From assembly GCF_900128945.1 (NCBI RefSeq), contig NZ_FQUD01000002.1, positions 524,371 to 588,370 on the forward strand: 64,000 bases of DNA, written 5' to 3'. The position numbers were made by a program, and so were the translations under genes. This DNA comes from Chryseobacterium sp. OV279 (lineage in GTDB: Bacteria > Bacteroidota > Bacteroidia > Flavobacteriales > Weeksellaceae). Positions 1-64,000 of the stretch are shown piece after piece; position 1 is the stretch's first letter, and every line of letters starts with the position of its first letter. The notes beneath the pieces are model-generated. The model was not told where the DNA came from. It was given only the letters and a program-made list of their open reading frames with translations, and ran no database searches.

Positions 1-140
1 TATTTGGAGTATGATGTTGGAGTTTCGCAAGGACGCTATTTTTTTCATACGATGTGTTGTTAAGGCGCAAGGATTTTATCTGCGATAAAATTTAATGCTG
101 TTGATGAGATTGCTTCGTCGCTGCGCTCCTCGCAATGACA
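1..140. repeat. Dispersed intergenic repeat, composite copy at the window edge
   Basis: Two repeat modules lie side by side. Module A (60-92) begins TTAAGGCGCAAGGATTTTA. Module B (106-140) begins GAGATTGCTTCGTCG and ends CTCGCAATGACA; its ends ATTGC...GCAAT are complementary, so it can fold. Module A recurs inverted at 11024-11056, and module B recurs at 10800-10833 (inverted) and 10980-11014 (direct). The left part (1-58) also resembles 11060-11120 read in reverse. No gene is visible here. Confidence 0.75.
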
Positions 141-147
141 AAAAAAG

Positions 148-178
148 AGTATCGGCGGCCCGCAGGGCCACCGATACT
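148..178 (-). terminator. Terminator of the M28 peptidase operon
   Basis: An 8-bp stem (AGTATCGG/CCGATACT) continues into GGCCC/GGGCC after one mismatch, with loop GCA. On the minus strand it is followed by a run of T. It lies just past the stop codon of the M28 peptidase gene. Confidence 0.85.
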
Positions 179-183
179 TTCAT

Positions 184-1653
184 TTATCTCTCAAGCGTAA
201 AATTAGAAATCACTTTCGGACGTTCAGCCTCGTTGGCTGCTTTCCAGGATGTCCTGTACATCCATTCCGTCATTTTATGGAGCTTTTTATAGTTGATATT
301 TTCAGATTCATCCTGAGGCGTGTGGTACTGATCATGGAGTACGCTGGTGAAAAACACTGCCGGAATTCCAATTTTTGCATACGGCAAATGATCACTTCTA
401 AAGTAGAAATACTCGGCATGATTTGGAGAATCCCAGTCTTTCAGGTATTTGAATTTTGTACTTTCGTTATTGGCATCCTCTGCCATTTTAACCAATTCCT
501 CAGAGTTTTTATGGGGTGCATTTCCTCCAAGGAGAGCGGCTTCATTATTATCATTTCTGCCGATCATATCTCCGTTCAGAACAGCTACAATCTTTTCTTT
601 TGGAACCACCGGATGAGCAGCATGCCATCTGGAACCGAGCAATCCTCTTTCTTCCGCTCCATGGAAAACAAACAGAATACTTCTTTTCCCAGGTTGCTTT
701 TTATAGGCTCGGGCCATGGCAAGCATTGCAACGCATGTACTGGCATTATCGTCGGCACCGTTGTAGATAGTGTCATTTTTTACGGGATGTCTGATTCCGT
801 CATGATCCTGGTGACCGCTTAACAAAACATATTCTTCTTTAAGGGCAGGATCTGTACCTTCAATTTTTCCGATGATGTTTACGGAAGGATATTTGTAGGT
901 TTCTGTGATAAGGTTCAGAGCCATTTTAGGGTTATTTTTCACCCAATTTGCATTTTCTCTTTTGATCCATAAAACAGGAATGTTATCCGTTATTTTTTCT
1001 CTCAGACCCTCTACGCCGTAAGTTCCTCTTGTCATTTGAGGAAGAACTTCAACCCAGCTTTTTTCAGAAATATCATCGGTGATGAAAATTATGGCTTTTG
1101 CGCCCAGTTCGAGAGCTTTGCTGTAATATTTTGTCCTTACAAAACCGGGATATCTTCTTACAAAAAGTGTCATTTCCTTGTCGATATTTTTATCGGAAGC
1201 ATTGACGGCAAGAACTTTTCCTTTGATATTTAATTTGGAAAGCTCTTCAGGTTCTGCATTTCCGGCGTATACAATCTCAGCATCAATTGCGGCATTGACA
1301 GGTTCCGCAACAAGGAAATCTTTCCATAGTATCAGATTACTGTTTCCGATTTTCAGACTGGTTTGAGGAATCACCTGATGCCTGTACATATCAAAAAACT
1401 GGAAAAATGTACCGTTGTCACCAGCGGGCTTCATTCCGGCTTCTTTGGCTTTATCGGCCAGCCACATCGACACTTTTAATTCATCCAAAGTTCCTGCTTC
1501 ACGACCCCAGAACTGATCGGCTGCCAGTTCATACATGTCTTTTCTGAGATCCATTTCTTTGATGGCAGAAACCAGTGGTTTTTTATAGTTTTGAGCATTC
1601 CCAAGGCTGAACAGGAGAATACTGAGTATGGAGAATATGTAATTTTTATTCAT
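184..1653 (-). CDS. Secreted M28-family zinc metallopeptidase
   Basis: This 489-residue protein is a predicted exported aminopeptidase-type enzyme that removes residues from peptides with a dinuclear zinc site. A signal peptide covers about residues 1-20 and ends in GNAQ. A PA-like insert lies around 120-235. The M28 catalytic domain follows: H281 in SGHQDHDG, D301 in NGADDNAS, E334/E335 in GAEERG, D362 in NGDMIG and a late His in DQYHTPQDE, which together form a complete ligand set. A longer reading frame extends upstream, but I chose the ATG at 1653 because the signal peptide starts there and the extension would overlap the preceding gene. It starts 7 nt after that gene's stop and is probably the last gene of a three-gene operon. 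Exact substrate is unknown. Confidence 0.9.
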   Translation of the reverse strand: MNKNYIFSILSILLFSLGNAQNYKKPLVSAIKEMDLRKDMYELAADQFWGREAGTLDELKVSMWLADKAKEAGMKPAGDNGTFFQFFDMYRHQVIPQTSLKIGNSNLILWKDFLVAEPVNAAIDAEIVYAGNAEPEELSKLNIKGKVLAVNASDKNIDKEMTLFVRRYPGFVRTKYYSKALELGAKAIIFITDDISEKSWVEVLPQMTRGTYGVEGLREKITDNIPVLWIKRENANWVKNNPKMALNLITETYKYPSVNIIGKIEGTDPALKEEYVLLSGHQDHDGIRHPVKNDTIYNGADDNASTCVAMLAMARAYKKQPGKRSILFVFHGAEERGLLGSRWHAAHPVVPKEKIVAVLNGDMIGRNDNNEAALLGGNAPHKNSEELVKMAEDANNESTKFKYLKDWDSPNHAEYFYFRSDHLPYAKIGIPAVFFTSVLHDQYHTPQDESENINYKKLHKMTEWMYRTSWKAANEAERPKVISNFTLER

Positions 1654-1660
1654 CAGATTT

Positions 1661-1897
1661 TTAATTGAAGTTAGCCAATTTATCTGAGAACTGTTTTGAA
1701 AACTCCTTTCTGTCTTCCTCCAGTTTTTCTTTGTCAGCCGGAAGGACATAATTAAAAAGGACTTTATCTTCATGGTCAAGAAATATAATTTCCTTTTCAT
1801 TACCATCGATCATCTGGGCGAAAATTTCCCACATCGGGGTATCTTTCAGTCTTAATAATTCAAAAAACTGCTCCGCTTTTATTTCTATTCTCTGCAT
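1661..1897 (-). CDS. Small hypothetical protein (78 aa)
   Basis: I do not recognise this family. The 78-residue product is soluble, charged and has no signal peptide or membrane segment. It starts MQRIEIKAEQFFEL, and its second half is rich in Lys and Glu and probably helical. It sits 31 nt after the DUF5686 gene and 7 nt before the M28 peptidase gene on the same strand, so co-transcription is likely. The tight spacing and absence of an overlapping better frame support it being real. No function can be assigned. Confidence 0.7.
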   Translation of the reverse strand: MQRIEIKAEQFFELLRLKDTPMWEIFAQMIDGNEKEIIFLDHEDKVLFNYVLPADKEKLEEDRKEFSKQFSDKLANFN

Positions 1898-1928
1898 GTT
1901 TCGTTTTTTATGTATTTAAAAATGTTGT

Positions 1929-4343
1929 TTAAAATTCTAATAGTTTCAGCTTAAACTGAATGGCAAAATTCTGTTTGAAATTGGGTGTGGTATAATATCC
2001 GACTCTGTAGAACAGCCCTAAATTGAAGTAGCTTGACAGAAAATTATTCCACTCAAGACCCACCTCCTGATACAGGTGATCCAGTTTTCTGAATCTGAAT
2101 TCATGGTATTCCGGATGCTTCATATCTCCGATGGTTCCTCTTAATACAAAATCAAAGCTCGAAATATTCTGTCCAAAGCTTTTGAAGTACAAAGGAAGCT
2201 TGTGGGTGAAGTAGTAGGCAATAAATTTATCATTGTAATACTTTCCGCCCTCCAGCGTGGCAAAACCAAGGTAAGAGGTAAGGTTAAAATTAAAATCCTT
2301 ACTCGGGGAAGCCAGTCCGTTCATTGTAAAATGCTTCCAAATAGGAGCTTCACCCAATACCACACCTCCGTAAAGTCTGAATCCAGTGGTTCCGAGCATC
2401 GTTTTAAAGTTATGGACAAACAGGGCATCAAAACGGGTATAATTAAAATCTCCGCCCAAAACTTTGTAGCTTTGTTCGTAATTGAAATACAGTTCAGGAT
2501 ATTTCTGATCGATGATCGATTTTCCCTGAGGCGTCATGATATTCGTCGAGTTCGGGGAATATTTTAAAGTAAATAACGTATTGAAATTATCAAATTCACC
2601 GCCTTTTCCTCTGAATTCATAATCAAATTTAGCTTCCTCAATATTTCTTTTGGCTGCAAAAACCAGGGTCAGTCCATTCGTCACATCATTCAGGTAAGAA
2701 AGTGATGCTCCTCTGAAATGATAGTATTTATCATTGTTAATGTTGTTTCCGTAATTCATCATCCGCATCTTGAAATTCCACAGCCTTCTGTAGAACTCTC
2801 CCGATGCCGTCACATCATTATAATACTCGATTCTGAAAAATGAATTTTTATCCAACGTCGTCTTCATATCAAGACCGATTCCGTATTTCCATTTATCATC
2901 CTTAAAACCATAGGCAAAATAATAATCCGGAGAGAAATAGGGATTGAAGGTTTCATTCATTTTGGCTTTTAAACCAAGCCTGAAGCCTTCATATAAGTTG
3001 TAATTCACAATTTCATCTACGGCAAAATCTACAATGCCTGCCCTGATCTGTCCATTGATAAGACCCGTCAGGATTTTCGCTTTGTTGTCAATATTATACT
3101 TTCTGCCTAAGCTGTCAATCGTTTTGTAAGTGTTTTTTTCCCTTTCTGTCAGAGGGTCGGTCCGGTATTTATCAAGAAGATGTCCATCAGCGTTTTTTAC
3201 AGAAAAAGTATAGCCTTTAAAATCATTACGATCCTCCTGAACCGGTGATTTGAAATCAAAATAGGTAGAAGTCAGGAAAGCATACGTTCCGAAACTGGTC
3301 CTGTCTTTCTTCTCAGGATGTTCTTCCGTTTTTCCTTTGTTTTCCTCTTCCATAGCCACTCTGCTCATTCTGAGTTTTACCTTTTCCTGAGCCAGAAACC
3401 ATTTATTATTGTAGAAAACCCAGGTACTCGTGATGATACCGTCGTTTTTGTTCTTGCTGAAATTTTCAATCTTTTGAATCCCGTAGGTCTCAGTGTCTAC
3501 ATAGATAGCACCGTTATATTTTCTCCTTTTATCCGGTTTTTTGTAATTCACCTCACGGAAACGGATCACAAATGTTTTTCTGCCACTTACTTCAATGGTA
3601 TCCGAAAGGAAAAAGCGGTAGAGCCCTCTGTTCTCCTGCTTGATCTGGTTCGGAACTTTGTCCCTGTTGCTCTGCTGGATGGCGATCATTTCGTAGATTG
3701 GCTGTTTAAGTCCGGAAATTCTGTTGTCCAGAATATTGACCTTTTCGCCGTACTGTTTAGAATATAAAAATTCCTGAGCCCTTTCCCACAGGAAGAGTTT
3801 ACTTTTTGAAAAGATCTGTTTGGCAGAGATATTATTTAACGAATCTTTTTCTCTTTTTTTCTTGAAAAACTGCGTGTCATTGAAAAAATTATTAAACTGC
3901 GTAATACTGTCCTGATCAATGTCCATAGACATTTTTTCGTAGGATTTAAACGTATAGGAATCTAAACTCTTCGGTGAATTTTCGTTAAAAAGCTTGTTCA
4001 CCTTTTTTAGGATGTCAATCGCTCTGGGATCACTCCGGTCTTCAATGACGACTTCTTCAATATCGGTAGTTTTTGATGCTTTTTTAAGCAGAGTAACTTC
4101 CATATCAGCTTCTACTGCTGCAGTTTCGATTTCGTATTTTTCGGCTTGTATCTCAATGGTACTGCATGAAGCTTTAAACTCCAGTGCTCCCTGGATATCT
4201 GTAAATCCCAGAACTTTTCCATCACAGGAAATTTTTGCGTTGGAAATAGGTTTTTGGTCAGTTTCGTCAATGACCCTGATCTTTGATTGAGCGTAACCAA
4301 AGAAAGACATTAACAAATACAGTAAGACTAAAAACCTTTTCAT
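1929..4343 (-). CDS. DUF5686 / carboxypeptidase-regulatory-like outer membrane protein
   Basis: The 804-residue protein has a signal peptide (about 1-18, ending GYAQ). A carboxypeptidase-regulatory-like beta-sandwich follows at about 20-95, of the type often found at the N-terminus of Bacteroidetes outer-membrane proteins. The long DUF5686 region contains many alternating aromatic strands towards the C-terminus and ends in FKLKLLEF, consistent with an outer-membrane beta-barrel. The molecular role of DUF5686 proteins is not known; surface or envelope localisation is inferred from architecture. It is the first gene of a likely operon with a 78-aa protein and an M28 peptidase, and has its own -7 box just upstream. 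Confidence 0.85.
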   Translation of the reverse strand: MKRFLVLLYLLMSFFGYAQSKIRVIDETDQKPISNAKISCDGKVLGFTDIQGALEFKASCSTIEIQAEKYEIETAAVEADMEVTLLKKASKTTDIEEVVIEDRSDPRAIDILKKVNKLFNENSPKSLDSYTFKSYEKMSMDIDQDSITQFNNFFNDTQFFKKKREKDSLNNISAKQIFSKSKLFLWERAQEFLYSKQYGEKVNILDNRISGLKQPIYEMIAIQQSNRDKVPNQIKQENRGLYRFFLSDTIEVSGRKTFVIRFREVNYKKPDKRRKYNGAIYVDTETYGIQKIENFSKNKNDGIITSTWVFYNNKWFLAQEKVKLRMSRVAMEEENKGKTEEHPEKKDRTSFGTYAFLTSTYFDFKSPVQEDRNDFKGYTFSVKNADGHLLDKYRTDPLTEREKNTYKTIDSLGRKYNIDNKAKILTGLINGQIRAGIVDFAVDEIVNYNLYEGFRLGLKAKMNETFNPYFSPDYYFAYGFKDDKWKYGIGLDMKTTLDKNSFFRIEYYNDVTASGEFYRRLWNFKMRMMNYGNNINNDKYYHFRGASLSYLNDVTNGLTLVFAAKRNIEEAKFDYEFRGKGGEFDNFNTLFTLKYSPNSTNIMTPQGKSIIDQKYPELYFNYEQSYKVLGGDFNYTRFDALFVHNFKTMLGTTGFRLYGGVVLGEAPIWKHFTMNGLASPSKDFNFNLTSYLGFATLEGGKYYNDKFIAYYFTHKLPLYFKSFGQNISSFDFVLRGTIGDMKHPEYHEFRFRKLDHLYQEVGLEWNNFLSSYFNLGLFYRVGYYTTPNFKQNFAIQFKLKLLEF

Positions 4344-4356
4344 GTAAAAACTAGAT

Positions 4357-4364
4357 CAAAAGTA
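4357..4364 (-). promoter_or_regulatory. -7 promoter box for the DUF5686 operon
   Basis: On the minus strand this reads TACTTTTG, matching the Bacteroidetes -7 consensus TAnnTTTG. It lies 13 nt before the start codon at 4343. No clear -33 TTG was found at the usual distance. The 130-bp spacer it sits in holds no other gene. Confidence 0.5.
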
Positions 4365-4473
4365 GTAATATTTCTTGTGTTGAGAAAGTTTTTATGATTT
4401 GTTAATACATTGATTCCATCTAAGTTTCAGATAGAAAAATAGAGTAAAAGGAGATTTTAAAAATAAAGACATT

Positions 4474-6288
4474 TTAGTGATCATCCAATGCTCCCATAAA
4501 GTCGATGATCTTATCTGTTTCCTGATCCGTCAGTTGCAGTGGGCTGTCAGAAAGCGTCTGATTATCCACTTTAAAACCGAAACCCTTTCCGCCGCCTTTG
4601 TTATAAAAATTCATCACTTCTTTCAGGGTTTTATACCCTCCGTTATGCATATAGGGAGCCGTTTTGCTAATGTTTCTCAGGGTAGGTGTTTTAAATGAAT
4701 GCTGTAATGCTGCCACCGTTTCATGGAATTTTCCTCTTCCCAGATCCTGATCAAACATTTTATTCTCTCCGTTCACAGCTGTTCCCAGTACTTCCTGTTC
4801 CGTTTTTTTGAAATTCGGGGGAACGGTTCCGTTAAACAAAGGAATGAAGTGACACAAAGCACACTGCGCTTTTCCTACAAAAAGATTGAATCCCTGTTTC
4901 TGGTTTTCGGTCATTGCAGAACGGTTTCCATTCATATACCGGTCAAAATTAGAATTAAATTTTGCTAAAGAACGGATGTAAGTTGCCAGTACATTCTGAA
5001 GTTGCCAGGTCTCTGCTTTCGGGGTGTTATAAATCTTTTTGAATGCCGGAAGGTACATCGGATCCTGATTAATTTTACCCAAAATGACATTCAGGTCACC
5101 GTGCATTTCTTCTTTGTTGGAGATCACATCCGAACTTTGACCTTCCAGATCATCTTTTCGCATATCCCAGAACTGTCCGTGCTGAAACCCTGCATAATTC
5201 AGGGAAGGTGTATTTCGCTGCAGTTCTGCATGGTCAAGAGACATCGATTTGGCAAGCCCGTCTGTAAAAGCTTTTTCCGGATTATGACAGGTTGCACAGC
5301 TTCTGTTGTTGCTGTTGGAGAGAATTTTGTCGCTAAAGAGTTTTTTACCCAAAGCCGCCTTTTCATCAGAGAATGCAAATTCTTTCCCGGGAATAAATGC
5401 ATTGGGATTGAAAGCATTTTTCGAGAAAAAAGTAGCTGCATTTTTACTTAAAGCAGTGGTCACTTCAATGTCCGGAATGTTTTCCTGTTTTTTAAATTCC
5501 AGGAGTAAAGAAGAAATTGTATTCAAATGATCCGGAATGAAATTAACATAGTCAAACGTATTTCTGTCCGTATTTTTTTTCAGGGCAACAATGGCTGATT
5601 GAATGGCCGCGTTAATACTTTTCAGGGCCTTATCTTTTGACTGATCCGTAGAAATTTGCTGTAAAGTCAGTTGAACAGCTTCTAAAGAATAAGGCATTTC
5701 CTTCAAAAATGTTCCTGATATCGGGGTATCGAAACTTGAAATTCCTAAACTTGAAATCCTGAAAATTTCCTGTCTCGCAGCATCGAAAACCTGATCTTTG
5801 CTGATGGAGATTGCCTGAAAGTTGGTTTTAATGGTATTGCTTTTATTGATCAATTTCTTCAGAAACCTAATGGATTCTTCCTTGTTTTCAGGAGTGTAAG
5901 GGTAGAAGAGCTCTTCCAGAACCTGAAGACCTTCCGGTTCCAGTTCGGTATGCTCGTCCATTTCAATTTCAGAAAGGGCAGGACCGTTGATAAACCGCGC
6001 TGAATTCGGCAGGAAATATTCAACCGCCCATTCCATTTTTTTATAGGTAATTCTCAGTTCCTCAAATTTTCTCTGGATTGTCTTTTCATCGGTATTCTTT
6101 GAGACAAGAACGATGAGTTCGTTGATCTGTTTTTCAAAGGAAGCATTGTTTTTGGCTATTTCACTTTTTACAGCACTCAGATCCTCATTGATGGGCTGAT
6201 GTTTGTCTGTTTTACACTGAAAAAGAACAAAAAGAACAGCTACAATGGATAATACAGCGAGGACCGGATATTTGACGAATATTTTCAT
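4474..6288 (-). CDS. Diheme cytochrome c peroxidase (MauG/CcpA type) with a helical N-terminal domain
   Basis: This roughly 604-residue envelope protein should reduce hydrogen peroxide with electrons from cytochrome c, or act as a MauG-like diheme oxidase. The first 26 residues form a hydrophobic segment ending in LFVLFQC, a possible lipoprotein signal. Residues about 40-275 are almost all helical and contain EPEGLQVLEELFYP, which recalls imelysin-like iron-associated domains; this is a weak resemblance only. The peroxidase part carries two heme c motifs, CATCH (about 333-337) and CALCH (about 478-482). Two in-frame ATGs exist two codons apart; I used the second (6288) because the first abuts the tail of a hairpin. 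It lies downstream of a PhoX-like gene on the same strand. Confidence 0.85.
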   Translation of the reverse strand: MKIFVKYPVLAVLSIVAVLFVLFQCKTDKHQPINEDLSAVKSEIAKNNASFEKQINELIVLVSKNTDEKTIQRKFEELRITYKKMEWAVEYFLPNSARFINGPALSEIEMDEHTELEPEGLQVLEELFYPYTPENKEESIRFLKKLINKSNTIKTNFQAISISKDQVFDAARQEIFRISSLGISSFDTPISGTFLKEMPYSLEAVQLTLQQISTDQSKDKALKSINAAIQSAIVALKKNTDRNTFDYVNFIPDHLNTISSLLLEFKKQENIPDIEVTTALSKNAATFFSKNAFNPNAFIPGKEFAFSDEKAALGKKLFSDKILSNSNNRSCATCHNPEKAFTDGLAKSMSLDHAELQRNTPSLNYAGFQHGQFWDMRKDDLEGQSSDVISNKEEMHGDLNVILGKINQDPMYLPAFKKIYNTPKAETWQLQNVLATYIRSLAKFNSNFDRYMNGNRSAMTENQKQGFNLFVGKAQCALCHFIPLFNGTVPPNFKKTEQEVLGTAVNGENKMFDQDLGRGKFHETVAALQHSFKTPTLRNISKTAPYMHNGGYKTLKEVMNFYNKGGGKGFGFKVDNQTLSDSPLQLTDQETDKIIDFMGALDDH

Positions 6289-6297
6289 AGGCATGAA

Positions 6298-6329
6298 AAA
6301 GTATCAACGGAAATTTCCGCTGATACTTT
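6298..6329 (-). terminator. Strong hairpin between the PhoX-like gene and the peroxidase gene
   Basis: AAAGTATCA pairs with TGATACTTT, and the stem continues through CGGAAATTTCCG, itself a palindrome. On the minus strand the stem is followed by a short T run and then immediately by ATG. It looks like the terminator of the PhoX-like gene, but it also forms the leader of the peroxidase gene, so it may limit read-through or translation. Confidence 0.75.
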
Positions 6330-6353
6330 GGGCTTTTTATGGGATATCTAAAA

Positions 6354-7832
6354 TTATTTCTCTACGTTTCTGATGATGACGATCTGGCCGCCTTCCTTAT
6401 TGGTATTCACACCCGCACCGTCAGCATTTTTAAACTTATCCTTCTGCCAGGTATGAGAGTGGATGTTTACTGTAAAAGTATTCGGAATTCCAATGATGTC
6501 TGAGATGTCAACCATCGCTCCATACTCCCATGAACCGAATTTTTGAAGCGTTCCGGATTGGTTATATGCGGTCTGCCATGCTGTATCCAGTCTGTTATGT
6601 TTCATATTCAGCCACGGTTTGTACTGTTTTGTAGCGATATTCAGCTGCCAGATATAAGAATCATGAGCGGCGGCTGTGTAATAAGAATCACCGTCTTCCT
6701 GGATGTAAACGAAGTTCTCCGTTACACAAAGGTTATCAGGATTGATCAGGTTATTTCCCGGATTGGAATCTCCTTCTGCAACCACTTCCAGTTTTCCTGT
6801 CAGCATATTGTTTTCGTTAAGAACAAGCTTGTACACTCTTCCCCACATGGTTAATCCCGGTTTCGGAGTGGCACCGTCTGAAGATTCTCCTGTTGCCGTA
6901 AAGTAAATTTCTCTTCCTTTTCCAGCTCCTTTTCTGTAATCTACGTCCTCAACTCTTGAAAAACGGATCGCATTATTGTCAATGTTCTTTTGATTAATCT
7001 GTGCTCCGGTTGAATTTTTAGCATTGGAAATCTCAACAAATTCCACATCATAAGAACCTCCTTTCACCATATCGGTTTCCGTATAGTTGTTGTTGGTTCT
7101 TTTTAATGCATATAATTTTCCGTTGTCAAGATCTCCCTGAGTTGTTGAAACATACATGATCAGCTGTCCTGCAGACTGATGGGATGAAGAATAAGACTGA
7201 TCTTCACCAATCATGATGTACGTTTTTCCGCCTGAAATATCTTTAGGAAGCGGAACTGCATTTTCCATAGAAGCTTTACCCAAAGCTGGTTTTACTCTTG
7301 TCTGGTCAGATGCCTGAGAAGCAGAAGCCAACGGATTAAGCGCGTGAACCATACTTTCTTCACCGGATTCACCGGCAGTAAGGAATGCACTGAAACCATG
7401 CGTTTCAGGAGTGGCAAGGGTAGCAGAACATAATCTGGTCATTCCTCCGATCCCGTTCAGGATGTATTCTCCTTTTACAGGTTTGAATGTTTTATCTAAA
7501 TAAACTCTTGATACAGACTGAGTAATCTCGTGGTTCGTGATCATTAAATAACCATCTGAGCTGGGATCTTTCATAATTCCCATACCGTCCGGCTGACCTG
7601 CAAACACAAAATTAGGGGTTCCGGAAAGAACATCGGAACTGGAAATCAACGTCGTAATATTCAGATTTTCAAAACCCGTCATTCCATAAACGAAGGCCGG
7701 TTCCTGTGAAAAATTTTCAATTTTAATATTCTGATTGACAGGAGTGGTTTCCTGCCCGTCATTGTCATCGTTACAGCTCTGAAAGGCCATAGCAGCGAAG
7801 AATAGAGCTCCGATAGTTTTGTTAATTTTCAT
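6354..7832 (-). CDS. PhoX/DUF839-family protein (putative alkaline phosphatase), lipoprotein
   Basis: The 492-residue product resembles the PhoX (DUF839) family, whose characterised members are exported calcium- and iron-dependent phosphomonoesterases. The N-terminus has a lipobox-like AMAFQSC at about residue 19, so the protein is probably a lipoprotein. Family-type features are YLMITNHEIT near residue 95, MIGEDQSY in the middle, a Trp-rich C-terminal half and a late HSHTW. I took the ATG at 7832 because the lipoprotein signal begins there; ten codons upstream are also open. It has its own -7 box and ends at a strong hairpin. A phosphate-scavenging role is inferred from the family only. Confidence 0.75.
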   Translation of the reverse strand: MKINKTIGALFFAAMAFQSCNDDNDGQETTPVNQNIKIENFSQEPAFVYGMTGFENLNITTLISSSDVLSGTPNFVFAGQPDGMGIMKDPSSDGYLMITNHEITQSVSRVYLDKTFKPVKGEYILNGIGGMTRLCSATLATPETHGFSAFLTAGESGEESMVHALNPLASASQASDQTRVKPALGKASMENAVPLPKDISGGKTYIMIGEDQSYSSSHQSAGQLIMYVSTTQGDLDNGKLYALKRTNNNYTETDMVKGGSYDVEFVEISNAKNSTGAQINQKNIDNNAIRFSRVEDVDYRKGAGKGREIYFTATGESSDGATPKPGLTMWGRVYKLVLNENNMLTGKLEVVAEGDSNPGNNLINPDNLCVTENFVYIQEDGDSYYTAAAHDSYIWQLNIATKQYKPWLNMKHNRLDTAWQTAYNQSGTLQKFGSWEYGAMVDISDIIGIPNTFTVNIHSHTWQKDKFKNADGAGVNTNKEGGQIVIIRNVEK

Positions 7833-7859
7833 AATTACTTTTTTGAATTTCGATTGTAG

Positions 7860-7867
7860 CAAAACTA
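7860..7867 (-). promoter_or_regulatory. -7 promoter box for the PhoX-like gene
   Basis: The minus strand reads TAGTTTTG, matching TAnnTTTG, 27 nt before the chosen start. No convincing -33 element was seen. The position supports the start at 7832 rather than the longer frame. Confidence 0.5.
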
Positions 7868-7970
7868 ATGGTCTATTGTGAATTATATTTTAAGGGGACG
7901 CAACAAATAGTTTAAGTTTGGGTAATGGTTTGTTAAGATAAGATCAATAATTAGAATGGTTATAAATAAA

Positions 7971-7999
7971 AAAAACTCCTGATATTTTCAGGAGTTTTT
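7971..7999 (-). terminator. Terminator of alaS
   Basis: A perfect 12-bp stem, AAAAACTCCTGA with its complement, surrounds a 5-nt loop. The flanking A and T runs make it able to act in either direction. It lies 29 nt past the alaS stop codon. Confidence 0.85.
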
Positions 8000-8028
8000 A
8001 ATGTTTTATGATAAAAGGATGATTAATC

Positions 8029-10632
8029 CTAAATATTCAAAGCTTTTTGGTAAGCATTTTCCAAACCGTCAATATTTTTACCTCCTGCCGTTGCAAAGCC
8101 CGGATTTCCGCCGCCGCCGCCCTGGATCTCTTTAGCCAGGTCTTTTACGATGGTTCCTGCCTGATAATCTGCTGCCAGATCGTCAGAAACTCCGACAGTG
8201 ATCATGGGTTTTCCGTCCGCGTCAGAAAGAATAATCGTTACTGAATTTGGGGTTTCTTTTTTCAGCTGGAATACGATGTCTTTTACAGAACCTGCGTCCA
8301 GAGAAGTTTTCTTCACCAATAACTGCTTGTTACCTTTCTGTTCGTAAGCATTTTTCCATTCACCGATTTCTCCTTTCGCTTTTTCCTTTTTAAGGGCTTC
8401 CACTTCAGATTTTAAAGAGGCATTTTCGTCGATCAGTTTTTCAATAGATCTTACCACATCTTTAGATTTCAGCAATTGAGAAAGTTCAAGGATCTGTTTT
8501 TCTAAGTTTTTGAAATATTCCTCAGATTGATCTCCGGAAATCGCTTCAATTCTTCTAATTCCTGCCGCTGCAGAACCCTCAGAGGTAATTTTGAAATGAC
8601 CGATGTCAATGGTGTTTTTCACGTGAGTTCCCCCGCAAAGTTCCTTAGAGCTTCCGAACTGGATCATTCTCACACTGTCTCCATATTTTTCACCAAACAA
8701 AGCCATAGCTCCTTTTTCCAAAGCCTCCTGAATAGGAATACTTCTGAATTCCTGTAAAGCAATGCTCTCTTTGATCTTGTGGTTTACTTTTTCTTCTACC
8801 AACGCCAGTTCTTCCTCCGTCATTTTATTGAAGTGAGAGAAGTCAAAACGAAGATAATCAGGACCTACGTAAGAACCTTTCTGCTCTACATGTGTTCCTA
8901 AAACCTCTCTTAATGCTTCATGCAAAAGGTGAGTCACAGAGTGGTTCGCCTGAGAGTTTTTTCTGTCGGTTGCATCTACTTTCGCATAGAAAACAGCACC
9001 AGCATCTTTCGGAAGACCGTTGATTAGAGAAATGATTAACCCGTTTTCTTTTTTAGTTTCCAAAACTTCGAAGCTTTCAACAGCATTTTCCAGAACTCCT
9101 TTGTCTCCTACCTGGCCACCGCCTTCAGGATAGAAAGGAGAACTGCTCAATACCACCTGGTAAAATTCTCCGTCTTTATTTTCTACTTTTCTGTATCTTG
9201 TAATATAGGTTTCAGATTCAATCTGGTCGTAGCCTACAAAGTTTTCAGGCTTTGTTTCTAAAGTGACCCAGTCGTATACTTTCTGAGCAGAATCAGCCTT
9301 TGAACGAAGCTTCTGCTTTTCCATTTCCACTTTAAATCCTGCTTCATCAATGGTAAGACCTTTTTCCTCCGCAATAATTCTCGTTAAATCATCCGGGAAA
9401 CCGTACGTATCATATAATTCAAAAACTTCTTCGCTAGGTAATACTTTGGAACCGTCTGCAATCGTCTGCTCAATTAATTTCTCAACTCTGATCAGTCCGT
9501 TTTCAATGGTTTTTAGGAATGAATCTTCTTCACTTTTGATCACTTCAGTAACTAATTTTCCTTGCTTTTCCAATTCCGGGAAGAAAGGTCCCATCTGATC
9601 TTTAAGTACAGCAACCAATTCAAAAAGGAAAGGTTCTTTCATATCCAGGAATCGGTAAGAATAAGAAATTCCTCTTCTTAAAATTCTTCTGATCACATAA
9701 CCTGCACCTCCGTTGGAAGGAAGCTGCCCGTCAGCAATAGCAAATGCCACCGCTCTGATGTGGTCTACCACAACACGGATCGCAATATCTTTTTCGTCTT
9801 CTAAAATTCCTGTATATTTTTTACCTGAAAGTTCTTCCACCTTAGCGATAAGCGGTGTGAAAACATCAGTATCATAATTGGAAGATTTGCCCTGAAGTGC
9901 CATACAAAGACGCTCGAAGCCCATTCCTGTATCCACGTGCTGTGCAGGAAGTTTTTCAAGAGATTTGTCAGCCTTTCTGTTGAATTCCATGAAAACCAGG
10001 TTCCATACTTCCACCACCTGCGGGTGATCGTTGTTGACAAGATCAAGTCCTGAAACTTTAGCTTTTTCTTCCGGTGTTCTAAGGTCAATATGGATCTCTG
10101 AACAAGGTCCGCAAGGCCCGCTTTCACCCATTTCCCAGAAATTATCCTTTTTGTTTCCGTTGATAATTCTGTCTTCAGAAATATGAGATTTCCAGAAATC
10201 GTAAGCATCCTGATCTCTTTCAAGGTTTTCAGAAGCATCTCCTTCGAAAATAGTTACGTATAAGTTTTCTTTCGGAACTCCGAATACTTCAGTCAGTAAT
10301 TCCCAGGCAAAAGCAATAGCATCTTTTTTGAAATAATCACCAAAAGACCAGTTTCCTAACATTTCAAACATGGTATGGTGGTACGTATCTCTTCCCACAT
10401 CATCCAGATCATTATGCTTTCCGGAAACTCTAAGACATTTCTGTGTATCGGCAATTCTTGGGGCCGTAGGCGTTTTGTAGCCTAAGAAAAAATCTTTGAA
10501 CTGTGTCATTCCTGAGTTGGAAAACATAAGGGTAGGGTCGTCTTTCAACACGATAGGTGCTGAAGGAACGATAAGGTGGTCTTTACTTTTAAAATAATCT
10601 AAAAATTTTTGACGTATCTCTTGTGATGTCAT
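8029..10632 (-). CDS. alaS: Alanyl-tRNA synthetase
   Basis: This cytoplasmic enzyme attaches alanine to tRNA-Ala. At 867 residues it has the normal full length. The N-terminal class II catalytic core starts with [15 protein letters not shown] and SNSGMTQFK. The editing domain shows [11 protein letters not shown], which contains the HxxxH metal site, and CGGTH. The C-terminal DHHA1-like domain ends in [15 protein letters not shown]. No motif is missing. It is transcribed alone, with a -7 box upstream and a strong terminator downstream. Confidence 0.98.
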
Positions 10633-10675
10633 AGTATTGCTTTGCTTTTAAAACTATCAAATTTTTGATAAGATG

Positions 10676-10683
10676 CAAATTTA
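10676..10683 (-). promoter_or_regulatory. -7 promoter box for alaS
   Basis: The minus strand reads TAAATTTG, matching TAnnTTTG, 43 nt before the alaS start. The -33 region is not clear. Confidence 0.45.
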
Positions 10684-10799
10684 ATGTTTTTAAGCGATTT
10701 GTAAATAATTTTATGCTATGTTTTGAATGGGGTAGAGCGGGTAAAGTTTATTTGTTGTTGATAAAAGTACGGCTGCAAATAAATTCAAGGATCATTTTT

Positions 10800-11120
10800 G
10801 TCATTGCGAGGAGCGAAGCGACGAAGCAATCTCAAGAAAAGAAGCTTAACTATTTTGTATAAACCTATAAGGTTTGGTGGCTTTGGAGCATTTAGCGACC
10901 GTAGGAAAAGCAAAATGTTATTGAATAAACGGAAAGGATTTAACTATCATGTTGTTTTTAAGGTGCAATGGGAAATGAAGAGATTGCTTCGTCGTTGCAC
11001 TCCTCGCAATGACAGCAGTCTACAATTTTATCGGAGATAAAATCCTTGCGCCTTAAAGCAGTATTAAATCGGAAATTTTTTGCGCCCTTGCGTTTATCCA
11101 ACATTTTTGGAGTCATTAAA
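10800..11120. repeat. Repeat-filled spacer between alaS and the sigma factor gene
   Basis: Two copies of the GAGATTGCTTCGTCG module face each other (10800-10833 inverted, 10980-11014 direct). They are followed by an inverted copy of the TTAAGGCGCAAGG module (11024-11056). Between them lies AAACCTATAAGGTTTGG (from 10861), which recurs inverted near 14036-14055. No gene is credible in the roughly 680-bp spacer; the short reading frames here are built from repeat sequence. Confidence 0.75.
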
Positions 11121-11314
11121 AAACATTCCGAATTCATTCCTTTTATAAGCCTCTCTCAATGTCTTAGTAATAAAAATTTTGCATGTTCTGTTTTAACTTT
11201 TTATATTCGTTTTAATATTAAATAAAGACCTGATCAATTTTATGATTTTGAGACCAAAATATAGGGTCTGTGGAAATCAGTAAAACTAGTTTTTATGATA
11301 TTAAAGAATAGAAA

Positions 11315-11869
11315 ATGACGAAAAATGAAGTGCTGAAAAGCTGGGTAGAGCAGTATTCCGGGCCTCTTTTGAAAAGAGCAGCCTATCTGCTTTCAGATAA
11401 AGTGGAAGCGGAAGACATCGTGCAGGATGTTTTTTTAGCCGCAATTTCGTCCTATGATTCTTTTGAAGGAAAAAGCCAGCCGCTCACCTGGCTGACAGCT
11501 ATTTTAAACAGAAAAGCTGCTGATTTTTACCGGAAAAAGTATAAATCGGATCCCGAGATCAAACTGGATCATTTTTTTGATGAAACCGGTTCCTGGAAAA
11601 ATGACGGTGTATTGAATGACTGGAATGTTTCAGAGAAGGAATCCGAACTTTTAGATAATAAAGATTTTAATAAAACCTTTGAGGAATGTATTGAGGATTT
11701 GCCCTCCAGATGGAAGATTCCGCTGAAAATGTATTATCTTCAGGAGAAAAAAGCAACGGAAGTGAGTCAGGAATTGAAGATATCTGCGACTAATCTTTGG
11801 AAGATCCTTCAAAGATGCAGAATGCAGCTGAGGGAATGTCTTGATAGCAACTGGTTTACCCACTTATAA
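11315..11869 (+). CDS. ECF-type RNA polymerase sigma factor
   Basis: This 184-residue protein is a group 4 (ECF) sigma factor that redirects RNA polymerase to a small regulon. Region 2 (about 10-75) has AEDIVQDVFLAAI and LTWLTAILNRKAADFYR. Region 4 (about 125-180) has LPSRWKIPLKMYYLQ and a helix-turn-helix near ATEVSQELKISATNLWK, ending CRMQLRECLDSNWF. That C-terminal signature is typical of a Bacteroidetes/proteobacterial subfamily paired with a small zinc anti-sigma protein, and such a gene begins 14 nt downstream. With the RclC-like and MsrAB genes after it, a role in oxidative stress is likely. No clear promoter was found. Confidence 0.92.
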   Translation: MTKNEVLKSWVEQYSGPLLKRAAYLLSDKVEAEDIVQDVFLAAISSYDSFEGKSQPLTWLTAILNRKAADFYRKKYKSDPEIKLDHFFDETGSWKNDGVLNDWNVSEKESELLDNKDFNKTFEECIEDLPSRWKIPLKMYYLQEKKATEVSQELKISATNLWKILQRCRMQLRECLDSNWFTHL

Positions 11870-11883
11870 CCATATCATAAAAA

Positions 11884-12156
11884 ATGTTGAGAAAATTTAT
11901 TCATATTCTGTTCCTGCCATGCAGCAAAGCCACAATGCTGATGGAGAAAAGGAATGCACAGGCCATCTCCCGGAAGGAAGACTGGCAGCTTTCCATACAC
12001 CTGAAGATCTGTAAATGGTGCCGTGCATATGAAGAAAAACTGAAAATTTTGGATGATATTTTAAAAAGAAAACTTTCTCAGAAAGAAAATACTGAAATTA
12101 ATGATTCTGATATTCAAGGTTTTAAAAATAAAGTTTTAAAAAACTTAGATCTTTAG
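11884..12156 (+). CDS. Small zinc-finger anti-sigma factor candidate
   Basis: The 90-residue product contains HLKICKWC (about 38-45), an HxxxCxxC motif as in zinc-binding anti-sigma (ZAS) proteins. In characterised cases these Cys/His residues bind zinc and respond to thiol oxidation. There is no membrane segment, so it should be a soluble cytoplasmic regulator. It starts 14 nt after the ECF sigma gene, the usual place for the partner anti-sigma. The assignment rests on motif plus position; binding to the sigma factor is inferred. Confidence 0.75.
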   Translation: MLRKFIHILFLPCSKATMLMEKRNAQAISRKEDWQLSIHLKICKWCRAYEEKLKILDDILKRKLSQKENTEINDSDIQGFKNKVLKNLDL

Positions 12157-12193
12157 AAAAAATACTGTCAGGATTTTGAAATGTCTCCGACTA

Positions 12194-12201
12194 TACTTTT
12201 G
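12194..12201 (+). promoter_or_regulatory. Possible internal promoter before the DUF417 gene
   Basis: TACTTTTG matches the -7 consensus TAnnTTTG and lies 35 nt before the start codon, in an 80-bp gap after the anti-sigma gene. The nearest upstream TTTG is only 15 nt away, shorter than usual. The gap could instead hold a promoter for the ECF sigma factor encoded upstream. Confidence 0.35.
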
Positions 12202-12236
12202 AAAACAAATAAAGTATCATTCAAAATCTTAAAGAC

Positions 12237-12686
12237 ATGAACGGAACATCAAAACTGAACGTCGAATCCGGAACGTACCAATCGGGATATTATATTTCAC
12301 TTTTCGGGGCAGCATTGATTTTGCTCTGGATTGGCATATTCAAATTTACACCTACAGAGGCAGCTGCCATCAAACCACTGGTGGAAAACCATTTTCTTAC
12401 TTTCTTCGTATATAAAACAGCAAGCGTCCAAATGGTGTCAAATGCTATCGGAGTGATAGAAATTATCATTGCCTTATTACTGATATTTAGTGTGAAATTT
12501 GCATCTCTAAGAAGGTATGCCGGAATTGGGCTGATCATGACATTTCTGGTAACGCTAAGCTATCTTTTCACAACACCCGGAATCTGGAAAATAGTGGATG
12601 GTGTTCCTGTCACAGATTTTTTCATCCTGAAAGATCTGATGTTATTGGGATTCGGGTTAATGATCGTACAAAACAATAAAAAGTAA
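12237..12686 (+). CDS. DUF417 (YkgB/RclC-like) inner-membrane protein
   Basis: The 149-residue protein has about four membrane helices (about 18-38, 58-85, 92-112 and 125-143). Motifs such as [21 protein letters not shown] and SPF-less loops fit the DUF417 family, which includes E. coli RclC, a membrane protein of the reactive-chlorine resistance operon. Its stop codon overlaps the next start (TAATG), so it is translationally coupled to the MsrA-MsrB fusion. This pairing supports a role in surviving hypochlorite-type oxidants. Biochemical function is not established. Confidence 0.8.
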
Positions 12687-13807
12687 TGGATAAAAAGAAA
12701 AAAATGAAAAATATATTTATCGTACTCGGAATTATTCTGGGTATCGCAGTTTTTGCTGCAGGATCAGGGCTTTTTAAAAATTCTAAGTCCAAAGAGCTAA
12801 CAAACGGAAAAGAAAAAGAAAATCAGGAAATTATGGATAATAAAAATGTCAGAGAAATCTATTTTGCAGGCGGATGTTTTTGGGGTACAGAGCACTTTTT
12901 TCAGCAGATCCGCGGAGTGGTGGGAACTGAAGTAGGCTATGCCAACGGAAATACTCAGAATCCAACATATGAAGAGGTGGTGAGCCATACCACAGGTTTT
13001 GCGGAAACGGTAAAAGTAAAATATGATCCTGAACAGGTTGATCTGAAATTGTTGATCGATCTTTATTTTAAAACAATTGATCCTACAACTCTGGACAAGC
13101 AGGGCAATGACAGAGGAAATCAGTACAGAACTGGTATTTATTTCAGCAATAAAGAAGATGAAACTTTAGTGAAAAATGAAGTTCTGAAACTGGCTAAAAA
13201 TTATTCTCAGCCTGTAGTTGTAGAAACGGTAGCATTGAAAAACTTCTACAAAGCGGAAGATTATCATCAGGACTATCTGGATAAAAATCCGGGAGGTTAC
13301 TGTCATATCGAGCCGGGACTTTTTGAAATGGCTAAAAATGCAAACCCACTTCCCAAAGCAAAATACCAAAAGCAGGATAAAAAAGTTTTAAAAGAAAAAC
13401 TGACTGCAGAACAATATAACGTAACGCAGGAAAACGCCACAGAAAGACCTTTCCAAAATGAATACTGGAACGAAACCCGTGAAGGAATCTATGTAGATAT
13501 CACCACTGGTGAACCTTTGTTTATTTCAACAGACAAGTTTGAATCCGGGTGCGGATGGCCAAGTTTTTCAAAACCGATCACCAAAAAACTGATCGATGAG
13601 AAAATGGACAAAACTGCCGGAATGGTAAGAGTGGAAGTAAGAAGTAAAACGGGAGATGCTCACCTGGGGCACGTTTTTACAGATGGTCCTACGGATAAAG
13701 GAGGTCTTAGATACTGTATCAACAGTGCTTCGCTGAAGTTTATCCCAAAAGCTGAAATGGAGAAAAAAGGCTACGGAGATTATATATCTCTGTTGGATAA
13801 AAAGTAA
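12686..13807 (+). CDS. Bifunctional peptide-methionine sulfoxide reductase MsrA-MsrB
   Basis: This 373-residue fusion repairs both stereoisomers of methionine sulfoxide in proteins. An N-terminal hydrophobic segment (about 10-28) suggests export or membrane anchoring. The MsrA domain (about 55-205) has the catalytic Cys in GGCFWG. The MsrB domain (about 235-370) has ESGCGWPSF and the catalytic Cys in RYCINSASL. Where some MsrB proteins carry a zinc-binding CxxC, this one reads [13 protein letters not shown], the zinc-free form common in MsrA-MsrB fusions. The start overlaps the previous stop. A second possible start is the ATG six codons in. An envelope repair role in the oxidative stress module is inferred. 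Confidence 0.95.
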
Positions 13808-13817
13808 TATGAAGAGA

Positions 13818-13841
13818 GACCGCTGAAAGGCGGTCTTTTTT
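13818..13841 (+). terminator. Terminator of the sigma factor-MsrAB operon
   Basis: Stem GACCGC/GCGGTC with loop TGAAAG is followed by six T residues, 10 nt past the msrAB stop. Confidence 0.9.
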
Positions 13842-13849
13842 GTTGTTAG

Positions 13850-14110
13850 GAAACAAACCAGGCATTTAAAACCTTGCTGAAAATCTTTGATTTTCTAGCG
13901 CCTTAAAATATTCTCATTTTCAGTCATGCCTTGCGTCTTTGCGGTTTCCCAACAAACCCCTAAAATAATAAATGGATGTTGAAAATATCACGCAGATTTC
14001 ACGGATAACGCAGATTTCAGTACATTATTTACGCGCCAAACCTTATAGGTTTTATTGTTATAAAATTACTTGAATAAATTCAAGAGTTTAAATTGAAGAA
14101 AGTCTGAAAA
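13850..14110. repeat. Intergenic spacer built of short dispersed repeats
   Basis: No gene is visible. The spacer holds CCTTGCGTCTTTGCGG, a CGCAGATTTCACGGATAACGC stretch related to the CCGCAGATT repeats at 40.6-40.8 kb, and GCCAAACCTTATAGGTTTT, an inverted match to 10861-10878. Confidence 0.55.
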
Positions 14111-14130
14111 TTGGTTGACAGCAATACTTT

Positions 14131-14766
14131 TTAATAATGCATTTGAAATCTCTCTTTAATACTAAGCATTGAGATATTTACCAGGAATAAAAACCCGAAC
14201 ATGATGTAGAAAGCCTCCTTAGGAAGATTGATTAAAAACTGCTGAATTTTATCAAATAAATTGAGTTTATAAACTTCATTTAAAGAAATAACATCATGAC
14301 AAAGAAAACACTCATATTTAAATTCTTCGATATTTGGATCGATGTAATTAACAGTGGCAAAGAAATGTCCTGTTTTTTCTAAATCATATGCATAAGTCTC
14401 TTGCTGAGTGATTGCCATATCATTTAATAAAGACGCAAAATCTCCATAGGTGTTATTTTTATTTAAAATAAATTCAATCCCTGTATTTTTTTTATTCCTT
14501 TTTTGAAGATTTTTTACTTCTGAAACATAAAAATTTGAATTTTCTTTTCCTTTACCAGGTTCGATTTTTATTTTTTTATAATCCCAGTTTCTCAATGGTT
14601 CAAAAGTGGAATTAAGGTTGCTTTTATCTTTTGATAGTTTTGCGGGAAGTCCAATATCCATAACAGAAACATTGATTTCCTCAAATTTTTGATTTCCGTA
14701 ATACCAAAACAGCAGAGGAATAAGTACCGCACTGATCATTCCCGGCAGATAATATATTTTTTTCAT
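14131..14766 (-). CDS. Membrane-anchored hypothetical protein
   Basis: I do not recognise this family. From the ATG at 14766 the product has 211 residues: an N-terminal membrane helix (about 5-25), a charged soluble middle region, and a second helix near the C-terminus (about 180-200). A CFLC pair in EYECFLCHDV-like context (KYECFLCHDVIS) is the only conspicuous motif; it is not a CxxCH heme site. The open frame runs 33 codons further upstream, but that part is made of the preceding terminator hairpin, so I rejected it. An ATG three codons earlier is equally possible. It follows the ABC permease gene on the same strand, separated by a terminator. Confidence 0.65.
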   Translation of the reverse strand: MKKIYYLPGMISAVLIPLLFWYYGNQKFEEINVSVMDIGLPAKLSKDKSNLNSTFEPLRNWDYKKIKIEPGKGKENSNFYVSEVKNLQKRNKKNTGIEFILNKNNTYGDFASLLNDMAITQQETYAYDLEKTGHFFATVNYIDPNIEEFKYECFLCHDVISLNEVYKLNLFDKIQQFLINLPKEAFYIMFGFLFLVNISMLSIKERFQMHY

Positions 14767-14854
14767 TCCTGTCATTTTGATAAAATTAACGAAAAATTGA
14801 ATACCCAAATAATCAAACCCTATTTTTAACATTCTACCCATACACAAAACAAAA

Positions 14855-14875
14855 AAGTGATCCAACGGACCACTT
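14855..14875 (-). terminator. Terminator of the ABC transporter operon
   Basis: On the minus strand AAGTGGTCC pairs with GGATCACTT (one mismatch) around GTT, followed by six T residues. It lies past the permease stop and overlaps the upstream open frame of the next gene. Confidence 0.75.
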
Positions 14876-14944
14876 CATTTTTAAATCAATTCAATCATTC
14901 AATCTTTAAATTATTTAATTTTTCAATCATTAAATATTAATTGT

Positions 14945-15790
14945 TTACCAATCCCTTTTTCTCAGAATCCAGTAAGAACCAAAAATAAAGATCACAGACC
15001 AGATAATGCAGGCAATCATGCTTTCTGTTGGATAGTGAGCTTCATATTTTACCCCCATAATTTTCAGCATATTCAGTCTCATTAATGGATTAGGGATTAA
15101 ATTTGACATACTCTCTAACGGTAAAAGACTGGTCACAAAAAAATCATTTTCCAGTACAGCTTTTCTCTGTTCGCCCTGCACTCCTGTTAATTTCTGGTAA
15201 GCTTCCAGACCGGCTAAAATCTTTTCAACTACCCAGTATGCAAAGAAACCAAGGAATACAAACATAGATTTTCTCAGTAATACGGAAAGAAACATCAGGA
15301 ATGAGAAGAATGTAAACAGCTTTACAAAATAATTTCCTATAAAATAAACTTCTGCATACGTTTTTGAATCGTCGGTTACCTTAGAGTATTGATGTCCCAA
15401 AAACATAGCAATGATAAATACAATAAGAGTAGAGACTGTTGTAAAAATCGTGATCGTCAGAAGTTTTGATCCTATAAATTCTTTTCTGCTCAGACCATCA
15501 ATCGTGTTTTGCTTAAACATCCTGTTGGTGAATTCCTGCGAAATTGAAAATACAATGATCAGTCCAAGGAAAATCTTTAGCAAAGCAACAATCCATGTCG
15601 TAAAATTCCAGATCTCGGGAAAATTATAAATTCCCTGTTCCTTTAAGTTGATAGTTCCTCCGAAAATATTCAGATCTACCAGTCCTATGAAAAGAAGGGC
15701 AATCAGAATGGCAAAATACATGATGGTAAAAACCTTGAACGGCCTGTAGTTCAGGTTTTTATAATATTCTAGTTTTAATAGTTTAAGCAT
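14945..15790 (-). CDS. ABC-2 type transporter permease
   Basis: The 281-residue protein is all membrane: about six helices (about 20-40, 65-100, 105-130, 150-180, 182-200 and 255-275). A long extracellular or periplasmic loop around 200-240 carries TGVQGEQRKAVLE. The layout fits ABC-2 permeases such as those of bacitracin/lantibiotic-immunity or gliding-type exporters. Its start overlaps the end of the ATPase gene by 8 nt, so the two form one transporter. Substrate is unknown. Confidence 0.85.
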   Translation of the reverse strand: MLKLLKLEYYKNLNYRPFKVFTIMYFAILIALLFIGLVDLNIFGGTINLKEQGIYNFPEIWNFTTWIVALLKIFLGLIIVFSISQEFTNRMFKQNTIDGLSRKEFIGSKLLTITIFTTVSTLIVFIIAMFLGHQYSKVTDDSKTYAEVYFIGNYFVKLFTFFSFLMFLSVLLRKSMFVFLGFFAYWVVEKILAGLEAYQKLTGVQGEQRKAVLENDFFVTSLLPLESMSNLIPNPLMRLNMLKIMGVKYEAHYPTESMIACIIWSVIFIFGSYWILRKRDW

Positions 15791-16694
15791 GGGTATTCGT
15801 GTTTTTTACAAGTTCAAGAAATTGAGATTCAAGAGACAGTTTTTTCTTCGTTAAATGAGACAGAAAAATTCCCTTTTCAGCAAGCTTTTGATTTAAAGCC
15901 GAAGCAGATATAGACGCATCTTCCCGGATCTGAGCTTTGATAATCTCTCCGTCAGCTTTCACAGCACTGAACCACTGAAGTTCTTCCAATGCGCTTAAAA
16001 GTAAAGTGTTATTATCTGCCTTTAATTCAAAATATCCGTTATTCGCTGTCATTTCATCCACTCGTCCGCAATAAATTGAATTTCCTTCTTTCAAAACAAT
16101 CACGTGGCTGCATATCTTTTCAATTTCGTCCAGAAGATGGCTGGCAATGATAATGGTAATGCCCTGTTTAGCAATATTACTGATGATCTCACGGATCTGA
16201 ATAATTCCCTCCGGATCCAGACCATTCGTCGGTTCGTCAAGAATCATTACTTCAGGATTGTTCAGCATGGCGGAAGCGATGGCTAAACGCTGTTTCATTC
16301 CCAGAGAATACGTTTTGAAAGCATCATTTTTCCTTTCAAAAAGCCCTACCGTTTTCAGAACTTCTGCAATTCTGCTGTAAGGGGTTTCTTTAATCTCAGC
16401 CACAATCTTAAGATTCGTTTCGGCGTCCAGATAAGGATAAAAATTAGGCTGTTCAATGATGGCACCAATTCTTTTCAATGTATCCGGCTCTGTACCTTTC
16501 TTTCCAAACCAGTACCAGTCGCCGCTGGTAGGATTGATAGTGGAAAGCAGCATTCCGAATGTAGTAGATTTTCCACTTCCATTGGGACCAAGCAGGCCGT
16601 AAACGTTGCCTTTTTCTACATCAAAGGAGATATTATTGACAACCGTTCTCTTGAATTTTTTAGTCAAATTCTTTACTGACAAAATTTTTTCCAT
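15783..16694 (-). CDS. ABC transporter ATP-binding protein
   Basis: The 303-residue ATPase powers the adjacent ABC-2 permease. It shows Walker A GPNGSGKST (about 35-43), the signature YSLGMKQRLA (about 125-134), Walker B VMILDEPTNGLDPEG, and the switch His in IIIASHLLDE. The C-terminal 85 residues form an extra domain seen in BcrA/NatA-like exporters ATPases. The frame overlaps the permease gene by 8 nt. A set of operator-like half-sites covers the start codon and upstream DNA, suggesting repression by an unlinked regulator. Confidence 0.95.
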   Translation of the reverse strand: MEKILSVKNLTKKFKRTVVNNISFDVEKGNVYGLLGPNGSGKSTTFGMLLSTINPTSGDWYWFGKKGTEPDTLKRIGAIIEQPNFYPYLDAETNLKIVAEIKETPYSRIAEVLKTVGLFERKNDAFKTYSLGMKQRLAIASAMLNNPEVMILDEPTNGLDPEGIIQIREIISNIAKQGITIIIASHLLDEIEKICSHVIVLKEGNSIYCGRVDEMTANNGYFELKADNNTLLLSALEELQWFSAVKADGEIIKAQIREDASISASALNQKLAEKGIFLSHLTKKKLSLESQFLELVKNTNTHA

Positions 16695-16727
16695 GTAATT
16701 TGTTTTACATAGTAGTAGTCTATGTAA
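16693..16727 (-). promoter_or_regulatory. Operator-like inverted repeats at the ABC transporter start
   Basis: TTACATAG (16705-16712) and CTATGTAA (16720-16727) form a perfect 8-bp dyad with a 7-nt spacer. A further ATGTAA half-site (16693-16698) forms a second dyad with TTACAT (16705-16710) and overlaps the start codon. The arrangement of three half-sites looks like a repressor site, but no regulator is encoded nearby. Confidence 0.5.
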
Positions 16728-16889
16728 TTAACGGAATGTTACAACATTTGATTTTTTTTTAGTCAATATTTTTATTCGTTGTCATCAGAATCGATGTAAC
16801 AAGATTCACAGGATCATTGTTTTATGGATGTAACTATTTTTATTGAACACAGACCTATTGTAAAATCATCACATCAAAAAAATATAACT

Positions 16890-17882
16890 ATGAAAATTAT
16901 GAAATGGACGAAGCGTATTCTTATGGCGCTGTTTTTAATCATTATTGTACTGTTGATTACAGGATTTGCCTTTGAAAAAATATCCCGTGCAAGGGCTGAA
17001 AAAATTAAACCTGACGGACAGTTCGCAGAAGTTGAAAATCATAAAATGCATTACCTTAAAGAAGGAACGGGCGGTCCGACAGTCGTTTTTGAAACAGCTT
17101 TTGATCCAGCAGGCCATTTGCAATGGTACCATATCCAGAAGGATCTTCCCAAAACCTACACTACTTTTTCCTACGACAGATCCGGAATTTTGTGGAGTGA
17201 GCGTGGAACCAATCCTAAAAAAGGTGAGAAAATAGCAGAAGAACTCCATACGTTGTTGGAAAAATCTGGTGCGCCAAAACCTTATATTTTGGTCGGACAT
17301 TCTTTTGGAGGAATGCTGACGAGGTTTTTCGTTAAAAAATACCCTCAAGATGTGGCAGGTGTGATATTAGTTGACAGTCAATATCCTGCTGATGAAAAAT
17401 TTCTTTCACCGGAAATGCATAAAATGGTTAATCAGGGCCTTCCAGGAGGATTTTTGAAGTTCGCGAATACTTTTGGAGCAGCGAGACTGATGTTTAAAAA
17501 TATGTTTCCGCTGGGAGAACAGTATAAATACCAAAATTCATTGATGCCTGCGCTGCTTTACAAAAGTGCCGATGCTACCCTGGAAGAGCAGGATCATATG
17601 AAATCCATTAAAAAAGAAGCGGCTGCCATCAGTTCTTTTGGATCTATTCCTTTATATGTAATCACAGCAGGAGATAAGACAAGGTATAATACTTTCATTA
17701 AAGAGCCGAAATTAAAAAACGAAATGCTTGGTGCATGGGATAAAATGCAGAAAGATCTATTGAATTTATCCACCGACAGCAAACAGATTATAGTCCCTGC
17801 GAGCGGTCATTACATCAATCAGGATCAACCCAAGGTCATAGAAGAAACAGTGAATGAAATGGTGAAAAAAGTAGAAGATTAA
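16890..17882 (+). CDS. Alpha/beta hydrolase with N-terminal membrane anchor
   Basis: From the ATG at 16890 the product has 330 residues. A hydrophobic helix (about 8-28) anchors or exports it. The alpha/beta-hydrolase fold follows: the oxyanion strand near TVVFETAFDPAG, the nucleophile elbow GHSFGG (Ser near residue 125), an acid near VITAGDKT, and a late His in PASGHYINQDQP. All three catalytic positions are present. The family includes esterases, lipases and haloperoxidase-like enzymes, and the substrate cannot be read from sequence. The longer frame from 16824 was rejected because the export signal starts at the inner ATG. It is divergent from the ABC transporter genes. Confidence 0.85.
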   Translation: MKIMKWTKRILMALFLIIIVLLITGFAFEKISRARAEKIKPDGQFAEVENHKMHYLKEGTGGPTVVFETAFDPAGHLQWYHIQKDLPKTYTTFSYDRSGILWSERGTNPKKGEKIAEELHTLLEKSGAPKPYILVGHSFGGMLTRFFVKKYPQDVAGVILVDSQYPADEKFLSPEMHKMVNQGLPGGFLKFANTFGAARLMFKNMFPLGEQYKYQNSLMPALLYKSADATLEEQDHMKSIKKEAAAISSFGSIPLYVITAGDKTRYNTFIKEPKLKNEMLGAWDKMQKDLLNLSTDSKQIIVPASGHYINQDQPKVIEETVNEMVKKVED

Positions 17883-17885
17883 TAG

Positions 17886-18100
17886 ATGTGAATGGTGAAT
17901 TTTGCTTCGCAAGTGAATGGTGAATTTTAGGTTATGAGAGCCAAGAATCAAGATACAAGAACCAAACGTCAGATTTCAGACAGCAGATTAACTCAATAAC
18001 TATGAACTTGCAACCAGCAACTGACAACATTCTTCAACCCATTACCAACTCCAAGACTCTCTCACTCTAAAACCCTCAAACGCTCAAACCCGAATCCAGG
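17886..18100. repeat. Long dispersed repeat, left copy beside the AAA+ gene
   Basis: This copy begins GTGAATGGTGAATTTTGC directly after the hydrolase stop. It continues through TATGAGAGCCAAGAATCAAG, CAGATTAACTCAATAACTAT and CTCTAAAACCCTC. The same order of segments occurs in reverse complement at 19545-19797 and 24025-24256. It holds no gene. Confidence 0.8.
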
Positions 18101-18175
18101 CTCATCAATTTTACTACATTTTCAATAGATGTTCAAGATTAAAATATTAAATTTGATAGAATTAATCGTTTGTTT

Positions 18176-19540
18176 ATGAAGTTAATTGAATTAGCGAAGG
18201 AGCTTAATGTTTCGGCAGAAGCCATCAAACAGTTTATCCAGGATTTTGATCTGGAGCTGGGTGTCTGCATCAGTACCAACTTTGAAGTAAAGGAAGATTT
18301 CGAAAAGTTTGCCCGTGAAAATCTGGATTTTTTAAAGCTTTATGAAAAAGATCTTGACAAAAATAAAACCCTGGAGCAGATCGCTGAGGTGATTAACCAG
18401 CCTAAGGAGAAAGTAGAAGAAGCCATAAAGGAAACTAGCCCCAATATTTTTGACAACGGGTTTTTCCGTTCGTCTATCTCAAGTTACGGCATTGATAATA
18501 AACTCGGCGGTAATTATCAGTTTGTTTACGATTATTTTGGACAGAAAACCAGCCTGATGCATCGGGATTTTATAGGGTACAGAGATTTATTTTTCTATAT
18601 ATCGGCAGTTTTGGAGCCATTCCTGAATCCTCAGCAGATCAAAGACTGGGGAATCCATAAACCGGCAGGAATTATCCTTTACGGACCTCCGGGAAGCGGA
18701 AAAATTTTCTGGGCGACCAAAATTGCTGAAATTATTGGCTATAAGTTCAAAGAAGTTAAAAAACATTATCTGGGAACATCATTCATTGATGGGAACCCAA
18801 CTAATTTCACTGACTTTCTCGTCACCATGATGAAAGAAGAGAAAGTCCTGCTTTTCCTTGATGATTTCGATGAAATTATGATGGAACGAAAAGCAGAAAC
18901 AGATCTGGCTTCCTGTAATCTTGAAACTCAGGAACTCATCCTGCATTATATCGGAAAATTTGAAAAAGAAGAACTGCTGATGGTAGGTTCCGCTAATTCC
19001 GTTTCGGAAATCGATGAAGAAATTCTCGCTCCGGGAAGATTTGATGTGATGATTCCGGTATTTCCACCCAACGCGGCAGAACGTTCAGAAATCATCTTAT
19101 ATGCGATGACCCGAGGACTTGAGGAAGATTCTCTTCTCTATAAAATCCTTAAAAAGAACAAAGCCGATAAAGTTCCGTTCTGGCACGATATCTCAGCTAA
19201 AATGAAAGCATTCAGCAATACCATGCTGATAGATTTTACACAGAGTCTTAAAAAACGCCTTAAAAACCAATACCAAAGAACCAAAAACGAAAACCTGAAG
19301 ATCGATCAGGCTCTTCTGAATGCTGCCTTAAGAGATGCTGGCGGAAAGCTTACCGAAGAATATCTTGACCAAGTAGCCAGATTCCTCGCAGATGCCATTA
19401 TCAATAATTTTGACGAATTCAGATTCAGAATACAATCCCTGAAAAAAGAACTGGAAACCTATAAAGTAGTAGAAGAACCGAGAAGAGAAATTGGATTTCA
19501 TCATAATGGGGAAGAGGGAAATGGCGGAGCGCAGGGCTGA
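18176..19540 (+). CDS. AAA+ ATPase with a degenerate Walker A motif and an IF2-N-like N-terminus
   Basis: The 454-residue protein has an N-terminal stretch (about 1-55, MKLIELAKELNVSAEAIKQF) resembling the small helical IF2-N domain. A second short helical repeat (about 64-88, TLEQIAEVINQPKEKVEEAI) follows. The AAA+ domain (about 135-320) reads GPPGSGKI at 170-177, with Ile where nearly all P-loops have Thr or Ser. Walker B is LLFLDDFDE, with Asp in place of the catalytic Glu. A sensor-1-like Asn (GSAN, about 274) and the arginine-finger-like PGRFD (about 286-290) remain. So it may bind nucleotide but hydrolyse poorly; that is inference. The apparent earlier start is a TTG; I used the ATG. 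The gene stands alone between inverted repeats. Function unknown. Confidence 0.8.
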   Translation: MKLIELAKELNVSAEAIKQFIQDFDLELGVCISTNFEVKEDFEKFARENLDFLKLYEKDLDKNKTLEQIAEVINQPKEKVEEAIKETSPNIFDNGFFRSSISSYGIDNKLGGNYQFVYDYFGQKTSLMHRDFIGYRDLFFYISAVLEPFLNPQQIKDWGIHKPAGIILYGPPGSGKIFWATKIAEIIGYKFKEVKKHYLGTSFIDGNPTNFTDFLVTMMKEEKVLLFLDDFDEIMMERKAETDLASCNLETQELILHYIGKFEKEELLMVGSANSVSEIDEEILAPGRFDVMIPVFPPNAAERSEIILYAMTRGLEEDSLLYKILKKNKADKVPFWHDISAKMKAFSNTMLIDFTQSLKKRLKNQYQRTKNENLKIDQALLNAALRDAGGKLTEEYLDQVARFLADAIINNFDEFRFRIQSLKKELETYKVVEEPRREIGFHHNGEEGNGGAQG

Positions 19541-19544
19541 TGCG

Positions 19545-19797
19545 TTCTGGTTTGAGAGTGTGAGAGTAGGAGGGTTTTAGAGTGGGAGAGGCTTGGAGTT
19601 GGTGCGGGGTTCGGAGTATCTTGTCGGTTGCTAGTTGTTAGTTCATAATTATTGAGTTAATCATCTGCTATCTGAAATCTGGCGTCTGGTATCTTGGTTC
19701 TTGTATCTTGATTGACTTCGTCGAACTGACGTTTCTTGGCTCTCATAATCTAAAATTCACCATTCACTTGCGAAGCAAAATTGACCATTGACATATC
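19545..19797. repeat. Long dispersed repeat, right copy beside the AAA+ gene
   Basis: This is the reverse complement of the left copy with the same segment order. It includes GAGGGTTTTAGAGTGGGAG-type runs, ATTGAGTTAATCATCTGCT, ATCTTGGTTCTTGTATCTTG, TTTCTTGGCTCTCATAATC and CACTTGCGAAGCAAAATTG. A GACTTCGTCGAACTGACG segment here is missing from the left copy. The rest of the spacer to 19848 holds no gene. Confidence 0.8.
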
Positions 19798-19848
19798 TTA
19801 ATCTCAGCCTAGAATCAAAAATTACTCATCACTTATTACTCATTACTT

Positions 19849-20955
19849 ATGAACAGCGTTTGGGAACTTGAAACCTTTTACAGAAAAAGAGACATTGTTA
19901 TCATTGGGTCCGGATTTTCCGGGCTATGGACGGCCGTGTGCATCAAGGAAAAATATCCTGAAAAATCGGTTTTAATTATTGAACGAAATACAGTTCCATT
20001 GGGAGCCTCCACCCGCAATGCCGGATTTGCCTGCTTTGGAAGCCTTACAGAAGTCATTGCTGATTCTCAGAAAATGGGCTGGAAGAAGACATTGGAACTT
20101 GTTAAGATGAGGTTTGAAGGTCTTCAGAAAATCAGAAGCTATTTTAAAAACAGTGACATAGATTTTGAACTGGACGGAGGCTATGAAATTTTGAATAATG
20201 AGGAGCCTTTGCAGCAGCTTGATGTTGTCAATGAGAAACTGAAAGCCATAACCGGTCTCGATAAAACCTACGCTCTGAATCAGGAGAAGCTCAAAGAATT
20301 CGGTCTCGGAAAATCGGAATTTCTTGTAGAAAACCCGTGTGAAGGAAGTCTGCATTCCGGGAAACTTTTGCAACAACTTTTGGAGAAATGTTATGAGCTG
20401 AAAGTTGAGTTTCTTTTCGGAACAGAAGTGAAAAATATTGATGAAAACGCAAAAGAAATTGATATTCACCTTTCGGAAACGCTTTCTGTAAAAGGTGATA
20501 AGGTTATTTACTGTACGAATGCTTTCAGTTCAAAATTCCTTGAAAAAGAAGAAATCATTCCTGCCCGCGGACAGATAATTTTAACAGAGCCAATTGTAGG
20601 TTTAAAACTCAGAGGAACTTTTCACTATGATGAAGGATTCTATTATTTCAGAAATCTTGGGAACCGGATTCTGCTGGGCGGTGGCCGGAATCAGGATTTT
20701 AAAACAGAAGAAACCACCAGTTTTGAAACCACCGAATTTTTACAGAACCATTTGGAACAATTTTTAAAAGAAGTTATCCTACCGAATCAAGACGTTAAGA
20801 TCTCTCTCCGCTGGTCAGGCATTATGGCTATGGGTTCCGAAAAAACTCCGATTGTAAAGCAACTTTCAAACCGACAGTTCTGCGCAGTACGACTCTCAGG
20901 AATGGGAGTGGCGCTGGCTCCGAAAATAGGGGAGATGGTGGCTGAAATGGTGTAG
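19849..20955 (+). CDS. FAD-dependent oxidoreductase of the DAO family
   Basis: The 368-residue flavoenzyme is of the D-amino-acid oxidase (DAO) type, whose members oxidise amines or amino acids. The N-terminal dinucleotide fold starts VIIGSGFSGLW (GxGxxG, about 17-27), followed by the acidic end VLIIERN and the FAD contact GASTRNAGFACFG. The C-terminal half has YYFRNLGNRILLGGGRNQ, RWSGIMAMG and a final GMGVALAPKIGEMVA that completes FAD binding. No signal peptide is present, so it is cytoplasmic. It stands alone between repeat copies. Gamma-glutamylputrescine or glycine oxidase-like activity is possible but cannot be decided. Confidence 0.85.
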   Translation: MNSVWELETFYRKRDIVIIGSGFSGLWTAVCIKEKYPEKSVLIIERNTVPLGASTRNAGFACFGSLTEVIADSQKMGWKKTLELVKMRFEGLQKIRSYFKNSDIDFELDGGYEILNNEEPLQQLDVVNEKLKAITGLDKTYALNQEKLKEFGLGKSEFLVENPCEGSLHSGKLLQQLLEKCYELKVEFLFGTEVKNIDENAKEIDIHLSETLSVKGDKVIYCTNAFSSKFLEKEEIIPARGQIILTEPIVGLKLRGTFHYDEGFYYFRNLGNRILLGGGRNQDFKTEETTSFETTEFLQNHLEQFLKEVILPNQDVKISLRWSGIMAMGSEKTPIVKQLSNRQFCAVRLSGMGVALAPKIGEMVAEMV

Positions 20956-20959
20956 ATTT

Positions 20960-21160
20960 AGACATCAGACATCAGACATCAGATTTCGGACTAAGGCTAA
21001 GGAAAAGGCTCAGATTAAGACTACTATTTGAGCTCTAATACCCTCAAACGCTCGTACACTCAAACTCTTCAACCCGAATCCCGCACCCCGAAACTCTAAG
21101 ACCCTCCAACGCTCCAACTCTAAAACCCTCCCACACTCAAACTCAAATTCACAAACCCGA
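20960..21160. repeat. Partial copy of the long dispersed repeat
   Basis: GACATCAGACATCAGACATC is a short tandem repeat. It is followed by several variants of CTCTAAAACCCTCxxACxCTC, the same low-complexity segment found at 18060-18095 and, inverted, at 19546-19600. No gene is present. Confidence 0.6.
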
Positions 21161-21169
21161 AAAATTCCG

Positions 21170-21177
21170 TATTTTTG
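21170..21177 (+). promoter_or_regulatory. -7 promoter box for prfB
   Basis: TATTTTTG matches TAnnTTTG, 17 nt before the GTG start of prfB, giving a very short leader and supporting that start. Confidence 0.5.
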
Positions 21178-21194
21178 TATAAAATTAAAATTTC

Positions 21195-22307
21195 GTGATC
21201 AACAACGACCAGATAAAAGAAGTTCAGTCTAGAATTACAGACTTACATAAATACCTTCAGATCGACAAAAAGAAGATAGAAATAGCGAATGATGATGAAA
21301 AAACCGCCGCTCCCGAATTTTGGGATGCTCCAAAGGAAGCCGAAGTTTTTCTGAAGCAGCTTCGTTCCAAAAAAAGATGGGTGGAAGATTATGAGGAGAT
21401 CAGTACCCAGTTTGAAGACCTTCAGGTGCTGGCAGAATTTGCCAAAGAAGATCCGGATTCTGAAAAGGAGCTGGATGAAACATTTCCAAAGCTTGTAGAA
21501 AAAATAGAAGACCTTGAATTCAAAAATATGCTTTCCAATGAAGGGGATGAGCTTTCTGCTGTGCTTCAGATCACGGCGGGAGCAGGAGGTACGGAAAGTT
21601 GTGACTGGGCCGCAATGCTGATGAGAATGTATACCATGTGGGCTGAAAAACAGGGGTATAAAATGCGTGAGCTTAACTATCAGGAAGGAGATGTAGCAGG
21701 CGTAAAAACCGTTACCCTTGAAATTGATGGTGAATATGCCTTCGGATATCTGAAAGGTGAGAACGGTGTACACAGACTGGTAAGGATTTCACCTTTTGAC
21801 AGTAATGCAAAACGTCATACCAGTTTTGTTTCGGTATATGTTTATCCTTTGGTGGATGATACGATTGAGATCAACATCAACCCGGCTGATATTTCATTTG
21901 AAACCATGAGATCTTCCGGAGCAGGAGGTCAGAATGTGAACAAGGTAGAAACTGCCGTACGTCTTCGTCACGCACCCACCGGAATTATCATTGAAAACTC
22001 CGAATCCCGTTCCCAGCTTCAGAACAAAGAAAAAGCCATGCAGCTCCTTCGTTCCAGACTTTATGAAATGGAGCTTGAAGCGCGTATGAAAGCCAGAACC
22101 GAGATCGAAGCCAACAAGATGAAAATAGAATGGGGAAGCCAGATCAGAAACTACGTCATGCATCCGTATAAACTCGTAAAAGACGTTCGTTCTGCGCATG
22201 AAACTTCAGATGTGGATTCTGTAATGAACGGAAATATCACTCCATTCCTGAAAGCCTTCCTGATGGCCGATGGGACCGCTGTTTCAGACGATGATATGGA
22301 CTTGTAA
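21195..22307 (+). CDS. prfB: Peptide chain release factor 2
   Basis: RF2 releases finished proteins at UGA and UAA stop codons. The 370-residue protein has the RF2 recognition tripeptide SPF (in VRISPFDSN) and the peptidyl-tRNA hydrolysis motif GGQ (in [12 protein letters not shown]). The start is GTG; no ATG exists near the expected N-terminus. Many bacteria regulate RF2 through a programmed frameshift at an in-frame UGA near codon 25. Here the matching region ([11 protein letters not shown]) is read straight through, so that control is absent. Upstream lies repeat DNA; downstream is a separate DedA gene. Confidence 0.96.
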
Positions 22308-22346
22308 AATATCATGTCTCTATTTTAGTTAAAAACTTATAATTAA

Positions 22347-22378
22347 TTTTTGTTTAAGACATTTTACGCTTACTTTTG
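22347..22378 (+). promoter_or_regulatory. Promoter of the DedA gene
   Basis: TTTTTG (22347-22352) is followed after 18 nt by TACTTTTG (22371-22378). This is a good match to the Bacteroidetes -33/-7 pattern, 16 nt before the start codon. Confidence 0.6.
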
Positions 22379-22394
22379 TTGTTAATCGTTATAT

Positions 22395-23090
22395 ATGGAA
22401 GATTTCAATAGCTGGAGAGATTTACTGAACCCCGAGTTTTACATTAAAATGGGTGGGTTTTGGCTTATTTTATTTATCGTTTTTGCTGAAACAGGACTTT
22501 TTGTAGGATTTTTCCTGCCTGGAGATTCACTACTGTTCGTGTCAGGAATTTACGCCGTTGAAATCATCAAAGAGACTTTTGGCTCTACAGGGAGCGATTT
22601 CTTAGATACTACTATTCTAGCTTCATGTGTGGCACTTGCTGCCATTATCGGAAATGAGGTAGGATATTATTTTGGAGTGAAAACAGGTCCGGCTTTATAT
22701 AAGAAGCAAGATACCATGCTGTTTAAGAAAAAATACCTTTATCAGGCTCATGACTTTTTTGAAAAACACGGTGCGCTGGCTATCATTATGGCGAGATTTT
22801 TACCGGTGGTAAGAACCTTTACGCCAATTGTTGCGGGTATAGTGAAAATGGACAAGAAAGAATTCTTAAGAGATAATGTAATCGGAGCTGTCCTTTGGTC
22901 ATTTGTATTAATCTTTGCAGGACACTACTTAGATAAGTTATTCCAGGAACAGTTCGGAATCAATTTAAAAGAGAAACTGGAGCTGATTATCATTATCATC
23001 GTTCTGGTAACAACGCTTCCGGTGATCATCAAATTTGTATTCGGTAAAAAAGAAGACCATTCGAAATACGAAAACAAAGATTTAGATTAA
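22395..23090 (+). CDS. DedA-family membrane protein
   Basis: The 231-residue inner-membrane protein belongs to the DedA/VTT family, whose members move lipids such as undecaprenyl phosphate or phosphatidylethanolamine across the membrane. Family marks are ETGLFVGFFLPGDSLLF (about 28-45), the FxxxxGxxxxxxARFxPxxR stretch read as HGALAIIMARFLPVVR, and G-I-V-K-M following it. Helices lie at the N-terminus, middle and C-terminus. It is a single gene with its own promoter and a terminator after it. Confidence 0.9.
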   Translation: MEDFNSWRDLLNPEFYIKMGGFWLILFIVFAETGLFVGFFLPGDSLLFVSGIYAVEIIKETFGSTGSDFLDTTILASCVALAAIIGNEVGYYFGVKTGPALYKKQDTMLFKKKYLYQAHDFFEKHGALAIIMARFLPVVRTFTPIVAGIVKMDKKEFLRDNVIGAVLWSFVLIFAGHYLDKLFQEQFGINLKEKLELIIIIIVLVTTLPVIIKFVFGKKEDHSKYENKDLD

Positions 23091-23111
23091 GAAAATCACA
23101 CAATCATATCA

Positions 23112-23135
23112 ATAACCTGCTTTACGGCGGGTTAT
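23112..23135 (+). terminator. Terminator between convergent DedA and hydrolase genes
   Basis: ATAACCTGC pairs with GCGGGTTAT (one G-T pair) around TTTACG, followed by a T run. It overlaps the stop codon of the convergent hydrolase gene. Confidence 0.8.
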
Positions 23136-24001
23136 TTTTTTATCCATTCCAGAATGTTTGGGTAAATGATGCTGTCCCTTTTTATCCTGCTGAAAAACCT
23201 TGGAACGTGGCCTGTTCTTTTCATAAAAATCAGTTTGTGGGGAATATTCTGTTTCGTGAGGGCAGAATCCATAGACAATCCCTGGTGTTGGTTCACCAGA
23301 AAATCATTGTTTCCCTGAAACAGCAGTGTAGGAACATTTGAGATATTCGCGATTGGACTGGCTTCCTTAAAGGCTTCAGATATATTTTTCCGGTCAAATT
23401 TCTCTCCTACCACCTTCTGGAAAGTGGGAGAAGTATATTTTGAATAGAATGAATTAAGATACTCGGGGCTGAAAAAATCTGTTGGTCCGCTTAAAGAGAT
23501 AATCTTTTTGATCTGCTCCGGATGCTTGTAACCGTAGAGTAGGGCAAGATGTCCGCCGGCGCTTTCCCCAAGCAGGATATAGTTGTTGGGCTGAAGTTCT
23601 GCTTTTTCGGCCAGTGAATTGAACTTTTCAATGGCGTATCCAATGTCTTCCAGTTGCTGTTTATACGTAATGTTTTTCTGTTTCGAAACAAGCCTGTAAT
23701 TCATATTAATGCTTGGAATCTTATGTTCAAAAAGCATTTTCTGAATCTTGATCATATGCTCTTTCTTTCCAAGAGTCCATGCTCCGCCATGAACGATAAG
23801 AACTACGGGAGCATCTTCGGCATAATCCAAAGGAAGAAAGACATCCATTTTCTGTCTTTTATGATCGCCGTATTTTAGGTTGTAAATTTTCTGCTGACCA
23901 CCGGTGCCTACCCAAACCCTGAATCTTGTATTACAGGACTGCAACAGGAAACTGAGGCATCCTATGATGAAAAAATGGTATCTGAGAATGAGCTTTTTCA
24001 T
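23132..24001 (-). CDS. Alpha/beta hydrolase, BD-FAE/esterase type, lipoprotein-like
   Basis: The 289-residue enzyme has a signal with a lipobox-like FLLQSC at about 19-24. The hydrolase fold shows the oxyanion HGGAW (about 72-76), the nucleophile elbow GESAGG (Ser near 145), an acid near FQGNNDFLV, and the His in RTGHVPRF. The HGG-plus-GxSxG pattern is typical of hormone-sensitive-lipase and BD-FAE esterases that deacylate esters or carbohydrates. A specific substrate is not evident. It is convergent with DedA, and no promoter was recognised upstream. Confidence 0.85.
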   Translation of the reverse strand: MKKLILRYHFFIIGCLSFLLQSCNTRFRVWVGTGGQQKIYNLKYGDHKRQKMDVFLPLDYAEDAPVVLIVHGGAWTLGKKEHMIKIQKMLFEHKIPSINMNYRLVSKQKNITYKQQLEDIGYAIEKFNSLAEKAELQPNNYILLGESAGGHLALLYGYKHPEQIKKIISLSGPTDFFSPEYLNSFYSKYTSPTFQKVVGEKFDRKNISEAFKEASPIANISNVPTLLFQGNNDFLVNQHQGLSMDSALTKQNIPHKLIFMKRTGHVPRFFSRIKRDSIIYPNILEWIKK

Positions 24002-24024
24002 TACTTAAATTTACGAATAAATTA

Positions 24025-24256
24025 CGGGTTTCGGGGTATGGGTTTGAGTGTTTAAGAGTCTTAGTGTAAATTGGGTTTGGTGAATGTTGTCAGTTGCTGG
24101 TTGCTAGTTCTTAGTTATGGAGTTAATCATCTGCTGTCTGAAATCTGAAATCTTGGTTCTTGTATCTTGATTGACTTCGTCGAACGGACGTTTCTTGGCT
24201 CTCATAACCTAAAATTCACCATTCACTTGCGAAGCAAAATTCACCATTCACCTTTT
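24025..24256. repeat. Long dispersed repeat, third copy
   Basis: It has the same segment order and orientation as 19545-19797: GTTGCTAGTTCTTAG-like, GAGTTAATCATCTGCT, TCTTGGTTCTTGTATCTTG, GACTTCGTCGAACGGACG, TTTCTTGGCTCTCATAACC and CATTCACTTGCGAAGC. It ends right at the stop codon of the serine hydrolase gene. No gene is present. Confidence 0.8.
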
Positions 24257-24260
24257 TTGC

Positions 24261-25649
24261 TTAAAGCTTTTCCGCCGTTTTAGAAGAAAGCCCTTTTTTA
24301 ATCATAATAACATCTTTTTCACCCTTTTTGAAAGTGAAAGATATTTCCATATCATCATCCTGTAGGAAAAATACGTCCTTTTTTTCGGCCAGCATTCTTA
24401 CCTTGGGATCATTATCGTTTTGAATAAAAAGCTGCCCGTTTTCATTCAGAATATGAACAATATGATCATCTGATAGGGCATAATTACCTACATACTTTTT
24501 GAATAAATCGGTACTTAAAGTGACTTCTTTTTTAGGTTGCGGAAGCGTGTATGGCTGTCTTAAGATAGCTGCTAAAATAGTATTTCCTGCTTTCTCAAGT
24601 TTTTTACTCGTGATATTATTGAGCAGTATAATGCAGAGATCCTCATCGGGAAGCATCGCAAAATAGCTTGTAGAACCTTCTATATTTCCACCGTGATTGA
24701 TGAGTTTTTTTCCATAAAGATCATCAACAAACCAACCATAGGCGTATCCGCTCAGATAAGGTGTGGTCGCTTTTTTAAATGACTCTTTGGAAACAATTGT
24801 ATAATCCCTTAAGCCTTTATAATACTTGTAAAGGTCTTCAGCAGTACTGTAAATCTGTCCTGCAGGGCCGGTTAATGTGGGATTCCATATTTCTGTTTTG
24901 TCCTGCTTCGTTTTTGAAATATAGGAATAGGGAACCGTTTTGTACGGGCTCTTCAAAGCCAAGTAATCAAAGCCGGTATGCGTCATCTTCAGAGGATTTA
25001 AGATAATTTTTCTTACAGCATCTTCATAAGAAAGTCCCGTTACTTTTTCAATGATTATACCCAATAAAATATATCCGGAATTGGTATATGAGAACTGCGT
25101 GCCGGGTTCAAAATCCAGCGGCTCATTTTTGAAAAAAGAAAGTTCTTTGCTTTGGGTAATGGTCTCTCCGGTGTGAAGCAGGCGGAAGTATTCCTTATTT
25201 CGCAGCGCTTCGTAAATTCCTGAGGAATGAGTAAGGAGATGCTCAATGGTTATTTCTTTGCCTCTTGGATAATCAGGAATGAATTTGGAGATCGGGTCTT
25301 TGAATGAAAGTTTTCCTTCTTCGCTGAGCTTTACAATCGTTAAAGCAGTGAAAGATTTAGTCAGAGAAGCGATCTGATAGACACTTTTATCCTGATTGGG
25401 GATCTTTTTTTCTGCATTTTGCCAACCGTACGACTTTTCGAAAATGGTTTTATTCTGATAATGTACCAATGCCGTTCCGTTGAACTTATTAACAGCTGCA
25501 AACGCCTGTATAATGCTGTCTATTTCCTTCTTCCGTTCCTGGCTGATATTGCTTACATTGGGCTTAGTCTGAGCTTTAAGTGGAGAAGAGAATGTACTGA
25601 ACATAAAAATCATACATCCTAAAACGAAAATATAAGATTGATGGCGCAT
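24261..25649 (-). CDS. Serine hydrolase of the beta-lactamase / class C family
   Basis: From the ATG at 25649 the product has 462 residues with a signal peptide ending near PLKAQ. The penicillin-binding-like fold shows SLTK (the SxxK nucleophile motif), YTNSGY (the YxN motif) and HGGN (replacing KTG). All three active-site elements are intact. Such proteins act as esterases, D-amino-peptidases or peptidoglycan hydrolases rather than true beta-lactamases. The C-terminal roughly 100 residues form an extra small beta domain. The 16 codons upstream were rejected because the export signal begins at the inner ATG. Confidence 0.88.
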   Translation of the reverse strand: MRHQSYIFVLGCMIFMFSTFSSPLKAQTKPNVSNISQERKKEIDSIIQAFAAVNKFNGTALVHYQNKTIFEKSYGWQNAEKKIPNQDKSVYQIASLTKSFTALTIVKLSEEGKLSFKDPISKFIPDYPRGKEITIEHLLTHSSGIYEALRNKEYFRLLHTGETITQSKELSFFKNEPLDFEPGTQFSYTNSGYILLGIIIEKVTGLSYEDAVRKIILNPLKMTHTGFDYLALKSPYKTVPYSYISKTKQDKTEIWNPTLTGPAGQIYSTAEDLYKYYKGLRDYTIVSKESFKKATTPYLSGYAYGWFVDDLYGKKLINHGGNIEGSTSYFAMLPDEDLCIILLNNITSKKLEKAGNTILAAILRQPYTLPQPKKEVTLSTDLFKKYVGNYALSDDHIVHILNENGQLFIQNDNDPKVRMLAEKKDVFFLQDDDMEISFTFKKGEKDVIMIKKGLSSKTAEKL

Positions 25650-25767
25650 GGTATCCGGTTTTAAAAAACGGTTAAAAGTAAGCAGACTTTTGTTCACATC
25701 AACGGTCCGTCCGCAGAAAATATTTAAAATTAATATCCAGAAACAAATAAAAATAGATTTTAATAAT

Positions 25768-25775
25768 TATTTTTG
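25768..25775 (+). promoter_or_regulatory. -7 promoter box for the DUF808 gene
   Basis: TATTTTTG matches TAnnTTTG and is 37 nt before the start codon. Confidence 0.45.
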
Positions 25776-25812
25776 CTTCACTTAACATATATTAAAAAAA
25801 TATTAAAATAAT

Positions 25813-26712
25813 ATGGCATCTGGTTTTTTTGCAATTTTAGATGATATTGCCGCGCTGATGGATGATGTAGCTGTTACAAGTAAAATAGCAACACAGAGAA
25901 CAGCAGGTATTCTGGGCGATGACCTGGCTGTGAATGCTGAGAAAGCTACAGGTTTTCTTTCTTCACGGGAAATCCCGGTTTTGTGGGCGATTACAAAAGG
26001 CTCCTTTATCAATAAACTGATCATTCTTCCTGTGGTATTCCTTCTCAACTGGCTCTATGCTCCGGCCATAAACTATGTGCTGATTCTGGGAGGATTATAT
26101 CTGGCGTTTGAAGGCGTTGAAAAGATCATAGAATTTCTTTTTCACCGGGATAAAAAAGGTCACGAAGTGGTAGAAGAAATTGTAGAAGATGAAAAGAGTG
26201 ATGAAGAAATAGAAAAAGCAAAGGTAAAATCGGCCATTACCACAGATTTTATTTTATCTGTTGAGATTGTCATCATTGCTTTGGGAACCGTTTTGGAAGA
26301 AAGTCATCCCTTCATTACCCAGATTTTGGTAACAAGTCTGGTTGCTTTTATCGCTACGGTAGGCGTGTACGGAATTGTTGCTTTGATTGTAAGAATGGAT
26401 GATGCAGGATTCAAATTAATCAAAAAGAGTAATGATAAGGGCTTCTTTGGAAAGCTTGGACACTTTTTGGTAAATGCTTTACCGGTTGTTATTAAGGCTT
26501 TAGGAGTAATAGGTACCATTGCTTTGATTATGGTAGCTGGTGGTATTTTTGCACACAGAATAGAATTTCTTCACCATGTTTTACCTTCATGGTCTTCTAA
26601 TGAGTTGCTTACTATTCTTAAAGAAATTATTCTGGGACTTATAGGAGGTCTGTTTGCGGTTGCACTTTTTACGATAGGAAAAGGGGCTGTTTCTTTGGTC
26701 AAGAAGAAATAA
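25813..26712 (+). CDS. DUF808 (YedI-like) membrane protein
   Basis: The 299-residue inner-membrane protein begins MASGFFAILDDIAALMDD and contains TAGILGDDLAVNAEKATGF, both characteristic of the DUF808 family. About six to seven hydrophobic helices follow. A charged loop at about 115-140 is rich in Glu and Lys. No biochemical function is established for the family. It is a single gene with a promoter box and a strong terminator. Confidence 0.9.
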   Translation: MASGFFAILDDIAALMDDVAVTSKIATQRTAGILGDDLAVNAEKATGFLSSREIPVLWAITKGSFINKLIILPVVFLLNWLYAPAINYVLILGGLYLAFEGVEKIIEFLFHRDKKGHEVVEEIVEDEKSDEEIEKAKVKSAITTDFILSVEIVIIALGTVLEESHPFITQILVTSLVAFIATVGVYGIVALIVRMDDAGFKLIKKSNDKGFFGKLGHFLVNALPVVIKALGVIGTIALIMVAGGIFAHRIEFLHHVLPSWSSNELLTILKEIILGLIGGLFAVALFTIGKGAVSLVKKK

Positions 26713-26741
26713 AAAATAAAAGAATTAAATTTAAATATTCA

Positions 26742-26777
26742 AAAAAGCCTGCACTCAGATATGAATGCAGGCTTTTT
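26742..26777 (+). terminator. Terminator between convergent DUF808 and HExxH genes
   Basis: A perfect 12-bp stem AAAAAGCCTGCA with its complement, with a 12-nt loop and flanking A and T runs, can serve both converging genes. Confidence 0.88.
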
Positions 26778-26781
26778 TATA

Positions 26782-27792
26782 TTATTTTTTCAGATTTGAC
26801 CTGATTAATTCAATGATGGTTACCGACTTTGTTCCAAACATATTTTTGACCCAGAATTCTGATGCCTGTTGCCGCTCCAGAATTAGAAAAAGGGCCAGAC
26901 CTTCTTCCTGTGACCACCATCTTCCATTTCTCCTGACTCCCTTTATGACTGTTTCCAGATCTGTTTTACCTCCTTCAGGATGAATAAGCCATTGATACAT
27001 TGAATATTGCCCGAGACCTTCCATGGTAAGAAACAGATCATCCATTGCTGCCAGAGTCTTGTATTTCCCTGTTAAATATTTTTTTTGTCTTTTATCCATC
27101 AGGTTCAGGCCTTTTAACAGCTCTTCCTGATCAAGTTCTTTATTGGAAATACTATTATAGAAGGTACTTACTTCAGCATTAAACAGGTTAACATATTCTT
27201 TATTCTGGCTGAAAATATTCTGAAGCATATCATCATTGGTATTGACTCCAAAATTATGTTCCTTTTCATATCGGGTAATTTTTATTCCAAAATTCAGCAT
27301 TTGCTGCGAATGGGAAAATTCATGAAGAAATACCCCGGTAATTAAATTGTCCAATCCGAGTTCCTTGCTTTCTACGCCTGCTTTTTTCCAGAAACTGGGA
27401 AGAGGCATCACGAAAAAAGAATGATTTGCTGTACCGGGAATCTCGGAAGCATAAGAGGTGATACCTACCGGAATAGAATCTTTGTTGGGTAAAGTAATTT
27501 TGCCATGGTGAAGGGCCTTTTTCCAGGTTAATTTTAAATTTAAAAGGCTGGGTCCATTAATATTTTCCCCCTTATTTATAGTAACTGTAGAAGTTGAATA
27601 CACATAGTTTTCATCAAAGAATATAAATTCTACAGGCGTTATGGAGTCAATTTTATAAATATTCTGATAAACCAATATCCATGCGGAAAACCAATGGGTC
27701 ACTGTCTTTTGAAATTCTTCATTCGGAGTGCTCTGTCCCAATGTTTTGGCTTGGAAAATAAGAAGTACCAGAAAAAAGTATATTTTCTTCAT
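26782..27792 (-). CDS. Exported HExxH protein, putative metallopeptidase
   Basis: From the ATG at 27792 the product has 336 residues with a signal peptide (about 1-19, ending TLGQ). I do not recognise the family. HEFSH (about 165-169, in FLHEFSHSQQ) fits the HExxH zinc motif, and Glu or His residues downstream could be the third ligand. The protein is otherwise soluble and mixed alpha/beta. The 47-codon extension upstream was rejected because it overlaps the promoter region and precedes a clear export signal. Peptidase activity is an inference from one motif. Confidence 0.65.
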   Translation of the reverse strand: MKKIYFFLVLLIFQAKTLGQSTPNEEFQKTVTHWFSAWILVYQNIYKIDSITPVEFIFFDENYVYSTSTVTINKGENINGPSLLNLKLTWKKALHHGKITLPNKDSIPVGITSYASEIPGTANHSFFVMPLPSFWKKAGVESKELGLDNLITGVFLHEFSHSQQMLNFGIKITRYEKEHNFGVNTNDDMLQNIFSQNKEYVNLFNAEVSTFYNSISNKELDQEELLKGLNLMDKRQKKYLTGKYKTLAAMDDLFLTMEGLGQYSMYQWLIHPEGGKTDLETVIKGVRRNGRWWSQEEGLALFLILERQQASEFWVKNMFGTKSVTIIELIRSNLKK

Positions 27793-27898
27793 ATGTGTTG
27801 GATTGTGTGAAAAGCCAATATACAAAATATTACTATAAAGAAAGAGTTCGTAATTCCGGTTATTGATGAAGATAAAATCAAACCCCTTAAAACAAAAA

Positions 27899-27922
27899 AG
27901 TCGGAAGAAAAATCCTCCGACT
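27899..27922 (-). terminator. Terminator of the grpE-dnaJ operon
   Basis: AGTCGGA/TCCGACT stem, with a T run on the minus strand, 30 nt past the dnaJ stop. Confidence 0.85.
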
Positions 27923-27951
27923 ACAACTGCCATAAGGCCTTATAATATATC

Positions 27952-29073
27952 TTAGTTGAATAAGTCTTTCACTTTATCGAAGAAAGTTTTTTCCTTCCCG
28001 GAAGGTTCTGCAACCATTTCTCCGCTTGACATCTGTTTTTCAAAGAAATCTTTCTGATCCTTTGTCAGTTTTTGCGGGGTCCATACATTGATGTGGATGA
28101 ACATATCACCTTTTCCATAGCTATCGATGCTTGGAAGGCCTTTCCCGGCCAGTCTAAGGATCTTTCCGGACTGTGTCCCCGGATCAATGGTAATTTTAAC
28201 TTTACCACCTACCGTTGGCACCTCTTTCTTGGTTCCTAAAGCGGCTTCAGCAAATGAAATATATAATTCCTGATGAAGATTGTCACCTTCTCTCTTGATT
28301 GTCTTATCTACTTCCTCCTCAATGATTACCAATAAATCACCCGGAATTCCTCCGAATGGCGCATCATTTCCTTTTCCTCTTACATTCAGCTGGATGCCGT
28401 CTCTTGCACCCGCCGGAATATTGATTGAGATTTCCTCTTCATCTTTGATCAGTCCCTGTGCATTGGCACCCGCTGGAATTTTATCGGCTACTTTACCGAT
28501 TCCCTGACAGGTTCCACACGTAGTCTGTGTCTGCATCTGTCCGAACATTGTATTCATAACCTTTAGCTGAACACCGGAACCGTTACAGGTAGGACAGATT
28601 TTTGAAGTGGCACCTTCCGCCATCTTCATTTTTTTTACTTTGATGGTTTTTTGCGTTCCGTTCACCATTTCTTCAAGGTTCAGCTTGATTCTGATTCTTA
28701 AATTAGAACCTTTCACCTGCTGACGTCCTCCGCCACCGCCGCCAAAACCACCGAAGCCTCCGCCTCCGAAAATATCTCCAAACTGGCTGAAAATATCTTC
28801 CATGTTCATTCCGCCGCCGAAGCCTCCGCCTCCGAAGCCACCGTTTCCGCCCATTCCGGCATGACCGAACTGGTCGTATCTTGCACGTTTCTGGTCGTCG
28901 CTCAGTACTTCATACGCCTCTGCAGCTTCCTTAAATTTTTCCTCAGCCTCTTTATCACCTGGATTTTTGTCCGGGTGAAATTTGATGGCCATTTTTCGGT
29001 ATGATTTCTTTATCTCTTCGGCCGATGCAGATTTACTGATCTCAAGAACTTCGTAATAATCTCTTTTTGACAT
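27952..29073 (-). CDS. dnaJ: Chaperone protein DnaJ (Hsp40)
   Basis: DnaJ delivers unfolded proteins to DnaK and stimulates its ATPase. The 373-residue protein has the J domain with HPD (about 33-35, FHPDKNPGD), a Gly/Phe-rich linker (about 75-120) and two C-terminal substrate domains. The zinc region is reduced: only two CxxCxGxG motifs, CPTCNGSG and CGTCQGIG, instead of the usual four. They correspond by position to motifs 2 and 3, the pair that forms zinc site II in E. coli DnaJ; site I is missing. Flavobacterial DnaJ proteins often have this form, so it is unlikely to be damage. It is 81 nt downstream of grpE. Confidence 0.96.
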
Positions 29074-29154
29074 AATGCTTATAATTGATTATTGATGAGT
29101 GATTAGTGGTGCAATAATACATCATTAATCAGTCATCATTTATCATTGATATTT

Positions 29155-29691
29155 TTAGTTTCCTGTTACTACTTTTGCAAAACGGATCACTTTATCACTT
29201 AAAGTATATCCTGTTTCAATAACGTCTACGATTTTGCCTTTTAGATCTTCCGATGGTGCAGGAATCTGAGTAATCGCCTCGTGGAAGTCTACATTGAATG
29301 TATCACCTGCTCTTACTTCCATAGGTTTTAAGCCTTTTTCAGTAAGTCTGTTCTTAAATTTCTGATAGATCAGTTCTACACCCTGAAGGTCAGATGAATT
29401 TCCATTTTTAGCAATTTCCTTTAAAGCTCTTTCGAAATCATCCAGAATACCCAGCATAGAAATCATCATATCCTGATTGGCATACTGGAAGAATTCCATC
29501 TTCTCTTTTGCCGTTCTTTTTTTATAATTTTCGAATTCAGCGTACAATCTGATGTAACGGTCTTTTTCTCCTGCCAAAAGTTCCTCTGCAGAAGGTGTCG
29601 CTGTCACATTTTCCTCAGCTGCCACTTCGTTCTGAACATTGTTTTCTTCCTGATTATTGATGCTTTCTTCGTTAATATCCTGATTTTCCAT
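29155..29691 (-). CDS. grpE: Nucleotide exchange factor GrpE
   Basis: GrpE releases ADP from DnaK and works with DnaJ, encoded next. The 178-residue protein has an acidic disordered N-terminus (about 1-35), a long coiled coil (about 40-90, with RYIRLYAEFENYKKRT) and the C-terminal beta domain with HEAITQIP and VIETGYTLSDKVIRFAKV. Length and motifs are normal. No CIRCE-type heat-shock operator was seen upstream; control is probably through the sigma factor or elsewhere. The region upstream is repeat DNA. Confidence 0.96.
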   Translation of the reverse strand: MENQDINEESINNQEENNVQNEVAAEENVTATPSAEELLAGEKDRYIRLYAEFENYKKRTAKEKMEFFQYANQDMMISMLGILDDFERALKEIAKNGNSSDLQGVELIYQKFKNRLTEKGLKPMEVRAGDTFNVDFHEAITQIPAPSEDLKGKIVDVIETGYTLSDKVIRFAKVVTGN

Positions 29692-29820
29692 AATTCAATA
29701 TTTATTTAAATAATTGTTTGACAAAGAACCTGCCAAATAGAAAATATGGACATTAAGGCAGAAAATGAAAACAGAAATTGGCTGTGAATGGTCAATTTTG
29801 CTGGGAAAGAAGGAGGGGAA

Positions 29821-30090
29821 TGTGAAAAGTCAATTTTGCTTCGCAAGTGAATGGTGAATTTGTTGTGTTTGGAAAATTCACGATTTACAATTAAGAATTC
29901 ACTTTATCGTTGTGAAAGGTCAATTTTGCTTCGCAAGTGAATGGTGAATTTGTTGTGTTTGGAAAATTCACGATTTACAATTAAGAATTCACTTTATCGT
30001 TGTGAAAGGTCAATTTTGCTGCGCAAGTCAATGGTGAATTTGTTGCGTTTAGAAAATCCACGATTTACAATTTAGAATTCACTTTACTGT
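29821..30090. repeat. Three exact-period 90-bp tandem repeats
   Basis: Units at 29821-29910, 29911-30000 and 30001-30090 are each 90 bp. Units 1 and 2 differ at one position; unit 3 has several changes. Each unit contains TTCGCAAGTGAATGGTGAAT (unit 3 varies), shared with the long dispersed repeat family, then CACGATTTACAATT and GAATTCACTTTA. A partial unit lies at 29783-29800. The segment lies between grpE (start side) and the metal transporter stop, in non-coding DNA. Confidence 0.92.
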
Positions 30091-30105
30091 TCACGATTCA
30101 CTTTT

Positions 30106-31437
30106 TTATCCGGCAAATGTCTGATACAGTAAGTACAGGTTTAATACAATAATCACTACAGAAATAACCCAGACACTTATTTTTAAAATAGGTTTATTCA
30201 CGAATTCTCCCATTTTGGCTTTGTCATTGGTGAACATGACCAGAGGAACTACCGCAAAACTAAGCTGCATGGATAAAATTACCTGACTTAAAACCAACAA
30301 ATCTGTGGTTCCCTGTTCTCCATAAATGATAGCAACTATTAAAGCAGGAATCACAGCAATAAGCCTGGTGATTAGTCTTCTTAACCATGGTTTTAAACGG
30401 ATGTTTAAAAAACCTTCCATGACGATCTGCCCTGCAAGTGTTCCCGTAAGCGTTGAGTTTTGTCCCGATGCCAGCAAAGCAATCGCAAAGGCAATACTTG
30501 CCATGGAAGCCCCTAAAATTGGAGTCAACATTTTGTAGGCATCGTGAATATCCGCTACGTGTTTATTTCCGGTGGTATGAAAAGTAGCAGCAGCCAGGAT
30601 AAGAATCGCAGCGTTGATAAAGAAAGCCAGCATCAGAGAAACGGTACTGTCTAAGGTGGCGAACTTGATGGCTTCTTTTTTCCCTTCTTTGTTACGCTCA
30701 TAATCTCTCGTCTGAACAATACTGCTGTGCAGATACAAGTTATGAGGCATAACGGTAGCTCCCAAAATTCCGATGGCGATATAGAGCATTGCCGGGTTTT
30801 GAATAATCTCTTTTTTAGGAACCAGTCCTCCAAGAATTTCATTAAAAGCAGGCTGTGAAATCACAATTTCATAGATAAAACAGGCCAGAATAATAAAGAT
30901 AAGTCCGCCTACAATGCTTTCTATCCATCGGAAACCTTTAGCCTGAAGCAAGAGAATAATCAGAACGTCTACCGTTGTGATGACAATTCCCCAGGTCAGC
31001 GGAATATGGAATAAGAGGTTTAGAGCGATGGCAGAACCTATCACCTCCGCGAGATCACAGGCGGCGATGGCTATTTCACAGAATACCCACAGGATAAAAT
31101 TTGTGGTAGGGTTGAAGTGGTCGCGACAGGCTTGTGCGAGATCCCTTTCGGCAACAACACCCAATTTTACAGACAGGTGCTGCAAAACCATTGCAAAAAT
31201 ATTTGAGATAAGAATTACCGAAAGCAGGGTGTACCCGAATTGAGCTCCTCCCGCAATGTCGGTAGCCCAGTTTCCCGGATCCATATAGCCTACGGCAATC
31301 ATCAGTCCCGGACCTGCAAATGCTAGATATTTTCTCCAGAAAGAACCTTTTCTGGGAACTTTTATGGAGGAGTATACCTCTGGTAATGAGTGGGAAGTTT
31401 TATCTTTACGCCAGGCGTTATTTAAATTGAAATTCAT
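30106..31437 (-). CDS. mntH: Nramp-family divalent metal transporter
   Basis: The 443-residue inner-membrane protein imports manganese (and possibly iron) with protons. It has about eleven helices. The metal-binding motifs are intact: DPGNW in helix 1 (about residue 52) and MPHN in helix 6 (about 235). The family, not the sequence, gives the metal preference. A -7 box and an operator-like dyad (TGTTAG-N6-CTAACA) sit just before the start, which fits repression by a metal-sensing DtxR/MntR-type regulator; none is encoded nearby. Confidence 0.93.
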   Translation of the reverse strand: MNFNLNNAWRKDKTSHSLPEVYSSIKVPRKGSFWRKYLAFAGPGLMIAVGYMDPGNWATDIAGGAQFGYTLLSVILISNIFAMVLQHLSVKLGVVAERDLAQACRDHFNPTTNFILWVFCEIAIAACDLAEVIGSAIALNLLFHIPLTWGIVITTVDVLIILLLQAKGFRWIESIVGGLIFIILACFIYEIVISQPAFNEILGGLVPKKEIIQNPAMLYIAIGILGATVMPHNLYLHSSIVQTRDYERNKEGKKEAIKFATLDSTVSLMLAFFINAAILILAAATFHTTGNKHVADIHDAYKMLTPILGASMASIAFAIALLASGQNSTLTGTLAGQIVMEGFLNIRLKPWLRRLITRLIAVIPALIVAIIYGEQGTTDLLVLSQVILSMQLSFAVVPLVMFTNDKAKMGEFVNKPILKISVWVISVVIIVLNLYLLYQTFAG

Positions 31438-31440
31438 AAA

Positions 31441-31464
31441 TGTTAGAAATGACTAACAAATTTA
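31441..31464 (-). promoter_or_regulatory. -7 box with overlapping operator-like dyad for the metal transporter
   Basis: The minus strand carries TAAATTTG (31457-31464), a TAnnTTTG box. It overlaps the perfect 6-bp dyad TGTTAG-N6-CTAACA (31441-31458), which covers the expected transcription start and ends 4 nt before the start codon. The TTAG...CTAA core resembles DtxR-family operators. Confidence 0.55.
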
Positions 31465-31503
31465 CTTAAATAAATGTAAATACGAAAGTCGGTGACAAAA
31501 AAA

Positions 31504-31527
31504 ATCCCGAAAACTAATTTTCGGGAT
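31504..31527 (-). terminator. Terminator of the DUF937-OmpA gene
   Basis: Perfect ATCCCGAAA/TTTCGGGAT stem, followed on the minus strand by a long T run. Confidence 0.88.
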
Positions 31528-31551
31528 CCTATTTTTAAAGATTCTAAAGAT

Positions 31552-32850
31552 CTATTTTGCAAATCTCACAGCCATTTTTCTGTCTGCAGCTCTTTCTGCA
31601 TCAGAAGCTTTAGCGTCTACTTTAGCATATTTACTTCCGTAACCTTCAGCTTCTAAAACCTGAGCTCCAACGCCAGCTTTAGCTAAAGCACCTTTGATAA
31701 ATTCAGCTCTTGATTTAGACAATTTTACATTGCTTGCTTCATTTCCTGTCTTATCAGTATATCCTCCGATTTTGATTTTTGCATCCGGGAATGCTTTTAA
31801 AATAGCAACCAGGTTGTCAAGCTGACCCTGAGAACCAGCTTCTAGTTCAGTAGCACTTCCAATTTTGAAGTTTACATGGTCAAAATCATACCACTTATCT
31901 TTTAATGCGGCATCATCAGCTGCATTTTTATAGTTACCGGATTTCAGGAAAGTAATCATCTGATCTTCCATACCTCCTTTGTAACCTTTCAGCATAACTC
32001 CGTTAAGATCGATGTTTTCATCTGTCTTAGCCGCTGGTGTAGTGGTAGCAGAAGTATCTGCCGGAGTGGTGGTAGCTGCTGTATCTGTTTTGGCAGCTGT
32101 AGAATCAGTGGTTGTAGTGGTCGTTGTCGTCTGTTTCTTTTCACATTGTTTCCAAAGGAAATAACCAGCGGCAATTAAAAGTAAAAGCGGAAGCAACCAT
32201 TTCCAGATTGAACCTCCGCCTTCATTATTATTTCTGTCAGGATTGGTTCCTGCAGCTGTAGTACTTCTTGTAACTTCTATTTTAGGCTCTTCCGGTTTTG
32301 GAGCTGCTTCTGCATGAGAAGTTGTAGAACCTCCGCCAAACCAGCTTCCTAAATTCAGAGATGCCAGAGAAAGTCCTGCGGGAAGAAGTGAAGAAACAAT
32401 TCCTTTCTGCTCACCCAACAGGTTTGAAATACCTGATTTGTCTAAATTATTATCAGCAGCATATTTTCCGATAGACCCTACCGTAGCTCCTGTTACCAAA
32501 TTAAGCAGTGAACTGGAAGAGTTATTGCTGATTCCTGCATAGGTAGCAATAGCATTCACAATTCCACTGATTTTGTCTCCAAAAATAGAAGTCAGCAATG
32601 TAGAAATAACAGGGCTGCTGGATGCACCACCTATTAAATTTCCTAAAATTCCGCTCGACGAGGCATTGGTTATTGCATCCAAAACTCCCGGGTTATCAGA
32701 ATTATTTGCCAGTCCTCCTACAACCGCAGGAAGTATACCTCCAATTGCTTTTGAAATACCGGATTCACTTTCTCCAAACTGTGAAGCTGCTTGTGAAACC
32801 AAAGCGGGACCTAATTGTCCTTTAATTAAATCAATGACATTTAAAGACAT
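31552..32850 (-). CDS. DUF937 - membrane helix - OmpA-domain protein
   Basis: The 432-residue protein has three parts. Residues about 1-170 are a DUF937-like repeat of hydrophobic helices rich in Gly, Ser and Asn (AIGGILPAVVGGLANN and GNLIGGASS). Residues about 215-240 form a membrane helix (WKWLLPLLLLIAAGYFLW) followed by a Thr-rich spacer. Residues about 310-432 are an OmpA domain with GGYTDKTGNEASNVKLSKSRAE-type peptidoglycan-binding residues (Asp and Arg of the NxxLSxxRA motif present). No signal peptide is visible, so the N-terminal domain may lie in the cytoplasm with the OmpA domain reaching the cell wall. This topology is inferred. It is a single gene with a terminator. Confidence 0.85.
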   Translation of the reverse strand: MSLNVIDLIKGQLGPALVSQAASQFGESESGISKAIGGILPAVVGGLANNSDNPGVLDAITNASSSGILGNLIGGASSSPVISTLLTSIFGDKISGIVNAIATYAGISNNSSSSLLNLVTGATVGSIGKYAADNNLDKSGISNLLGEQKGIVSSLLPAGLSLASLNLGSWFGGGSTTSHAEAAPKPEEPKIEVTRSTTAAGTNPDRNNNEGGGSIWKWLLPLLLLIAAGYFLWKQCEKKQTTTTTTTTDSTAAKTDTAATTTPADTSATTTPAAKTDENIDLNGVMLKGYKGGMEDQMITFLKSGNYKNAADDAALKDKWYDFDHVNFKIGSATELEAGSQGQLDNLVAILKAFPDAKIKIGGYTDKTGNEASNVKLSKSRAEFIKGALAKAGVGAQVLEAEGYGSKYAKVDAKASDAERAADRKMAVRFAK

Positions 32851-32968
32851 AATAAATTATTTTTTAGATTAATGTTGAATAAATTTAAACAAAAATCTGT
32901 CCAAAAGTCACTTTTTTTTGAATATTTATTTAATTTCCCACCAGGTTTTTGAAAATCAGCAAGGTTTT

Positions 32969-34444
32969 TTAATAAGCTTTTGCGAATAATACACGTCTAT
33001 TAGACGGCTTTCCGCTCACCATAGAAATACCTTCTTCTACATCATCATCCATAGGAATACATCTGATGGTAGCCTTCGTTTCATCCTTGATCTGCTCTTC
33101 TTCTTCAGCAGTTCCATCCCAATGTGCGTAGATGAACCCACCTTTTTCTTCAAGAACCTTCTTGAATTCTTCGTAAGTATCCACTCTTGTGATGTTATCT
33201 TTTCTGAAGTTGAACGCTTTTTCGTAAAGGTCTTTCTGAATAGTCTGCAATAATTCTTCAATATATACATCCACTCCCTCAATAGAGCGAACTTCTTTTG
33301 TTAAATTATCTCTTCTTGCGATTTCAACAGATTTATTTTCAAGATCTCTTGGTCCCATTGCGATTCTTACAGGAACTCCTTTCAGTTCATATTCTGCAAA
33401 TTTCCATCCTGGTTTGTTATGCGTATCGTCATCAAATTTTACAGAGATGCCTTTTGCTTTTAATTTCGCCACGATATCCAGTGCCACTTCGCTGATCTGA
33501 GCCAATTGCTCGTCTCCTTTAAAGATAGGAACGATCACTACCTGAATTGGAGCTAGGGTAGGAGGAAGTACCAGTCCGAAATCGTCGGAATGTGTCATGA
33601 TTAATGCTCCCATCAAACGTGTGGAAGTTCCCCATGAGGTTGCCCATGCATGTTCAATCTTACCTTCTTTATTGGTGAATTTTACGTCGAATGCTTTCGC
33701 GAAATTCTGACCTAAGAAGTGAGAAGTTCCTGCCTGAAGTGCTTTTCCGTCCTGCATCAATGCTTCGATACAATAGGTTTCGTCAGCTCCCGCAAATCTT
33801 TCAGAAGGTGTCTTTAATCCTTTAACAACCGGCATCGCCATGAATTTCTCTGCAAAATCTGCATACACGTCATTCATTTTTTCAGCTTCTTCCACCGCTT
33901 CATCTTTGGTAGCGTGTGCCGTGTGGCCTTCCTGCCATAAGAATTCTGCGGTTCTTAAGAAAAGACGGGTTCTCATTTCCCAACGAACAACGTTTGCCCA
34001 CTGGTTGATCAATATAGGAAGGTCTCTGTAAGACTGAATCCAGTTTTTATATGTATTCCAGATAATTGCTTCAGAAGTAGGACGCACGATAAGCTCTTCT
34101 TCCAGTTTAGCATCCGGATCTACAATCAGTTTGTGCGGATTGTCCGGATCTGTTTTTAATCTATAATGGGTAACTACTGCACATTCTTTAGCAAAACCTT
34201 CTGCATTTTTTTCTTCTGCCTCAAACAGGCTCTTGGGCACAAAAAGCGGGAAATAAGCATTAACGTGACCTGTTTCTTTGAATCTTTTGTCCATTTCATC
34301 ACGCATTTTTTCCCAGATTGCATAGCCGTATGGTTTGATCACCATGCATCCTCGCACTCCAGAGTTTTCAGCTAAGTCAGCTTTTACCACCAACTCATTA
34401 TACCATTTGCTGTAATCTTCGCTTCTTGAGGTTAATTTTGCCAT
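32969..34444 (-). CDS. proS: Prolyl-tRNA synthetase, short (archaeal/eukaryote-like) type
   Basis: The enzyme attaches proline to tRNA-Pro. At 491 residues it is the short type without the bacterial editing insertion, the form usual in Bacteroidetes. Class II motifs are visible: RPTSEAIIW (motif 2 neighbourhood) with [31 protein letters not shown] split across it, and [12 protein letters not shown] near the motif 3 region. The anticodon-binding domain (about 290-390) and a C-terminal domain ending FAKAY follow. It is a single gene. Confidence 0.97.
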
Positions 34445-34478
34445 TATTTTTTAAAATTTTTTTAACTTTTGTACATTA

Positions 34479-34508
34479 TTGTTATCTAAAAATAAAAATC
34501 TATTTTTG
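34479..34508 (+). promoter_or_regulatory. Promoter of the Gly/Trp-rich lipoprotein and OmpP1 genes
   Basis: TTG (34479-34481) is followed after 19 nt by TATTTTTG (34501-34508), one of the best matches in the window to the Bacteroidetes -33/-7 pattern. The leader to the ATG at 34589 would be about 75 nt. Confidence 0.65.
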
Positions 34509-34588
34509 ATAGATTTATTTACCAGTGTTTTGGTACATTTTTGGTACAGATTGCAAATATAATTTAAATTAAAAATCTTTACGTTATC

Positions 34589-35725
34589 ATGAAAAGAAAT
34601 ATACATAAAAATTTGCTCGGTCTGTTAAAGTCCAAAGGGATTTTAGCGATATCGGGTGGATTGCTGCTTGTGTCCTGTGGCGCTCAGATGGGCGGATATA
34701 CAGAGACGGATGGGGTGTACTACGACCCCAATAAAGATACGCTGCCTGAAGGGGTGATCATCAATAACGGCGGAAACAGAGTGGGGGAAAACTATGATTA
34801 TTACCAGGACTCTAATGTGATCCAGAATGCACAGACCAATTCCAGAGAACAGGACAACAGATATGATACTTGGAGTGATAACAACTGGAATACCAATGCT
34901 ACAGACTCAGACTGGGGTGCTTTTGCCGGATCTCAGACCAACTATTACGACAATTCCTGGGGTTCACCTTGGGGATGGTATGGTGGTTATAGCCCTTATT
35001 GGGGCATGAACCGTGGCTGGGGCTGGGGAGGCTCGTTCGGATGGGGTAGCTCATTTGGATGGGGCGGATCCTTCGGCTGGGGCTGGGGAGGCTCTATGGG
35101 CTGGGGCAGTCCTTACTGGGGATACGGATATTCTCCTTATTGGGGCGGATATTATGACCCATTCTGGGGTGGCGGTTACGGTAACCCATATTGGGGCTGG
35201 AACGGCGGCTACTGGGGGAATGGCTACAGACCCATCTACAGAAGAAGTGGCGGTGGCGGATTCAGTAACCCTGGTTTGACCAATAATATTTACAGAAACA
35301 ATAGTTATAACGGAGGTTTCAGAAACAGCAACAATAATGGAATGAATAATTCATCCAATGGCGGCTTCAGAAACGGAAGTACAAACGGAGGTTTCAGAAA
35401 CAGTTCAAACGGTGGTTTTAGAAACAGCAACTCTACTAATAACGGAGGATTCAGACAAGGAAACATGAATGGTGGTTACCGAGGAGGACAACAGTCCGGA
35501 GGATTCCGTAATTCAAATTCTCAACCAAGACCTAATTATAATACACAACCAAGCTATAACAATAACAACAACGGAGGATTCAGATCCAATGATGGTGGCG
35601 GTTTCAGATCAAGCGGAGGTTCTTCCGGTGGTGGTTTTAGAGGCGGCGGTTCTTCAGGTGGTGGAGGCGGTGGCTTCAGATCATCTGGCGGAGGCGGAGG
35701 CGGCGGCTTCAGAGGTGGAAGATAA
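34589..35725 (+). CDS. Gly/Trp/Tyr/Asn-rich low-complexity lipoprotein
   Basis: The 378-residue protein has a lipoprotein signal with lipobox LLLVSCG (Cys near residue 31). A short acidic segment (about 35-115) is followed by a Gly-Trp-Tyr block (about 125-220) with repeats such as GWGGSFGWGSSFGWG and SPYWGGYYDPFWGG. A Gly-Asn-Phe-Arg block (about 230-378) follows, with more than ten GGFR(N/S) units. It resembles no enzyme. The composition is like that of sticky or matrix-forming proteins. It is 29 nt upstream of an OmpP1 gene, so both are probably expressed together. Export to the outer membrane is likely; function is unknown. Confidence 0.85.
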   Translation: MKRNIHKNLLGLLKSKGILAISGGLLLVSCGAQMGGYTETDGVYYDPNKDTLPEGVIINNGGNRVGENYDYYQDSNVIQNAQTNSREQDNRYDTWSDNNWNTNATDSDWGAFAGSQTNYYDNSWGSPWGWYGGYSPYWGMNRGWGWGGSFGWGSSFGWGGSFGWGWGGSMGWGSPYWGYGYSPYWGGYYDPFWGGGYGNPYWGWNGGYWGNGYRPIYRRSGGGGFSNPGLTNNIYRNNSYNGGFRNSNNNGMNNSSNGGFRNGSTNGGFRNSSNGGFRNSNSTNNGGFRQGNMNGGYRGGQQSGGFRNSNSQPRPNYNTQPSYNNNNNGGFRSNDGGGFRSSGGSSGGGFRGGGSSGGGGGGFRSSGGGGGGGFRGGR

Positions 35726-35754
35726 TTTCAAACTTAATAACTATTAAATAAATA

Positions 35755-37158
35755 ATGTTAAAAAAATCTTTAGTATTAATGAGTGTTGCTGCTGCATTTT
35801 ATGCGCAGGCTCAGGATGTTTCTATATTGAGAAATACTGTAGATGTTTATTCCAGTACTCCGATGGTAGGTTCTTCAAAATTCAATGCAATGGCTGGAGC
35901 TAACGGAGCATTAGGAGGTGATGCCAATTCCATGCTTACGAACCCTGCTGGTTTGGGAGTTGCCATTTCAGGAGAAGTTTCCGGAACATTGGCCATCGCG
36001 GGAAATAAAAATAAAAGTACATGGGCGGGATCCACGATTGACTATAGCAAAACGAATACAGATCTTGGAAACGTAGGTGCTGTGATTACTTTTCCGCTGA
36101 TGAGTGAAACAGGATGGAAGTTTATCAACATCGGGATCAATTATTCCAATCAGTCATTGGATAACTATGTAGAATCTCCGGGAAGTGATAATGTCATCAA
36201 AGATTTTACCGATAAAAGTTCATCTTTAGCAGGTCATGCTTACAACAGATATGGAAACCTTTCCAAGACCAGTTTTGGGGTTGGGGCGAACTATAATCAT
36301 AATGTCTATTTAGGAGCTTCATTGAATTTTTTCAATGCCTCTATTGACCAGTATGATACAGCAGCCTTTAAATCTCTGGCTGACGGATCTATGGAGTATT
36401 TCGACAGACAAAATACACCTATGTTTGAAAGATCTTCCGGTTTTTCTGCCACTGTTGGGGTAATTGGAAAGCTGAGTCCTAATTTCAGAATTGGGGGTGC
36501 TATAGAAACACCTACTTTCTGGCGAATAGACAGAGATTATAATTTTTATAACGATCCCAACTATGGAGATGCGACAGGAAGTGAATCCCGAGATCTTACC
36601 ACACCGCTTAAAGCGACCGTAAGTGCTGCATTTGTTGCCAGCAAAAACTTCTCATTAAATGTAGATTATACATTGGGACTGACAAGACCTAAATACACAG
36701 TAGTTACTGGTATTGAATCTGAACTGAACAGTTTCTTCAAGGATAATTATAAGAATGTTTCAGAAGTGAGAATCGGAGCAGAATACAGACTGAAACAGTT
36801 CAGAGTGAGAGGAGGTTACTCTTACGTATCCAATCCTTTTGATGCTTTAACGGTAAGCCAGGTAAATCCTGACGCTTCTACCTCTAACAACTCGTACAGC
36901 AATATGATGCTTAACAGCAGAAATCTTGCTTCGTTCGGTATTGGATATGATTTCAAAGCATTTTATATAGACGCATCTTATCAGTACATAACGTCTAAAT
37001 ACAGCAATCCTTACTTAAGAGGTATTGAAACAGGAAATCCTGATACAGATACTGCTTATTATTCTCCAACAAGAATCATGTCATCTGACTACTTTGCTGT
37101 TTCAGATGTGAAAAATAACAGAAACAACTTCTTTATTACATTAGGCTGGAAATTCTAA
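35755..37158 (+). CDS. OmpP1/FadL-family outer-membrane protein
   Basis: The 467-residue protein has a signal peptide (about 1-19, ending AQAQ) and then SKFNAMAGANGALGGDAN and SMLTNPAGLG, the N-terminal hatch pattern of the OmpP1/FadL/TodX family. The rest alternates aromatic strands and ends in FITLGWKF, as in outer-membrane beta-barrels that end with Phe. FadL relatives take up hydrophobic compounds; no substrate can be named. It is downstream of the low-complexity lipoprotein and closed by a strong terminator. Confidence 0.9.
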   Translation: MLKKSLVLMSVAAAFYAQAQDVSILRNTVDVYSSTPMVGSSKFNAMAGANGALGGDANSMLTNPAGLGVAISGEVSGTLAIAGNKNKSTWAGSTIDYSKTNTDLGNVGAVITFPLMSETGWKFINIGINYSNQSLDNYVESPGSDNVIKDFTDKSSSLAGHAYNRYGNLSKTSFGVGANYNHNVYLGASLNFFNASIDQYDTAAFKSLADGSMEYFDRQNTPMFERSSGFSATVGVIGKLSPNFRIGGAIETPTFWRIDRDYNFYNDPNYGDATGSESRDLTTPLKATVSAAFVASKNFSLNVDYTLGLTRPKYTVVTGIESELNSFFKDNYKNVSEVRIGAEYRLKQFRVRGGYSYVSNPFDALTVSQVNPDASTSNNSYSNMMLNSRNLASFGIGYDFKAFYIDASYQYITSKYSNPYLRGIETGNPDTDTAYYSPTRIMSSDYFAVSDVKNNRNNFFITLGWKF

Positions 37159-37192
37159 TTCCAGATCGTGTAGTGAGTGATTAAATTGAAGG

Positions 37193-37214
37193 CTCCGGAT
37201 CGTAAGATCCGGAG
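37193..37214 (+). terminator. Terminator of the lipoprotein-OmpP1 operon
   Basis: Perfect 9-bp stem CTCCGGATC/GATCCGGAG, tetraloop GTAA, six T residues. Confidence 0.92.
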
Positions 37215-37243
37215 TTTTTTATTTCGTTTAAATTAAATAAAGA

Positions 37244-37963
37244 TTAATGTGCAACAGGATGAGAGTGGAAAAGATGCATGATCAGGGCTAAAGAAACGCC
37301 CAGGATCACAAGGCCAATCTTTATCCAGTCGATATTATGATTCTTATTGCTCTCAAAAATAATCACAGAGGAGATATGCAGGAAGATTCCACCTACTATA
37401 GCCAGAAAATAAGGCTGAAGATCAGGATTGAAATAATTTCCAAGCAGCATTCCCATCGGAGAGGCAAGGGCAAACAGGGCAACGATCAGAATAGAAGGAT
37501 ACGGTGAACTTTTGGACTCATTTTTCCGGTTAAACAGAAAAGCTCCGAGAATAAATGAGATCGGAAGATTATGAAATACAATTCCCAAAAGATAAGGTGA
37601 TAGCTGTTGTTTTTCATTGGCCAAAGGAATTCCCTCAATAAAAGCATGGATGAACAACCCAACCATCAGGGCCATCGGAAGAATGTTATTATCACTGTGA
37701 TGATGAAAATGTCCGTGCTCGAAACCTTTCGTTAAAGCTTCAAGGATCATCTGAAGCAAAACTCCGGCGATTACGAAAATTCCCAGGCTGCTTCCGATTT
37801 TAGAAGTATAGACTTGTGGAAAAACCTCATTGAGACAGATGGTGATCAGAAATCCTGCACTCAGGACCAACAGATTTTTAGCCAGCTTTTCTTTTTTTCC
37901 GAAATGCTTGCCGAGAAAAACGCCCGTAATGACGCTTAAGATCAGTAAAACGACGGTTATCAT
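37244..37963 (-). CDS. ZIP-family metal cation transporter
   Basis: The 239-residue inner-membrane protein has about seven to eight helices and a His-rich loop (HGHFHHHSD, about 84-92). Helix 4 has HAFIEGIPLA and helix 5 HNLPISFILG, the ZIP metal-binding pair. ZIP proteins move zinc or related metals into the cytoplasm. Its start overlaps the end of the methyltransferase gene by 4 nt (ATGA), so the two are coupled, though no functional link is known. Confidence 0.88.
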   Translation of the reverse strand: MITVVLLILSVITGVFLGKHFGKKEKLAKNLLVLSAGFLITICLNEVFPQVYTSKIGSSLGIFVIAGVLLQMILEALTKGFEHGHFHHHSDNNILPMALMVGLFIHAFIEGIPLANEKQQLSPYLLGIVFHNLPISFILGAFLFNRKNESKSSPYPSILIVALFALASPMGMLLGNYFNPDLQPYFLAIVGGIFLHISSVIIFESNKNHNIDWIKIGLVILGVSLALIMHLFHSHPVAH

Positions 37964-38688
37964 GCTTTTTTCTTAAATAAATTGATACAGCGTGTAGAAA
38001 CCTCACGGTCAAATTCATTCAGCTGATAATCGCCCCAGATCTTAACTCTTTCAAAACCGCAGTCTGTAGCATATGAATTAATGGCTTCCAAAGTATGAAG
38101 TTTTACTTTTTCAAAGAAGTGAAAAGGTTTTCCGTCCGCTTCAAAACGGATGTCCTTTATAATATGTCTTCCCTCGATCTTTTTCAGGATCTTAAAATCA
38201 ATATCACCACGCGTTATTATAGTCTCAGGAACTATTTTTGTTCTCACGTACTCTTCGTTTAGATAATCCAAGACAAAATATCCTCCGGGTTTTAAAACAT
38301 TATAAACCGACTGGAACACTTTTTTGTCGTCACTTTCGTTATCAAAGTACCCGAAACTAGTAAATAAATTGAAGACCGCATCCATCGGATCCGCATCAAT
38401 AGGGTTTCGCATATCATGAACATTGAACAAAAGCGTCTGGGTTTCAAACTGTTTATCGAATTCGATACTTTGTCTGGAAAGGTCTAATCCCAGTACGTCA
38501 TATCCTAATTTATTCAAAAAAACAGAGTGTCTACCTTTTCCGCAGGCCAGATCAATAATCTTGGATGAAGGCGGTAACTGAAGGTCTTCAGTGAGTTTTG
38601 TAATGAAATTTTCGGCTTCCGTATAGTCTCTGTTACTATAAAGAAGATGATAATAAGGTGTATCAAACCAAGATTCAAACCATTCCAT
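37960..38688 (-). CDS. Class I SAM-dependent methyltransferase
   Basis: The 242-residue enzyme has the SAM-binding motif IIDLACGKGRHSVFL (about 43-57), the acidic motif II DVLGLDLS and motif IV DAVFNLFTSFGYF. It has no transit or membrane segment and should act in the cytoplasm. The methyl acceptor is unknown. A -7 box lies only 4 nt before the start codon, so the mRNA may be leaderless. The gene is the first of a pair with a ZIP transporter. Confidence 0.88.
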   Translation of the reverse strand: MEWFESWFDTPYYHLLYSNRDYTEAENFITKLTEDLQLPPSSKIIDLACGKGRHSVFLNKLGYDVLGLDLSRQSIEFDKQFETQTLLFNVHDMRNPIDADPMDAVFNLFTSFGYFDNESDDKKVFQSVYNVLKPGGYFVLDYLNEEYVRTKIVPETIITRGDIDFKILKKIEGRHIIKDIRFEADGKPFHFFEKVKLHTLEAINSYATDCGFERVKIWGDYQLNEFDREVSTRCINLFKKKA

Positions 38689-38692
38689 AATG

Positions 38693-38700
38693 CAAAAATA
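38693..38700 (-). promoter_or_regulatory. -7 box immediately before the methyltransferase start
   Basis: Minus strand TATTTTTG followed by CATT and then ATG. Transcription would begin at or inside the start codon, which suggests a leaderless mRNA unless the true start is further in. Confidence 0.5.
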
Positions 38701-38823
38701 ACTAAATTTGTGCGGTTAAAAGCAAAGTATTTAAATATTGAAAGATCGAAAGATTCAATTAAGCGCAAAATTGAACCGCTAATCTTTTAATTATTAAATC
38801 ATTAAATCTTTTAATTATAATTT

Positions 38824-39987
38824 ATGGACACAGAAAATCTAAAGATTCAGATAAAGACATTCTTCGGACTGGAGCAGATCCTTGCTGAAGAGATCAAAAA
38901 ATTAGGCGGGAAAAACGTAGAAATTAAAAACCGTGCGGTCAATTGTGAAGGTGACCTCGGCTTTCTTTATAAAATTAACTACTCTGCAAGAACAGCGTTA
39001 AAAATATTAATTCCCGTTTTTGAATTTAAAGCATTTAATCAACATCAGTTTTACAGTAAACTCTCTGCTATCGCATGGGAAGATTATATGCGTATAGACC
39101 AGTCTTTCGCGATTGATTCTACCGTGAACTCTGAAACATTTAAACATTCACAGTTCGTGACGTTGAAAATGAAGGATGCGATCGTGGATTATTTCCAGGA
39201 AAAATTCAACAGACGCCCTGATGTAGAGACAAGAAGTCCTGATATCAAGTTCCACCTGCATATTGACAGAGAACTGGTAACGATTTCTCTGGATTCTTCA
39301 GGAGATCCTTTATTTAAAAGAGGTTACAGAAAAGAGCAGGGTGAAGCGCCTATTAATGAAGTTTTGGCAAGCGGAATGCTTCAGCTGGCAGGTTGGGACG
39401 GAAAAGGAAACTTTTTGGATCCAATGTGTGGTTCAGGAACTCTTCTTGTGGAAGCAGCAATGATTGCCATGGATCTTCCTGCACAGATCTTTAGAAGAAG
39501 ATTTGCTTTCCAGAACTGGGCTAATTATGATGCTGATCTTTTTGCAAAAATAAAAGAAGTCAGAGTCAACAGAGTGAGAGAATTTACCGGGAAGATCGTA
39601 GGCTATGATATTGATGGAAGAATGCTGAATGCAGCCAGAACCAATATTGAAGCAGCCGAAATGGAAGATGTAATCCAGGTGAAAACACAGGATTTCTTTG
39701 AATCCAAAAAAGAACTTTTCCCATTACTGATGGTTTTCAATCCACCTTATGACGAGAGAATCTCTATTAATGATGATGATTTCTACAAAAAAATAGGAGA
39801 TACATTCAAAACAAGCTACCCGAACACATTAGCCTGGCTGATCTCCTCTGATCTGGAGGCTGTGAAGAAAATTGGTCTTCGTCCTTCACGAAAAATCAAA
39901 CTTTTCAACGGAAAACTGGAAACCAGATTCCTGCAGTATGAAATGTATGAGGGAACGAAAAAACTTCATAAATTAGAAAAAGAATAA
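38824..39987 (+). CDS. THUMP-domain RNA methyltransferase (RlmL/YpsC-like)
   Basis: The 387-residue enzyme methylates RNA, most likely 23S rRNA guanine N2. An N-terminal ferredoxin-like plus THUMP region (about 5-160) binds RNA. The Rossmann domain follows, with DPMCGSGTLLVEAAM (about 200-214), the acidic VGYDIDGRML and the NPPYDERI catalytic motif (about 308-315). It matches the methyltransferase half of RlmL. It stands alone and ends at a strong terminator. Confidence 0.92.
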   Translation: MDTENLKIQIKTFFGLEQILAEEIKKLGGKNVEIKNRAVNCEGDLGFLYKINYSARTALKILIPVFEFKAFNQHQFYSKLSAIAWEDYMRIDQSFAIDSTVNSETFKHSQFVTLKMKDAIVDYFQEKFNRRPDVETRSPDIKFHLHIDRELVTISLDSSGDPLFKRGYRKEQGEAPINEVLASGMLQLAGWDGKGNFLDPMCGSGTLLVEAAMIAMDLPAQIFRRRFAFQNWANYDADLFAKIKEVRVNRVREFTGKIVGYDIDGRMLNAARTNIEAAEMEDVIQVKTQDFFESKKELFPLLMVFNPPYDERISINDDDFYKKIGDTFKTSYPNTLAWLISSDLEAVKKIGLRPSRKIKLFNGKLETRFLQYEMYEGTKKLHKLEKE

Positions 39988-40002
39988 TCAAATTTTACAT
40001 AG

Positions 40003-40024
40003 AACCTTCCTTAGCCGGAAGGTT
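40003..40024 (+). terminator. Terminator of the RNA methyltransferase gene
   Basis: AACCTTCC/GGAAGGTT stem with a 6-nt loop, followed by a T run. Confidence 0.88.
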
Positions 40025-40160
40025 TTTTTAATTTAAACACTATTAGAATGTCGAAGTTATTTAAGGACTTACAGAAAAACTGAAACCCAATAGTAACTTC
40101 CATCCTCCTTCTTCCAGCTTCCTTTTTTAAAATAATCAGGTGTTTTTTAAAAAGATTTTT

Positions 40161-40168
40161 TATTTTTG
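40161..40168 (+). promoter_or_regulatory. -7 promoter box for a small membrane protein gene
   Basis: TATTTTTG matches TAnnTTTG, 20 nt before the ATG at 40189. Confidence 0.5.
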
Positions 40169-40188
40169 CTTCAACTCAAATTTTAAAT

Positions 40189-40596
40189 ATGGCGTGGGAT
40201 ATTTTTGAAGCTTTAGGAGATGTATTGAATGGAGTGGATCTGTTATCCGGTAGTTCTTCATCTTCTGCGAGACTGAATTTTACTGATAAGACTTCAAAAA
40301 AGAAAAAGTCGAAGTATGTCACCGAAAAAGTAAGTGCAGGCTTAATAGCGGTGGCTGGAGTTTTACTTTTTTTTGTGTTTAAGGATCCGTTACCGGCAGA
40401 AAATTATACGCAGACTTTAATAGTGGCCTCACTTATAGGAGCTGCTATTTCAGGGATCCTGTTTTTTCTTTTGAATCTAATGGAGCTTTATTATTTTAAA
40501 AACTTTTTTAAATTATTACTTTTCAGTGGCTCGGTGATCTTGTTCTTTATTGCTCTCGTACTTTGTGTTTATTTCAAATCAGGAGTGTTTATTTAA
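40189..40596 (+). CDS. Small membrane protein of unknown function
   Basis: The 135-residue protein is not recognised. It starts MAWDIFEALGDVLNG and has a Ser-rich stretch (about 21-28) and a Lys cluster (about 37-42). Three membrane helices follow (about 50-67, 78-97 and 105-130). The Lys cluster before the first helix suggests the N-terminus is cytoplasmic. A promoter box just upstream and good separation from neighbours support it being a real gene. Confidence 0.7.
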   Translation: MAWDIFEALGDVLNGVDLLSGSSSSSARLNFTDKTSKKKKSKYVTEKVSAGLIAVAGVLLFFVFKDPLPAENYTQTLIVASLIGAAISGILFFLLNLMELYYFKNFFKLLLFSGSVILFFIALVLCVYFKSGVFI

Positions 40597-40829
40597 AGAC
40601 AGAATTAATAATGATCGTTTTGCGTGAAATATTTTCCCACAGATTCCGCAGATTGCACAGATTTTTTATGTGAAAATGTATACAATTTACCCTTACACAC
40701 ATCCGCTTCATAGAATCAACAAAGTTGATTCTCTCTTAGCCAACTTAAAATCTTCATCATCATAATAGAACTTTGCGTTAAAAAATTTCCGCAGATTCCG
40801 CAGATCATTCAGATTTGTATTACACAAAA
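40597..40829. repeat. Spacer with CCGCAGATT-type short repeats
   Basis: CCACAGATTCCGCAGATTGC (from about 40634) recurs as TTTCCGCAGATTCCGCAGAT (from about 40787) and resembles 13990-14015. No gene is visible; the only open frame here is the antisense shadow of the neighbouring gene's end. Confidence 0.55.
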
Positions 40830-40849
40830 AAGCTCCTAGTAAGGAGCTT
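40830..40849 (-). terminator. Terminator of the surface protein gene at 41 kb
   Basis: Perfect AAGCTCCT/AGGAGCTT stem with tetraloop AGTA and a T run on the minus strand. Confidence 0.85.
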
Positions 40850-40880
40850 AATTTTAATTTGTATTTTTTTTCTATTATAA

Positions 40881-41804
40881 TTACAATGTCGTTTTCGTAA
40901 ACATCTGTATAGACATATACCCACGTCCCCAGTTGAAGTTGGGATCTACCGTAGACCACATATTGAATCTGATCGTTGCGGTATCCGCAGTAGGTTCCAC
41001 GTAACCGTTCAGAGCATAAGTGACATTCACTGGCGAAGCCGTATTGTTGACAACTGTATCTCCTACTGTAGCATTCACAGAAGCCATTCTTGAACTGGCA
41101 CCTGAAGAAACCGCCGGAACCGTATATTTTCTGGAACCTGCCGGAAGCTCAGCTCCGTTCTTTAAAAAACGGACTCCATAATAGCCTCCGAAATTGGTTG
41201 CTATCGCGGTAGTTCCCATTGGAACGCTGTAAGTAGTGACAAGTTTTGCCTGGGTAAATGCGGGAATGGTAATCGTCACACTCAAACCTAAATTGATATT
41301 ATTCACGGCAGTAGTAGCTGTCACAAGCTGATCTATAGGTGCCGTGGCTGTTACATCAAAAACATTGTCAAGTTTCCAGGCTGTTTTGTCACGCTGTTGA
41401 TACGTGATCCATTGCGGAAGGGCAGGAGTTCCGTAATTGGTATAAAAACCTTCTTCCATATTGGTCGTGACATTCGTGTTGTAAACGATAAGTCCCTTCG
41501 CGGGAGATGGAATAGTGGTTCCGTCATTGGGAGCTGTCAAAGTGACACGTGGAATAAGCATTCCTTTATTGGTCGCATTGATTTGAAATTTGGCCGATGC
41601 ATCCACCGTTGTGGTTCCCAAAGCTGCTGACCCTGTAGAAGTGATAATGAAGTCGTTGTCAGTCTGGGCAGCAGTAGGTGAGGCTGCATTATCTTTGTTT
41701 CCATCCACGTGGAAAGCTCCGGCCGGGTTATTTGTTCCTACTCCAACCTGTGCGCTCGAGAAGATACCCATAAGTAACGAAATGGCTGCTAAATTTGCTT
41801 TCAT
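40881..41804 (-). CDS. Secreted hypothetical protein of the GMLIPRV type
   Basis: The 307-residue protein has a signal peptide (about 1-18, ending SSAQ) followed by VGVGTNNPAGAFHVDG and NKGMLIPRVTL. This N-terminal pattern is common in secreted flavobacterial proteins that resemble phage-tail-fibre collar regions. The C-terminal half is beta-rich and Ala/Thr/Val-rich. There is no C-terminal T9SS sorting domain. Function is unknown; a surface or extracellular role is likely. It has a -7 box and its own terminator. Confidence 0.75.
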   Translation of the reverse strand: MKANLAAISLLMGIFSSAQVGVGTNNPAGAFHVDGNKDNAASPTAAQTDNDFIITSTGSAALGTTTVDASAKFQINATNKGMLIPRVTLTAPNDGTTIPSPAKGLIVYNTNVTTNMEEGFYTNYGTPALPQWITYQQRDKTAWKLDNVFDVTATAPIDQLVTATTAVNNINLGLSVTITIPAFTQAKLVTTYSVPMGTTAIATNFGGYYGVRFLKNGAELPAGSRKYTVPAVSSGASSRMASVNATVGDTVVNNTASPVNVTYALNGYVEPTADTATIRFNMWSTVDPNFNWGRGYMSIQMFTKTTL

Positions 41805-41863
41805 AGATTGTGATTTTGAATTAAAAAAATCTTTAAATGAATGTTTAATGATTGGATTTTAAT

Positions 41864-41871
41864 CAAAAATA
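41864..41871 (-). promoter_or_regulatory. -7 promoter box for the secreted GMLIPRV protein
   Basis: Minus strand TATTTTTG, 59 nt before the start codon. Confidence 0.45.
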
Positions 41872-42237
41872 CCTAAATATATTCAATGATATATCTTTAC
41901 TTGTGTGTTTTATTTATAATTATTCTTTTATATGAGAACTAATTACATGTATAGAATACGTTTTTAATTAGATCAGTTTAAAGCGGAAGATTCAGGTCCA
42001 TAAATTCTACAGGATCAATTTTTTATATGTTTGCTGAAAATTAACACATCCATGAATGACACTTTATATTTAAAATTTATGTAATTTTTATTTATTCATA
42101 GAATTTTCTTAATCTATTTCAAATGTTTAACGTTTGTTGTTTTTAATGATAAAATAATAACATATTTTGACGATTTATTATTGAATGCTTGGTTGTGTCT
42201 TCTCTACATTCGTATAAAACAATAAAATATTAACAAT
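41872..42237. other. AT-rich divergent spacer, no gene seen
   Basis: I see no credible gene in this roughly 365-bp AT-rich stretch. It separates two divergent genes for secreted proteins. TACATTCG (42205-42212), a weak -7 box, precedes the GH18 gene. Confidence 0.5.
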
Positions 42238-43197
42238 ATGAAGAAGATAAGCTTAGTGTCTTTACTGATGATTTGTATCAGTATTTTCATGATTATTTCA
42301 TGTAATTCAGAACGTTCAGATGATCCGGTCATTTCAAATGAATCTGTGTCAGCAAAAGGGAGTACAGCGTCTAAAGTGGCTGCTTTCGGGAAAAAGCCAT
42401 TGTCAATTATGTACGTTGAAGTCAATAATAATGATATCAGGGAAGTAGGTAAATATAAGCTGGCAGACGGGAGACAGCTTTTTGATGTTGCTATTATTTT
42501 TGCTGCTAATATCAATTATAATACTTCCACCCAAAAAGCATATCTGCATTTTAATGACCAGGTTACCAATGTGCTTAGTAATAAAAATATGTACATAAAA
42601 CCTTTACAGGATAAAGGAATTAAAGTCATGTTATCTATTCTTGGAAACCATCAGGGTGCAGGATTTGCTAATTTTCCAAATCAGGCTGCAGCGAAGGCTT
42701 TTGCCCAGGAATTAGCGAATGCTGTGAATACTTATGGTTTAGATGGTATCGATTTCGACGATGAATATGCCAATTATGGAGCCAATGGAACTCCTCAGCC
42801 TAATCAGTCTTCATTTGTCTATTTGGTGACTGCTCTCAGAGAATTGCTTCCGGATAAAATTATTTCATTTTATAATATTGGCCCTTCCGCAGACAATCTT
42901 TCTTATAATGGAGTTACTGTAGGATCTAAGGTAGATTTCGCATGGAATCCATATTACAGCACCTATTCCGCGCCTAATATTCCAGGTCTTGATAGTGCTC
43001 ATAAGGGGGCTGCGGCAGTGAATGTGAACCCTGCAACTTCTACTTTTACAAACACGTCTACGGTTACGAATTATGCGCAGAGAACAAAAAATGATGGATA
43101 TGGTGTTTTCCTGTATTATGATTTGGGATCTGCCAATATAGCATCCTACTTCTCTAAAGCTACGAATGTACTGTATGGGCAGAATACCGTATATTAA
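42238..43197 (+). CDS. GH18 endo-beta-N-acetylglucosaminidase, EndoF1/EndoH-like, lipoprotein
   Basis: The 319-residue enzyme should cut between the two core GlcNAc residues of N-linked glycans. A lipoprotein signal ends at IISC (Cys near residue 22). The GH18 barrel shows FAANINYNTS, YIKPLQDKGIKVMLSILGNH and the catalytic DGIDFDDEYA (about 175-184, DxxDxDxE with the acid Glu). These segments closely resemble my memory of endo-F1 from Elizabethkingia meningoseptica. The signal marks it for the envelope rather than free secretion. No glycan-uptake (SusCD) genes are adjacent. It ends at a strong hairpin. Confidence 0.88.
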   Translation: MKKISLVSLLMICISIFMIISCNSERSDDPVISNESVSAKGSTASKVAAFGKKPLSIMYVEVNNNDIREVGKYKLADGRQLFDVAIIFAANINYNTSTQKAYLHFNDQVTNVLSNKNMYIKPLQDKGIKVMLSILGNHQGAGFANFPNQAAAKAFAQELANAVNTYGLDGIDFDDEYANYGANGTPQPNQSSFVYLVTALRELLPDKIISFYNIGPSADNLSYNGVTVGSKVDFAWNPYYSTYSAPNIPGLDSAHKGAAAVNVNPATSTFTNTSTVTNYAQRTKNDGYGVFLYYDLGSANIASYFSKATNVLYGQNTVY

Positions 43198-43269
43198 GAT
43201 GATCAGCTGAGACAGGTAGTGCTTAAAAGTAGATATTAATACAAAATATATTATTTACAGCTTAATGTA

Positions 43270-43300
43270 AAGGACAAATATTTCAATAATATTTGTCCTT
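43270..43300 (+). terminator. Bidirectional terminator between GH18 and AraC genes
   Basis: Perfect 13-bp stem AAGGACAAATATT with its complement, 5-nt loop and T run on the plus strand. Confidence 0.9.
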
Positions 43301-43338
43301 TTTATTTTTTAGCGATATTAACTGCTTGCTTCGTTGAA

Positions 43339-44145
43339 TCAGTTTAAAGCAGATGGTACAAGTCCATATTGTTTTTTGAAGGCATAGGAGAAATGCGAAA
43401 GATCCTCAAAACCGACTTCCATGAATACATCCGAAGGTCTTTTATGCTTTTCTTTTAAATGATAATAGGCCAGTTCCAGCCGTTTTTGAGTAAGCCACCG
43501 TTGAGGCGTAGTCTGAAAAACTTTCCTGAAATCCCTGTTGAAAGTAGAAAGACTTCTTCCCGTAAGATACCCGAATCTTTCCAGAGGCATATTGAACATG
43601 TAATTTTTTTCCATAAAACCGATCAGATCTACTTTTCCAGGTTCTTCAAAATCGGCCAGAATATCATCTACTTCCGGATCAATTTCTCTGAGGATGCTGA
43701 TGGCTTCAGTAATTTTAAACGAAGCAATATGCTCCGGGAAAGTTCCCTCCACTTCAAAATAAGGGATCAGAGAAGCAAGACAGCTTTTTAACAAAGGATG
43801 ACTTTGAAAGCTATAAATTTTAGCATCATGGCCTGTTGTTTTGTGCTTTAATTCAACGGACGCATAAAAATGTTTCAGCTTTTCTGTGGTAAGATGCATA
43901 ACTACAGCTTTGTGTGGAAGTCCGTCTTTAGGATAATTGATGATGGTCGCGAGATGGTTTCTGGGAATCAGAAAAATATCTCCAGCTTTGAACAGATAGG
44001 TTTTATCAGCCTGGATAATTTTGGTTTCGCCGGAAATAAACCAGACCAGCATGTGGTATTCAAAAACCGTTTCCGTTTTGAAGAGCTTATCGTCGTAGGT
44101 TGAAAGCTTGATGTCCGGGGTGATGTACTGTATCTGGAAATCCAT
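43339..44145 (-). CDS. AraC-family transcriptional regulator
   Basis: The 268-residue regulator has an N-terminal cupin-like sensor domain (about 1-150, FKAGDIFLIPRNH). The C-terminal double helix-turn-helix domain (about 165-268) has GRSLSTFNRDFRKVF and the second motif SDVFMEVGFEDLSHFSYAFKK. It is 39 nt downstream of an SDR gene on the same strand, and both have the same -7 sequence TACATTTG. It probably controls that SDR gene and itself; the signal is unknown. Confidence 0.92.
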   Translation of the reverse strand: MDFQIQYITPDIKLSTYDDKLFKTETVFEYHMLVWFISGETKIIQADKTYLFKAGDIFLIPRNHLATIINYPKDGLPHKAVVMHLTTEKLKHFYASVELKHKTTGHDAKIYSFQSHPLLKSCLASLIPYFEVEGTFPEHIASFKITEAISILREIDPEVDDILADFEEPGKVDLIGFMEKNYMFNMPLERFGYLTGRSLSTFNRDFRKVFQTTPQRWLTQKRLELAYYHLKEKHKRPSDVFMEVGFEDLSHFSYAFKKQYGLVPSALN

Positions 44146-44164
44146 CGTTTTTAGTTTATAAGTA

Positions 44165-44172
44165 CAAATGTA
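44165..44172 (-). promoter_or_regulatory. -7 promoter box for the AraC-type regulator
   Basis: Minus strand TACATTTG, 19 nt before the start codon and inside the last bases before the SDR stop region. Confidence 0.45.
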
Positions 44173-44184
44173 TTTAAAAAGTGA

Positions 44185-45198
44185 TTATTCTCCATCGAAA
44201 GTAAAACCAAGCATTTCTTCACTCAATTTCCATAATCTCTCTGCATTTTCTCGGTCAATGGAATACGGTTGCACGCCACGGATGGTTGTCGGCTCATCAT
44301 ACCGGTGTTCTATCTGCCCGAGATCGATTTCAGCGATATCACAGTTTTCACAATACACTCCGCCGATATTCTGAAGATCAGGACTTGTTGCGCACCAAAC
44401 GGTTGTAGCGGCACCTTGCGGAATTGTTTTTAATTTGGCTTCCACTTCAGGTTTTATTTTTCCATCCTTGTCATGCGTTCCCATCTGGATATAAAGATCA
44501 ATAGGTTCTTCTCTCCCCAAATCGGTTCCATACACAGAACCCGGATGTAATGAATACGCTCTAATATTGAATTTCTTTCCCTTTTCATCCAATGCGACGG
44601 AAAATAAATTACATGCCGTTTTCGATTGGCCATAACCTGCAAGAGTCTGGTATTCTCTGTTTACAAAATTCGGATCTTCAAAATCAAACGGAGCCATCTG
44701 ATGTCCATAAGAAGAAACACTTAGGACACGGGCGTTTCCTGCTTTTTTCAGTGCTGGCCAAAGTCTTGCGGTCAAATGGAATTGTCCAAGATAATTTGTG
44801 GTTAACTGAGATTCAAAACCTCTGTCATCTCTTCGAAGCGGAACCCACATAATGCCTGCATTATTGATCAGAAGATCAAGTTTTCTTCCCGATGCCAAGA
44901 ATTTTTCGCTGAATGCATTGATAGAATCCGGATCCATCAGATCCATTTTTTCAAGTTCTATATGGTCAATACCCATAAGGTTTTTACCCGCTTTTTCAAT
45001 ATCTCTTGCCGGAATAATCACTGTTGCTCCGGCGGATACCAATACTTTCGTCGTTTCAAGACCAATTCCTGCGTAACCTCCCGTAATGATGACTGTTTTT
45101 CCGGTAAGGTCAATTCCATTGATAATTTCCTGTGCTGTTGATGCTGCATTAAACCCTGAATGAACAGGCTGTTGTAATGGATTGATATTCTGTATCAT
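44185..45198 (-). CDS. Short-chain dehydrogenase/reductase (SDR)
   Basis: The 337-residue oxidoreductase has the NAD(P)-binding TGGYAGIG (about 38-45), the structural NNAG (about 112-115) and the catalytic YGQSK (YxxxK, about 190-194). The long form resembles oxidoreductases related to WW-domain oxidoreductase/retinol dehydrogenase-like SDRs. The substrate is unknown. No signal peptide is present. It is paired with an AraC-type regulator downstream. Confidence 0.92.
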   Translation of the reverse strand: MIQNINPLQQPVHSGFNAASTAQEIINGIDLTGKTVIITGGYAGIGLETTKVLVSAGATVIIPARDIEKAGKNLMGIDHIELEKMDLMDPDSINAFSEKFLASGRKLDLLINNAGIMWVPLRRDDRGFESQLTTNYLGQFHLTARLWPALKKAGNARVLSVSSYGHQMAPFDFEDPNFVNREYQTLAGYGQSKTACNLFSVALDEKGKKFNIRAYSLHPGSVYGTDLGREEPIDLYIQMGTHDKDGKIKPEVEAKLKTIPQGAATTVWCATSPDLQNIGGVYCENCDIAEIDLGQIEHRYDEPTTIRGVQPYSIDRENAERLWKLSEEMLGFTFDGE

Positions 45199-45222
45199 TT
45201 TTTATTGTTTAAAGTTCTACAG

Positions 45223-45230
45223 CAAATGTA
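45223..45230 (-). promoter_or_regulatory. -7 promoter box for the SDR gene
   Basis: Minus strand TACATTTG, identical to the box before the adjacent AraC gene, 24 nt before the start codon. Confidence 0.45.
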
Positions 45231-45387
45231 TAGTGTATCTATTATGATGATTTTGTTTAAAATGTCAAATTACTGTGTTGAGAATTTCAAAGCTATTTTT
45301 CAAACTTTAAAAGTTAATTTCTTTGAATAAGCTGTTAAACTGTTTGTAGATTCCTCAGCGAATAAGTAATTTTGAAAAATTTTCAAT

Positions 45388-46392
45388 TTGAGACCTACTA
45401 TTTCCATTGTCGTTGCTATTTTCAACCGAAAAGACGAACTTTTTGAACTGCTGAATTCTTTGACTTTTCAGACAGATAAAGAGTTTGAAGTGATTATTGT
45501 AGACGACGGTTCTCTTATTGATCTTAAGCCAACCATTCAAAATTTTGATGAAATACTGAACATCAAATATTTCAGAAAAGACAATTCCGGCCCCGGACTC
45601 AGCAGAAACTATGGGGCGAAGAGAGCTCAGAATGACTGGTTGCTTTTTGTAGACAGCGACGTGATCGTAGAAAAAGAATATATCGAAAATATTAAAAAAG
45701 ATATTGAAACCATTCCATGCGATGCGTTCGGAGGAGCGGATAAAGCCCACAAAGGTTTTAATCTGATGCAGAAAGCCATTTCTTATTCGATGACCTCAGT
45801 TTTTACAACAGGAGGAATCAGAGGAAGTAAAAAAGCAGTTTCCAGATTTCAGCCGAGAAGTTTCAATATGGGCGTGAATAAATCAGTTTTTGAGAAAGTA
45901 GGCGGTTTTTCCGAGATGAGAATCGGGGAAGATCCGGATCTGTCCATGACCCTTTGGGAAAAAGGTTTTACGACCGCATTTTTCGATGATATCGCTGTGT
46001 TTCACAAGAGAAGGGTAGATCTGGGTAAATTTTCAAAACAGGTATATCAGTTTGGGTGTGCCAGACCCATTCTGAATCAGAGGCATCCCAATTATGTCAA
46101 AATCTCTTTTGCATTTCCTACCCTGTTTATGTTAGGGTATATTTTCGGTTTTATAGAATATTTTGTTTTAGGCAGAGGGATTATCCTGGCCTTTTACGGA
46201 TTGTATACTTTCCTGGTATTATTCCATGCGATGGTAGTGACGAAAAATATAAGCATTGCCGGAATGGCGGTGATTTCTACCTATATTCAGATGTTTTCCT
46301 ACGGCTATGGATTCCTGAAATCATGGGTGCTCCTGAATGTTTTCAGAATGAAACCCGAAGACGCTTTCCCGAAACATTTCCATATCAAATAG
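45388..46392 (+). CDS. Family 2 glycosyltransferase with C-terminal membrane helices
   Basis: The 334-residue enzyme transfers a sugar from a nucleotide-sugar donor. The GT-A fold shows VDDGS (about 32-36), the metal-binding FVDSDV (DxD-like) and GEDPDLSMTLWEKG (the ED acceptor motif). Two to three membrane helices lie at about 240-305, so it acts at the inner membrane, perhaps on lipid-linked glycans. The start codon is TTG: no ATG fits, and a stop lies five codons upstream. Donor and acceptor are unknown. It is a single gene. Confidence 0.88.
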   Translation: MRPTISIVVAIFNRKDELFELLNSLTFQTDKEFEVIIVDDGSLIDLKPTIQNFDEILNIKYFRKDNSGPGLSRNYGAKRAQNDWLLFVDSDVIVEKEYIENIKKDIETIPCDAFGGADKAHKGFNLMQKAISYSMTSVFTTGGIRGSKKAVSRFQPRSFNMGVNKSVFEKVGGFSEMRIGEDPDLSMTLWEKGFTTAFFDDIAVFHKRRVDLGKFSKQVYQFGCARPILNQRHPNYVKISFAFPTLFMLGYIFGFIEYFVLGRGIILAFYGLYTFLVLFHAMVVTKNISIAGMAVISTYIQMFSYGYGFLKSWVLLNVFRMKPEDAFPKHFHIK

Positions 46393-46600
46393 ATCATCTT
46401 TTTTCATGCAAAGATTTATTAAATTAAGCAACTGGATAAATGCATGTCCGATTATATTTAAATAAAAAAATATTTTCTGTATTGCGGGCTGTCATATCGG
46501 CCTAGGAATTTGGAGCGTTAAAAAAATAAAAAAAATTGCTGAATTCCTGAATTTTGTATATATCCAAGAATATAAATTTAAACATGCTTTAATAAAAAAA
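46393..46600. other. AT-rich spacer, no gene seen
   Basis: I see no gene or repeat of the known families in this stretch between convergent genes. Confidence 0.5.
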
Positions 46601-46633
46601 ATAAAAGCTGCCAGAAACTCCGACAGCTTTTAT
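46601..46633 (-). terminator. Terminator of the PLP-dependent lyase gene
   Basis: ATAAAAGCTG pairs perfectly with CAGCTTTTAT; the minus strand continues with a T run. Confidence 0.85.
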
Positions 46634-46642
46634 AACAATAAA

Positions 46643-47869
46643 TTAGGATATAAATATAGTTTCATGGTTGAGAACGCCTGTTTTTAGCATGCATTCCCGC
46701 ATTTTTTCATAAGTTCTGGCGATATCATGATCCAGTCCGATAGAGAACCTGATCAGTCCGTCTGAGATGCCCATTGCTTCACGTTCTTCTTCCGGAATCT
46801 CCGATGAAGTAGAACTTCCCGAGCAGGAAAATAAAGTTTTGTAGAATCCTAAACTCACCGCAAGATAGCCCAGGTTTTCCGCCTGCATCATTTCCATCAG
46901 CTCATTCGCTTTGTCAGTAGTTCCGGCATCTAGCGTAAGAAGTCCTCCAAATCCATATTCTTCGTACATCATAGATTTCATCAGCTCATGATCTTTATGG
47001 GATTTCAGTCCCGGATAAGATACTTTCAGTCCGTCTTTTTCAAACCTTTCCGCAAGATACATTGCGTTGTGACTGTGCTGCTTCATTCTGATATGAAGCG
47101 TTCTCAGGTTTTTCAGGATACTTGCAGATCTGAAGCTGTCCATGGTAGGTCCCAGAAGCATACAGGCTCCATTGTTTACGTTTTTCGTATCATTGATGAA
47201 TTCCTGTGTTCCGCAGTAGACACCGCCTACCGTATCACTGCTTCCGTTGATAAATTTGGTTAAACTGTGAATAACGATATCAGCACCTAACAATGTAGGT
47301 GAAACAGAAAGAGGGGAGAAGGTATTATCTACAATCAGTTTAAGGTTGTGTTTTTTACAGATCTCCGAAAGCTTTCTAAGGTCTGCCACTTCAAGAAGCG
47401 GGTTGCTTACACTTTCGCAGTAGATGACTTTCGTATTGGGAGTTATGGCATTTTCTATAGACTCAAAATTACTGATGTCTACAAAAGTAGTGTCGATATG
47501 AAATGGAGGTAGGAAATTTTTAAGAAAAGCATACGTTCCACCGTAAATGGTTCTGCTGGAAATAATATGGTCACCGCTTTTACATACCTGCATTAAAACA
47601 GAAGTAATTGCTCCCATTCCGGATGCGGTAACGTTGGCAGCTTCTGTATTTTCCATTTTAGCCAATGCCTGAGCAAGATACAGATTCATCGGGGATGAAT
47701 GTCTGGAATATAAATAACATCCTTCAGCATTGCCTTCAAAAGTATCAAACATGGTTTTTGCAGAGAGGAAGGTATAGGTAGAGCTGTCAGAAATCGATGG
47801 ATTTACGCCTCCGAATTCGCCAAAATATTGCAGATCCTGGATCTCATTGGCTGCATTAAAATTTTCCAT
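46643..47869 (-). CDS. PLP-dependent Cys/Met metabolism enzyme (methionine gamma-lyase type)
   Basis: The 408-residue enzyme belongs to the trans-sulfuration family. Marks are SRHSSPMN (Arg/Ser binding phosphate), TIYGGTYAFL, DNTFSPL and the PLP lysine in HSLTKFINGSSD (about residue 205). The family includes methionine gamma-lyase, cystathionine gamma-synthase and beta-/gamma-lyase; I cannot decide from sequence. A divergent Lrp/AsnC regulator gene lies 159 bp away. In known cases Lrp relatives respond to amino acids, so a catabolic methionine gamma-lyase is favoured. Confidence 0.88.
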   Translation of the reverse strand: MENFNAANEIQDLQYFGEFGGVNPSISDSSTYTFLSAKTMFDTFEGNAEGCYLYSRHSSPMNLYLAQALAKMENTEAANVTASGMGAITSVLMQVCKSGDHIISSRTIYGGTYAFLKNFLPPFHIDTTFVDISNFESIENAITPNTKVIYCESVSNPLLEVADLRKLSEICKKHNLKLIVDNTFSPLSVSPTLLGADIVIHSLTKFINGSSDTVGGVYCGTQEFINDTKNVNNGACMLLGPTMDSFRSASILKNLRTLHIRMKQHSHNAMYLAERFEKDGLKVSYPGLKSHKDHELMKSMMYEEYGFGGLLTLDAGTTDKANELMEMMQAENLGYLAVSLGFYKTLFSCSGSSTSSEIPEEEREAMGISDGLIRFSIGLDHDIARTYEKMRECMLKTGVLNHETIFIS

Positions 47870-47958
47870 AAGCTTTAGATTTTATTTGTCGGGGTTAAAT
47901 ATGCTCTGTTTTCATAATTATTACAAGAGATATTTAAATATGTAGAATATAAATCTGG

Positions 47959-47966
47959 TATTTTTG
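47959..47966 (+). promoter_or_regulatory. -7 promoter box for the Lrp-type regulator
   Basis: TATTTTTG matches TAnnTTTG, 62 nt before the start codon, in the divergent spacer. Confidence 0.45.
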
Positions 47967-48028
47967 CTTTTATTAGAAAATATGTTTATTATATTTGATT
48001 TTGTTAAACTTTATCCAAAAAATTATCT

Positions 48029-48487
48029 ATGAACTTTGATGAAACTGATAAAAAACTGCTCCTGTTCCTTCAGGAAGACTGCAAACAGACCACCAAAGAA
48101 CTGTCTTACAAGCTTGGTTTGTCTGTAACGGCTGTTTATGAACGGATAAAAAAGCTTGAAAATCTAGGCGTGATCTCGAAGTATGTCGCATTATTGGACA
48201 GGCATAAAATTGACCGGGATTTTATTGTCTTATGTCATATCAAATTAACACAGCACAAAAAAGAATTTGTGCTGCAGTTTGAAAGGGAAGTCATGAATCT
48301 GCAGGAAGTGACCGAATGTTTCCATGTAAGCGGTGATTACGACTATATCCTTAAAATTGGGGTAAAAGATATGGAGGATTACCGGAATTTCATGCTCAGC
48401 AAATTAACGGCGCTTCAGCATATAGCCAGCACGCACAGCTCTTTTATGATCTCTGAAGTGAAAAATACAACCGCTATTGTTCTGTAA
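48029..48487 (+). CDS. Lrp/AsnC-family transcriptional regulator
   Basis: The 152-residue regulator has an N-terminal helix-turn-helix (about 18-45, TTKELSYKLGLSVTAVYERIKKL). The C-terminal RAM (ligand-binding) domain (about 65-150) has VTECFHVSGDYDYILKIGV. Length is normal. It is divergent from the PLP lyase gene and is the likely regulator of it, by the usual arrangement in this family. The effector amino acid is unknown. Confidence 0.94.
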   Translation: MNFDETDKKLLLFLQEDCKQTTKELSYKLGLSVTAVYERIKKLENLGVISKYVALLDRHKIDRDFIVLCHIKLTQHKKEFVLQFEREVMNLQEVTECFHVSGDYDYILKIGVKDMEDYRNFMLSKLTALQHIASTHSSFMISEVKNTTAIVL

Positions 48488-48572
48488 TTTAAACTGGGTT
48501 TGGTTGATGGTTGGTCGTAATTAACTATTAAATGATCGTCTGAAATCTGATGTCTGATGTCTGAAATCTAAA
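48488..48572. repeat. Partial copy of the long dispersed repeat
   Basis: AAACTGGGTTTGGTTGATGG, TAATTAACTATTAAATG and repeated TCTGAAATCTGATGTCTGAT match parts of the copies at 19.6 and 24.1 kb. It lies between convergent genes. Confidence 0.6.
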
Positions 48573-48600
48573 ACAAGTGTCTTACCGAACTCAGGTAAAT

Positions 48601-49626
48601 TTATACGAGGACTCCGTTCTTTGAAGCGATAGGTTCAGGAAGGTCGTCATGCTCTCCAATCATTTGAAGGACATCGATCTCAATGGTCCGGCATATGGAA
48701 AGCATCGGAATGTCGAACATCATTCCTTCAAACGGGTTTTCTGAGTAGTCACCAACAAGTTCCATCACGATGTAGATCCATCCGATAATGACACAGAAAG
48801 GAACGCTGATCAATATTCCCCAGTTTCCTAGTTTCGCAAATTCATTTACTAGTCCTAAAGGAAGAAGCATAATGAAAATCACGTTAAAAATAAAGGCCGT
48901 ACTCGCAAACTGTCTCGGTGAAGGGAATTTTTTAATTCTTTCCGCCTGTCCCTGATAGTCATAAAACAAATTCAGAGCCTCCTGAAGCTGCATCTGGTTG
49001 AAATCTGTGATATCACCGAAATTTTTCAATTCATTCACATCTTTGGCCTGTTTTGAAATCAGATACGTGGCGAAATTTTTATATTCCGGCTGAAGATCCA
49101 GTTCCTTTTCCGAAAGGTATTTATGAAGGAAAATAGGCGTTCTTCCATAATCAGGGAATCCGGCTTTAATCAGTCGGTGTCTCCTGATATTAATATCCCC
49201 AAAATGTCTTTTCTGAGACATATGCTCCCATTCCGTAGGCACTAATAATTGTTCGCGGAACGTATACAGCCATGCAATATGGCGGTATGCAATTTTCTTT
49301 TTGATGCTTTCTGTTTCACTGTTGCCTTCACCCGTGGTGTTAAAAGCATACAGCATGGAAACGAAAGAACGGCTGGAATTCACAATTCCACCCCATATTT
49401 TCCGGGCTTCCCACAATCTGTCGTAGGCCTGGTTATTTTTAAAACCCACATAAAAAGCTTCTGCAGTACCAATCAGGGCGACAGGAACCCATGGTATGAT
49501 CATCCATTTCCATTTAAAAAAATAAAAAAGGGCTGCCACTAAAGTACACCAGGCCGTAAGCCAGATAATATGTCCGCCTGCGAGATTGAGAACCTGTTTG
49601 TAATTAAAATATTTGGTGGTGATCAT
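48601..49626 (-). CDS. Bestrophin-family ion channel protein
   Basis: The 341-residue inner-membrane protein belongs to the bestrophin (formerly UPF0187) family, anion or cation channels. Helices lie near 15-35, 38-55, 235-260 and 265-290. Typical segments are FKNNQAYDRLWEARKIWG, SPRQFASTAFIFNVIF and the late SENPFEGMMFDIPMLSICR. Ion preference is not clear from sequence. A likely unrelated small transcript ends at a terminator 84 nt upstream. Confidence 0.88.
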   Translation of the reverse strand: MITTKYFNYKQVLNLAGGHIIWLTAWCTLVAALFYFFKWKWMIIPWVPVALIGTAEAFYVGFKNNQAYDRLWEARKIWGGIVNSSRSFVSMLYAFNTTGEGNSETESIKKKIAYRHIAWLYTFREQLLVPTEWEHMSQKRHFGDINIRRHRLIKAGFPDYGRTPIFLHKYLSEKELDLQPEYKNFATYLISKQAKDVNELKNFGDITDFNQMQLQEALNLFYDYQGQAERIKKFPSPRQFASTAFIFNVIFIMLLPLGLVNEFAKLGNWGILISVPFCVIIGWIYIVMELVGDYSENPFEGMMFDIPMLSICRTIEIDVLQMIGEHDDLPEPIASKNGVLV

Positions 49627-49709
49627 ATTGTTTCATCAAGTTGGGTGTGCATAAGCAAAAGAAATACCAAAAACAGGGTGGTCTTTTGCTTTAATAAATG
49701 TAATAAAAA

Positions 49710-49734
49710 AAACCTCTAAAAAAATTAGAGGTTT
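49710..49734 (-). terminator. Terminator after a tiny minus-strand open frame
   Basis: Perfect AAACCTCTAA/TTAGAGGTTT stem with a 5-nt loop; the minus strand continues with six T residues. No large gene lies upstream of it on that strand. Confidence 0.85.
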
Positions 49735-49760
49735 CGTATAATTAATATGGTAATGTTTTT

Positions 49761-49796
49761 TTAGTCTTTCTCATTTAAAAAAAACTTCATCATCAT
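49761..49796 (-). CDS. Possible 11-residue peptide (leader or small protein)
   Basis: Read on the minus strand, three ATG codons in a row start the peptide MMMKFFLNEKD, then TAA. A TATCTTTG promoter box lies 28 nt upstream and a strong terminator 27 nt downstream, so the region has the parts of a complete transcript of about 110 nt. Whether the peptide is made is unknown; it could also be a small RNA with a chance frame. No larger reading frame fits here. Confidence 0.35.
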   Translation of the reverse strand: MMMKFFLNEKD

Positions 49797-49823
49797 CTTT
49801 GTTATGGAAATTGTAAATGATGA

Positions 49824-49831
49824 CAAAGATA
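49824..49831 (-). promoter_or_regulatory. -7 promoter box for the tiny transcript
   Basis: Minus strand TATCTTTG matches TAnnTTTG. No clear -33 TTG at 19-20 nt. Confidence 0.4.
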
Positions 49832-49921
49832 TTATGAACACATGCTTTAAACAGTGAGGTTCCATAGATTTATGTCATAGAAATTTTGCCTTGCTGCTGA
49901 TATCAAATACAATCTATAGTT

Positions 49922-49929
49922 TATATTTG
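49922..49929 (+). promoter_or_regulatory. -7 promoter box for the SDGTxAGT-repeat protein
   Basis: TATATTTG matches TAnnTTTG, 15 nt before the ATG at 49945. It supports that start over the ORF's upstream ATG. Confidence 0.55.
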
Positions 49930-49944
49930 CAAAAAATTATAAAC

Positions 49945-52900
49945 ATGAAAATATTTAAGGTGATTTCCCTAATCACTCTTTTTGGTATTTTGGATAATAA
50001 TGTATTATTGGCTCAAAATTTAACCCTTAATGCAAATCTGCTGGAAACTAATTTTAATGAGGATAGTAATCCAACAAATCTAAATTTTATCACAGGAAAT
50101 AGATTGATTTTTAATTCGAAATTTGGTATTGCAATAAAGGATTCTGATGGGGCGAAAAGTAAATTACTGATAAAAATAAGCTCAGCATACAAGAATTACG
50201 TAAACGAAGATAATGTCTATACTTATGACGCGGCAAAAGCACTGTATATTTCTGTGGTAGATCATAACGCTTATTTCTTTATCAAAAAGAATTCGCTGTT
50301 AAGTTTATGGAAAACAGATGGGACAGATGCAGGCACAAAGCTGATAAAAGAATTTCCTAATTCGAATTTTATGACTTCGGATTTTGTCATTACTTCATTT
50401 ACGAAATTTAACAGCAAACTTTATTTTAATATTTACCACCAGTTTGGGAGTCCGAGTAGAAGTGAACTTTGGATTTCAGATGAGACTGCTGCAGGAACTG
50501 AAATTGTAAATACTCTTAATAATAATTCCACTTTATCTGCGGGAAATTATACACCAACTGCCAACCATCTGTATTTTACGAATTATAATTCTAATGCTTA
50601 CTGGGAAAAGAAAATATGGAAATCTGATGGAACTGCAGCAGGTACAATACCTGTTTTTACCGGTGTTCAGGATGACTTTTCGATAGCAAGCGATATGGTG
50701 AAGCTTAATGGCCAGATCTATTTTATAAAGACCAAAAATAATAATTCCTACCTGTCGTATTATGATTACAGTAGCAATACAGTGACAGATGTAATGAGTC
50801 TTCCGGGTTTATCAGCCACGAATTCAAATTTATTTTTACAGAATAATTCTCTTGTTTTTGTTAATAATGACACGCTATGGAAATCAGATGGGACTTTAGC
50901 AGGAACCCATGCAGTTACCTCCAGTTCTTTTCCAGATTATGGAAATATAGAGATCAATAATATGACTGTATTTAAAAATAAAATTTATTTTGGCTGTTAT
51001 TTAGGAAGCTTTTCAGAATATGCAAAACTGGTATATGACGGTGATTTCCTGACTAAATTTTCAGATTCATTTCCAGAATTAGAAACAGCTGCCATGGTAA
51101 AAAAGTCGGATGCTTATAGCGGAGAAAGCAATTACCTGATCTTTCTGAAATATACCAATTCAAATAAGGAGTATTTTGCATTTGATGGCTATTCTTCAAA
51201 ACATATTCAAAATTTAAACTTTGATTATAATTCCGGTTTTGAAATAAATGTTGTGGATACACCGGATAATAATTTATTAATCAATGCGAAGACCAAAAAA
51301 TATGGGCAGGAGATTTTTAAATTTGATTTTGGAAATGGCAGCTCAAATATTTATGAAAATGCAAATTCTACAGGCGGTTCATATCTTTATTCACCCCAAG
51401 AGTTGAACAATAAACTATTTTATTTTGGATCAGACGAATATGGGTTAGGTCCTATGTTGTCTGATGGTTCTGTGGCAGGGACAAAAAAAATCAATGAGAA
51501 TATGACTGTTCAGGTTAATTCAGGATCATCGTATGTCAAAGATATTCCAAGTGTTAAAATAAATGATAAAATTTATTTTCCTTGTATGATTAACGGTTCC
51601 GGTTTAGAATTATGTGTTTCTGATGGGACGGCGGCAGGAACGCTTCAGGTAAAAGATATTAATCCTAATGGGAATGGACTTAGCTATGATACGCCTTACT
51701 TTTTCAAATTGGGGTTGAATAAATTTTTATTTAAAGCCAATGATGGAGCAGGAGAAAAGCTTTGGGTTTCAGACGGAACAAGCGCTGGAACAAGTATTGT
51801 ATCGTCTTATGTATCAAGTAATGAGAAGTATGCGAGATTGAATAATACTACTTTTTTCACGTCTTATGATCATAACCTGAATAAGTCTGTGCTAATGAGT
51901 ACTGATGGCACGCAAGGTAATACAAACGTTTTTCATGATTTTGGAGCAAAAAGAAACATGGTTTCAGTGTTAGGAAATACAGACAATAAGTTTTTTTGTT
52001 TAGTTTACAATCAAATAGATTATTGGACGAGTAATTATGAGGTGTGGATTTCAGATGGAACAGTGAATGGAACTTTCATGCTAAAAGCCTTTAGTAATCC
52101 GCACTATTCGAATCCTGGATTCAATACTCATGTAGCTATGCACAATAATAAGCTTTATTTTTATGCGTGCGCAGAGAATCAAACAAACCTTACTTTGCAT
52201 TCACCCTATGTTTCTGATGGAACTATTAATGGAACGCATAAAATTTCTACAGAAGAATTTCCAAATGGTTCTTATTCGTCATCTCCGTATTCATCAAGTT
52301 TTATAACCAGTTGTTCGGATAAGGTTTATTTTATGCAGGTTCCAAGTAACTATGGATACAGCAGCATATGGGCTTACAGTAATAATCAGTTTAATAATAT
52401 TTATATGCATCCTACACCCAATGTATCCCTTTTTATGCAGGATAGCGCTCAATGTATTAATGATAATTTGTTTTTCCTTAATAAGCAGTATACTGAAAAT
52501 AAAATTTGGATAACTAATGGAACTTCAGGAATAAAGGAAGCAGACATTCAGGTCAATGGAGCTATTGCCAATAATGTTATTATCAATACTCTTGCAAAAG
52601 TAAATAACAAAATATTTTTAAATGCACCTTTTAGGGATTCTGATAATTTCAACTCCTACGGAAATGAGTTATATGTTATGGATGTAAGCCAGATTACGTT
52701 AGGAACTAATGAAGTTGTGGGTAACACTAAAAATAGTGAACGATCAGTAATGGTTTTTCCAAATCCTGCTGAATCAGTAGTTAATTTGGTAGCTACGAAA
52801 GATGATTATATTAAAAATGTTGAGCTTTATAATATGAGTGGGAATTTGATTCTTAATAAAAAACAGATCAACAATTCTAAAACAACATTAGATGTAAATA

Positions 52901-52977
52901 CCATGGGAGCTGGGGTTTATCTTTTAAAAATTCAGACCGAAAAAGGAAATTTTGTTAAAAAGATCATAAAGAAATAG
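49945..52977 (+). CDS. Large T9SS-secreted protein with SDGTxAGT repeats
   Basis: From the ATG at 49945 the product has 1010 residues with a signal peptide ending LLAQ. At least ten copies of an (L/I)W(K/I/V)SDGT-x-AGT-like motif are spread through it, for example LWKTDGTDAGT, IWKSDGTAAGT, LWVSDGTSAGT and VWISDGTVNGT; each is probably one blade or turn of a beta-rich fold. The last roughly 75 residues form a type A T9SS sorting domain (VFPNPAESVVN and GVYLLKIQTEKG, ending in a KKIIKK tail), which sends it to the cell surface. The function is not known; adhesion or glycan binding is a guess. Confidence 0.88.
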   Translation: MKIFKVISLITLFGILDNNVLLAQNLTLNANLLETNFNEDSNPTNLNFITGNRLIFNSKFGIAIKDSDGAKSKLLIKISSAYKNYVNEDNVYTYDAAKALYISVVDHNAYFFIKKNSLLSLWKTDGTDAGTKLIKEFPNSNFMTSDFVITSFTKFNSKLYFNIYHQFGSPSRSELWISDETAAGTEIVNTLNNNSTLSAGNYTPTANHLYFTNYNSNAYWEKKIWKSDGTAAGTIPVFTGVQDDFSIASDMVKLNGQIYFIKTKNNNSYLSYYDYSSNTVTDVMSLPGLSATNSNLFLQNNSLVFVNNDTLWKSDGTLAGTHAVTSSSFPDYGNIEINNMTVFKNKIYFGCYLGSFSEYAKLVYDGDFLTKFSDSFPELETAAMVKKSDAYSGESNYLIFLKYTNSNKEYFAFDGYSSKHIQNLNFDYNSGFEINVVDTPDNNLLINAKTKKYGQEIFKFDFGNGSSNIYENANSTGGSYLYSPQELNNKLFYFGSDEYGLGPMLSDGSVAGTKKINENMTVQVNSGSSYVKDIPSVKINDKIYFPCMINGSGLELCVSDGTAAGTLQVKDINPNGNGLSYDTPYFFKLGLNKFLFKANDGAGEKLWVSDGTSAGTSIVSSYVSSNEKYARLNNTTFFTSYDHNLNKSVLMSTDGTQGNTNVFHDFGAKRNMVSVLGNTDNKFFCLVYNQIDYWTSNYEVWISDGTVNGTFMLKAFSNPHYSNPGFNTHVAMHNNKLYFYACAENQTNLTLHSPYVSDGTINGTHKISTEEFPNGSYSSSPYSSSFITSCSDKVYFMQVPSNYGYSSIWAYSNNQFNNIYMHPTPNVSLFMQDSAQCINDNLFFLNKQYTENKIWITNGTSGIKEADIQVNGAIANNVIINTLAKVNNKIFLNAPFRDSDNFNSYGNELYVMDVSQITLGTNEVVGNTKNSERSVMVFPNPAESVVNLVATKDDYIKNVELYNMSGNLILNKKQINNSKTTLDVNTMGAGVYLLKIQTEKGNFVKKIIKK

Positions 52978-52985
52978 AAAATAAC

Positions 52986-53010
52986 AAAGCCTCAGATATT
53001 CTGAGGCTTT
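52986..53010. terminator. Terminator between the T9SS protein and the E1 gene
   Basis: Perfect 11-bp stem AAAGCCTCAGA with its complement and a 3-nt loop, usable by both converging genes. Confidence 0.85.
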
Positions 53011-53039
53011 GATTTTATTGATGAAAGAAAGTTAATTTC

Positions 53040-55112
53040 TTAATATTTCAGCATTTCTTCAATCTTTTTGCTGAGTTTTTCAGCATTAGGAAGCATTTCT
53101 TTTTCCAGAATCAAGTTGATAGGAACGGCCGGAACATCCAGAGAACCCATGGTTTCTACAGGTGCGTCCAGATATTTGAAACAGTTTTTCGAGATACGGT
53201 GTGCAAATGCTTCAGCGAATGAATTATTCAACTGTTCTTCCGTAAGAACGATACATTTTCCGTGGGCTTTCACTCTTTCGAACACAAGTTCTTCATCCAG
53301 AGGAATGATGGTTCTCAGATCGATTACTTCCACTTTTCCGCTGAAATTCTTCACAGCTTCCTTCGCCCAGTAAACACCCATTCCGTACGTGACTACCAAT
53401 AACGTTCTGCCTTTTTCAGTTTCATTCTGATCAGCTTCAATAATTACTTTACCTTTTCCAAAAGGAAGGATATAATCTTCTGCCGGTTCAATAGTTTTAG
53501 CATCTTCAGTTCCCGGAACTTTGCTCCAGTATAAACCTTTGTGCTCTAACATGATCACTGGGTTCGGATCGTAATAAGCTGCTTTTAATAAACCTTTGAA
53601 ATCGGCTGCATTACTAGGATAAGCGATCTTGATTCCTTTAATATTGGCTAAGATACTTTCTACACTTCCACTGTGGTAAGGTCCGCCACCGCCGTATGCA
53701 CCGATAGGTACACGGATGATATTGCTTACAGGAAATTTCCCCTGACTTAAATAACTTGATTTTGAAATTTCAGTGATCAGCTGGTTGATCCCCGGATAGA
53801 TGTAATCCGCGAACTGAACTTCTACGATAGGCTTTAATCCTACAGCGCTCATTCCGGCAGTTGATCCGATGATATAAGCTTCCTGGATAGCCGTATTGAA
53901 GACTCTTTTACTACCGAATTTTTTTCCTAAAGTCACCGTCTCTCTGAAAACACCTCCGATTCTTTCTCCTACATCCTGTCCGTAAAGAAGGGCTTCAGGA
54001 TGCTTCCACATCAGTTCCTGAACCGCGTGAATGGCAGCATCTACCATAACGATTTTTTCACCGCCTGCAGGCTCACGCGTTCCCGTTTCCTCCGTAATTG
54101 GAGTAGGAGCGAAAACGTGTTGCATAACCGTTTCCGGCTTTGGATCTTCTGCATTTTTAGCTCTTTCAAAAGCTTCTTCAGCTTCAAGGCGGGCTTTTTT
54201 AGTGATCTGCTTTAAAAGATCTTCGTCAGCTCCTGATTCCAGAAGTTGTTTTCTAAGGATTTCACCCGGATCTTTAGCTCTATGTTTTGTTAAATCTTCT
54301 TCGTCTCTATAGAATTCTCTTCTTACTCCTGAAGTATGGTGACCGATAAGTACGGTTTTTGCACAGACAACCAAAGGTTTTCTTTCGTTTCTTACAAAAT
54401 CCACGGCCTTTTTCATCGCTTCAAAACTTTCCACGAAATCGGTTCCGTCTACACGCATTCTGCTAAGACCTGTAAACCCAGCTACGAAATCGTAAGCATC
54501 ACATGTTCTTGCTTCTTCTTTAGTTACGGAAATTCCCCATTCATTATCCTGTACAAGGAATATGATAGGAAGTTGATGAAGAGCAGCAAACTGTAAAGCT
54601 TCACTTACTTCACCTTCCGTTACGGAATTGTCTCCAAGGCTGCAAATCACAACAGGATTGTTTTCAAAAGTCTGTAAATTAAACTCCTGAATATACTTGA
54701 TTCCCTGTGCAACTCCTGTAGTAGGAATGGTCTGCATTCCTGTAGCGGAACTCTGGTGAATGATCTTCGGTTTGTTTTCGTCTCTGCTTGAAGGGTGAGA
54801 ATAATACGATCTTCCTCCTGAAAAAGGATCTTCCGCTTTGGCCAGCAATTGAAGCATCAGTTCATACGGCTCAAAACCGATTCCCAAAAGAATACTTTCG
54901 TCTCTGTAATAAGGAGAAATCCAGTCTTCTTTTTTTAGCTGATAAGCGGTAGCCAGCTGAATAGCCTCATGGCCTCTCGAAGTACTATGAACATATTTAC
55001 AGATATTTCTGTTTTCTTCATAGATATCTGCCATTGCTTTAGCCAGCATCATGTGATTGTACGCTTTTAGCAAAATATCCTGAGAAACTTTTTCGTGAAG
55101 TGTATTTTCCAT
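53040..55112 (-). CDS. 2-oxoacid dehydrogenase E1, fused alpha and beta subunits
   Basis: The 690-residue fusion is a thiamine-diphosphate-dependent E1 component, probably of the branched-chain 2-oxoacid dehydrogenase complex. The alpha part (about 1-340) has RGHEAIQLA, and the ThDP motif reads GDNSVTEGE with EALQFAALHQL and VQDN; the usual third Gly of GDG is Asn. The beta part (about 365-690) has GQDVGERIGGVFRETV, AYIIGSTAGMSAVGLKPIVEVQFADYI split around it, and VPIGAYGGGGPYHSGS. The start at 55112 was chosen because a -7 box lies 6 nt before it; a longer frame adds nine residues. E2 and E3 genes are not in the window. Confidence 0.9.
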   Translation of the reverse strand: MENTLHEKVSQDILLKAYNHMMLAKAMADIYEENRNICKYVHSTSRGHEAIQLATAYQLKKEDWISPYYRDESILLGIGFEPYELMLQLLAKAEDPFSGGRSYYSHPSSRDENKPKIIHQSSATGMQTIPTTGVAQGIKYIQEFNLQTFENNPVVICSLGDNSVTEGEVSEALQFAALHQLPIIFLVQDNEWGISVTKEEARTCDAYDFVAGFTGLSRMRVDGTDFVESFEAMKKAVDFVRNERKPLVVCAKTVLIGHHTSGVRREFYRDEEDLTKHRAKDPGEILRKQLLESGADEDLLKQITKKARLEAEEAFERAKNAEDPKPETVMQHVFAPTPITEETGTREPAGGEKIVMVDAAIHAVQELMWKHPEALLYGQDVGERIGGVFRETVTLGKKFGSKRVFNTAIQEAYIIGSTAGMSAVGLKPIVEVQFADYIYPGINQLITEISKSSYLSQGKFPVSNIIRVPIGAYGGGGPYHSGSVESILANIKGIKIAYPSNAADFKGLLKAAYYDPNPVIMLEHKGLYWSKVPGTEDAKTIEPAEDYILPFGKGKVIIEADQNETEKGRTLLVVTYGMGVYWAKEAVKNFSGKVEVIDLRTIIPLDEELVFERVKAHGKCIVLTEEQLNNSFAEAFAHRISKNCFKYLDAPVETMGSLDVPAVPINLILEKEMLPNAEKLSKKIEEMLKY

Positions 55113-55118
55113 AGGAAG

Positions 55119-55126
55119 CAAATATA
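55119..55126 (-). promoter_or_regulatory. -7 box 6 nt before the E1 start
   Basis: Minus strand TATATTTG, then CTTCCT, then ATG, so the mRNA is probably leaderless. A TTG lies 21 nt upstream of the box. Confidence 0.55.
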
Positions 55127-55261
55127 CACAAAAAAACAAAATACGAACAAGTGTTAGTGTTTTCTTAAAATTGTTGTGGGTGAGGGCTTATTCCGCGATT
55201 AGTTTTCCGGAAATCAGTGCTTTGAGACTGTGCTGTTTATAATGATTTGTTTTAAAAAAAA

Positions 55262-55288
55262 GCCGCTTTCAAAAGATTTGAAAGCGGC
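55262..55288 (-). terminator. Terminator of the subtilase gene
   Basis: Perfect 12-bp stem GCCGCTTTCAAA with its complement, loop AGA, then a T run on the minus strand. Confidence 0.92.
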
Positions 55289-55314
55289 CGGGGAATTAAT
55301 GAAAAGTTGATTTG

Positions 55315-57411
55315 CTATTCTTTAATAACTCTTTTGGAAATGACATCTTTTTCAGTTTTTACCTCAATAATGTAAATACCATTGGAATATGCTGAAAGGT
55401 TTAAAGATTCGGTATCACCATTGATATTTCCGCTTTGTAGCTTTTTGCCGGATAGATCATAAATATTGAATGTAGCTTTTTTCGGAGCATTCAATACTTT
55501 CACAATGTCTTTTGTTTTAGTTGGAGCAATAATGATATTGCTTATAGGGCTCTCTAGAGCGAGTGTCTGATTTGTTTTTGAAACAGAAGCGCCGCTGTGA
55601 CCCGTTACTATGATGGAATATTTTTGAGGTGCCGCAGCTCCCAAATTATTGACCAGACTGCCTTTATTGGTGATTTCTATTCTGTAACTTCTTCCTGCCA
55701 CAGGAGCATCAATGACAACCTGTTCTACGTTGTCTACTTTGTTGTCTGCTTTTGTTGCAGCGGTCATTGGACTGTTTACATCCAGTTTCCAAGGATAGTA
55801 GACAGTGTTATTTGAGGTGTCTATAATTCTTAAATCCAGGTCATTGACTAATTTTGAGGTTCTGTTATTATGAAGATCCGGCCAATCCGCATTTTCATTT
55901 ACTTTATATTCCGGGTCAATCCATGATATAGTTACTTTCAAAGGTTCAGTGCCGGAAGCGGTAACTGTTTTTTTATTGGCTATACTACTATTCAGTGTTT
56001 CATCTGTGAAGATTACGGTATTATTAGATTTTCCTACCAATAATTCTGCTCCTTTTTTAGCATTGATGAATCCCCATCCATTCTGTGGATCCGGGCCGAT
56101 ATTTCCTGCTTCTGAAGCAGAGTGTATGGTTAAGACTTTAGCAGATGCGGCATTCAGTTCGGCATTACTGAAAAGTTGTTTATTGATCTGCGTCCAAAGC
56201 CCTATTATACCCGTTACAATGGGTCCGGAATAGGAAGTTCCATTGCCTCCTGATGCATAATCTTGGCTTCCGATCGTGTTTTCAGCAGTGGAGGCATGGG
56301 ATACATTAGGGCCTACGGTAGTAATATCGGGTTTAATACCTCCGTCATCTCTTGGTCCGGCACTGCTGTAAGAAGAATGGACTACATCTGATGCGGTATT
56401 ATATCTTTTTCCGTTGGCCGTGATGATATCAGAAGCTCCAACAATAATAATATTTTTAGCAAGTGAGCCCGGTCCTATACAGTCATATCCCTGATCACAA
56501 TTTTTTTTAGGTAGTACATCTGCGGATTTAAACTTAACGTAAGTTGAACCTGAGCTGTAATATTTCACTGCTGAAGCTGGTGGTAACATACCAAAAGAAT
56601 TACCAGCAGATTTAACAATGATATAAGAAGGGTTGTTATAGACTATCTGATCATAATTTTGGTCAGTTGTAAAGTATAGCCCCTGCGCATCGTAGCTAAT
56701 TCCTTTGTTGTAATAACTGGTCCATAACCATTTGTAGCTTCCGTCGATCACCTTGTAATCCCACCCTAAATTGGTGCCATAAGAATGATTGGATATTTTA
56801 GGCATGGCAGTTAATATTTTTTGAAATACAGTACTTTCAGTTGTGCTTCCTGGCAGCTTAGACGCGGAAAAGGAATAAGAATCAATTGTAGAATTTTTAG
56901 CAATTCCCTGGATATTTTTCCCCAAATAAGTGTAAGCTTTCCCACCGATAAAGCTGGAGACTCCGGTAGCGTGGGCACTGTAGTTCATCGTGCTTGCTTC
57001 TTTATTGGTAATTCTGTTTGTACTGTTGTTGAAAACTTCGTGTCCGGCATAAACACGTCCGCCGTCAAATACAGTAAATTTAATGTTCTCACCATTAAAA
57101 GACCCAGTTAATCCCGAAATGGTTCCGTTCTGGATAAAATCAGAATTGGAATTTTTAATCTGATCAATATCATGAGGCTCATAAAAGTAAGGTGTGTCTT
57201 CTATAAATCCTGCTAAAAGACTTCTTTTTTCTTCAATCTCTTTTTGATCACTCTTACCACTTTTAGCTTCACGGTTCCGGGCTACAAGAGCATCAAATTT
57301 TTCATTGTTAGTGTTTCTTTGTTTTTCGAATTCTTTGTATAGAGCGTCATTTTTTTGAGCACTTACAAATAGGGCGGCCAATGTTGCAGCCAGAAATAAA
57401 TGTTTTTTCAT
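55315..57411 (-). CDS. Secreted S8 (subtilisin-like) serine protease with T9SS sorting domain
   Basis: The 698-residue protease has a signal peptide (about 1-18, ending VSAQ) and a Lys/Glu-rich propeptide-like stretch. The catalytic triad is Asp in FTVFDGG (about 117), His in SAHATGVSSFIGG (about 147) and Ser in GTSYSGP (about 393). A beta-sandwich C-terminal domain (about 480-605) follows. The last roughly 75 residues form a type A T9SS sorting domain (YDLSGKKLQSG, ending VISKRVIKE). It is likely released to the medium or cell surface to degrade proteins. It has a good promoter and terminator. Confidence 0.93.
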   Translation of the reverse strand: MKKHLFLAATLAALFVSAQKNDALYKEFEKQRNTNNEKFDALVARNREAKSGKSDQKEIEEKRSLLAGFIEDTPYFYEPHDIDQIKNSNSDFIQNGTISGLTGSFNGENIKFTVFDGGRVYAGHEVFNNSTNRITNKEASTMNYSAHATGVSSFIGGKAYTYLGKNIQGIAKNSTIDSYSFSASKLPGSTTESTVFQKILTAMPKISNHSYGTNLGWDYKVIDGSYKWLWTSYYNKGISYDAQGLYFTTDQNYDQIVYNNPSYIIVKSAGNSFGMLPPASAVKYYSSGSTYVKFKSADVLPKKNCDQGYDCIGPGSLAKNIIIVGASDIITANGKRYNTASDVVHSSYSSAGPRDDGGIKPDITTVGPNVSHASTAENTIGSQDYASGGNGTSYSGPIVTGIIGLWTQINKQLFSNAELNAASAKVLTIHSASEAGNIGPDPQNGWGFINAKKGAELLVGKSNNTVIFTDETLNSSIANKKTVTASGTEPLKVTISWIDPEYKVNENADWPDLHNNRTSKLVNDLDLRIIDTSNNTVYYPWKLDVNSPMTAATKADNKVDNVEQVVIDAPVAGRSYRIEITNKGSLVNNLGAAAPQKYSIIVTGHSGASVSKTNQTLALESPISNIIIAPTKTKDIVKVLNAPKKATFNIYDLSGKKLQSGNINGDTESLNLSAYSNGIYIIEVKTEKDVISKRVIKE

Positions 57412-57435
57412 ATTGATATTTTTTTGTTATCGGGA

Positions 57436-57466
57436 CAAATATATATGAACTTATTTCAATTGACAA
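57436..57466 (-). promoter_or_regulatory. Promoter of the subtilase gene
   Basis: Minus strand TTG (57464-57466), 20 nt, then TATATTTG (57436-57443), close to the Bacteroidetes consensus, 24 nt before the start codon. Confidence 0.6.
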
Positions 57467-57703
57467 TGATTTATTATTTATATTTCAATAATTAGTTTAT
57501 TTTATTGATATTAATTTATTTAAATTGTTATTTTTATTTAATTATTCATAATTGATGTTTGTTTTTAAGATAAAATTCACTTTTTATTTATAAAGCTAAT
57601 TTTGTGAAAAGTTATTCGCCTTTCTTTTGTATTTTACTGCTGAATTTTTGAAAAAATGGAGTAACTTTACATTCTCTTTTTTTTAGAAAAGTTAGAAACT
57701 TAT
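57467..57703. other. AT-rich divergent spacer, no gene seen
   Basis: I see no gene in this very AT-rich DNA between the subtilase and dnaE. A clear dnaE promoter was not found. Confidence 0.5.
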
Positions 57704-60700
57704 ATGTATTTAATTTTTGACACAGAAACAACCGGTTTACCTAAGAATTTTAATGCTCCGCTTTCAGACTCTGATAACTGGCCAAGAATGGTTCAGATCG
57801 CGTGGCAGATACATGATGATGAGGGTAATTTAATTGAAAATCAGGATTATATTATAAAACCTGAAGGGTATGATATTCCCTTCAACGCCGCAAGGATCCA
57901 CGGAATTACCACCAAGATCGCCAATGAAGAAGGACGTGACCTGCAGGAGATCCTGGAGGAATTTTCCAAAGCACTGGACAGGGTAAGAATCGTTTCCGGG
58001 CACAATGTAGAGTTCGATTACAATATCGTAGGAGCAGAATTCTTCAGAAAAGATATAAAAGACAACCTTCAGGCTAAACCTAAAGCTGATACCATGATTC
58101 TGGGAACAGATTATTGTAAGCTTGGTGGCGGAAGAGGAGGAAGGTATAAATCTCCTAAACTGGAAGAGCTGTACGAAAAGCTTTACGGTCATAAATTTGA
58201 CGAAGCGCACAACGCAGCAGCCGACGTAAATGCGACCGCCAGGGTTTTCTTCGAAATGATGAGGATAGGCGTCATTCCTTCCGAAGTACTGAAAATCTCT
58301 GAAGATCAGCTTGAGTATTTCAAAAGACTTTATCCTGATCCGATAAAGCCGTTTCCTATTGTTATCAGACGGCAGGTTGCTGATTTTAACAGTAAGAAAA
58401 AACATACAGACTCCCGAAATATTGACGAAGTTGATATCGGAAAATATTTCAACTTCAACAGCCACAGTGTTTTCTCAACATTGATGGCGACTTCCAGCAT
58501 AAATGATCTGATCAAAAAAGCTTCTGATGAAAACTTTCCTGCCGTAGGAATGGTAGACATCGGAAACATGATGGGGGCTTTTAAATTTGTATCAGCGGTA
58601 GAGTCCACAAACTCCGACCGTTCAAAAAAGCATAAAGAATTTCTTGCTAAAAAACAGGAAGCTGAAGAAAACGGAACAGAATTTACAGAAGAAGAACCGG
58701 TTTCAGCACCGCTTATTCCGATTGTCGGATGTGAGTTTTACATATCAGAACGTTACGAACAGAAACAATTTACCAAAGATGATCCCGACAGAAGAACGCA
58801 GATGGTTCTTTTGGCGAAGGATTTTAACGGATATAAAAACCTGGCGAAACTTTCGAGTATAGGATTTTTGAAAGGGTTCTATTTCGGAGTACCGAGGATC
58901 AGCAGAGAATTGATCGCTGAATATAAAGAGGGACTTATCGCTGTAACTTCCGGTATTTTGGGAGATATTCCTGATGCGATCCTTAATACAGGGGAGCAGA
59001 AAGGGGAAGAGCTTTTTAAATGGTGGAAGGAAACTTTCGGTGATGATTTCTATGTGCAGCTTCAGAACCATAAACTGCCTGAAGAAGAGCATTTGAATGA
59101 AGTTTTACTCTATTTGGCTGATAAATACGATACAAAAATCCTTGCCCAGAACGAAACATTTTATACCCAAAAAGATGATGCCAATATCCAGGATATCGTA
59201 AGCTGTATCAAAGACGGTGAAAAGCTGACAACTCCGGTAGGAAAAGGCTTCGGAAAACGACGAGGACTTACCACGGGAGAATATTATATTAAAAACAGCG
59301 ACGAAATAAAAGAAACGTTTCTGGCTTATCCGGATGCTTTTGATGCGTATGAAGAATTTCTTGCGAAATTTAGTCCGTATACTTTAAAAAGAGATGTTCT
59401 TCTTCCTAAGTTTGATATTCCGGAAGAGTTCATCCATGCTGAAGATGCTGCGGATGGCGGAAAAAGAGGGGAGATGGCTTATCTTACACACTTAACGTAT
59501 GAAGGAGCAAGAAAAAGATATATTGAAACCGGAATTACAGATGAAATCAAAGAACGTCTGGACTTTGAGCTCGATGTAATTGCGAATACCGGTTATCCCG
59601 GATATTTCCTTATCGTGCAGGATTTCTGTAACGAAGCCCGGAATATGGGCGTTTGGGTAGGACCGGGAAGGGGTTCTGCAGCAGGTTCTGCGGTAGCTTA
59701 CTGTATTGGGATTACCAACGTTGACCCTATTAAATATGATCTCCTTTTTGAGAGATTCCTGAATCCGGAAAGGGTTTCCATGCCTGATATTGATATTGAC
59801 TTTGATGATGAAGGCCGGGACAGGGTGATCAAATGGGTAATCGAAAAATATGGACAGAGTCAGGTAGCACAGATTATTACGTATTCAGTTTTAGGAGGTA
59901 AATCGGCTATTAAAGATGCCGGAAGGGTATTGGATCTTCCGATTCCTGATACCAATAATATTGCAAAACTGATTCCGCCAAGTCCCGGAATGAACATCGC
60001 AAAAGCTTTAGCTAAATATGATAAGCTGAAGCCTGAAGATCAAATGCTGGTGGATGAAATGAGAATGGTCCTCGATAATCCTGATGATCCGCGTTTCGAT
60101 GTATTGGCGAGTGCCAGGAAAATGGAAGGTTGTATCAGGAATACCGGAATACACGCCTGTGGGGTGATTATTACGCCTGAGGATGTAAGTAACCTGGTTC
60201 CGATCACCATTGCCGCGAAAGATGCAGATATTCTGGTTTCCCAGTTTGATAACTCGGTGGCGGAAAGTGCCGGACTTTTGAAAATGGACTTCCTGGGACT
60301 TCGAACGCTGACGATCATTAAAGATGCCATGAAACTGGTAAAGCAAAGACATAATATAGACCTTGATCCGGATGAAATTCCGCTGGATGATACAAAAACA
60401 TACCAGTTGTTTAAAGAAGGTAGAACTGTCGGGATTTTCCAGTATGAAAGCCCCGGAATGCAGAAGTACATGAGAGAGCTTAAGCCTACGGTTTTTGCCG
60501 ATCTTATTGCCATGAACGCCTTGTACCGTCCGGGACCGATTAAATATATTCCGAACTTTATCAACAGGAAGCACGGAATCGAAGAAATTGTTTACGATTT
60601 ACCGGAGACCGAAGAATATTTAAAAGAAACCTACGGAATTACCGTATACCAGGAGCAGGTAATGCTTTTATCCCAGAAGCTGGCCAACTTTACAAAAGGT

Positions 60701-62371
60701 GAAGCCGATACGCTAAGAAAGGCCATGGGTAAAAAGCAGATCGACGTTCTGAATAAAATGTACCCTAAATTCATTGAAGGAGGAAGGAAAAACAATCTTA
60801 ACGAAGAGCGGTTAGAAAAAATTTGGAATGACTGGAAAGCCTTTGCAGAATATGCCTTCAACAAATCTCACTCTACATGCTATGCATTAATTGCCTACCA
60901 TACTGCTTATCTGAAAGCTAATTATCCGGCTGAATATATGGCGAGTGTAATGAGTAACAACATTAACAATACGGACTCTATTACCATGTTTATGGAGGAC
61001 TGCAAGAGTATCGGGGTAGATGTTTTGGGGCCGGATGTGAATGAATCTCAATATAAATTCTCTGTAAACGAAAAAGGGCAGATCCGTTTCGGTTTAGGAG
61101 CAATCAAAGGGATTGGAGAAGGGCCGAGTGAGGCGATTACAAGAGAAAGAGCCAATGGAAGGTTTAAAAATATTTATGATTTCTTCGAGAGAATTCAACC
61201 TTCCCAAATGAATAAAAGAGTGGCGGAAAGTTTAGTATTGGCAGGAGCTTTCGATGAACTTGGTTCTTACCACAGGGGTCAGTATTTTGATATTGATATG
61301 GCTGGTAAAACTAATCTGGAAAGGTTGATCAGATACGGACAGAGTTTCCAGGAGAGTAAAAACGAAATGGAGCACTCTCTTTTCGCAGACTTTGCCGATG
61401 AAGTGCAGATCGAGCAGCCAAAACTGCCACCTTGCCCGGAATGGCCGAATATGCATAAACTTAATAAAGAAAAAGAAATCATAGGATTCTATCTTTCTGC
61501 ACATCCGCTGGATGAGTTTAAATATCATTTTCAGTTTATGCAGGGACAGTTATCTAAAAAATCTGTCCTGGAAAAAGACGAGGAAGAAAAGCTGGTGACG
61601 GACGAAGTTCCTATTTTGGAGAAAGATTCTTTGGATGAAACGGTGGATCTTATTGAAGTCGTTTCTGATGAATTGTCCATAGGAGAAGAGGAAGTGATAG
61701 AAGAAGTCACGAAAAAAGCCGAACCAAAAGGGAATTTTATGTTCTTAAACCTTGATGAGGTGGACGCGTACAAAGAGCAGGCTTTTGCTAATAAGCAGGA
61801 AGAACTGTTTGAAGAAAAGAAGAAAGACTGGAAAACGCTTCAGAAAGAAAGAGAAAATGGAGGTGGTGGAAAAGAATATACCGTAGCCGGACTTATTACT
61901 GAGTATAGAGTACAGGATGGGTTCAGAAGCGGTGAAAAAGTAGCTTTTGTAACGCTGGAAGATTATTCCGGGTCCTATTCTTTCAGGCTTGGAGACAGGG
62001 ATTATATGCGTTTGAAAGAAAAGCTGGAAGTTCAGAGGTTTGTAATTTTTAAAATAAAATTCGCACAGGTAAAAGATGGAAGGGTTTTCGTGAATGTAAA
62101 CGATGTCATAGAGCTTCAGGAAGCTTTTGAAAGGTTTGCAAAAAGCATTTCTCTGGTGATGGATGTGATGGATGTTCGGGCTGAAGATCTTGATTTCTTC
62201 AGAACAGTTCTCGACAGGAATAAAGGAAATCAGAAACTTAAATTCTTTATCAAAAATATAGAAGATGATTCCCAGATTGAAGTTCAGTCTATGAAACATT
62301 CTGTAGATCTGAATGGTGACCTGATCAAGGAAATTCAGCTTCTCAACAAATATGAGTTCTATTTGAATTGA
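57704..62371 (+). CDS. dnaE: DNA polymerase III alpha subunit with fused proofreading exonuclease
   Basis: This 1555-residue replicative polymerase carries its own 3'-5' exonuclease, the usual Bacteroidetes arrangement. The exonuclease (about 1-190) has FDTETTG (Exo I), GHNVEFDYNI (Exo II) and AHNAAADVNATA (Exo III). The PHP domain begins near residue 245 as FNFNSHSVFSTLMATS; the His-rich metal site is largely lost, as in E. coli DnaE. The polymerase core has GPGRGSAAGS and the catalytic PDIDIDFDDEGRD. The late OB-fold (VAGLITEYRVQDG) follows an acidic linker (about 1285-1345). The start is ATG at 57704, right where the exonuclease begins. Confidence 0.97.
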   Translation: MYLIFDTETTGLPKNFNAPLSDSDNWPRMVQIAWQIHDDEGNLIENQDYIIKPEGYDIPFNAARIHGITTKIANEEGRDLQEILEEFSKALDRVRIVSGHNVEFDYNIVGAEFFRKDIKDNLQAKPKADTMILGTDYCKLGGGRGGRYKSPKLEELYEKLYGHKFDEAHNAAADVNATARVFFEMMRIGVIPSEVLKISEDQLEYFKRLYPDPIKPFPIVIRRQVADFNSKKKHTDSRNIDEVDIGKYFNFNSHSVFSTLMATSSINDLIKKASDENFPAVGMVDIGNMMGAFKFVSAVESTNSDRSKKHKEFLAKKQEAEENGTEFTEEEPVSAPLIPIVGCEFYISERYEQKQFTKDDPDRRTQMVLLAKDFNGYKNLAKLSSIGFLKGFYFGVPRISRELIAEYKEGLIAVTSGILGDIPDAILNTGEQKGEELFKWWKETFGDDFYVQLQNHKLPEEEHLNEVLLYLADKYDTKILAQNETFYTQKDDANIQDIVSCIKDGEKLTTPVGKGFGKRRGLTTGEYYIKNSDEIKETFLAYPDAFDAYEEFLAKFSPYTLKRDVLLPKFDIPEEFIHAEDAADGGKRGEMAYLTHLTYEGARKRYIETGITDEIKERLDFELDVIANTGYPGYFLIVQDFCNEARNMGVWVGPGRGSAAGSAVAYCIGITNVDPIKYDLLFERFLNPERVSMPDIDIDFDDEGRDRVIKWVIEKYGQSQVAQIITYSVLGGKSAIKDAGRVLDLPIPDTNNIAKLIPPSPGMNIAKALAKYDKLKPEDQMLVDEMRMVLDNPDDPRFDVLASARKMEGCIRNTGIHACGVIITPEDVSNLVPITIAAKDADILVSQFDNSVAESAGLLKMDFLGLRTLTIIKDAMKLVKQRHNIDLDPDEIPLDDTKTYQLFKEGRTVGIFQYESPGMQKYMRELKPTVFADLIAMNALYRPGPIKYIPNFINRKHGIEEIVYDLPETEEYLKETYGITVYQEQVMLLSQKLANFTKGEADTLRKAMGKKQIDVLNKMYPKFIEGGRKNNLNEERLEKIWNDWKAFAEYAFNKSHSTCYALIAYHTAYLKANYPAEYMASVMSNNINNTDSITMFMEDCKSIGVDVLGPDVNESQYKFSVNEKGQIRFGLGAIKGIGEGPSEAITRERANGRFKNIYDFFERIQPSQMNKRVAESLVLAGAFDELGSYHRGQYFDIDMAGKTNLERLIRYGQSFQESKNEMEHSLFADFADEVQIEQPKLPPCPEWPNMHKLNKEKEIIGFYLSAHPLDEFKYHFQFMQGQLSKKSVLEKDEEEKLVTDEVPILEKDSLDETVDLIEVVSDELSIGEEEVIEEVTKKAEPKGNFMFLNLDEVDAYKEQAFANKQEELFEEKKKDWKTLQKERENGGGGKEYTVAGLITEYRVQDGFRSGEKVAFVTLEDYSGSYSFRLGDRDYMRLKEKLEVQRFVIFKIKFAQVKDGRVFVNVNDVIELQEAFERFAKSISLVMDVMDVRAEDLDFFRTVLDRNKGNQKLKFFIKNIEDDSQIEVQSMKHSVDLNGDLIKEIQLLNKYEFYLN

Positions 62372-62394
62372 TAATGGGTACCTATTAAAAATAT

Positions 62395-62417
62395 AAAAGC
62401 GGCATTTTGTCGCTTTT
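62395..62417 (+). terminator. Terminator of dnaE
   Basis: AAAAGCG/CGCTTTT stem with a 9-nt loop, followed by a T run. Confidence 0.8.
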
Positions 62418-62705
62418 TTTGTTTTTTTAATTGAAAATGAGTGGAGTAGATGTAAAAAATTATTTTATGTTAAGTTAATATTTTTCATATTTAAGTGATT
62501 TTAAATTTCATTGTAAATAACTGGTAATCAAATGTATTTAATTTATCTTCAGATTGTGAATTTTAAGTTAAAATTAAACATATATTTAATTTTGTTTAAA
62601 AAATAGGCTTTTTTAATTGTTTTGATTTAATATTTTATGTTAATTTTTGATTCATTATTGAATATTTAAGTACATTTACAACCCTAATTTTTATTTTTAC
62701 TATTT
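62418..62705. other. AT-rich spacer, no gene seen
   Basis: I see no gene. TACATTTA near 62670 is a weak -7 candidate for the next gene. Confidence 0.45.
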
Positions 62706-64000
62706 ATGAAAAAAACTCTATTGTCGTTTTTATTCTTCTTAATGGCGACACTCATCAATGCCCAGGTGATTCTGGGCAGCGGAACTACACAGGGCGGGTA
62801 TATGCCTGTGGATGTGAATTTCGGCTATAATTACAGTCAGCAGATTTTTACCAAGACTGAAATTAATGCAGCAGCAGCAGGCAATGTTACGGGGGTAAAA
62901 TTCTTTCTCCCGAATAATGCAGATATTTCCAAATCTGTTGATTGGGTGGTTTATGTAGGACATACCACTAAGACAAGCTTTAGCTCTGTTACAGACTGGG
63001 TTCCTTTAGCCAGTATGACTCAGGTATTTTCAGGAGCCGTAAGTGTCGTGGGTAATGAAGTTACGGTCAACTTCAGTTCACCTTTTGCCTATAACAATAC
63101 CGATAACCTGGTTATTGCTATTGATGAAAATACGGCAGACTATACGGCTAGTACCAATAAGTTTTACACGTATACAGGACCTTCAAATTCAGGGTTAGCA
63201 TACAGAAGTGATACGATAAATCCAGATCCTGCAGCTCCTCCTTCAGGAACACGTGGGACTACCAAATCTGTTACCTCATTGTTGGGGCTTTCTCCGGCAG
63301 CAGCACCGGTATGTCCGGTTGTTTCTGCTCCTGCAGCAAATGCAACCAATGTATCTGTGTTGCCTACGATCAGTTGGGCGGGATCCAGCTATGCATCTTC
63401 TTACAAGTTGAGCGTAGGAACAACGCCAGGAGGTACAGATGTGATGAATATGGTAGATATTGGAAATGTTGTCAGTTATACATTTACCAGCTCTCTTGGC
63501 TTCAGTACGCAGTACTATTATACAGTATATGCATTAAACTCAGTGGGAGCAAGTACCGGATGTACGGAAAGAAGCTTTACTACTGCTTCGTTGGGATGCC
63601 CTTCCGTAAGTATTCCTGCAGCATCTGTACTGGGAACTTCGGTAAAGCCTACATTTACATGGTCTGCTGTAACAGGTGTGACAGGGTACCGTTTGAGTAT
63701 CGGGACATCTGCAGGAGCTAATAATGTATTGAGTAATTTTGACTTAGGAAATGTATTGAGTTACACTTTAACTGCAGCACAGCAGCTTAACCCTTCTACT
63801 CAATATTTTTATACAATAACAGCCTACACCGCAAATGCTGCTTCTACAGGATGTACGGAAAGAAACTTCACTACAGGAGCCACATTACCTCCTGCTAATG
63901 ATGATTGTTCCGGGGCAGTTTCGTTAACAGTTAATCCTGGGTTGACTTGTACAACGTCAACACCAGGGAATACTCTTGGGGCTACTTTCTCTATGGCCGC
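62706..64000 (+). CDS. Secreted fibronectin-type-III-like surface protein, cut by window end
   Basis: The frame is open from ATG at 62706 to the window end (431 codons and more), so the C-terminus is missing. A signal peptide ends at TLINAQ (about residue 20). A beta-rich first domain (about 21-195) is followed by two fibronectin-like repeats with matching phrases: APAANATNVSVLPTISW...GCTERSFTT and PAASVLGTSVKPTFTW...GCTERNFTT. The stretch NDDCSGAVSLTV near the end opens another domain. Such proteins usually end in a T9SS sorting domain, which would lie outside this window. Adhesion is a likely but unproven role. Confidence 0.85.
   Translation, partial: MKKTLLSFLFFLMATLINAQVILGSGTTQGGYMPVDVNFGYNYSQQIFTKTEINAAAAGNVTGVKFFLPNNADISKSVDWVVYVGHTTKTSFSSVTDWVPLASMTQVFSGAVSVVGNEVTVNFSSPFAYNNTDNLVIAIDENTADYTASTNKFYTYTGPSNSGLAYRSDTINPDPAAPPSGTRGTTKSVTSLLGLSPAAAPVCPVVSAPAANATNVSVLPTISWAGSSYASSYKLSVGTTPGGTDVMNMVDIGNVVSYTFTSSLGFSTQYYYTVYALNSVGASTGCTERSFTTASLGCPSVSIPAASVLGTSVKPTFTWSAVTGVTGYRLSIGTSAGANNVLSNFDLGNVLSYTLTAAQQLNPSTQYFYTITAYTANAASTGCTERNFTTGATLPPANDDCSGAVSLTVNPGLTCTTSTPGNTLGATFSMA

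Follow-up and report, generated by a model that had tools for sequence, protein, structure and literature searches.

A lineage-specific family of pseudo-AAA+ proteins in the Weeksellaceae, with altered catalytic residues and an invariant C-terminal IGF tail

The window, by which is meant the whole stretch of 64,000 nucleotides from Chryseobacterium sp. OV279 that was analysed, contains a gene for a protein of the AAA type in which several catalytic residues are replaced and which carries an Ile-Gly-Phe (IGF) tripeptide close to its C-terminal end. The features of the gene are as follows.

18176..19540, + strand: pseudo-AAA+ protein of 454 aa, ATG start at 18176 (ORF; Pfam AAA; full-length homologs)
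18176..18325, + strand: small winged-helix-like domain, residues 1-50, MerR/IF2_N-like (AF2 model alone, VIA, hhalign)
18323..18439, + strand: second helical, HTH-like unit, residues 50-88 (helices 50-61, 66-73 and 77-87)
18563..19075, + strand: classic AAA large domain, residues 130-300 (Pfam AAA at 166-294; VIA against CDC48A)
18683..18706, + strand: Walker A, GPPGSGKI, with Ile177 in the Thr/Ser slot (codons GGA CCT CCG GGA AGC GGA AAA ATT)
18848..18865, + strand: Walker B, LLFLDD, with Asp230 in the catalytic Glu slot (alignment of 130 distinct CDSs)
19031..19045, + strand: PGRFD, the kept arginine finger, the preceding finger slot being Ala285 (alignment of 130 distinct CDSs)
19211..19243, + strand: family signature FSNTMLIDFTQ, residues 346-356, in the helical C-terminal subdomain (alignment)
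19490..19498, + strand: Ile-Gly-Phe, residues 439-441, in a presumably disordered C-terminal tail, proposed ClpP-docking motif (126/126 homologs)

The product is a classic AAA family protein (PF00004): this is its sole confident Pfam domain (62.3 bits against a gathering cut-off of 21.2), and the profile matches 28/28 family members at E ≤ 1. The AlphaFold model of the 454-aa protein has a mean pLDDT of 81.3, and its classic AAA module comprises residues 130-414, which was also the part covered by the fold search with the whole model, the N-terminus being folded separately. In VIA comparisons, residues 130-416 of the model align with residues 480-770 of CDC48A (Z 19.8, rmsd 3.4, 268 aligned), and the model also fits fidgetin-like 1 (Z 19.1, rmsd 3.0, 248 aligned) and archaeal Vps4 (4d82; Z 18.5, rmsd 2.9, 247 aligned), so that the modelled fold is of the p97 D2/Vps4/spastin class (Z 18-20). 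The protein shares both fold and domain limits with these classic AAA proteins (p97/CDC48 D2, Vps4, spastin), but differs from them in the change of Thr to Ile, in the loss of the catalytic Glu and of one arginine finger, and in having its own N-domain and an IGF tail. Within the family signature, F346, S347, N348, D353, F354, T355 and Q356 are invariant in family alignment A1. A search of the organism's own genome with the clpX model (TIGR00382) listed five places, none of them at 18176-19540. The anti-phage AAA ATPase IetA has an AAA domain in common with the protein, and was rejected as an identity because the scores against NF042959 and PADLOC IetA (39.0 and 48.4 bits) lie far below the 510-bit cut-off.

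Residue counts were made on 145 locus rows, in which some genomes occur twice, reduced to 130 distinct homologous CDSs, 96 of them from the genus. An earlier note on this DNA had read a Walker A of GPPGSGKI with Ile in the Thr/Ser slot and a Walker B with DD instead of DE, and both readings are borne out, the codons at 18683-18706 ending in GGA AAA ATT and the residues at 18848-18865 being LLFLDD. The same note proposed looking at whether Ile after GK is conserved across homologs, and it is: of the 129 distinct CDSs that cover position 177, 128 have Ile there, encoded by all three codons (ATT, ATA and ATC), and a single relative, L141, has Thr. A local mutation or sequencing error was rejected, since the substitution is family-wide; what the note saw is correct and, if anything, understated. 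At position 176 the P-loop Lys is found in 128 of 129 covering CDSs, with Arg in the other. At position 230, the catalytic Glu slot, L141 alone among the 130 distinct CDSs has Glu; the other 129 have Asp, Asn, Ser or His, the last three appearing in other genera. The residue before it, 229, is acidic (Asp or Glu) with a single exception. Positions 285 and 288 presumably correspond to the two arginine-finger positions of p97. The PGRFD that the note described as kept is so throughout (R288, Arg in 130/130), but the other slot is Ala or Ser in 129/130 and Arg only in L141. Similarly, the sensor-1 Asn (Asn274), also said to be kept, is largely so in the genus (86 of 96 distinct CDSs) but not elsewhere (11 of 34).

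In every sequence covering the sites except L141, two marks of an active ATPase, a Thr/Ser after GK and a Glu in Walker B, are absent, and the catalytic loss makes it very probable that the protein does not hydrolyse ATP. AAA proteins with altered motifs occasionally retain slow hydrolysis. A degenerate pore loop was considered and rejected: the alignment keeps an aromatic residue near the pore-loop-1 slot in most rows (25/28, by eye), so the pore is not plainly dead. The proposal of the earlier note that the protein might be a regulator without ATP turnover is well supported: throughout the family the Mg-binding Thr has been lost together with the catalytic Glu and one of the arginine fingers, while the P-loop Gly and Lys are retained and dN/dS is about 0.035.

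The N-terminus had been described as IF2-N-like. Modelled alone with AF2 it has a pLDDT of 74.8, and Foldseek gave no match to this separate model under E 0.68, with the MerR-type RacA first and IF2 (4b43) eighth. By VIA, the MerR protein CadR fits with Z 5.7 (rmsd 2.2, 51 aligned) and the IF2 N-domain with Z 4.2 (rmsd 2.5, 48 aligned). In a six-frame genome search the IF2_N profile (PF04760) scored 12.1 bits on the protein against a cut-off of 25.3, which made it ninth of the 12 places listed, IF2 itself reaching 60 bits. Among 28 family members 6 match the profile at E ≤ 1 (best 3.5e-4), and in one of ten scanned N-terminal pieces the match falls on residues 61-80, in the second helical unit and not at the N-terminus. 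That second unit also has sub-threshold Sigma70_r3/r4 matches in several members. Aligned by hhalign with the first N-domains of 23 Bacteroidia IF2 proteins, the N-terminus gave 88%, over only 20 helix-turn-helix columns, which would fit many HTH families, and the controls consisted of shuffles and segments of the same family (at most 6.3% in 100 column shuffles, at most 1.8% in 11 other family segments); the value against 30 second IF2_N domains was 13.8%. In the model, then, the N-terminal part folds as a small winged-helix-like unit of the MerR/IF2_N kind, equally close to MerR and to IF2_N. What remains of the IF2-N reading is the winged-helix-like character and a weak resemblance, in which the helix-turn-helix stretch LAKELNVS..IK.FI aligns with Bacteroidia IF2, whereas the PF04760 score is below its cut-off and MerR domains fit at least as well. 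A translation-factor-like domain as the partner of the AAA module is not established, the link to IF2 being weak.

Presence in other genomes was counted by hand from the genome search listing, with a best E below 1e-50 as the threshold. Every one of the 173 same-genus genomes has a homolog, as do 82 of the 147 genomes from the rest of the family. These 82 are spread over 16 of 32 other genera, and within some genera presence is sporadic (2/7, 8/14 and 13/23 genomes). Searches of 346 genomes of the order and 345 of the class with the family profile, and of 296 genomes of the phylum with the L141 protein, all of them samples that overlap one another, gave no full-length relative outside the bacterial family and only generic AAA matches. 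Judged by these searches the pseudo-AAA+ family is lineage-specific, without sightings beyond the bacterial family in the sampled genomes. A mobile or viral origin was rejected, since the 24 pattern matches obtained on scanning viral contigs with the profile included no relative, and phage and plasmid records gave generic AAA matches only.

The sole canonical relative found, L141 (6028-7437), has GKT, DE, the finger Arg and the same C-terminal IGF, and its motifs LFFDEFD, AATN and IRPGRFD match those of most outgroup AAA proteins. A tree calculated from 28 family rows plus 6 AAA domains as outgroup, with seven trait columns left out, places it as sister to all 27 GKI rows, the GKI branch having a support of 100/100; the L141 branch is long and its exact position is less certain than this figure implies. 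Since L141 is canonical and sister to the GKI rows, the simplest history, and a probable one, is that the catalytic residues disappeared a single time, at the base of the GKI clade. The form lacking these residues is kept by purifying selection: the median dN/dS is 0.035, although this is a small sample, as most pairs are saturated and only 14 genus pairs of 150 sampled had dS < 1.5, and position 177 has three synonymous Ile codons with a replacement nowhere except in L141. Gene copies with stops or in fragments were seen in one related genus (G337, G338 and G365; loci L136-L138), and a copy with many stops in G062, a same-genus genome of 75% completeness; in the genomes with broken copies the gene may be dispensable.

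The gene stands alone, with no conserved operon or partner gene beside its homologs, and a functional operon was rejected because the homolog loci have no conserved gene neighbourhood. In several genera it is divergent from the adjoining alaS and lies upstream of prfB and a DedA-type gene (names given by eye), a setting that may be an old gene position, and in other genera it has different neighbours. At four loci of one related genus (L163, L165, L168 and L181) it is found elsewhere, a few genes before three tandem transporter-like copies. In the window, copies of a repeat of roughly 200 bp flank the gene in opposite orientation (17876-18089 and 19558-19804), with a further copy at 24025-24251 and pieces at 29820-30041. 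The flanking copies are common to the closest relatives (L031 and L032) and mostly absent from other genus loci, the majority of which retain just the 60 bp nearest the start codon, so the inverted repeat is not part of the gene. About 60 bp directly 5' of the start codon (18108-18168) are conserved in many genus loci, while other intergenic DNA is not, and this stretch is probably the promoter region. Further upstream, the ORF at 12686-13807 resembles, by eye, a peptide methionine sulfoxide reductase in which MsrA and MsrB are fused.

Function is best indicated by the invariant IGF tail, which the earlier note passed over. Residues I439, G440 and F441 are each found in all 126 distinct homologs of full length, in contrast to positions 436, 438 and 442, which vary. 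Conservation is also strong at other tail residues near the tripeptide, namely E433 (123/126), P435 (122/126) and R/K437 (120/126), and Ala stands immediately before it in 64/126. Each protein has a single IGF, which lies 3-25 residues before the C-terminal end, and the tail (residues 430-454) has a pLDDT of 33-48 in the AlphaFold model. As controls, IGF was found within the last 45 residues of 5/415 other neighbourhood ORFs of at least 150 aa and was conserved in 0/17 other neighbourhood clusters of at least five members; among the target rows of this control 1/33 was without IGF, presumably a broken copy in L181.

In ClpX, IGF tripeptides at the tips of flexible loops insert into hydrophobic clefts of ClpP (PMC12383707). 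The general ClpP-docking motif is given as (L/I/V)-G-(F/L) in another source, which reports very little activity for the linear IGF peptide by itself (PMC8745299). Since the linear peptide is nearly inactive alone, docking would need a ring, and oligomerisation would have to be supposed for the present protein. The tail carries a tripeptide of this pattern on what appears to be a flexible element, IGF occurring in 126/126 homologs and in a region of low model confidence. The ClpX loop of the same genome reads QAIGFSSE, and a ClpP gene is present at locus L229, not close to the 18176-19540 gene but about 36 kb from it, with a match of 273 bits that is under the NCBIfam cut-off of 308.6. The IGF tripeptide on a flexible element is common to ClpX and the pseudo-AAA+ protein, but ClpX is a Clp-type AAA+ protein whose site is active and whose IGF lies in an internal loop, whereas in the present protein, a classic AAA, the site is dead and the IGF stands in a C-terminal tail. 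ClpP occurs also in genomes without the pseudo-AAA+ gene, so their co-occurrence gives no support for docking. The C-terminal tails of p97 and of the proteasomal ATPases emerge on the substrate-exit face, and those of the proteasomal ATPases dock the peptidase, which makes a C-terminal position of the IGF sensible for docking. Among open-licence papers, none was found that deals with the pseudo-AAA+ family or describes a C-terminal ClpP tail on a protein of the classic AAA type. That the tail docks ClpP is put at slightly below an even chance, and as a counterpoint a short invariant tripeptide could serve in subunit packing or in contact with another partner.

The best model, to which the sequence evidence gives an even chance, is a non-hydrolysing pseudo-AAA+ ring that docks on ClpP through IGF tails. 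The protein would assemble as a ring and may bind nucleotide, and without hydrolysis the ring could not power unfolding. Its C-terminal tails would dock by their IGF into the hydrophobic pockets of ClpP, at the site of ClpX docking, and the winged-helix-like N-terminal domains, on the far side, would select what meets ClpP. A ring without ATP turnover would open, feed or block ClpP and not drive it, so that its role could be either that of an ATP-independent activator of ClpP for loose substrates or that of a competitor holding ClpX off, and the chances of activator and blocker are about even. With its GKT, DE, finger Arg and the same tail, L141 suggests that the ancestor was a working ClpP-partner unfoldase, and its product is a candidate for an active ClpP-partner AAA of the classic type. 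The whole sequence of events, in which a p97/Vps4-type ClpP-partner unfoldase, still canonical in L141, became an ATP-free ClpP cap docking via IGF, is offered tentatively and the chances are against it. A comparable logic may be seen in the actinobacteria. Bpa is not an AAA+ protein, and its target is the 20S proteasome instead of ClpP. Bpa/PafE, an ATP-independent proteasome activator, is reported to be a ring that attaches to a peptidase via C-terminal tails without ATP (PMC10415612, PMC11953334), as is proposed for the present family.

Three other explanations have to be weighed against docking on ClpP. The protein could have nothing to do with ClpP and be a pseudo-AAA+ scaffold, acting as a nucleotide-holding switch with an N-terminal domain for binding nucleic acid or the ribosome and an IGF that is used in subunit packing or by some other partner. 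The retained P-loop Lys, the HTH/IF2_N resemblance of the N-terminus, and the position of the gene beside alaS and prfB in several genera are all in keeping with this, but that neighbourhood is not conserved in other genera, neighbours are not partners per se, and the conserved IGF would be left without a partner; such a scaffold is considered unlikely. It is distinctly improbable that the protein is an inactive subunit of a mixed ring with an active AAA+ protein, its PGRFD arginine serving the active site of the neighbour, as the other matches found in these genomes are to AAA proteins of a generic kind, with about 20-30% identity, and there is no conserved neighbouring AAA gene. In favour of it, R288 is present in all 130 distinct CDSs despite the dead site of the protein itself, and plant FtsH-type proteins are reported to form mixed complexes that include inactive members (PMC9020784, PMC8042743). 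An ATPase still active through an unusual site, in which Asp230 and Asp/Glu229 work and the Thr is dispensable, would agree with the near-constant acidic residue at 229 and the kept P-loop Lys, but is very improbable given that outside the genus position 230 drifts to Asn, Ser or His, a finger Arg is gone, and the sensor Asn is lost in 23/34 other-genus CDSs.

On the evidence of the alignments, the family to which the 18176-19540 protein belongs is real and conserved, and is no ordinary AAA+ ATPase. That its own genus and 16 others of the bacterial family have retained it shows that an AAA fold can merit conservation even when ATP is not turned over. Should the IGF tail dock on ClpP, these bacteria would have a non-Clp, ATP-free partner of ClpP with a logic comparable to that of actinobacterial Bpa, and the L141 protein would offer a natural active form to compare it with. 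ClpP is the target of acyldepsipeptide drugs, and a docking pseudo-AAA+ protein would, if this is true, naturally compete for the same pocket.
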